Virus record (IMG/VR): IMGVR_UViG_3300032286_000567
Span: 1 to 28,755 of that record
Strand: one strand, 5' to 3'
Source: a virus
Length of the DNA: 28,755 nucleotides
A program made the translations under genes and the position numbers. Positions within the stretch are counted from its first letter, which is position 1, and the number at the start of each line of letters is the position of its first letter. Shown here one piece after another: positions 1-28,755 of this stretch. Below the pieces are notes generated by a model that was not told where the DNA came from, made no database searches, and worked only from the letters and a program-made list of their open reading frames with translations.

Positions 1-2
1 AC

Positions 3-98
3 TCACGCCCACGCTATTCTAAGTCACGCAAGGTTTGGGAATTGGAAACAACAACAACTTGGACTTGCGAAACACATCAAGAATTGTCAGACCAATAG
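3..98 (+). CDS. 3' end of an upstream small gene (frame uncertain)
   Basis: The first 112 bases look like the tail of a coding region entering from the left. One frame is open from base 3 to a TAG at 96-98 and ends with an acidic peptide (..THQELSDQ). A second frame is open from base 1 to a TGA at 106-108 and gives a basic peptide. I prefer the first because it leaves room for the AAGGTGA ribosome binding site of the next gene, but the choice is weak. No function can be assigned from about 31 residues. Confidence 0.3.
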   Translation, partial: SRPRYSKSRKVWELETTTTWTCETHQELSDQ

Positions 99-112
99 GA
101 TAAGGTGAAACT

Positions 113-235
113 ATGAATGATTACGAAATTGACGAGATGACAGTATCCATCCCATGCGCCGAATGTGGCGATACGTTAGAGGCGTGGGAACTATCCGAAA
201 CAAATGTTTGTTTCATTTGCGAGGTGCTTGCATAA
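113..235 (+). CDS. 40-aa zinc-ribbon-like microprotein
   Basis: The ATG at 113 follows an AAGGTGA ribosome binding site (102-108) at normal spacing, and the frame closes with TAA at 233-235. The product is acidic and holds two CxxC pairs, C15-x2-C18 and C33-x2-C36, the usual layout of a single zinc knuckle or ribbon. The next gene starts 1 nt after its stop. Such tiny CxxC/CxxC proteins are common in actinobacteriophage early regions, mostly without a known role. Zinc binding is inferred from the cysteine spacing. Confidence 0.6.
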   Translation: MNDYEIDEMTVSIPCAECGDTLEAWELSETNVCFICEVLA

Positions 236-236
236 A

Positions 237-473
237 ATGTCAGACCTATGCGATACAGTAGAACTATCAAATCAACGAAAGGAAAGTCTAGTGAATAACC
301 TAGAACTTGGACAAGTTGTCCGCATCACATACCTACAACCTTACAATGGTGCAGGTGCATCACGTTGGAAAGTTGGCGAGATTGTCAAGGTCACGCCTAA
401 GTGGGTGCAACTATCAGGGCATAGGGGTGGGTGGCTACCTCGTGAGGGTATCCTCACAATAGAAAAGTGGTGA
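237..473 (+). CDS. Small hypothetical protein, beta-rich (78 aa)
   Basis: I do not recognise this family. The frame is open further upstream (an ATG at 204), but that start lies inside the preceding gene. The ATG at 237 falls 1 nt after that gene's stop and fits translational coupling. A GTG at 291 is a real alternative: it is preceded by AAAGGAAAG at good spacing and would give a 60-aa protein starting LNNLEL-like. The body (GQVVRITY..RWKVGEIVKVTPKWVQLSG..) alternates hydrophobic and polar residues like a small SH3- or Tudor-type barrel. It is the last gene of the rightward run and is followed by a terminator. Confidence 0.6.
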   Translation: MSDLCDTVELSNQRKESLVNNLELGQVVRITYLQPYNGAGASRWKVGEIVKVTPKWVQLSGHRGGWLPREGILTIEKW

Positions 474-492
474 TAGCCCGAACTTTTTTTAT

Positions 493-525
493 AGTGTGCC
501 CTTAATGGGCGCACTAATTTTTTTT
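493..525 (+). terminator. Rho-independent terminator of the left rightward gene run
   Basis: A 9-bp stem (493-501 with 507-515, one G-T wobble) with a 5-nt loop is followed by eight T residues at 518-525. A second T run at 484-490 lies on the 5' side, so read leftward the hairpin is followed by A residues. It therefore terminates rightward transcription only and not the leftward thyX operon. Confidence 0.8.
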
Positions 526-595
526 GCGGGAGTCTTTGGAAATGTGTATCATACAAATTAAAAAATTATTAACATTTTGCCAAAACTGATTTTAT

Positions 596-613
596 ATGTG
601 ACCAATATCACAT
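596..613. promoter_or_regulatory. CRP-like inverted repeat at the end of the leftward operon
   Basis: ATGTGA-N6-TCACAT is a perfect 6-bp inverted repeat. It matches the TGTGA-N6-TCACA site of the CRP family, which includes GlxR and Crp of actinobacteria. It lies 4 nt beyond the last leftward stop codon, in a convergent gap with no promoter in view. It could equally be a weak hairpin ending the leftward transcript, although no clean T run follows on that strand. Confidence 0.35.
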
Positions 614-616
614 TTA

Positions 617-796
617 TTAGAAATTTTGGCGGGAACGTAGAAAAAGATCTGCACAATTATCACAATATGGATGCAGTTTAGAAGAAAATGCCTCTGCAAG
701 CCATTTAGCCTTAGATAAGACTAATTCAGCTTGACAGACATAGCAAAATGGCTTCTTGTTTAGTTGATAGCTAACATTGGCATACTTTTCGCTCAT
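617..796 (-). CDS. 59-aa CxxC/CxxC zinc-ribbon-like protein, paralogue of its upstream neighbour
   Basis: The chosen start is the ATG at 796, preceded by GGAGATG on the minus strand. A longer reading to 841 runs into the previous gene. The product has C18-x2-C21 and C45-x2-C48 with 23 residues between the pairs. The adjacent gene at 793-960 has exactly the same 23-residue gap and also starts MSEK, so the two look like tandem duplicates. The start overlaps the stop of the upstream gene (ATGA), which implies coupled translation. It is the last gene of the leftward operon. Zinc binding is inferred and the role is unknown. Confidence 0.7.
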   Translation of the reverse strand: MSEKYANVSYQLNKKPFCYVCQAELVLSKAKWLAEAFSSKLHPYCDNCADLFLRSRQNF

Positions 797-960
797 GATT
801 TCATCTCCAGGAGGGATTCTGAGATATTTTCGACAACACAATCTTTACAAAATAGACCCTCTAGGTTAAATCCAGGAAGACATAGCCAATTTGTTTGATT
901 TTCTGCAAGATGTGTCTCACATTTATTGCATTTTAGCGTTACATTAATTTTTTCGCTCAT
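793..960 (-). CDS. 55-aa CxxC/CxxC zinc-ribbon-like protein
   Basis: Reading the minus strand from ATG at 960 gives 55 codons and a TGA at 793-795. A GGAGAAAAAT ribosome binding site sits just upstream. The cysteine pattern is C11-x2-C14 then C38-x2-C41, with the same 23-residue spacing as the next gene downstream. The TGA overlaps the following ATG in an ATGA junction. A longer minus-strand frame crosses this area (944-1144), but it lacks these signals. Function is unknown; a small zinc-binding protein is inferred. Confidence 0.7.
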   Translation of the reverse strand: MSEKINVTLKCNKCETHLAENQTNWLCLPGFNLEGLFCKDCVVENISESLLEMKS

Positions 961-969
961 ATTTTTCTC

Positions 970-1119
970 CTAAATGTATAATTCTACTAATTTGTACACA
1001 ATAGACATAAGAATAAATGCTAGTGTATATTTTTTTAAACTCAAATGCACTCCTTCTTGCCAATATGTCCAAGAAGCAATGGCATAAAGCAAGATATACA
1101 ATAAAATTAATCCGATCAT
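970..1119 (-). CDS. 49-aa two-helix membrane microprotein overlapping the thyX stop
   Basis: The ATG at 1119 overlaps the thyX stop as ATGA. The frame closes with TAG at 970-972, 9 nt before the next gene's start. The peptide begins MIGLILLYILLYAIASW, a clear hydrophobic helix (about residues 2-19). A short polar stretch (EGVHLSLKKY) follows, then a second hydrophobic segment (about 33-48). Helix-loop-helix with a basic loop suggests a small integral membrane protein. Its size is holin-like, but the nucleotide-metabolism setting does not support a lysis role. Function is unknown. Confidence 0.6.
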   Translation of the reverse strand: MIGLILLYILLYAIASWTYWQEGVHLSLKKYTLAFILMSIVYKLVELYI

Positions 1120-1814
1120 GGGGCAACACGACCATTATCCACAAATGCTTTATAGGTATCAGGCATTAATTCTGCAAAAATCGCCTCATATTGATCTGCA
1201 ACCTGGGAAATCTCATATTGAGGGTAAGACGGGAAGCGAGAATCTTCATGCTTAGTGCGAAGTGACAAGAAATTCATTAATGCACGAGCATTCATTGTCA
1301 CATAAGCACTAGAATAGATGTTAAGTGGCAAAATTTCACGAGCAACTTCTTTAGCAACGTCAAATTCAAGCATTTCGCAGTATCTTTTGTAAGATTCTAC
1401 ACAAATTTCAGTAAAGTGCTTGTTAACGAGGTAATGTTGGTTCTCATTTCCATCTTTGAAGTCATATTGACCTGCTTTGCCTTGCTGCAAAAGCTTGCGA
1501 TCACGACTTGGAACATAAAATTCGGGTTCAAGGATCTTATAGCGACCAGATTCCTCATTATATGAAGCAATACGATGACGCATATGCTCTCTCCACACAA
1601 AAATGGGGGCTTTGACATAAAATGTCATTACAGAATGCTCAAATGGAGAGCCATGACGCTCACGCATAAGAAAATTAATCAAACCACTGTTATCTTCAGT
1701 AGGTAGATGGTTTGCTCTTTGTCCAACTGTTGATACACGAGCAGCCCAAGCAACATCATTGTCTGATGCTGAATGTTTAACTAATTGAACAGTCATATCA
1801 CTAGAAAATTTCAC
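1116..1814 (-). CDS. thyX: Flavin-dependent thymidylate synthase ThyX
   Basis: ThyX methylates dUMP to dTMP using methylenetetrahydrofolate, FAD and NADPH. The signature RHRx7S is present at residues 79-89 (RHRIASYNEES) and is followed by GRY. An HGSPFEH block lies at 54-60. The frame is open 13 codons further upstream, but I choose the GTG at 1814: a GGAGG lies 8 nt before it, and this start overlaps the previous gene's TGA by 4 nt. The ATG at 1796 is an alternative. The 232-aa product has normal ThyX length. It is flanked by two hydrophobic microproteins, each overlapping it by 4 nt. Together with the ribonucleotide reductase at 3948-5876 it supplies deoxynucleotides for phage replication. 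Confidence 0.96.
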   Translation of the reverse strand: MKFSSDMTVQLVKHSASDNDVAWAARVSTVGQRANHLPTEDNSGLINFLMRERHGSPFEHSVMTFYVKAPIFVWREHMRHRIASYNEESGRYKILEPEFYVPSRDRKLLQQGKAGQYDFKDGNENQHYLVNKHFTEICVESYKRYCEMLEFDVAKEVAREILPLNIYSSAYVTMNARALMNFLSLRTKHEDSRFPSYPQYEISQVADQYEAIFAELMPDTYKAFVDNGRVAP

Positions 1815-1912
1815 GATATTTGCCTCCAAGCATGATAAATAGCCAACCAACATAGGGCTGGAGCAACAACATATACAGTAAATAACTGAATAACACGTTT
1901 AGTTGTATCCAA
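1811..1912 (-). CDS. 33-aa single-pass membrane microprotein upstream of thyX
   Basis: Reading the minus strand from TTG at 1912 gives 33 codons ending in TGA at 1811-1813, which overlaps the thyX GTG by 4 nt. AAGGAGAAG lies about 10 nt before the TTG, inside the end of the previous gene. The peptide (MDTTKRVIQLFTVYVVAPAL..) has a short polar start, one hydrophobic helix (about 8-26) and a basic end. The coupling at both ends supports a real gene, while the TTG start and short length are reasons for caution. A second hydrophobic reading from a GTG in another frame is possible but lacks the coupling. Confidence 0.5.
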   Translation of the reverse strand: MDTTKRVIQLFTVYVVAPALCWLAIYHAWRQIS

Positions 1913-2162
1913 GAGTAATCTTCTCCTTATTTTTATTAATTTGATCTAAAATTTCGGGGGTTTTCAGAGAATCATCCATACTCTCTAATCTAGATAAGTC
2001 CCTACATGCATTAGCATGCTCATCATAGCGTTCAAAAGACTTTTTATCAATAGGTATAATAACATCCATTGAATATGTCTCACAATGTGGACAATGTAAC
2101 TTACCTACACGATAAGATTGCATTTTTCTAGGTTTATCAGTAAATTTAAAAATAGGATTCAT
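1899..2162 (-). CDS. 87-aa CxxC...HxxxC zinc-finger-like protein
   Basis: The ATG at 2162 follows AGAGAGAAGATA on the minus strand. Residues C24-x2-C27 and H49-x3-C53 form a CX2C-X21-HX3C pattern. The preceding gene (2146-2322) has the same pattern with the identical 21-residue gap, and shares the P and Y positions between the ligands. The remainder is charged and probably helical (..LDQINKNKEKI..). It is translationally nested with both neighbours. A small DNA-, RNA- or protein-binding zinc finger is inferred, with no specific role. Confidence 0.72.
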   Translation of the reverse strand: MNPIFKFTDKPRKMQSYRVGKLHCPHCETYSMDVIIPIDKKSFERYDEHANACRDLSRLESMDDSLKTPEILDQINKNKEKITLGYN

Positions 2163-2322
2163 TATCTTCTCTCTTTTTGCAGTTGTTTAAGTGTTTATTA
2201 TACGATATATGAGCATTGTTTGTCAAAGGTAATTGACATAGCATTTTAAATTCAAGACAGAATGGACATACAATGATTCTCACTTTATCATTAATATAAT
2301 CATCTGTCCATTTATCACTCAT
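2146..2322 (-). CDS. 58-aa CxxC...HxxxC zinc-finger-like protein (overlapping frames)
   Basis: Reading the minus strand from ATG at 2322 gives 58 codons and TAA at 2146-2148. It overlaps the upstream gene by 8 nt and the downstream gene by 17 nt. C19-x2-C22 and H44-x3-C48 give CX2C-X21-HX3C, the same spacing as the next gene, so the two are probably tandem paralogues. The start has only a weak ribosome binding site and likely relies on coupling. It fills what would otherwise be a 150-nt hole in the operon. Zinc binding is inferred. Confidence 0.65.
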   Translation of the reverse strand: MSDKWTDDYINDKVRIIVCPFCLEFKMLCQLPLTNNAHISYNKHLNNCKKREDNESYF

Positions 2323-2530
2323 CATCTAAAGAAATGGCGGGATCAGGAGACAGGTACTTACCTGACTCATGCAAAGAGACCAACTTATCTACATTAGTCT
2401 GATTACCTGTACCAGATGCAATAAGTGCTAATAAATCATATATACGCAACATCTGAATGTACATACCACCTATGATTTCATATAGCTCGCTTATACTAGG
2501 TTCTGGTTCATTATTCTTGAGTTCCGACAT
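2315..2530 (-). CDS. Hypothetical 71-aa acidic protein
   Basis: I do not recognise this family. The product begins MSELKNNEPEPSISELYEII and has a central amphipathic, fairly hydrophobic helix (GGMYIQMLRIYDLLALIAS) and an acidic tail. This looks more like a small helical oligomerising protein than a membrane protein. The start overlaps the end of the upstream gene by 20 nt, and the stop overlaps the next start by 8 nt, as in the rest of this operon. Confidence 0.68.
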   Translation of the reverse strand: MSELKNNEPEPSISELYEIIGGMYIQMLRIYDLLALIASGTGNQTNVDKLVSLHESGKYLSPDPAISLDDE

Positions 2531-2747
2531 TGATATACACCTTTTCTGCTAAATCCTTGATTTTTTTGTAAAATTCCAGCCCTGGATACTTTTTATAATC
2601 GCATTCCAAGCAATATAGGAAAATTCTATCCTCTGAATCCACATTGGGAATTAGCCCCAAGTGAGAATCGTCATTTCCACAGACAATGTTCGGGACATAC
2701 CCATCTGCCTGAAGTTCGTAATATGTTCTAAAAACGCCAAAATTCAT
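2511..2747 (-). CDS. 78-aa cysteine-containing hypothetical protein, first gene of the leftward operon
   Basis: The first gene after the leftward promoter. Cysteines lie at C23 (VCGND) and C46-x2-C49 (YCLECDY), with a histidine at 29 that could complete a zinc site. The C-terminus is a charged helix. The ATG at 2747 has only a poor purine-rich stretch upstream. The predicted transcript has an AT-rich leader of about 85 nt. Function is unknown; the zinc site is inferred. Confidence 0.7.
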   Translation of the reverse strand: MNFGVFRTYYELQADGYVPNIVCGNDDSHLGLIPNVDSEDRIFLYCLECDYKKYPGLEFYKKIKDLAEKVYINVGTQE

Positions 2748-2839
2748 TATTAATATATTCTTTTCTTATATTAGTTATATAATTCTATTAATTATATTAT
2801 TTATATATATTATATATTATTTATATACACACAGATGTA

Positions 2840-2868
2840 ATTGTAGAAATTATTCCCAATGTTGTCAA
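2840..2868 (-). promoter_or_regulatory. Promoter of the leftward thyX operon
   Basis: On the minus strand TTGACA (2868-2863) and TACAAT (2845-2840) are separated by exactly 17 nt, a near-consensus vegetative promoter. Transcription should start near 2833, giving an AT-rich leader of about 85 nt before the ATG at 2747. The stretch 2748-2832 is almost pure A/T and holds no gene that I can see. Confidence 0.75.
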
Positions 2869-2890
2869 ATAAAATATAAATTGCTATAAT
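2862..2890 (+). promoter_or_regulatory. Promoter of the glycosyltransferase gene (leaderless)
   Basis: TTGTCA (2862-2867), a 17-nt spacer and TATAAT (2885-2890) preceded by TG give a near-perfect promoter with an extended -10. The ATG at 2897 is 7 nt after the -10 box, so the transcript should start at or next to the start codon. The -35 box overlaps the -35 box of the leftward promoter on the opposite strand. Confidence 0.8.
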
Positions 2891-2896
2891 CAGGTA

Positions 2897-3892
2897 ATGA
2901 AAGTATCTTTTACGGGTGCGCCCGAATACATGGCTACAATGCTTGGATTTGGAAAAGCCTCATGGAACATCTTTTCATCTTTTCGGCGTTTAGGAATAGA
3001 TCCTATGGTTAAAGATGATAGTGCTCCTGTCGGAATCTCATTCTGCCCGCCCCACGATTATACATTTGGAGAAAATCAATACAAAATTGGATATACTCCT
3101 TGGGAATCAACGGGGCACAGAGAGGGTTGGCTAGAAAAAGCAGCACAATGTGATGAAATTTGGACAACTTCCCAATGGAACAAACAAATCTTTGAAAACA
3201 TGTACGACAGAGAAGTCTTTGTCTATACTCATGGTATCGATCACAACTTTTCCCCAAAGAAAAGAAAATATGACATTAGCGCACCTTTTACCTTTTTGCA
3301 TGTAGGTGAACCCTTTAATCGTAAAGCTGGACAGTTAGTTGTAGATACTTTTATTCGTCTTTACGGGAATGATCCTCGTTATCATCTTATCATGAAGTGC
3401 ACAAATGAGAATTATCTTTGGGTAACACCACCAAATGGTGGAGATGCCGTAAAACCAGATAAAGTTTACAATAACATTACAATCTACAATGAAGTTTTTT
3501 ACCCAAATGAACTTTTAGCACTTTATTCAGTAGCACATTGTTTTATTTACCCAAGTTGGGGTGAAGGATTTGGATTTAACCCCTTACAGGCTATGGGAAT
3601 GGGAATTCCTACTATTTGTACTTATGAATGGGCAGAATATAAAAATAGGATTACTTTGCCCCTTTCTTCCACACTCACTGCTTCTCCTTGGCAAACAATT
3701 CATCCAGGAGATCAGTTACAGCCTAATGCTCAAGAGTTAGAAATGCTTATGTTGGATGTTGTTCAAAATTATGCAAAATACACAGAGATTGCTTTTAAAA
3801 ATGCATTTATCCTACACGAAGAGTACGACTGGGATCTAGTTTCAAGACCTGCTGTTGGAAAATTAAAAAAAATATTAAAATCTAGATTTTAG
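2897..3892 (+). CDS. GT4-family (group 1) glycosyltransferase
   Basis: A 331-aa glycosyltransferase of the GT-B fold. The N-terminal half carries a TPWEST..W motif, and the SQWN..(F) stretch is typical of retaining GT4 enzymes. The donor-binding half has GEPFNRKAG (137-145, with R142 and K143 in the phosphate-binding position) and YPSWGEGFGFNPLQAMGMG (218-236). In the family the last block is the EX7E motif. Here the first acid is E223, but the second position is Q231. The transcript appears leaderless. Likely roles are sugar modification of phage DNA, virion or host surface, and the sequence does not decide between them. It stands alone between two promoters. Confidence 0.85.
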   Translation: MKVSFTGAPEYMATMLGFGKASWNIFSSFRRLGIDPMVKDDSAPVGISFCPPHDYTFGENQYKIGYTPWESTGHREGWLEKAAQCDEIWTTSQWNKQIFENMYDREVFVYTHGIDHNFSPKKRKYDISAPFTFLHVGEPFNRKAGQLVVDTFIRLYGNDPRYHLIMKCTNENYLWVTPPNGGDAVKPDKVYNNITIYNEVFYPNELLALYSVAHCFIYPSWGEGFGFNPLQAMGMGIPTICTYEWAEYKNRITLPLSSTLTASPWQTIHPGDQLQPNAQELEMLMLDVVQNYAKYTEIAFKNAFILHEEYDWDLVSRPAVGKLKKILKSRF

Positions 3893-3905
3893 AAATTAAA
3901 CGTGC

Positions 3906-3920
3906 TAGACTAGAGGTCTA
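3906..3920 (+). promoter_or_regulatory. Small inverted repeat before the ribonucleotide reductase gene
   Basis: TAGAC-N5-GTCTA is a perfect 5-bp inverted repeat in the 55-nt gap before the reductase. The left arm overlaps a possible extended -10 (TGC-TAGACT) with a poor -35. It may be an operator or part of a weak promoter. An AAAGG about 12 nt before the ATG at 3948 serves as ribosome binding site. Confidence 0.3.
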
Positions 3921-3947
3921 CGAAAAAATTGAAAAGGTCGTGTTACT

Positions 3948-5876
3948 ATGAGCGGGATTAAAAATCCTTATGAAAACTTTATTGCCCTTAGCCGTTATGC
4001 TAGGTGGATTGAAAATGAAAACCGAAGAGAAACTTGGTCAGAAACTGTAGATCGTTATTTCGATCATATGGTTAAACACCTTAACCAAAAGCATGGGTAT
4101 GTCCCAGATGATAAGCTAGTTAAGGAGTTGAAGGATTATGTCTTCGCTCGTAATGTTATGCCGTCTATGCGTTCTGTTATGACCGCAGGTCCTGCATTAG
4201 AACGAGATAACGTGGCAGGATATAACTGTTCGTTTCTTCCTGTAGACTCACTTCGTTCATTCGATGAGGCTATGTATATTCTTATGTGTGGAACTGGGGT
4301 GGGCTTCTCCGTAGAACATATGTATGTGGATAAGTTGCCAGTTGTTAACGAACACTTCGAAAAGACAGATACGGTTATTATCGTAGAAGATTCTAAGGCT
4401 GGTTGGGCGAAGGCTCTTCGTGAGCTTCTTGCCCTTTTGTATCAGGGACAGATTCCCGCAATTGATATTTCCAAGGTACGCCCAGCAGGTGCAAGACTTA
4501 AGACATTTGGTGGTCGTGCATCAGGTCCACAACCACTAGTAAACCTCTTTGATTTTGCTATCAAGACTATTCGTGGAGCAGCTGGTCGCAAACTAAAGCC
4601 TATTGAAGCGCATGATATTATGTGTAAGATTGGTGAAGTAGTTGTAGTTGGCGGTGTTCGCCGAAGTGCCATGATTTCACTTTCAGATCTCAATGATCAC
4701 GACATGGCAACTGCTAAGGCGGGTGCATGGTGGGAAAATACATCACAACGTGCACTTTCTAATAACTCTGTAGCGTACACAGCAAAGCCAGAAATGAATG
4801 ATTTCATCGCTGAGTGGAAATCCCTATATGACTCAAAGTCTGGAGAACGTGGCATCTACAATGTCAAGGCTGCACAAACCCAGGCTGCAAAATATGGTCG
4901 CAGAGATGCTGATATTCATTATGGAACTAATCCTTGTGCAGAAATTATTCTTCGACCTTATCAGTTCTGCAACCTATCAGAAGTTATTATTCGTGAAGAC
5001 GATACAATAAAGGATATCAAGCGTAAGGTAGAACTTGCAACAATTCTTGGAACTTGGCAGTCAACACTTACAGACTTCAAGTATCTTCGAAAGATTTGGA
5101 AAGATAACACAGAAGAAGAGCGTTTACTAGGCGTTTCAATCACTGGTCAGTTTGGTCATTCACTGCTTTCTGGAAATGAAGGTCTGGAAGAGTTGGACAA
5201 GGCTCTGAGTAACCTTCGCCTTATTGCTTTAAGTACAAATGTTGCGGAAGCTAAAAAGATTGGCATAAATCCATCAGCTGCAATTACTTGTGTTAAGCCA
5301 TCTGGAACAGTATCTCAACTAACTGGAGTATCATCTGGTATGCATCCTTGGCATAGCGACTATTACGTTCGCACTGTTCGTGGAGATAAGAAAGACCCAC
5401 TGACACAGTTCTTGGCAGACTCTGGAATTCCCGCCGAAGATGATTTTATGAAGCCACAGGACACCACAGTGTTTAGTTTTCCAATTAAGGCACCCAGGGG
5501 AGCAATTACTCGTAAAGATTTAACAGCGACCCAGCATTTGGATATTTGGCTTACTTACCAACGTGCTTGGTGTGAGCATAAACCATCTATTACAGTTTCT
5601 GTTCGTGAAGAAGAGTGGATGGAAGTCGGAGCATGGGTTTACAAGAACTTTGAAGAACTTTCTGGAGTTTCTTTCTTACCACACTCCGATCATACATATA
5701 AACAAGCCCCATATCAAGAAGTCACTGAAGAAGAATATGATGATTTTGTAAAAAGGATGCCAGAAAGTATTGCTTGGCAAAATCTTTCACTATATGAAAC
5801 AGAAGACAATACCACTGGAATGCAAACGCTCGCCTGTGTCTCTGGTGAATGTGACATTGTTGATATTGGAAAGTAA
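3948..5876 (+). CDS. nrdJ: Class II (adenosylcobalamin-dependent) ribonucleotide reductase
   Basis: Reduces ribonucleotides to deoxyribonucleotides using a cobalamin-derived radical. The active-site block NPCAE (328-332) contains radical cysteine C330 and E332. The redox pair is C94 (YNCSFLP) and C341 (FCNLSE). A C-terminal C-x4-C (CVSGEC) is the usual re-reduction pair. MCGTGVGFSVE and KPSGTVSQLTG are further conserved blocks. There is no N-terminal ATP cone. At 642 residues it is shorter than the classic monomeric Lactobacillus-type enzyme (about 740). It lies directly downstream of the glycosyltransferase and ends at a strong terminator. The host must make or import B12. Confidence 0.94.
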   Translation: MSGIKNPYENFIALSRYARWIENENRRETWSETVDRYFDHMVKHLNQKHGYVPDDKLVKELKDYVFARNVMPSMRSVMTAGPALERDNVAGYNCSFLPVDSLRSFDEAMYILMCGTGVGFSVEHMYVDKLPVVNEHFEKTDTVIIVEDSKAGWAKALRELLALLYQGQIPAIDISKVRPAGARLKTFGGRASGPQPLVNLFDFAIKTIRGAAGRKLKPIEAHDIMCKIGEVVVVGGVRRSAMISLSDLNDHDMATAKAGAWWENTSQRALSNNSVAYTAKPEMNDFIAEWKSLYDSKSGERGIYNVKAAQTQAAKYGRRDADIHYGTNPCAEIILRPYQFCNLSEVIIREDDTIKDIKRKVELATILGTWQSTLTDFKYLRKIWKDNTEEERLLGVSITGQFGHSLLSGNEGLEELDKALSNLRLIALSTNVAEAKKIGINPSAAITCVKPSGTVSQLTGVSSGMHPWHSDYYVRTVRGDKKDPLTQFLADSGIPAEDDFMKPQDTTVFSFPIKAPRGAITRKDLTATQHLDIWLTYQRAWCEHKPSITVSVREEEWMEVGAWVYKNFEELSGVSFLPHSDHTYKQAPYQEVTEEEYDDFVKRMPESIAWQNLSLYETEDNTTGMQTLACVSGECDIVDIGK

Positions 5877-5895
5877 TGTATAATTAATTTATACC

Positions 5896-5926
5896 ACCCG
5901 CCTCCTCTGGGGGCGGGTTTTCTTTT
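5896..5926 (+). terminator. Strong rho-independent terminator after the reductase gene
   Basis: A GC-rich 10-bp stem (5896-5905 with 5909-5918, one T-G pair) with a 3-nt loop is followed by TTTTCTTTT. It separates the metabolic genes from the structural block. The next promoter begins only 13 nt later. Confidence 0.92.
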
Positions 5927-5938
5927 AGTCCAATAAAG

Positions 5939-5947
5939 TGGTATAAT
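5939..5947 (+). promoter_or_regulatory. Extended -10 promoter of the fibre gene block
   Basis: TGGTATAAT at 5939-5947 is a consensus extended -10. No good -35 box lies upstream, where the T run of the terminator sits. Transcription should start near 5954, 26 nt before the ATG at 5980. The same nonamer precedes several other structural genes here. Confidence 0.65.
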
Positions 5948-5979
5948 TTCAATATAAATCTTTATGGAATGGTAGTGCT

Positions 5980-6357
5980 ATGGCGGTAAATCAAAATTAT
6001 AATGTTATTCAGGGTGATTCATTTATCTTAGATGCTGTATGGGCAGATCCAAATAACGAGCTTATTAATCTTACTGGGTATACTGCGGAATTTGAGGCAA
6101 GAGATTTGCCAGGAGGAATGCTTCTGTGCACTAGTGGATCTTTATCTGCAATCCCTTCATCTGGCTCTTTTGCGGGATATCAGTTATCCACACCTAGTGC
6201 AAGTTCTGGAACTATAAGAGTTAATATTTCTGGTTCTAATACCGCCTTCTTCAATTATCCAAGAACTTCATATCAACTAAGGGTTACAAGTCCTTCTGGT
6301 GATCAGACCACTATTGTTAAGGGTTGGTTAAATGTGGATGCGGGAACCATTGAATAA
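5980..6357 (+). CDS. 125-aa beta-sandwich virion protein at the head of the fibre block
   Basis: A small protein without cysteine pairs or membrane segments. The start (..YNVIQGDSFILDAVWADPNNEL) and the alternating strand pattern ending ..TSYQLRVTSPSGDQTTIVKGWLNV resemble the Ig-like or BppU-N-type beta domains that open many baseplate and fibre gene clusters. The stop overlaps the ATG of the first fibre gene (TAATG), so the two are co-translated. It may be an adaptor joining the fibres to the virion. Structural membership is well supported by context, while the exact role is inferred. Confidence 0.7.
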   Translation: MAVNQNYNVIQGDSFILDAVWADPNNELINLTGYTAEFEARDLPGGMLLCTSGSLSAIPSSGSFAGYQLSTPSASSGTIRVNISGSNTAFFNYPRTSYQLRVTSPSGDQTTIVKGWLNVDAGTIE

Positions 6358-8378
6358 TGTCAGACAATATTAGTATTAATAATATAATTAATTCAGTCAG
6401 TGCTATTCAAGTAGTAAATACAGTCACATTACAGTCTCCAGGTCCACAAGGTCCAGCAGGTCCACAAGGTCCAGCTGGCGGTGGTACAGGAACATCATCT
6501 TCTATTACGGTTGTTTATCCAATAACAAATTCAGGAACTTCATCTGCTGCCATTATTGGACTTAGTGCTTCTTATATTCCCGCTTCTGCAACATACGCTT
6601 CATCTGCAGGTTTTGTTTTGGGTTCAAACATATCTGGTCTTGTTGCAAGCTCCACATATTCAATTTCAGCACTTTTATCGGCATCTGCTTTAAATTCATC
6701 AAGTGCTGGGTATTCCATAAATTCAAGTAGCACATCGCAAACAAATTTTTCAACTTTAACTCTATCTGGATCTAATGTTGCTACACAATCTTATGCTGAT
6801 GCTCAAAATATTTTATATTATGCATCGGCACAGTATTATGCCGATTCTGGAAGTTTAAATGCTTATGCATCAGCCGTTGCAGTAGGTCAAGCATACTCTA
6901 ATTCAGCAAGCTCTAACGCTTATAATGCAGCAAGTGCATATGCTTTATCTGCAGCAAATTCTGCATCATTAACTGCATATAATAATGCTTCAGCATTTGC
7001 AACAACAGTTTCTAATTCTGCGTCAAATAATGCGTATGCATCTGCAACATCTGTTGACCAAGCATATGCAAGATCTGCAAGTTTGACCGCATATAACAAT
7101 GCAAGTGCATTTGCAGTAACTTATGCAAACTCTGCATCTTTAAGTGCTCTTAATTCGGGAATATCTATTGGAACAACATATTCTAATTCTGCTTCATTAA
7201 CTGCTTACAATCAAGCTTCAGCATTTGCTGTAACTCAGTCAAATAGTGCTTCTTTAAACGCATATAATAATGCTTCTGCATTTGCAGTTACAACTGCAAA
7301 CTCTGCGTCTTTAAATGCTTATAATACAGCAAGTACATTAGTAAAAACGGGGGCTTGGAATAATCAATCGGCTTCTAATAATTACTCTACATACTCAGGT
7401 AGTTCTAACTATGCTATTACATCAGTAGTTACTTCTGACACCCCGCCTTCTAGTCCTGTAAGCTCTCAACTTTGGTATAATACTGAAACAAATAGATTAT
7501 TTGTTTGGTATGTAGATGTAGACTCATCACAATGGGTAGAAGTCGCAGGAGCATACACTCCAGCATTTAATGCTATTGGTTCCGACTTAATTCCAAATGT
7601 AGATAACTATTATACTTTGGGATCATCTTCGATGCGATGGAAAGGTTTGTATCTTGGAGCATCAACTCTTTATATTACAGATACAGTAACTGCAAGTAAT
7701 ATTGGATTAACTGTATCAAATGGTGTGCTTAATATATCTGGATCTGTTCAAATTCAGACGGGTAATATTAGAATTACTCCAACTGGTATTACCTCTACTG
7801 ATTCCGACCAAGATATTACAATTGGAAACACGGGAGATACAGGATATCTTGCTACTGCAAGAGGTATTAAATATCCAGATGGAAGTATTCAGATTTCTGC
7901 TGCTCCCGCTCATAACTTTGACGCATATAGTACAGTAGACCAAACTAATCCAGTTGCCAATACCCCAAGAGGATTTACATTTAATACAATTGGTAATGTA
8001 ACAAATTTAACAGGTTCTGCAGATTTTACTATTACATCTGGAAGCATTATTTCAACAAAACACGCAGGATCATACAATATTCAATTTAGTGCTCAAGGAA
8101 TTAAAACAGATAGTCAAAATGATGATGTTTATATTTGGCTAAGGCAAGATGGGCAGGATGTACCAGAAAGTGGTGGAATTGTTACTCTTATTGGAAATAA
8201 TGGTAAAATGGTATCTGGTTGGAATTATGTTGTTCAAGCAACTGCAAGCAGCACATTTTCTTTGATGTGGGCAGCAGCAGATACAAATTTGTATTTTGCA
8301 CATACCGCTTCCGCAACATCACCATATATAAGACCAGGTGTACCATCAATAGCAATTACATTTACGGAGGTTAAGTAA
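6357..8378 (+). CDS. Tail fibre protein with collagen-like stretch and Ala/Ser/Asn repeats
   Basis: A 673-aa fibre. After a short N-terminus comes a collagen-like Gly-Pro stretch (residues 28-42). Then come many degenerate repeats of the type SASLTAYNNASAFAVT (about 155-340) that end in GAWNNQSAS. A SSPVSSQLWYN..LFVWYVD..WVEV module (about 365-395) is common in phage fibres. A YPDGSIQ motif (near 503) leads into a beta-rich C-terminal domain (about 520-673) that probably forms the trimeric tip. The stop overlaps the next ATG. The repeats have close relatives in the next gene. Receptor binding is inferred from architecture. Confidence 0.88.
   Translation: MSDNISINNIINSVSAIQVVNTVTLQSPGPQGPAGPQGPAGGGTGTSSSITVVYPITNSGTSSAAIIGLSASYIPASATYASSAGFVLGSNISGLVASSTYSISALLSASALNSSSAGYSINSSSTSQTNFSTLTLSGSNVATQSYADAQNILYYASAQYYADSGSLNAYASAVAVGQAYSNSASSNAYNAASAYALSAANSASLTAYNNASAFATTVSNSASNNAYASATSVDQAYARSASLTAYNNASAFAVTYANSASLSALNSGISIGTTYSNSASLTAYNQASAFAVTQSNSASLNAYNNASAFAVTTANSASLNAYNTASTLVKTGAWNNQSASNNYSTYSGSSNYAITSVVTSDTPPSSPVSSQLWYNTETNRLFVWYVDVDSSQWVEVAGAYTPAFNAIGSDLIPNVDNYYTLGSSSMRWKGLYLGASTLYITDTVTASNIGLTVSNGVLNISGSVQIQTGNIRITPTGITSTDSDQDITIGNTGDTGYLATARGIKYPDGSIQISAAPAHNFDAYSTVDQTNPVANTPRGFTFNTIGNVTNLTGSADFTITSGSIISTKHAGSYNIQFSAQGIKTDSQNDDVYIWLRQDGQDVPESGGIVTLIGNNGKMVSGWNYVVQATASSTFSLMWAAADTNLYFAHTASATSPYIRPGVPSIAITFTEVK
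6820..7375 (+). repeat. Degenerate coding repeats in the first fibre gene
   Basis: About ten imperfect units of roughly 16-20 codons encode variants of SASLxAYNxASAFAVTxxN. The spacing is irregular and codon choice differs between units, so this is a protein-level repeat of a fibre shaft and not a recent DNA duplication. Confidence 0.8.
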
Positions 8379-11284
8379 TGGCTAGTAATTTTCCAAATTC
8401 CGCCAGCGTAGGGCAACAATTCACAGTTAATGGCGTTACTCGTCAATGGGATGGTACTGCATGGATTTCTGTTGCCACAACTGTGGCGGGACCACAAGGA
8501 CCAGTTGGTCCAACATCAGTAGCAGCATCTGTTACATATGCTACAACATCTGGAAGTACTCAGCAAACAACCTTCTCAAATATGAATGTGAGCGGTAATT
8601 TAAGTGTAACTGGTAATATTTATCAATCAGGAAGTATTGTTACTATATCTGCATCAAACCTTGAAGTTGCAGACTCCGTTATTTATCTTTCTGCTTCTAA
8701 CTACTATTCAGATTTATTAGATATTGGTTTCTACGGAGCATATGGAGCACCAAGCCATAATACCGCATCAGATCATTATCATACTGGTCTTATTAGAAAT
8801 CATAATGATGGAATATGGAATCTATTTTCTGCAGGTATAGAGCCAACAACTGGATCCATTGATTTTAATACTGCCAACTTCGACACTTTGAAGTTAGGCG
8901 GGATTGAAATAACTTCTAGTGCATTGGTATCTAATCTTAATGCCCAATATCTAAATTCAATTCCATCAAGTTCCTTTGCCCTTAAAACATATGTAGATTC
9001 ACAAGATAGTGCAACTTTGTCATCTGCTCAAACATATGCAAATAGTGCATCACTTAATTCATACAACAATGCAAGTGCATTTGCAGTAACTAATGCTAAT
9101 AGTGCATCATCAAATGCTTATAATCAGGCATCTGCATACGCAAGGTCTGCAAGTTTAACTGCATATAATAATGCCTCAGCATTTGCTGTAACACAATCAA
9201 ATAGTGCATCATTAAATGCTTACAATTTAGGTGTGACTTACACAAATTCTGCAAGCCTGAACGCTTATAACCAAGCATCTGCTTTTGCAGTTACACAATC
9301 AAATAGTGCATCACTTAATTCTTATAATCAAGCAAGTGCCTTTGCAATAAATGCAGATCAAAATTATTATGCATCTGCTCAAATATACACAAGTGGATCG
9401 GCTTGGAATAACCAATCTGCTTCTGTAAAATTTGCATCTAGTGCAGGATACCTTCCAGTTTCTGGTCTATCTTCATCTGTAATTTCAATTGGCGGTACCC
9501 CAATAGGTCTTGGAGAGACGACTTCTGGACTATCAAATATTTCATTATCCAACATTTCATCCCTAGGTTTATCAGGTAACTCCCTTGATACAAGTGCTAC
9601 CACATACTTTAATTTACTTGCAACTCCCGCAACATTAAATATTGGAACTACTGGTGCTTATGGTGGTTCAAGATCTATTAATATTGGAACGGGATCGGGA
9701 AGCAATGGAACTGGTTATATAAATATAGGCGCAACCGATCTTGGATATTATACAGAATACATAAATATTGGAGCATCTATACCAGCGACTGTTCTTTATA
9801 GTAGATTCATCTCTATTGGATCCGCAAGTGCAAATAGCACATTAACAATTTCTGCAAACTCTACAATATATGGAACACTTGGTGTATCTGGACTTATTAC
9901 TGGCTCTATAACAACTTCACGAAATTCAGCAAGTTTGGGTGGTATTTCAGCAGCAGACTATGCTCTTGATTCATCATCTAATATATTTACTGGCACACAA
10001 ACCATATTAACTGGGGCAAGTGCTAATAAGGGAATAATTGTTCGTGGATCTTCTCTTCAAACCGCAAACTTACAAGAATGGCAAAATTCTTCCAGCACAG
10101 CTCTTGTTGGTGTAACAGCGAGTGGATATATTTATAGTGGATCTTTACTATTTGCATCTACTGCTACACAGGGTAGTGCTGCACATTTAAGTATTTATGC
10201 AGCATCTTCAAATCCATCAATTATTTTAAGACCAGCAGTCACCCCTGACCCAAACAGTAATCATGTTGAAATTTATAATACTCCAACAGCAACATCTCCA
10301 ACTTTAACTATAAACAAATCTGGTCAGCTATCATCAACTGGTATTACTGGACAGTCAAGTGGTGTCGGTTTTCCAATAACAGCAGTTAGATCACTTCCAA
10401 ATAATGGAGTTTTGGGATTGTCAGCAAGGCAGTCATCATCAGTAACACACACATCAGACTTACTTCAAATTCAGCAAGCAACAACTTATTTGTCATTTGC
10501 TGGTATAACAGCATCTGGTCAGATATATACTGGTATTAATACAGCTTCTGGATACACAACAGTACCACTAACAAATACATCTGGAAGCTATGCTCAACTA
10601 TCAGTTTCTCCAGCATCATCTGCCAACCCTGGCGTAATTATTAAAGCTAAAGCGTCACAAACTGCCAATTTACAGGAATGGCAAAATTCATCAGGAAGCA
10701 CTTTATCATATGTGAACTCTAACGGTCAATTTGTTGGAGACGGTTCACTTCTTACAGGAACAGGAATACCAATATATTATTCTTCATCAGCCAACACAGC
10801 ATCATTTAGCCCAGCAGCAGCATCAAGTTTCCCATTACTTGGATTATCTACTGGCTCAGTAGCCCTTGCTGCAAATACAACGTATAAGATTGATATGGAA
10901 TTTGTTATGCAATCTGTTTCGTCTGCAGTGACCAGAACCGCATCATTACAATTTTTGTCAACATCACCTCTTTCATCTTTAGGTTATTTTGTTGAAGTGT
11001 TAGCTACAACAGTGATCCCTCCAACATCGGCTACCGCTACATCAAATATCAATATTATTTCTTCTAGTGCCCTGTTAGCAATAGAAACCGCAAGATCGGC
11101 AGCTGGAACACTTTCTAGAATTGTTAGAGTAAAGGGTACTTTAAGAACAGGAACGGCATCAACCGCACTATCACCACTTATGCAGTTTTCATCAAATCCA
11201 GAAACAAATATTACATTTTTACAGGGATCATATATGTCATTCATTCCATTACTTGGATCTACAAGCAATGGAACTTGGGGGTAG
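8378..11284 (+). CDS. Second tail fibre protein, partial paralogue of the first
   Basis: A 968-aa fibre. The N-terminus (..QQFTVNGVTRQWDGTAWISV) is a small beta module, followed by a short collagen-like GPQGPVGP (38-45). The same Ala/Ser/Asn repeats as in the preceding gene lie at about 208-350 and also end in a G-x-AWNNQSAS sequence. Two copies of QTANLQEWQNSS (near residues 561 and 761) mark a second, spaced fibre repeat. The last 170 residues form a beta-rich, cysteine-free C-terminal domain. It is translationally coupled to both neighbours. Probably a shaft and receptor-binding fibre. Confidence 0.87.
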   Translation: MASNFPNSASVGQQFTVNGVTRQWDGTAWISVATTVAGPQGPVGPTSVAASVTYATTSGSTQQTTFSNMNVSGNLSVTGNIYQSGSIVTISASNLEVADSVIYLSASNYYSDLLDIGFYGAYGAPSHNTASDHYHTGLIRNHNDGIWNLFSAGIEPTTGSIDFNTANFDTLKLGGIEITSSALVSNLNAQYLNSIPSSSFALKTYVDSQDSATLSSAQTYANSASLNSYNNASAFAVTNANSASSNAYNQASAYARSASLTAYNNASAFAVTQSNSASLNAYNLGVTYTNSASLNAYNQASAFAVTQSNSASLNSYNQASAFAINADQNYYASAQIYTSGSAWNNQSASVKFASSAGYLPVSGLSSSVISIGGTPIGLGETTSGLSNISLSNISSLGLSGNSLDTSATTYFNLLATPATLNIGTTGAYGGSRSINIGTGSGSNGTGYINIGATDLGYYTEYINIGASIPATVLYSRFISIGSASANSTLTISANSTIYGTLGVSGLITGSITTSRNSASLGGISAADYALDSSSNIFTGTQTILTGASANKGIIVRGSSLQTANLQEWQNSSSTALVGVTASGYIYSGSLLFASTATQGSAAHLSIYAASSNPSIILRPAVTPDPNSNHVEIYNTPTATSPTLTINKSGQLSSTGITGQSSGVGFPITAVRSLPNNGVLGLSARQSSSVTHTSDLLQIQQATTYLSFAGITASGQIYTGINTASGYTTVPLTNTSGSYAQLSVSPASSANPGVIIKAKASQTANLQEWQNSSGSTLSYVNSNGQFVGDGSLLTGTGIPIYYSSSANTASFSPAAASSFPLLGLSTGSVALAANTTYKIDMEFVMQSVSSAVTRTASLQFLSTSPLSSLGYFVEVLATTVIPPTSATATSNINIISSSALLAIETARSAAGTLSRIVRVKGTLRTGTASTALSPLMQFSSNPETNITFLQGSYMSFIPLLGSTSNGTWG
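9000..9425 (+). repeat. Degenerate coding repeats in the second fibre gene
   Basis: Seven or so units of the SASLNAYNxASAFAVTQSN type, related at both protein and DNA level to 6820-7375. For example, the stretch reading tcagcatttgctgtaac plus the following 16 bases matches in the two genes with only a few differences. This creates a short homology that could recombine. Confidence 0.78.
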
Positions 11285-11289
11285 CTTTA

Positions 11290-13716
11290 ATGTCTTATAA
11301 ATTAAATGTGTTGGCTGGAAATCCATACGCATACTACCCCTTAAATGGAAATTTTATAGATGGAATAAATGCAACATCTTCAATTTCTTCAACTAATTAT
11401 TCTTTTATATCTCCCCCGATTATTACAAATAGCGGATCAGCATTGAAGATTTCTTCAAATACTACAGCATCTCTTGCAAATAATTCTATTGAAGCTTTGT
11501 GCAAGAATTTTGAGGATAAAACTTTTACAGTTGCTTTTTGGTTTAGTTTAAATAATCAGTTAACGGGTAGTGGATATGGGTCCAACCCTGTGGATAATTC
11601 CACCAATAAATTAAATTTATTTCATGTAAACTCAACTACACCAAAAATATTTACAATTTACTATGACTATATTTCAAATACTATTAGGTTAAAGGTTCTA
11701 GGAAATGGAAATACTGAAGCGTATGTTCCAATAAGAGATATGAGCATTCCCTATTATGTTGTTGCAACATACTCAAATAAAAGCTTATCAATTTCTGTAA
11801 ACGGTGATATTGGAGTTTCTGGATACGTTAATGACACATCAACAATATCAGCCTACGACAAAACATCCATATATTATTCGCTTGGAAATTCTCTTGTGGC
11901 AGGAAAACAGGTTAGTCACTATCTGATAAGCGATCTTGCAATATATGATAGAACTTTGGATATTAAAGAAATAAATAGTCATATTTCCTGGGCATTTAAT
12001 GATGGAAAACCAATGTCATACTCTTCAAACTCTTCAGACATTTCTTTTGTAAACATGCAAGCCTCAGAAAACTCCTTTCATTATGCAAAAGTTATTTCTG
12101 GAAAAAATTTTCAGGATCAAGGAATTTATTACAATTTAAATATTGATAATTTTGGAATATCCCCACAGAGACTTGACCGCTCTGCATCAATAGCATACTC
12201 TGGAAGTCCAGTAATTGTTTCAAGTAGCAGTAATGGAATATCTTGGTCTGGAAGTGCGGGAGTGCAATTAAACAATATCTATCCCCAATTTGACCTTTCA
12301 AAATTTATGATCAACCTACAACTTAAAAGAACAAGTGTGCAAAATGAAAATATTTTTAGTATTTCAACTTTGTCAGACAGCTCTTATATATATATGACTA
12401 GTAGTTCAACAAGCTATGCCTTAAATTATTTTAATCCAACAGATAGCTCATCTTTAGTAATTATTTCTTCTGCATCCGCACCAAAAACTGGCTCGGCAAA
12501 CATCGCTGTAGTATTTGATTCGGATAGAATTTTTATGTATACTAGCGATGCTGGTTCAGCAGTGTATTATACGGCATCCAACAATTCGCTTCAAAACTTA
12601 AGGTTTAGTAACTATACCAACATTATTATTGGTAATTACATTCAGTCGGTATCCACTTTTTCTTCTAGTGTAAAAAATATTGGTATCTCAGAAAAGATAA
12701 CCTATGACTTTTCTTCCTTTAATTGGTCAAGACCACTTACACTTATGACTAAGTTTATCAACACAGAAGATTTATATATTGTTTCGCAGTATGGATATTG
12801 GCAAACAGTAATACCAGTAACATCAAACAATAATTCTTTCATTTCTCAAATAGATTGGAATACTATGGACAATTGTACTGTTTCAACATCTATAGATAGC
12901 TCTTCAACCTTTAATGTAATTAGTAAAAATTCACCAATTTATAATTACAACTCTTTGTCAATTTCAAAGCCATCAACACTAATGGTGGAGTTATACACAG
13001 ATTATTATGTAGAAGACAGAACTCAAAGTTTTAATAACCTTTCTATCAGCATTGCCGATTCAATAGGCATCAAAACAGATGTAAGTTACTATGAGATTAT
13101 TCCAATAGTTTCATCTTCGGCAACAAGTCCTTCTTTTAAAAATGATAGCGTTCCAATTATTTCAAATCCGTCAAACTTTGGAATTAAATTTTCTGGGTCA
13201 AATGGGAATAAGCCAGCCTATCTTTACGCATCAACACAGTTTAGTACATACTACGGTGTTGATTTCTGGTTTAGAAATGATAGGTTATCTGGATCAGCAA
13301 TTGTTTTTTCTGGAAAAAACGGTCCAGGCTCAGAGCCATTTGTTTACATATCTAACTCTGGCTATCTAACTCACAACGCATCAGCTTTATATATCAATGG
13401 GGCATCAGTTTCGTCTGGATCTTTTTCAATATCAACTGGGGTTCCATATCATATTGCAATTGTACCAACTGCATCCCTTGCAGTTTCTTCTAGTTCATTT
13501 TATATTAATGGATACCCAACTACTGCATCTATAAATACATCTTGCGCTACCTATGGAATGATGAATATTTGGGAAGTTTCTCCAACTTCTAGTTCAATAT
13601 CTTCAGTATACAATTCGTATTTAGGAAGAAATACTCAGTCTGTAATAGATGACAATGTAACAAAAGTGGTGTCCAACATATCAAGTGATTTGGTATTTGC
13701 TTATAAAAATGGTTGA
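11290..13716 (+). CDS. Minor tail protein with multiple LamG/concanavalin-like domains
   Basis: The ATG at 11290 lies 5 nt after the fibre stop and has GGGGGT upstream. A TTG at 11275 would add five residues inside the previous gene. The 808-aa product has at least two and probably three LamG-like jelly rolls. The first (about 5-240) has FTVAFWFSL, YYVVATYSNKSLSISVNG and ISDLAIYDRTLDIKEI, the typical ending of this fold. A second, less clear, lies at about 320-475. The third (about 635-800) has YGVDFWFRND, YHIAIVPT and FYINGYP. LamG domains in phage tails usually bind glycans, so it likely contributes to host recognition. It has no collagen or Ala/Ser repeats. Confidence 0.8.
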   Translation: MSYKLNVLAGNPYAYYPLNGNFIDGINATSSISSTNYSFISPPIITNSGSALKISSNTTASLANNSIEALCKNFEDKTFTVAFWFSLNNQLTGSGYGSNPVDNSTNKLNLFHVNSTTPKIFTIYYDYISNTIRLKVLGNGNTEAYVPIRDMSIPYYVVATYSNKSLSISVNGDIGVSGYVNDTSTISAYDKTSIYYSLGNSLVAGKQVSHYLISDLAIYDRTLDIKEINSHISWAFNDGKPMSYSSNSSDISFVNMQASENSFHYAKVISGKNFQDQGIYYNLNIDNFGISPQRLDRSASIAYSGSPVIVSSSSNGISWSGSAGVQLNNIYPQFDLSKFMINLQLKRTSVQNENIFSISTLSDSSYIYMTSSSTSYALNYFNPTDSSSLVIISSASAPKTGSANIAVVFDSDRIFMYTSDAGSAVYYTASNNSLQNLRFSNYTNIIIGNYIQSVSTFSSSVKNIGISEKITYDFSSFNWSRPLTLMTKFINTEDLYIVSQYGYWQTVIPVTSNNNSFISQIDWNTMDNCTVSTSIDSSSTFNVISKNSPIYNYNSLSISKPSTLMVELYTDYYVEDRTQSFNNLSISIADSIGIKTDVSYYEIIPIVSSSATSPSFKNDSVPIISNPSNFGIKFSGSNGNKPAYLYASTQFSTYYGVDFWFRNDRLSGSAIVFSGKNGPGSEPFVYISNSGYLTHNASALYINGASVSSGSFSISTGVPYHIAIVPTASLAVSSSSFYINGYPTTASINTSCATYGMMNIWEVSPTSSSISSVYNSYLGRNTQSVIDDNVTKVVSNISSDLVFAYKNG

Positions 13717-13731
13717 TATATGTTCAATAAT

Positions 13732-13760
13732 TTGGTTTTCGTAAATAAAAATGGTAAAAT
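13732..13760 (+). promoter_or_regulatory. Promoter of the portal operon (leaderless)
   Basis: TTGGTT (13732-13737), 17 nt, then TAAAAT (13755-13760) preceded by TGG. The ATG at 13767 is 7 nt after the -10 box, exactly the geometry seen at 2885-2897, so the transcript should begin at the start codon. No ribosome binding site is visible, which agrees with a leaderless message. Confidence 0.7.
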
Positions 13761-13766
13761 CTATTT

Positions 13767-14105
13767 ATGAGTAGAATGAAAATTACACAAGTTGAAGAAG
13801 TTAGCTATGGCTTGTATTTATGGGAAATGCCTAATGGCGCAGTTGTGACCGATGAAGAGGGCAACTATTTAAATGTAGCAGCAATGAAGGGCGATGTTAG
13901 AAAGATTAATGCCTTGAGACAAGCAGCGAAGTCACTTGGTTTGGAAGAAGGAAAGCCAATTTGGTTTTCTGGACACAGACAAATTACGGATGACGAGTAT
14001 TTACAGCAGAGAGAACGTATGGAATGGGGTCTTATCCCAGACGAACTTGATGTTCCTGCAATCAAAGAAGATCTTAAAGAAAAGAAAAAGATGGGTATAC
14101 TTTAA
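13767..14105 (+). CDS. 112-aa protein of unknown role preceding portal
   Basis: I do not recognise the family with certainty. It is charged and soluble: a beta-rich first half (..YGLYLWEMPNGAVVTDEEGNYLNV), a central helix (KINALRQAAKSLGL) and a Lys/Glu-rich tail. The leaderless promoter favours the ATG at 13767 over the one at 13776. The stop overlaps the portal ATG (TAATG), so it is co-translated with portal. In many phages this slot holds terminase, but the size and sequence do not match terminase. A head-assembly accessory role is inferred from position only. Confidence 0.75.
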   Translation: MSRMKITQVEEVSYGLYLWEMPNGAVVTDEEGNYLNVAAMKGDVRKINALRQAAKSLGLEEGKPIWFSGHRQITDDEYLQQRERMEWGLIPDELDVPAIKEDLKEKKKMGIL

Positions 14106-15676
14106 TGTCAGAAATACTAGATGACGACAATTCACAAACTATCAGAGTTGTTTCTGACAGAGATCGTGTTCGTCAAGAACCAGAATTTCAATTTGAAGAC
14201 CCTTTTGAAAAAAGCTGGGAGAGTTTAAAAAAGATTGATGGTCTTAATGAAAACTTTAAACGTAGAGCAAATAGGTTAGAAAAGTCTTTTACTGGTCTAG
14301 ATGATGCTAAATCAAAGAAATTAGACCCACTTGACCTAACAGGATATTCCCTGTTTATGATTGTTCAGCCACCATATAATGTGATGTATTTATCTCAATT
14401 GTTTGATCTATCTCCATTTCACCATGCAGCGGTAGATGCCAAAGTAGCAAATATTATTGGTTTGGGGTACGATTTTGAAGAAACTCAACAGGTTCTTGAT
14501 AAAGTTGAGGATGTTATGAGTGATGCTGTAAAACTAGATAAACTTCGTAGAAGAATTTCTAGGGGTAGACAAGAACTAAAAGATTACTTAGAGTCAATGA
14601 ACTCCGATGATGGCTTCTTGGAAACTATGAAAAAGTTGGTTACAGATTTAGAAGTAACTGGAAACGCCTACCTTGAAATTGGTAGAACTTCTTCTGGTAA
14701 GATTGGTTTTATTGGTCATATTCCCGCAATTACTATGCGTATTCGCCGTCATAGAGATGGATTTGTTCAGGTTGTTTATAATCGATATACTTTCTTTAGA
14801 AACTATGGGGATACAACAACAGAAGATCAAATTGGTACCGATCCAAGACCAAACGAAGTAATTCATTTCAAAAAGTATTCACCAACAAATACCTATTATG
14901 GAATTCCAGATGTTATTTCTGCGAAGAATGCTATCGCTGGTGATGAATTTGCACAGCGTTACAACCTAGACTACTTTGAAAATAAGGCTGTTCCCAGATA
15001 TATTATTACTGTAAAGGGTGCAAAACTAAGTGCTGACTCAGAAAGAAAGCTTTTAGAGTTTTTTCAAACAGGTTTGCGTGGAAGAAATCATAGAACTCTT
15101 TACATCCCATTACCATCCGATGGTGAGCAAGCCCGTGTAGAATTTGAGATGAAGGCAATTGAAGCGGGTATTCAGGACTCTTCATTCAAAGAGTATGCTG
15201 TAGAATCTCGTGACCGTATTCTTCTTGCACACCGTGTGCCAATTTCAAAACTTGGAACACCTCAAGGAATGTCTTTGGCGGGAGCAAGAGATGCCGATAA
15301 AACCTTCAAGGAACAAGTTTGCAGACCAGCGCAAGAGTACATTGAACATAAGTTGAAAAAGGTCATTGCTGAAATTACAGACATGTTTACTCTTAGATTT
15401 AATGAACTTACTCTTACCGATGAAGAAACTCAGGCAAGAATTGATGATGTTTATCTTAAAGATCAGGTTATTGTTCCAAATGATGTTAGACTTCGCAAGG
15501 GTCTTCCACCAAGAGCAGGTGGAGATACTCCGCTAGTAATTGGTCCAAAAGATACAGCGGAGCAAAAAACTCAAGCAAATGGAACTCGTCAGCGGGATCA
15601 AAAAAGAAAAATTAATGCACCAGACAAACAAGGTGAAGCAAGAAGCCCAAAGGGTGAGGGAAGAACTCAATCTTAA
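14105..15676 (+). CDS. Portal protein
   Basis: A 523-aa portal of the HK97/PBSX type that forms the dodecameric ring at the head vertex. Recognisable stretches are VDAKVANIIGLGY, LEVTGNAYLEIGR, the NEVIHFKKYSPTNTYYGIPD core (typical of portal families), and SRDRILLAHRVPISKLG with the following Cys/Pro helix. The C-terminus is a basic, disordered tail (..KRKINAPDKQGEARSPKGE..). It is translationally coupled to the 112-aa gene upstream. Terminase is not adjacent, which is unusual. Confidence 0.93.
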   Translation: MSEILDDDNSQTIRVVSDRDRVRQEPEFQFEDPFEKSWESLKKIDGLNENFKRRANRLEKSFTGLDDAKSKKLDPLDLTGYSLFMIVQPPYNVMYLSQLFDLSPFHHAAVDAKVANIIGLGYDFEETQQVLDKVEDVMSDAVKLDKLRRRISRGRQELKDYLESMNSDDGFLETMKKLVTDLEVTGNAYLEIGRTSSGKIGFIGHIPAITMRIRRHRDGFVQVVYNRYTFFRNYGDTTTEDQIGTDPRPNEVIHFKKYSPTNTYYGIPDVISAKNAIAGDEFAQRYNLDYFENKAVPRYIITVKGAKLSADSERKLLEFFQTGLRGRNHRTLYIPLPSDGEQARVEFEMKAIEAGIQDSSFKEYAVESRDRILLAHRVPISKLGTPQGMSLAGARDADKTFKEQVCRPAQEYIEHKLKKVIAEITDMFTLRFNELTLTDEETQARIDDVYLKDQVIVPNDVRLRKGLPPRAGGDTPLVIGPKDTAEQKTQANGTRQRDQKRKINAPDKQGEARSPKGEGRTQS

Positions 15677-15697
15677 GAAAGGAATAATATCAAAATT

Positions 15698-15725
15698 TTG
15701 TATTGTAGAATAAACTTGGTATTAT
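15698..15725 (+). promoter_or_regulatory. Promoter of the protease-scaffold gene
   Basis: TTGTAT (15698-15703), 16 nt, TATTAT (15720-15725) with TGG in front of the -10. The ATG at 15735 is 10 nt downstream, so the leader is at most a few bases and no ribosome binding site fits. This would let protease-scaffold and capsid be expressed apart from portal. Confidence 0.6.
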
Positions 15726-15734
15726 TTAAGTAGT

Positions 15735-17117
15735 ATGAATATTGAAAAGTCCATTTGGTCAAACGGAAGTAGAAAGATGAATCTTGCTTTTCCAATCGCC
15801 AAAGTAGATAAAGAAAATAGAACCGTTTCTGGATTTGCAACACTAGATAATGTTGACAAGCATGGAGATGTGATTACTGCCGAAGCCAGCAAAGCTGCCT
15901 TTGAGAGATTTCGTGGAAATTTGCGAGAAATGCATCAACCAATTGCCGTTGGCAAAGTATTGTCTTTTAACGAAGAAGATTTTTATGACGCAGAGTCTGG
16001 AGTAAATCACAAAGGTGTTTTTGTTGAGGCATATATTTCAAAGGGTGCTCAGGATACTTGGGAAAAAGTATTAGATGGCACCCTTACTGGATTTTCAATT
16101 GGTGGAAATATTGTAGAGGCATCTGCAGATTCAGATAGCGAAGATAGTCATAGAGTTATTCAAGCTTATGACCTACAAGAATTAAGCCTTGTCGATAATC
16201 CAGCTAATCCATTGGCAAATATTTTTTCTATTCAAAAGAATGGCGATGAATTGATTTTCAAGGGGCTTGCAGCAGAAACTGAAACTGAAAATGTATTTTG
16301 GTGCAAATCAGATCAGATTGCAACAGCTTATTCTGGAGAAACTAAAAACTGCAGCGTATGCGGAGATTCCATGCAAACAATTGGATGGGTTGAGAAATAT
16401 GATACGGAGAAAAACTCTTCTATCAAAAAAGTAGTAGATTCATTTTTTAGCAAAGATGATGCCCCAGGTCCAGTACATGGTCCAAATGGAACTACAGATT
16501 CCCCATCCGCCCCACTAAGTGTGACCTCTGAGGATACAATTAATTTGTATCCAGATCAGGCGGGAAACAATATTGGCACAACAAAAGTCAATAAAAAGAA
16601 AAAGAAAAATACAATCAGCAAAGGAGGTAGTATCGTGGCAGATTTAAGCCCAGAAGAACTAGAAGAATACGACCAAGCTGAAGAAATCAATGAAGTTGTT
16701 GAAGATACTGATGTAGTAGAAGCTACAGATGTGGCAGAAATTGAGGTTGATGAACTAGATTTTACGAAAATGGTTACTGACCTCAAAGACTTTGTTGGAG
16801 AAAAGCTTGAGAAAAGTGTTGAAAAAACAACCGATGATACTAATAAATTGCAAAAAGCATTTGAATTAGAGACAGCGGGAATTACAAAGAAGTTTGACGA
16901 ACTTGCTATTGAAAAGCAAGAATTGACAAAATCTATCGACACCCTAACAGATCTTGTTAAGAGCCTTCAAGGTTCACTACAAGACACAAATAAAAGACTT
17001 GCTATGTATGAAAATGACACAGCAATTAAGAAATCTGGGGAAGTGGACACTCCAGAAAAATCAATTCAAAAAACAAACATATGGCAAGGTTCCTTCCTCG
17101 GAGTCCAAGACTTATAG
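15735..17117 (+). CDS. Prohead protease fused to scaffold domain
   Basis: A 460-aa fusion. Residues 1-170 are an HK97-type (S78) prohead protease: a first strand pair (VSGFATLDNVDKHGDVI), catalytic His in EMHQP (H67), catalytic Ser in GFSIGG (S121) and the conserved ELSLVDNPANP (149-159). Residues about 187-222 hold WCKSD and CSVCG (C190, C206, C209), a small zinc-ribbon-like insertion. A disordered Pro/Gly/Lys linker follows. Residues 301-460 are very acidic and then coiled-coil, as expected for scaffold. A strong internal start at codon 301 should also make the scaffold alone. The capsid gene follows. Confidence 0.9.
   Translation: MNIEKSIWSNGSRKMNLAFPIAKVDKENRTVSGFATLDNVDKHGDVITAEASKAAFERFRGNLREMHQPIAVGKVLSFNEEDFYDAESGVNHKGVFVEAYISKGAQDTWEKVLDGTLTGFSIGGNIVEASADSDSEDSHRVIQAYDLQELSLVDNPANPLANIFSIQKNGDELIFKGLAAETETENVFWCKSDQIATAYSGETKNCSVCGDSMQTIGWVEKYDTEKNSSIKKVVDSFFSKDDAPGPVHGPNGTTDSPSAPLSVTSEDTINLYPDQAGNNIGTTKVNKKKKKNTISKGGSIVADLSPEELEEYDQAEEINEVVEDTDVVEATDVAEIEVDELDFTKMVTDLKDFVGEKLEKSVEKTTDDTNKLQKAFELETAGITKKFDELAIEKQELTKSIDTLTDLVKSLQGSLQDTNKRLAMYENDTAIKKSGEVDTPEKSIQKTNIWQGSFLGVQDL
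16621..16627 (+). promoter_or_regulatory. Internal Shine-Dalgarno for a nested scaffold start
   Basis: AAGGAGG lies 7 nt before the in-frame GTG at 16635 (codon 301 of the protease-scaffold gene). It is one of the strongest ribosome binding sites in the window and serves no other visible gene. Confidence 0.75.
16635..17117 (+). CDS. Nested in-frame scaffold protein (internal start)
   Basis: Starting at GTG 16635, this 160-aa product (MADLSPEELEEYDQ..) is the C-terminal third of the protease fusion. It has an acidic first 50 residues, then a heptad-rich coiled coil (..LETAGITKKFDELAIEKQEL..) and a conserved-looking tail ending WQGSFLGVQDL that could be the capsid-binding end. Lambda Nu3 inside gene C is the known precedent: protease-bound scaffold is made in small amounts and free scaffold in excess. 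The signal is seen directly, while production of the short form is inferred. Confidence 0.65.
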   Translation: MADLSPEELEEYDQAEEINEVVEDTDVVEATDVAEIEVDELDFTKMVTDLKDFVGEKLEKSVEKTTDDTNKLQKAFELETAGITKKFDELAIEKQELTKSIDTLTDLVKSLQGSLQDTNKRLAMYENDTAIKKSGEVDTPEKSIQKTNIWQGSFLGVQDL

Positions 17118-17167
17118 TCCAAACAAAACAAAAATTCCCCTTTTGAAAGGTAGGTGAAATAAAAAAA

Positions 17168-18430
17168 ATGAGTAACGAACTTTTACAAAAAGCAGTTAGT
17201 GCAAACCACACCACAACAGGTGATGGTGCATTCTCTTCCCTTGCAGCCAATGCAGACCTTAGCACCACAGGTGCTGACGGCGTAAGCGTTAAGGGTGGTT
17301 CAGGTCTTCTCTATCCAGATCAGGCTAACCGATTCCTAGATTACATGTGGGACGCTACAATTTTAGCAAAGCAAGCTCGTACAATCCGTATGCGCTCAAA
17401 TACAACTGAAATTGATCGTGTTGCAGTAGGTCAAAGAATCATGCAGGTTGCTGCTGAAGATAGCCCACAAGACTATGTAAATGCAGGTGGATCAACTGGT
17501 TTCCAGGCAAGTCCAGCTACATTCTCAAAGATCTCTCTTACAACTCGTAAGTTACGTCTTGACTGGGAAATCTCTGCAGAAGCACTTGAAGATAACATTG
17601 AAGGTCCAGATTTAGAAGATCACATCGCTCGTCTTATGGCTACACAAGCTGGTAATGACGTTGAAGATGTATTGATCAACGGTTCAGGATACAATGCTGC
17701 AGGTCCTCTAATGTCTGCATTCAAGGGCTTCCGTCAGTTAGCACTTGATAATGCACACGTTGTAGACGCAGGTGGATACGGTCTAGATAAGTTGATTTTC
17801 AATCAGGCTATCAAGGCACTTCCTCGTAAGTACAAGCAACGCCGTAACCAACTAAGATTCTTCGCAGGATCTAACTTGGTACAGGATTACCTATACGGTC
17901 TAACCAACACAAGTAACAACTTCCTCCCATTTGATATCTCTTCAGGTATCATTCGTGGCGATGTTGCTGCTAACGATGGTGGTCCAGGTACTGTAACCCC
18001 ATTCGCATTCGGAATCCCAGTCATCAACGTACCGTTGATGGATGAGACCCGTCCGTACAATGGAGGAACCAGCACAACAGGTACTACTTCAGGTCTTCAC
18101 GGCGAAGTACACTTGACGTTCCCACAGAACTTCATTATTGGTATCAAGCGTGATGTTGTTGTTTATCGTCTATTCCAGCCAAAGAAGGATACAATTGAGT
18201 ACACTCTCTTTATCCGTGTTGGTTGTGCAATTGAAAACTACGATGCACACGTTATTGTACAGAATGTTAGAGTTTCTGGTACATCTGCGCCAGTAGTTGG
18301 CTCGCTTGGTTCTTTGGGATCAAACGCAGCTGGAACTACAAACCCAGATGCTACAAGAGGTTCTTATGTAAACTTCCAACCAGGTGTGAACAATGTTCCA
18401 ACACAGGGTTCTGGATTAGGTACATTCTAA
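17168..18430 (+). CDS. Major capsid protein (HK97 fold)
   Basis: A 420-aa capsid subunit right after protease-scaffold, with an AAAGGTAGGTGA ribosome binding site. The first about 45 residues are low-complexity Ala/Ser/Thr/Gly. The body starts at LLYPDQANRFLDYMWDATIL, followed by the family-typical strand ..KLRLDWEISAEALEDNIEG and the helix DHIARLMATQAGNDVEDVLINGSG. The C-terminal part (..IKRDVVVYRLFQPKKDTIEYTLFIRVGCAIENYDAHVIV) is the usual end of the A-domain. Arginine codons are mostly CGT here, against AGA in neighbouring genes, which fits very high expression. A terminator follows at once. Confidence 0.93.
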   Translation: MSNELLQKAVSANHTTTGDGAFSSLAANADLSTTGADGVSVKGGSGLLYPDQANRFLDYMWDATILAKQARTIRMRSNTTEIDRVAVGQRIMQVAAEDSPQDYVNAGGSTGFQASPATFSKISLTTRKLRLDWEISAEALEDNIEGPDLEDHIARLMATQAGNDVEDVLINGSGYNAAGPLMSAFKGFRQLALDNAHVVDAGGYGLDKLIFNQAIKALPRKYKQRRNQLRFFAGSNLVQDYLYGLTNTSNNFLPFDISSGIIRGDVAANDGGPGTVTPFAFGIPVINVPLMDETRPYNGGTSTTGTTSGLHGEVHLTFPQNFIIGIKRDVVVYRLFQPKKDTIEYTLFIRVGCAIENYDAHVIVQNVRVSGTSAPVVGSLGSLGSNAAGTTNPDATRGSYVNFQPGVNNVPTQGSGLGTF

Positions 18431-18449
18431 TTTCAATCCAATTAAGGAT

Positions 18450-18482
18450 AAAGGGGACATTTTGTCCCCTTTATTCTTTTTT
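18450..18482 (+). terminator. Rho-independent terminator after the major capsid gene
   Basis: A perfect 10-bp stem (18450-18459 with 18463-18472) with a TTT loop is followed by a T-rich run (TTTATTCTTTTTT). It ends the capsid transcript 20 nt after the stop codon. Confidence 0.93.
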
Positions 18483-18491
18483 GATATTATT

Positions 18492-18500
18492 TGGTATAAT
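18492..18500 (+). promoter_or_regulatory. Extended -10 promoter of the connector operon
   Basis: TGGTATAAT, identical to the one at 5939, lies 9 nt after the capsid terminator. No convincing -35 box is present. Transcription from about 18507 leaves a short leader with AAAGGA before the ATG at 18524. Confidence 0.65.
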
Positions 18501-18523
18501 ATTTATATAACGAAAGGAATCAA

Positions 18524-18916
18524 ATGTCATTTGATACTCTTAAAATTAAGGAATTGAAAGAAATTGCAGAATCTTTTGCAGTAGATGTTCCAGCCAAAAT
18601 TTCTAAGCAACAGTTAATTATGCTTATGGAAGAAGAAGGCGTTACATATGATGCATACAAAAGATTCTTTGAGGCGGAAAAAGTAGAGCCTGAACCAGAC
18701 TTTACTCCACGCCCACCAAAGGTTGATGGAGATAATCCAGATGTTGTTTTGGTAAAAATGGATAGAGGTAACTTTACCTTCCAAGCTGGAAACTTTATGT
18801 TTACTAAGCAACACCCATTTATCGCTATGACAGCAAATGATGCTCAAACAATCTTTGACTCATATGAAGGTTTCAGATTAGCTACACCTAGGGAAGCCCA
18901 GGAATTTTATAGCTAA
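18524..18916 (+). CDS. Head protein with N-terminal HeH/SAP-like domain (130 aa)
   Basis: Residues 5-45 (LKIKELKEIAESFAVDV..ISKQQLIMLMEEEG) form a helix-extended loop-helix of the HeH/SAP/Rho-N type. In phage head genes this fold often lies just after the capsid gene and may touch DNA. The acidic Pro-rich middle leads to a compact C-terminal domain (MDRGNFTFQAGNFMFTKQHPFIAM..) that I do not recognise. The gene is the first after the capsid terminator and shares an operon with the connector genes. Possible roles are capsid decoration or DNA packaging accessory; neither is proven. Confidence 0.75.
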   Translation: MSFDTLKIKELKEIAESFAVDVPAKISKQQLIMLMEEEGVTYDAYKRFFEAEKVEPEPDFTPRPPKVDGDNPDVVLVKMDRGNFTFQAGNFMFTKQHPFIAMTANDAQTIFDSYEGFRLATPREAQEFYS

Positions 18917-18933
18917 TTTGTTGGAGGAAGTAA

Positions 18934-19872
18934 GTGCAACAAATTCATAATGGAACGAATCAAACGCTCACATTAGATATTTATAAGAACGGCTACTTGT
19001 CGAATGCAGATGGATCTGTGTTTGTAACCATTACAGATGCAGATACATCTGCTTCTGTCACATCTGGGTCTGCCTTTAGTGCCCCACCAGATGGAAGGTA
19101 CATGTTTGACCTGTATCCAAATTTCACATCATCAAACAAGGTAATAAAGATTAGGTGGGATTATGAAATTAACAGTGCATCTACTTTTCAAACACAGTAT
19201 GCTGAAATTGTAACCCCATACGCTTTAGTTAGTGATATTGTAGATTACTATAAAATTGGTCCAAGACCATCCGATTTAAACTATTACTCTGAGCATGATA
19301 TTACACTTGCAGAGCAAGTTGCTAGGTTAATGATTAACAATTATACTAGTCAAGATTTTGGAACAAGATACGACTCTCAAGAACAATTTGGTAGTGGTTC
19401 AGATGCCCTAGAACTTACTGAAAGAATGCTTACAATTGACAAAGTTTATGAAAATGGAAAGTTGGTAATAGATTACACAACTGGATATAATGTTTTCGGT
19501 TATGATGTAGAGTTGACCCCAACTGGAAAAGCAATTAGAATTAAGCTAGATAATACATATGGAGATGTTCGGTATGACAATCAGGTAGATCCAACAATTT
19601 TATACTATGGGTCATTTAGAAGTCATACTAGATACAAGGTAGTTGGTCAATTTGGATACAACTATGTTCCTCAAGATATCAAACTTTGCACAATGCTTTT
19701 GTGTGGAGATTTATTGTCTAATGACGCTGCGTGGAGAACAAAGTATTTAAAGAAAGTTTCACTTGCTGAAGTATCCTTTGAACTGGCTAAGGGAGCGTTC
19801 AACGGTACTGGAAATGTTTTGGTAGATTCTATTTTAGATTCTTACAGAAACATAAATATGGTTGTGATTTAA
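18934..19872 (+). CDS. Head-tail connector (adaptor) with extra N-terminal beta domain
   Basis: The GTG at 18934 is preceded by TTGGAGGAAG. Residues 1-90 form a beta-sandwich (HNGTNQTLTLDIYKNG..VFVTITDADTSASVTSG..GRYMFDL) like the small protein at 5980-6357. Residues about 100-312 carry the usual adaptor-type content: SDIVDYYKIGPRPSD..YSEHDITLAEQVARLMINNYTSQDFG, then strands and a final helix (LCTMLLCGDLLSNDAAWRTKYL..). At 312 residues it is much longer than simple connectors (about 100-180), because of the beta domain. Position between capsid and head-closure genes supports the call. Confidence 0.75.
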   Translation: MQQIHNGTNQTLTLDIYKNGYLSNADGSVFVTITDADTSASVTSGSAFSAPPDGRYMFDLYPNFTSSNKVIKIRWDYEINSASTFQTQYAEIVTPYALVSDIVDYYKIGPRPSDLNYYSEHDITLAEQVARLMINNYTSQDFGTRYDSQEQFGSGSDALELTERMLTIDKVYENGKLVIDYTTGYNVFGYDVELTPTGKAIRIKLDNTYGDVRYDNQVDPTILYYGSFRSHTRYKVVGQFGYNYVPQDIKLCTMLLCGDLLSNDAAWRTKYLKKVSLAEVSFELAKGAFNGTGNVLVDSILDSYRNINMVVI

Positions 19873-20328
19873 TTGGGAATATTTCAGTTAAATTCTTACA
19901 CAAATACTTTTATGAACATGACAGCAGAAGTATACATTCAAAAGAATGTTCAGTCAGACAGTGGAGCCATGACTCGCCAATGGGTCTATGACAAAACTAT
20001 TTCATGCAGAGCAATGGTTCCAGCAAGCAAGGCTGGTAGAAGCGTTTCGGATGGCAAGTCGTATGGAACTGGATCTCAAGGGTACGCTGAAAATTTAGAC
20101 ATAAAATTGCAGACAGAAGTTAGATTAAGTAAGCGTTTTAGAATTTCTGGAATTACCTCGGCAAACGGAGAAAAAACTTTTTTGGAATATGACAAAATAA
20201 GTTTAGAAGACACTATTTTTGACATTGTGTCTATGCACCCAGCTCTAGACCCTTTTGGAAAAATAGCTTATTATGAATGTAATCTTAGAAGGGCACAAAT
20301 TCAAAATAATGATATCATTTCAGTTTAA
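19873..20328 (+). CDS. Head closure protein (151 aa)
   Basis: The TTG at 19873 directly follows the previous stop, and later ATGs (19912, 19918) lack ribosome binding sites. The product shows the head-closure pattern: MTAEVYIQKNVQSDSGAMTRQWVYDKTISCRAMV, then a flexible loop (..GRSVSDGKSYGTGSQGYAEN), then strands (LDIKLQTEVRLSKRFRISGI..LEYDKISLEDTIFDIVSMHP). This beta-barrel closes the connector and joins the tail. The end overlaps the following gene by 20 nt. Confidence 0.72.
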   Translation: MGIFQLNSYTNTFMNMTAEVYIQKNVQSDSGAMTRQWVYDKTISCRAMVPASKAGRSVSDGKSYGTGSQGYAENLDIKLQTEVRLSKRFRISGITSANGEKTFLEYDKISLEDTIFDIVSMHPALDPFGKIAYYECNLRRAQIQNNDIISV

Positions 20329-21031
20329 TAACATAAATTCCTTTTTTGATGAGTTAAATTTAAAAATGGAAGGTCTTCAAGAGTTAACTTCCCCAACATC
20401 AAAAACTCAGATTGCCAAAGCCGTTTTTACAATTACATCCAAGCAGTTTGTTAAGGATTTTGCCAAAGAATCTTTTGCTAATCCCAAGAAATATTTCCAT
20501 ATGTATGAATGGAACAAACTGGGAAATAGTAACCAGAAATTATTTGTTATTAAAAGAGATTCAGTTAATTATGGAAATTTAAAAATTGGATTTAAGTTTA
20601 AGAAATCAAGGACACCTGTGCCAATTCCAAATATGCCTAAAAAAAATAATTCAAAAAAATATGTTTCTAAAAAAAGTATTTTTTACAACAAAGCAGAGGT
20701 TATGGAGTCTGGAAAACCAGTTTCGTTTACAACAAAACAATATTTAGCATTCTTGTCTCAAAAAGATGGAAAAGTTCATTTTATTAGACCAAGGAAAATT
20801 GTTAATATTTCTCAGCCAGGTGGAAGATCAACCAAGAACTCTTTTGAAAAATTTGCCAAGAAATGGTATCAGACTAAAGCGGAAAAAGCAGTAATAAACT
20901 CTAGACTATTTGTGTCACTTGAGAGTGCCGTAGCAAAATCTTTGGATGGAAAAAGTAAAGACAAAAAAGCGGTCAAAGAAACAATAAGGGTGGTAACAGA
21001 AAGATATGCACAAGGAGCTACTGAAGTATAA
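20309..21031 (+). CDS. Neck protein, HK97 gp10-like (240 aa)
   Basis: The frame is open from an ATG at 20273, but I prefer the ATG at 20309 (MISFQFNNINSFFDELNLKM), a typical start for gp10-like neck and tail-completion proteins. The protein is strongly basic with many lysines. It has an N-terminal helix pair (LTSPTSKTQIAKAVFTITSKQFVKDFAKES), a beta region (QKLFVIKRDSVNYGNLKIGFKFK), and a long inserted Lys-rich loop before the last helices. Gene order (head closure, this, tail terminator) matches the gp10 slot. The assignment rests on order and general composition, so it is moderate. Confidence 0.65.
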   Translation: MISFQFNNINSFFDELNLKMEGLQELTSPTSKTQIAKAVFTITSKQFVKDFAKESFANPKKYFHMYEWNKLGNSNQKLFVIKRDSVNYGNLKIGFKFKKSRTPVPIPNMPKKNNSKKYVSKKSIFYNKAEVMESGKPVSFTTKQYLAFLSQKDGKVHFIRPRKIVNISQPGGRSTKNSFEKFAKKWYQTKAEKAVINSRLFVSLESAVAKSLDGKSKDKKAVKETIRVVTERYAQGATEV

Positions 21032-21540
21032 TGGCTAACTATAGTATGCATCTCGTATTTGATGTAAATAAATATGTTTGGGATCAAATTAAAGAAAACG
21101 GTATATTAAACGAAAATGATTATATTGCTGACGGATTTGATACACCATTGATTCCAGTAATCCCAGCCCAACAAATCCCAGAATTTAACAACCTGATTCC
21201 AGGTCAAACATATTTAATTTATGATTATGAAGAGATGCCAACGCAAGAAAACTGGTGGATATCAAATCAAATAATTACATACTCTATTGTTTCCCCTAAC
21301 TACGACAAAATTACACAGGTTATGGCTATGTTGAAAGATTTATTTAGAAGGCATGATGATTCCGCAAAAGATTTAAATAGGTATTCTGGAGTTTCTGGAA
21401 TTTATGATTTTCATTACATAACAATAGATTCATCTACGTCTCCACAACATTTTTCTAATGAAGGCGGGTTTATGATGGGTGAAATAAAGCTTTATGTATC
21501 ATATGCAAGACACTTAGATAGTAATGGTAGATACCAGTAA
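21031..21540 (+). CDS. Tail terminator protein (169 aa)
   Basis: Starts in a TAATG overlap with the neck gene and lies just before the major tail protein. The alpha/beta content (..TYLIYDYEEMPTQENWWISNQIITYSIVSPNYDKITQVMAMLKDLFRR..IYDFHYITIDSS..GEIKLYVSYARHLD) matches the tail terminator fold, which caps the tail tube and binds the head. No promoter is seen at its start. Role inferred from order and strand-helix pattern. Confidence 0.72.
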   Translation: MANYSMHLVFDVNKYVWDQIKENGILNENDYIADGFDTPLIPVIPAQQIPEFNNLIPGQTYLIYDYEEMPTQENWWISNQIITYSIVSPNYDKITQVMAMLKDLFRRHDDSAKDLNRYSGVSGIYDFHYITIDSSTSPQHFSNEGGFMMGEIKLYVSYARHLDSNGRYQ

Positions 21541-21541
21541 T

Positions 21542-21570
21542 TTGGCTTTTTCATTCTTGTACGATAAGAT
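21542..21570 (+). promoter_or_regulatory. Promoter of the major tail protein gene
   Basis: TTGGCT (21542-21547), a 17-nt spacer and TAAGAT (21565-21570) lie in the gap after the tail terminator stop. Transcription would start near 21577 and give a leader of about 50 nt with a very strong AGAGGTGA site. The -10 is imperfect and lacks the TGG seen at the other promoters. Confidence 0.5.
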
Positions 21571-21627
21571 AGTTATGAGGAAGTGAAATTTGCTAATTTT
21601 CTAAAAAGAAAAGAGGTGAAAAAAAAT

Positions 21628-22689
21628 ATGTCAGACGTAAGAAATATTCTCGTTGGTGCTGCTCAGATCTTCGTATCTCGTGGCACTAACTCAAATCGTC
21701 CAAATACTACTCCAGGTGGAGCAGATCTAGCTTGGGGTGCAGCACAAAGTGCAAAGTCCTATTTATTAGGTGCAACAACCAAGTGGAGAGACGTTGGTTA
21801 TACAAATAACGGATTTGAAATCTCATATGAGCCAGGATACAACGATGTAATGGTAGATCAGTTGCTTGACGCAGCTCGTCTATTCAAGTCAACTCTTAAG
21901 GTTATGCTTAAGACTGAACTTACAGAAGGTAGCCTAGAAAACGTACAGTTAGCATTTGGTCAGAATGAAGATGCAGTAACAATTAGTTCCACTGGTACAG
22001 TTAACACAAACAATGTGTTATCATTTAACAGCGGTTCAGCTTTAGATCCTAACAAGGTATCTATTGCATCAGCAGGTACTGCAAGCTCTCTTTTTGCTAA
22101 TCAGACAACTGTAACCCCAGTAACAGCATCAGCTGCAACTGCAGGTATTACTTTTGCTGTGGCTCCACAATTCAATATTACTAGAGATGCAACTGGCTCT
22201 GTAAGTCTTGTTACCCTAGTTTATCCAGGTGTAATTGCAACTAGCAGCGCCACAGCTTCTGTAACATTGCCTGGTAGACTCCAAACTTATGGAACTACAC
22301 CAGGAAGTGTGGGTCAGGATGTTGTTTTAGCAATTGCTGCTTCGGCAGGAGGTGCAGCTAACGCTGTTCTTGCCCTTGCAGGTGGTGCTCTTGGTGATGC
22401 TCCTATCGAGCGTTCTATTGTAGCTGTAGGTAATGCTCCATATCAAATTGGTGCAACTGCTGCAGATACACAATCCCCTATCGAAGTTCAAGCTGGTACA
22501 ACATCAAACTCTAACTTCAAAGAAAGAGTTTATGTTGCTCGCAGAGTTGTTCAGGTAGATACTACATCTCATGGCTTAAAGCGTGATGCTGCAACTGTAT
22601 TCCCAGTTAGCTTCCGCTGCTTGGCTGATGACGCTGATGCTTATGATGGTGCCGAATATGGTGTTATCATTGATCGTGTTTACGGCTAA
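21628..22689 (+). CDS. Major tail (tube) protein
   Basis: The frame opens with a GTG at 21583, but the AGAGGTGA at 21612-21619 points to the ATG at 21628 (MSDVRNILVGAAQIFVSRG), giving 353 aa. The tube-protein pattern is clear: ..GATTKWRDVGYTNNGFEISYEPGYNDVMVDQ, then LDAARLFKSTLKVMLKTELTEGSLENVQLAFG. A Thr/Ala/Ser-rich, Ig-like or surface-exposed insertion (about 125-280) is followed by the final ..KERVYVARRVVQVDTTSH..FPVSFRCLADD. It follows the tail terminator and precedes a transcription terminator and the chaperone genes, the usual order. Confidence 0.88.
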   Translation: MSDVRNILVGAAQIFVSRGTNSNRPNTTPGGADLAWGAAQSAKSYLLGATTKWRDVGYTNNGFEISYEPGYNDVMVDQLLDAARLFKSTLKVMLKTELTEGSLENVQLAFGQNEDAVTISSTGTVNTNNVLSFNSGSALDPNKVSIASAGTASSLFANQTTVTPVTASAATAGITFAVAPQFNITRDATGSVSLVTLVYPGVIATSSATASVTLPGRLQTYGTTPGSVGQDVVLAIAASAGGAANAVLALAGGALGDAPIERSIVAVGNAPYQIGATAADTQSPIEVQAGTTSNSNFKERVYVARRVVQVDTTSHGLKRDAATVFPVSFRCLADDADAYDGAEYGVIIDRVYG

Positions 22690-22704
22690 AGTTAACAGCT
22701 TCGT

Positions 22705-22736
22705 AAATGCCCCTGAGAAATCGGGGGCATTTATGT
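22705..22736 (+). terminator. Terminator after the major tail protein gene
   Basis: A 9-bp stem (AAATGCCCC at 22705-22713 with GGGGCATTT at 22724-22732) is followed by a short T-rich run broken by A and G. It is weaker than the capsid terminator and may allow read-through. Confidence 0.75.
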
Positions 22737-22751
22737 ATTTAATATATATTT

Positions 22752-22760
22752 TGGTATAAT
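22752..22760 (+). promoter_or_regulatory. Extended -10 promoter of the chaperone and tape measure genes
   Basis: TGGTATAAT again, about 20 nt after the major tail terminator. No -35 box is convincing. The leader carries a full AAGGAGG at 22775-22781, 5 nt before the TTG start at 22787. Confidence 0.65.
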
Positions 22761-22786
22761 TCTATTATAGAAATAAGGAGGTTGCC

Positions 22787-23122
22787 TTGGCAACAACAGT
22801 ATACGATATTGAAGAAATTCAATTATCAAACGGAGAAACATTAGTAATTAGACCATTAACAATTAAGCATCTGAAGAAGTTTCTGGCAGTAATCAAGAAA
22901 ATGGATGAGCCAGACGTTACAGATGAAGATCAGGTAATGGAAATCTTTATCGAAGCAGCAATGGTTTGCCTTGAGCAATTAAATCCTGCACTTGCAAAAG
23001 ATATAGAAACATTTGAAGAAGTCATTGAAGTACCAACAATGATGAAAATTTTAGAAATTGCTGGAGGGCTAAAACTTAATGACCCAAACCTAGCGGTGGC
23101 GGATCTAGCTGGAGTGAACTAG
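22787..23122 (+). CDS. Tail assembly chaperone, short form
   Basis: A 111-aa acidic protein (MATTVYDIEEIQLSNGETLVIRPLTIKHLKKFLAVIKK..) with the strand-then-helices layout of siphovirus tail assembly chaperones such as lambda G. The TTG start is fixed by AAGGAGG 5 nt upstream. It lies between the major tail protein and the tape measure gene, the invariant position for these chaperones. The stop TAG (23120-23122) lies inside a stem-loop downstream of a slippery sequence, so part of the ribosomes should continue in the -1 frame. Confidence 0.88.
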   Translation: MATTVYDIEEIQLSNGETLVIRPLTIKHLKKFLAVIKKMDEPDVTDEDQVMEIFIEAAMVCLEQLNPALAKDIETFEEVIEVPTMMKILEIAGGLKLNDPNLAVADLAGVN

Positions 23123-23400
23123 ATTTAGCCACCTTAGAAGCAGAAGTTTTTCTTCTGGGTCATTGGAAAAATTATGATGAACTGGAGTCTAGTATATCTA
23201 TCGAAGAATTGCTTGCAACACTTAAAGCAATGCATGACAAAGAGGATAGGCAAAATAAATTTATGGCTGCACTCCAGGGAGTTGAACTTGAAGAAAAAGA
23301 AGAGCCTCAAATGGCTGACATCGCTGATCTTAAGGGCTGGAGAGCCAATAAAGAAGGCTTTGGAGTTGGTATGGGACTTGGTTATGTTGCGGAGGGCTAA
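22787..23400 (+). CDS. Tail assembly chaperone, -1 frameshifted long form
   Basis: After slippage at CCCAAAC (23083-23089), reading continues in the -1 frame from 23089 to the TAA at 23398-23400, giving about 204 aa. The junction reads ..LNDPNPSGGGSSWSELD.., a Gly/Ser-rich linker typical of the T part of G-T fusions. The extension (AEVFLLGHWKNYDELE..LLATLKAMHDKEDRQNKFMAAL..) is helical and acidic, as in phage GT proteins. The -1 frame is closed by TAA/TGA at 23077-23082, so the shift must occur between 23083 and 23122. The stop overlaps the tape measure ATG. Confidence 0.87.
23083..23133 (+). promoter_or_regulatory. Programmed -1 frameshift signal (slippery heptamer and stem-loop)
   Basis: C-CCA-AAC at 23083-23089 is a canonical X-XXY-YYZ heptamer in the zero frame. 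Five nucleotides later an outer 6-bp stem (23095-23100 with 23128-23133) encloses an inner perfect 6-bp stem (23103-23108 with 23119-23124) with a 10-nt loop. The zero-frame stop lies in the inner stem's 3' arm. Confidence 0.88.
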
Positions 23401-26400
23401 TGGCTAATAATATTAACTTTAATGTTAATGCTTATGCTAACTTTTCTCAGGTACAAACTGAGATTAGTAAGCTAAAGGCATCCATTGCAACATTACAAGC
23501 CCAACCACTTCTTGGTACATCTGGAAAACAAACAGCAGATGAAATTCAGGCAGTTCAAAAAAGATTCGATCAAATGGTCTTATCTACTCGTGCCTTTAAT
23601 ATGGAACTAGTAAAGTCCACAGACCACATTGATGAATTAGGATCAAGCATTGAAAGAGGAAAACTTGGTCTTCATCAATACTATGATCTTTGGAGAAATA
23701 GAAACGCTCAGGCAAAAAATCAATTAAATGACTTAGCAGATTCTCAAGCGAGAGTTGCTAAGTCATTTGTTATTCCAGATGCATTAAAAACGGGATATTC
23801 AAGAGTAATTACTAGCATCAATGCTGACCTTAAAACTTTAGGTGCAACTCAAGAAGCAATGAATATCAAAACAAAAGCTCTTAATTCTGTTATTCGTGGC
23901 ATGGGTACAGAACTTATTAATCTTGGTAAAAACACACAGTGGACGGGTCGTCAGCTAACAGTAGGTTTAACAGTTCCGATGGTTGCATTTGGTGCTCAAG
24001 CATCTAAGGTATTTCAAGATGTAGATAAAGAGTTAACTAGATTAGCAAAAGTTTATGGAACTGGTCTTACAATTACATCTCAACAAACTTTAGATACAAT
24101 TAGAAAACAAACTTTAGATTTAGCAAGAGAATTAGCTACTGCATACGGAGTAACCGCCCAACAAACCGCTGCAACAGCTGCAGATTTGGCTGCAACTGGC
24201 TTACAGGGTCAAGAACTTATAAAGTCTACCAAAGAAGTTTTGCGACTTTCAACTCTTGGCGAGGTAGATCAACAAACTGCAATCAAGGCAACTATTGCCT
24301 TGCAACAAACTTTTAAGCTTTCAGCAATGGATACCGCTAAGGCAGTAGACTTCCTTAACGCAGTGGAAAACCAAACAAGCACATCAATGGGCGATTTGGT
24401 AGAATCTTTGCCAAGAGCATCTAATGTTATTAAGCAACTTGGGGGAAGCTATAAAGATTTATCTGCTATGATGGTAGCTCTAAGAGAAGCGGGAGTTCCC
24501 GCAGCAGAAGGTGCTAACGCAATCAAGTCTGCAATGGCATCGCTTATTAATCCAAGCAGAAGAGCTACAGAGTCTTTTAGCGAGTTCGGTCTGAACCTTG
24601 AAGCAATTACAAAAAAGAATTCTGGCAATCTTTTGTTAATGATGAAAGATTTACAAGTTGCTTTAGACAGTATAGATCCGACAGACAAGGCAAGACTAAT
24701 TGAAAACATATTTGGAAAATTTCAGTTTGCGAAAATCACAGCACTTATCAATAATTTAGGAACTGCGGGAAGCCAAACCGAGCAAGTGTTTAAACTTTCT
24801 ATGGCTTCATCAACACAGTTAGCTGCTATAGCAGCAAAAGAACTTGAGAAACAAGCAAACAGCGTTTCTGGTAGATACAATAGAGCAATCCAAGAGTTTA
24901 GGTCGCAGTTATTGCCACTAGGTGAGCAATTTACCAAGTGGGCTACCAAAGCAATGAACATATTTTCTAAGCTGCTTGAGGTAGTAAATAAGTTCGGGGC
25001 TTTAAAAAATATTTTAGTTGGGGCACTTGGAGGGGCAGCCATAGTCGGTCCCGTACTTATGCTTAGCGGTTTGATGATTAACCTTGTTGGATCATTAGTT
25101 AAAGGTGCTAATTTCTTCAGAATGTGGAGACAAGGTTTTAAGGGAATTGGAACAGAGGCATCTGGCTTAAAGGGAGCATTCCAAGGTATTCAAAACTACT
25201 TTGAGATGATTGATACAAGTTCTTTGGCAGCATCTCATAATACAGATATGCTTGCACAAAATGCAACAAATGCTACTCAAGCATTTGCTATTCTAAATAG
25301 AGAAATTCAAAAACTTTCTGAAAACCTCCTTGACATTGCTGGTCATCCAATTACTCCATATATTCCTAACACTAAATATGCAACAATGTCTAAGGATGAA
25401 CTTACTGCCCTGCATTTATATGAAGCAGATTCAAAGCAACAAGGTGGAGAAAGACCCCATTACACATCTAAAGCAGAAGCATTAAAGCAGTATTATGCTA
25501 ATCCTTCTGCTACCCCCCAACTACAAGCAGTTGAGACTAGTTACATCACTAAGCATGGACCACAAGTGGGTGCAGAAAAGTTTAAGCAATACTTTGAAGA
25601 AGGTCAAATGTCACAATATGGCATGGTTCCTCAAGGTTCTGCAGCAGGTCTTTTGCAAAGAAGATACGGTCAAGAAAATGTTATTTATGGAAATGCGGGC
25701 GGTCCTTCAAGAGATGAAATTTTTGCCAGAGAAACTCAAAGACTTATCGACATTCATGATCAAATTATTCGTGGAAAAATTAAAGATGAAGAATTGGCGG
25801 GAGAAGAGTTAACAAGAATTCTTGGATTTACAAGTCAAAAGGGTCGTCAATTAACAGATGTTCAAATTGCGGAACTTGAAATGATCATTGACAAAGTTGT
25901 ATTTGAAGCATCACAGGTTAATAAATCCGTTGTAGATAATCTTGTTGCCCAAAAAACTCTTTTGTCTGGTTCCGAAACTGCCATTGACGAGTTAAATGCT
26001 CAAGTTAAAAGAATTATGACAAGTGGAGATTCACAATCTCGTGCTGGAAGAGTCTCTGTTGCATGGCAACAATTTGTTGATACATTGTCGGCAAACGCTG
26101 TTAGAGAAATTAACAATTATCGAGTTATGGTTACATCTCAGATTTCAGGTGCAGCGACACCACAAGCAGCACTCATGGCAGGAAGAAACCTTGAAGCTGA
26201 AATTGCACTTACCGCTTCAAGGCAAAGTAAATCATTTGCAGAGCAATTGGGTCCTGGAGAAACAATGGGGGCACAGAGATTAAAATCTACAATTGTAGGC
26301 TTCTCAGGACCAACTAAGAAATTACAATCGGGAGGCTCTGCCTGGGTCCCAGGAACAGGTGATGGAGATAAAGTACCAGCCATGTTGGAGCCTGGAGAAT

Positions 26401-28755
26401 TTGTTGTAAATAAAAAAGCTGCTAAACAATATGGCGGGCTTCTTCATGATATCAACTGGAATAGAGCACCAAGATTTTCTCGTGGCGAAAGTGATGTTCT
26501 TCGACCAGGAATGGGGTTACAAAAATCACACCTTATGTCTAGTAAAGTTGGACCAATGCTTATGCTTCCAAGAAATATTAATGTTGGTATGGAAGGTCCT
26601 GGAATTCCTGGTAGTATGCTTTCATCATCTTTCTCTGACCCAAGGTCTTATGCTCTACTTCATCAATTAGGTCTTAGAATGGGAATTCCAGAAAAAGAAA
26701 TCTTTAAAGATTTAATTTCTTTGCAAGAAGGCTTATTGTCATCAACTATATCTTCTGGATTTTATGGTCATGGCTCCTTTGAAGAAACTATTGGAGATAG
26801 ATTAATACCACAAACACTATACAGTGGTAAATTTGGAAGTATTTGGAAGCTTTTAGAGGGAGCATTGTCGGTAAGAAATCAAAGAGATATTGATCTTGCT
26901 ACACAATGGCATGAATCTGGAATGCTTAGTCCAGAAATGTTTGCAAAAATTGAAAAAGCACAAAGAGAATTAGATGCAGGAAAAAGTTTTGGGGGAACTG
27001 GAACATCAGTAATCACAAGAGCTTTAGAAGAACGAAAAATTCCAAGATCTATGGTGGCAACCAGTGGTGGTTTGGGAGCAAATGCTTGGCGAGACATGTC
27101 TCTTGCTATTCCAACACTTGCAGAAGTATTACAATACGGAAGGCAATCTGGAGGAAGTATTCCTGGATTTGTAAGTGGCGGTTCTGCCCTTGAGGATATT
27201 TGGGGCAAGGGTCAAAGAACATTTAGAGCAGCACAATGGCAGGGACCAAGACTACCCATTGATTATGGATTCCAAACAAGAACTCCAGAACTTAATCGTC
27301 ATCCATTTTTTGCAACTAGAGAAGAAGCAGAAGAATATGTAGCGACAGAAGTTGCAATGAAAAGTCTTTCTGGTACAGAAAAAAATGAACTAGCCTCTTT
27401 GCGTGAATTTGTAAATGATGAAACAAATCTGAATTATCTTGCTAGTGTTTGGCAACAAAATACATCAGGAATTAGAGGTAATCCAAAAAGATTAGAAACT
27501 TTATTATCTCATTTCATGCCAATCAAAGATGCAATGACTTTGAGAAGAAAAACAGTTCTTGGTGTTCCAGGAGAAATGCCAACAGAGCAACAAGTTTCAA
27601 TTTTGGATGCCCTTTCCTCTGGAGCTTATGAAAGTATTATTGGAAAAAAGATCAGTCTTACTGGAAATCCATCTGCTTACACAGAATGGGGATTTGACTG
27701 GCTGGCAGGTAAAGATTTTGAGGGTAATGCCCAACAACGAGAGTTTAGAGAAAACCAAGTAATAAAAGCTAAAGAAAAATTAGAAAGTGCAAAAAGACAA
27801 GTTGAAGCTTTAAATGATCCAAACCCTCAGATAGCTGCTATGTCTAAAAGGTATTTAGAAGATAGATTTACGGGCTGGCGCAGTGGGGTCCCATTTGAAG
27901 AAAATATAGCAACATACTTGAATATGCATGAAGATGCGATTGTAAGCGCACAAGCAGATCTTGCAAAGGCTAAGCCTATGGGCAGAGAACCAAGAGATGT
28001 TATGTTCCAAAGAACATTCAAGCCAGGAACACCAATGCTGGATATTTCCGCAGTCAACCCTAATGAAAAATATCGGGGCATTCCACTTATGGAAAGAGAA
28101 TGGATTACTGGTCCAGGAAATCCAATAATAGAATCTGTTTCTCAAGCATGGTTTCCACCAAATAAAATGCTTGGTGGTCAAAGAGCGTATCAACATGCAA
28201 TTGAAAATAACCTATTCCCATATGTATTAAATATGAAACAGCGTGGCGGTATTCAACATCTTGCACAAGGAACTAAAGATGATGAGTATAACCTACAAAC
28301 ATTGGCAAACACTTGGCAACAGGGTCCAAAAGGCATTAGAAATTATCCAGACAAACTAGAAGCATTATTACGTTTCTTTACTCCAATTAAACAAGCAATG
28401 ACCCTGAGAAGAAAGTCAATGCTGGGAGTTCCTGGAGAAATGCCAGATGCTCAACAAATTGCTATATTAAAAGCACTTGAATCTGGAAACTATGAATCAA
28501 TACTTGGAAGCAAGTTTACTTTAAATGGTAGACCATCTGCATATACTGAATGGGGACCAGAATGGTTAATGGCTCGTGAATTCCATGACCACCCGCTTAA
28601 AATGCGTCAAGCAGAGAATTCGGTGTCTAGTGCTCAATCAGAGATAGAAAACTTAGAGCGTTTTGTAGCGAATTTGCAAAGCCCAGATAAAGAAACAGCT
28701 AAGTTTGCTAGAGATCAACTTGTGTCAAGAAATTCTGTGTTTAAATCAGCCGAAG
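23400..28755 (+). CDS. Tail tape measure protein (3' end beyond the window)
   Basis: The ATG at 23400 overlaps the chaperone stop (TAATG), and the frame stays open to the window edge, giving at least 1785 residues. Residues 10-190 are helical. About 200-440 is the conserved phage tail tape measure core (..ATAYGVTAQQTAATAADLAATGLQGQ..LREAGVPAAEGANAIKSAMASL). A hydrophobic segment lies at about 528-565 (NILVGALGGAAIVGPVLMLSG). A GDGDKVPAMLEPGEFVVNKKA motif near 985-1005 is known from other tape measures. Beyond it, Gly-rich linkers (near 1250 and 1613) separate modules, including two diverged copies of a domain at 1342-1435 and 1630-1723 that resembles part of an ADP-ribosyltransferase. The long length implies a long tail. 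Confidence 0.95.
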   Translation, partial: MANNINFNVNAYANFSQVQTEISKLKASIATLQAQPLLGTSGKQTADEIQAVQKRFDQMVLSTRAFNMELVKSTDHIDELGSSIERGKLGLHQYYDLWRNRNAQAKNQLNDLADSQARVAKSFVIPDALKTGYSRVITSINADLKTLGATQEAMNIKTKALNSVIRGMGTELINLGKNTQWTGRQLTVGLTVPMVAFGAQASKVFQDVDKELTRLAKVYGTGLTITSQQTLDTIRKQTLDLARELATAYGVTAQQTAATAADLAATGLQGQELIKSTKEVLRLSTLGEVDQQTAIKATIALQQTFKLSAMDTAKAVDFLNAVENQTSTSMGDLVESLPRASNVIKQLGGSYKDLSAMMVALREAGVPAAEGANAIKSAMASLINPSRRATESFSEFGLNLEAITKKNSGNLLLMMKDLQVALDSIDPTDKARLIENIFGKFQFAKITALINNLGTAGSQTEQVFKLSMASSTQLAAIAAKELEKQANSVSGRYNRAIQEFRSQLLPLGEQFTKWATKAMNIFSKLLEVVNKFGALKNILVGALGGAAIVGPVLMLSGLMINLVGSLVKGANFFRMWRQGFKGIGTEASGLKGAFQGIQNYFEMIDTSSLAASHNTDMLAQNATNATQAFAILNREIQKLSENLLDIAGHPITPYIPNTKYATMSKDELTALHLYEADSKQQGGERPHYTSKAEALKQYYANPSATPQLQAVETSYITKHGPQVGAEKFKQYFEEGQMSQYGMVPQGSAAGLLQRRYGQENVIYGNAGGPSRDEIFARETQRLIDIHDQIIRGKIKDEELAGEELTRILGFTSQKGRQLTDVQIAELEMIIDKVVFEASQVNKSVVDNLVAQKTLLSGSETAIDELNAQVKRIMTSGDSQSRAGRVSVAWQQFVDTLSANAVREINNYRVMVTSQISGAATPQAALMAGRNLEAEIALTASRQSKSFAEQLGPGETMGAQRLKSTIVGFSGPTKKLQSGGSAWVPGTGDGDKVPAMLEPGEFVVNKKAAKQYGGLLHDINWNRAPRFSRGESDVLRPGMGLQKSHLMSSKVGPMLMLPRNINVGMEGPGIPGSMLSSSFSDPRSYALLHQLGLRMGIPEKEIFKDLISLQEGLLSSTISSGFYGHGSFEETIGDRLIPQTLYSGKFGSIWKLLEGALSVRNQRDIDLATQWHESGMLSPEMFAKIEKAQRELDAGKSFGGTGTSVITRALEERKIPRSMVATSGGLGANAWRDMSLAIPTLAEVLQYGRQSGGSIPGFVSGGSALEDIWGKGQRTFRAAQWQGPRLPIDYGFQTRTPELNRHPFFATREEAEEYVATEVAMKSLSGTEKNELASLREFVNDETNLNYLASVWQQNTSGIRGNPKRLETLLSHFMPIKDAMTLRRKTVLGVPGEMPTEQQVSILDALSSGAYESIIGKKISLTGNPSAYTEWGFDWLAGKDFEGNAQQREFRENQVIKAKEKLESAKRQVEALNDPNPQIAAMSKRYLEDRFTGWRSGVPFEENIATYLNMHEDAIVSAQADLAKAKPMGREPRDVMFQRTFKPGTPMLDISAVNPNEKYRGIPLMEREWITGPGNPIIESVSQAWFPPNKMLGGQRAYQHAIENNLFPYVLNMKQRGGIQHLAQGTKDDEYNLQTLANTWQQGPKGIRNYPDKLEALLRFFTPIKQAMTLRRKSMLGVPGEMPDAQQIAILKALESGNYESILGSKFTLNGRPSAYTEWGPEWLMAREFHDHPLKMRQAENSVSSAQSEIENLERFVANLQSPDKETAKFARDQLVSRNSVFKSAE
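27423..27704 (+). repeat. Tape measure module, copy 1
   Basis: Encodes residues 1342-1435. Aligned by eye without gaps to copy 2 (28287-28568), about 60 of 94 residues are identical. The best-kept blocks are AMTLRRK, LGVPGEMP and PSAYTEWG. The copies are 288 codons apart. Copy 1 continues through a coiled coil into a stretch with PGTPMLDIS and an ERE at 1565-1567. Confidence 0.85.
28287..28568 (+). repeat. Tape measure module, copy 2
   Basis: Encodes residues 1630-1723 and starts soon after the RGGIQHLAQG linker. It shares AMTLRRK, LGVPGEMP and PSAYTEWG with copy 1, while the DNA has diverged throughout (for example AGAAAAACA versus AGAAAGTCA), so the duplication is old. A charged coiled coil follows, as in copy 1, and the matching 3' part lies outside the window. 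Confidence 0.85.

Follow-up and report, generated by a model that had tools for sequence, protein, structure and literature searches.

The question raised by this locus is whether a single long open reading frame, lying between the portal and major capsid protein genes of a virus (IMG/VR record IMGVR_UViG_3300032286_000567), encodes one protein or two. The window, meaning the whole stretch of DNA analysed, comprises positions 1 to 28,755 of that record, and the portal, protease/scaffold and capsid features described here lie on its plus strand. The reading frame (15735..17117) encodes a 460-aa full-length fusion of head maturation protease and scaffold, matching the phrog_9427 head maturation protease family (E=5e-120) and exceeding the cut-off for both PF04586 and PF14550 in Pfam. 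The portal gene (14105..15676; phrog_12, E=2e-54) lies on its 5' side and the major capsid protein (MCP) gene (17168..18430; phrog_1623, virion structural protein, E=6e-79) on its 3' side, where Streptomyces and Rhodococcus phage records likewise carry an annotated major capsid protein.

The fusion was divided into an S78/XkdF-type protease domain (about residues 14-174), a Cys-containing domain (184-220), a disordered linker and a helical scaffold. An AF2 model, of moderate confidence (mean pLDDT 58, pTM 0.34), placed disorder at 242-341 and a single long helix at 343-429, downstream of the protease domain, and its sole significant PDB match was the T4 gp21 capsid assembly protease (E=1.2e-4). 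H67, S121 (the GFSIG serine) and D154 were invariant in the aligned relatives (set A1), and with the Pfam and PHROG matches and the fold, these residues place the long protein among the S78/XkdF prohead serine proteases. A PDB sequence search with alignment returned generic coiled coils only (e.g. spike HR1 and a designed coiled coil). Identity to the Stanwilliamsviridae proteases was about 40-48%, a figure that refers to the protease comparison only. Residues 184-220 (16284-16394) contain a zinc-ribbon-like FWC...CxxCG pattern, present in most relatives, with the second Cys pair missing in one (L034). Elsewhere in the window, positions 6357-11284 hold two tail-fibre-like open reading frames with a collagen-like start, GPQGPAGPQGPAG, and many NSASLNAYNNASAFAV-type repeats.

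The original prediction placed a strong internal ribosome binding site within this gene, and direct reading of the sequence bore out its elements: a Shine-Dalgarno (SD) motif AAGGAGG (16621..16627), a 7-nt spacer TAGTATC (16628-16634) and a GTG (16635..16637) that is codon 301 of 460 and in frame with the long gene. Initiation there would give a nested scaffold of 160 aa (16635..17117; 18.0 kDa, pI 4.2), sharing the long gene's frame and stop. The predicted protein consists of an acidic segment (301-342), the long helix (343-429) and a tail with the conserved motif TAIKKSG...WxGxFL, which likely contacts the capsid protein or other scaffold molecules; the net charge of this C-terminal part is −23. 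Codon 301 had also been assigned to the exact border between linker and acidic scaffold. It does lie exactly at a charge switch, residues 284-300 carrying +7 with no acidic residue and residues 301-342 carrying −19 with no basic residue, but since disorder is predicted over 242-341, the start lies in a disordered region rather than at the onset of the scaffold helix. The C-terminal domain is assigned as a putative scaffold from its position, its acidity, its predicted long helix and the lack of any other scaffold candidate in the portal-to-MCP interval, rather than from homology to a proven scaffold.

Duplex energy with the anti-SD sequence was −13.2 kcal/mol at the nested site, the strongest among the 18 window gene starts checked, in keeping with the strength claimed for it, and compared with −10.3 kcal/mol at the MCP start and −2.9 kcal/mol at the protease's own ATG, which has no SD. 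Within the window, AAGGAGG-N7-RTG occurred once against 0.09 expected from shuffles, so a single match is only mildly unusual and the relatives make the case decisive. Local RNA structure near the nested start was not unusually open (z = −0.77) and was uninformative. GTG is a weaker start codon than ATG, and was counted against nested initiation.

Homologues were found in 139 phage records, mostly of Streptomyces phages (Stanwilliamsviridae), plus Rhodococcus phages and a few outliers, and in many aquatic viral contigs. Sites were examined in 125 complete genes, of which 76, mutually <90% identical, were treated as distinct (aquatic actinophage contigs, and Streptomyces, Rhodococcus and Alicyclobacillus phages). 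Nested starts were compared by anchoring on the SD; a long insert in L038 had spread the start over five columns of the global alignment. At the protease/scaffold junction, 74 of the 76 had an SD core (AAGGAGG in 68, GGGAGG in 4, AAGGAG in 1, TGGAGG in 1) located 4-13 nt, mostly 7 or 10 and in three relatives 13, upstream of an in-frame ATG (31), GTG (41) or TTG (2). As for relatives that keep the fusion and lose the site, which the original prediction had named as contrary evidence, the other two distinct genes (L205 and L210) carried a weaker form, AAGGGGG 7 nt before ATG-GCA (−12.7 kcal/mol pairing), and no convincing site was seen in the very distant GC-rich MAG relatives L258-L264 (Chloroflexi/Ktedonobacterales and other MAGs). 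The site is thus a feature of the phrog_9427-like group, perhaps including the Alicyclobacillus phage, and not of every S78 fusion.

The same strict scan placed the start in frame in 72 genes and in either other frame in none. For background, 26/26 protease reading frames had exactly one internal site each, and 38,539 codons of other reading frames held three such sites, all of the weaker AAGGAG form. When synonymous codons were shuffled within each gene, a site of this kind arose in 1.4-46% of the shuffled versions, depending on the gene, as against 21/21 observed. Since relatives are not independent samples, ten deep lineages were taken (the window, L002, L003, L031, L034, L038, L049, L050, L051 and L053), and their shuffle frequencies, multiplied by hand with the peptide held fixed, gave about 4e-9. 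A chance origin of the site was ruled out by the shuffles, the background reading frames and the conservation. From these comparisons of sequence, it is very probable that one reading frame yields two proteins, a protease-scaffold fusion and a free scaffold translated from a second initiation site.

Four rival readings were weighed. If the constraint acted on the protein, the K/E-G-G peptide could serve as a flexible hinge or as a site cleaved by the protease itself, with the SD letters a by-product of its coding; such proteases do cut their own linkers, and nearly every relative has GG at the junction. However, among the possible codings of Gly-Gly only GGA-GGT was used at the site (19/19 cases, vs 1/42 elsewhere), and synonymous codon identity in 12 aquatic relatives was maximal there, reaching 99.8% at codons 293-302 vs 65% gene-wide, with the top 12 of 440 windows all at the nested site. 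This peak spans the Lys-rich linker end and SD region (16586..16634). Two relatives read the same AAGGAGG in another frame, Alicyclobacillus phage MMB025 (L053) as K-E-E and the Actinomycetota MAG contig L257 as K-E-D, so that nucleotides rather than peptide are conserved; Dorin encodes E-G-V. In addition, the codon 4-13 nt downstream was always ATG, GTG or TTG although coding for M, V or L, and GTG, the rarest Val codon (65/746), was still chosen by 15/15 representative genes with Val at the nested start. The sequence evidence largely refutes a peptide-level explanation, which is left very unlikely. Just 5' of the SD, the same 12 aquatic relatives showed no variation in ATCAGCA (16614-16620) either, with codons ATC AGC in 12/12.

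The three others dispense with initiation at the site. An SD at a domain border, within a disordered linker, would be well placed to make elongating ribosomes pause once the protease domain is made and before the scaffold domain, and so aid folding, but a pause has no use for a start codon, and the codon nevertheless remains in frame, at a spacing that suits the SD, and never occurs in other frames; moreover, nested residue 2 was A, S or T in 82% of cases vs 20% for the residue that follows other Met or GTG codons of the same genes, a bias that looks like that of real N termini, and pausing alone is accordingly given very little probability. Internal SDs can also stimulate programmed frameshifting, here near the A-rich run AAAAAGAAAAAGAAAAA in a linker that is A-rich in the window's clade; this is extremely improbable, as no overlapping plus-strand open reading frame of at least 80 aa lies downstream in another frame and the A-rich run is missing in many relatives that keep the SD. 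Finally, the position of the site is precisely that expected for the beginning of an independent scaffold gene, as if formerly separate protease and scaffold genes had fused and left the scaffold's old ribosome site unused. Without use, the site would be expected to decay as the neighbouring linker did, yet it is kept under maximal synonymous constraint in lineages whose protein shares 24-45% identity with that of the window, making such a fossil highly improbable.

Under the preferred two-product explanation, ribosomes starting at 15735, without an SD, would make the 460-aa fusion sparingly, and those bound at the internal AAGGAGG would initiate at GTG 16635, so that this one mRNA would give the free 160-aa coiled-coil scaffold more abundantly. 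The free scaffold would polymerise through its long helix and organise the major capsid protein. Since the C-terminal domain is common to both products, the minority fusion molecules could co-assemble through it and so bring the protease into the procapsid for later digestion of the scaffold. In some relatives (L038, L213, L026 and similar), Hva1 TUDOR-like domains occur in the protease linker, and the L038 insert has an additional segment with a weak DUF5824 match; the TUDOR-like inserts lie upstream of the nested start and would therefore be present in the fusion and absent from the free scaffold, which would be unaffected.

Across lineages, the nested start paired at −8.9 to −16.0 kcal/mol and the protease's own start at about −4.4 to +1.0 kcal/mol, this latter range leaving out L038 and L039 (own start improperly placed) and having as its exception the Alicyclobacillus outlier L053 (−14.0 kcal/mol). 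It is this SD strength that speaks for a predicted short product made in excess of the fusion. Tentatively, this fixed asymmetry, with a protease start that never has an SD and a scaffold start with a near-perfect one, may set the protease:scaffold ratio through two initiation routes on one mRNA. The protease start would then rely on coupling to the upstream gene, and translational coupling is suggested by several Streptomyces phages in which that start overlaps or directly adjoins the upstream gene's stop. The aquatic clade would rely instead on a promoter-like block and a nearly leaderless mRNA. The block, TTTTGTATT-N13-GGTATTAT (15696..15725), is present in a single copy in the window and lies 5' of the protease ATG in 27 related viral loci; in the aquatic clade, it takes the form TTTTGTATT...GGTATYAT and ends about 9-10 nt, in the window 9 nt, before that ATG. 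A standard scan for sigma-70 promoters did not pick it out, and the promoter-like pattern is uninformative on its function since, among the matches listed in viral contigs, most contigs were not known relatives. Its sequence and position offer a lead only, that it is possibly a promoter giving a very short leader or none.

The resemblance to lambda C/Nu3 claimed in the original prediction holds for the layout, and extends to Mu. In lambda, the head protease gene carries the scaffold within its 3' part and in the same frame (Shaw and Murialdo 1980, cited in PMC8508860). As in the window, the lambda nested pair lies between the portal and MCP genes; the lambda C protein is annotated as an S49 peptidase, whereas the window protease belongs to the S78/XkdF type and has a fold like that of T4 gp21, and lambda C has a strong SD at its own start (−11.9), where the window protease has none. 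Within lambda gene C (L059), the strongest internal SD (AGGAGG, −10.8) precedes the ATG at codon 309 (locus 2543, record 5342), whose context SGGR|MTKE resembles the sites of the window group; the nu3 start given in GenBank, at 5132, follows a weaker one (−6.9). Mu I/Z has the same portal - protease/nested scaffold - MCP order, with an in-frame internal scaffold start and SD inside the protease gene; its protease also lacks an SD at its own start (−1.9), and its nested SD is weaker (−7.4). With the shared frame and stop, the portal-MCP position and the helical acidic C-terminal domain, the window gene is very probably a nested in-frame protease/scaffold of the lambda C/Nu3 type.

In the Mu-like Pseudomonas phage PaMx73, a nested start was proposed at Val177 of gene 27, preceded by ACGAGGA with a 9-nt spacer (PMC4378225). 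Mu and PaMx73 are unrelated to the window phage and have weaker SDs, and conservation in PaMx73 was noted by relative position, whereas that in the window group was tested over 76 distinct genes. Herpesvirus UL26c contains all of UL26.5 (PMC2949831). The UL26/UL26.5 pair, like that predicted for the window, combines a protease-scaffold fusion with a separately made C-terminal scaffold. The herpesvirus short form is made from a separate transcript, not from an internal ribosome site.

The direct homologues are the phrog_9427 proteases of Stanwilliamsviridae (Streptomyces phages Yaboi, Jay2Jay, BillNye and MindFlayer), in which the same nested site was present in the members examined and whose public records annotate the long protease alone. 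That only the long protease would normally be annotated had been anticipated, and none of the annotated relatives examined carried a nested CDS; annotation pipelines miss such genes because frame and stop are common with the longer gene. A literature search covering papers outside subscription found no published nested scaffold in Stanwilliamsviridae. The two-product design itself is already known from lambda C/Nu3 and Mu I/Z, and what is new is an unannotated case with a different protease class. The finding gives a large actinobacterial phage group, cultured Streptomyces laboratory phages included, a further gene that is unannotated yet strongly conserved, indicates that the two-product design of lambda and Mu also occurs with an S78/T4-like protease, and would supply the predicted 'missing' scaffold protein of this phage group.
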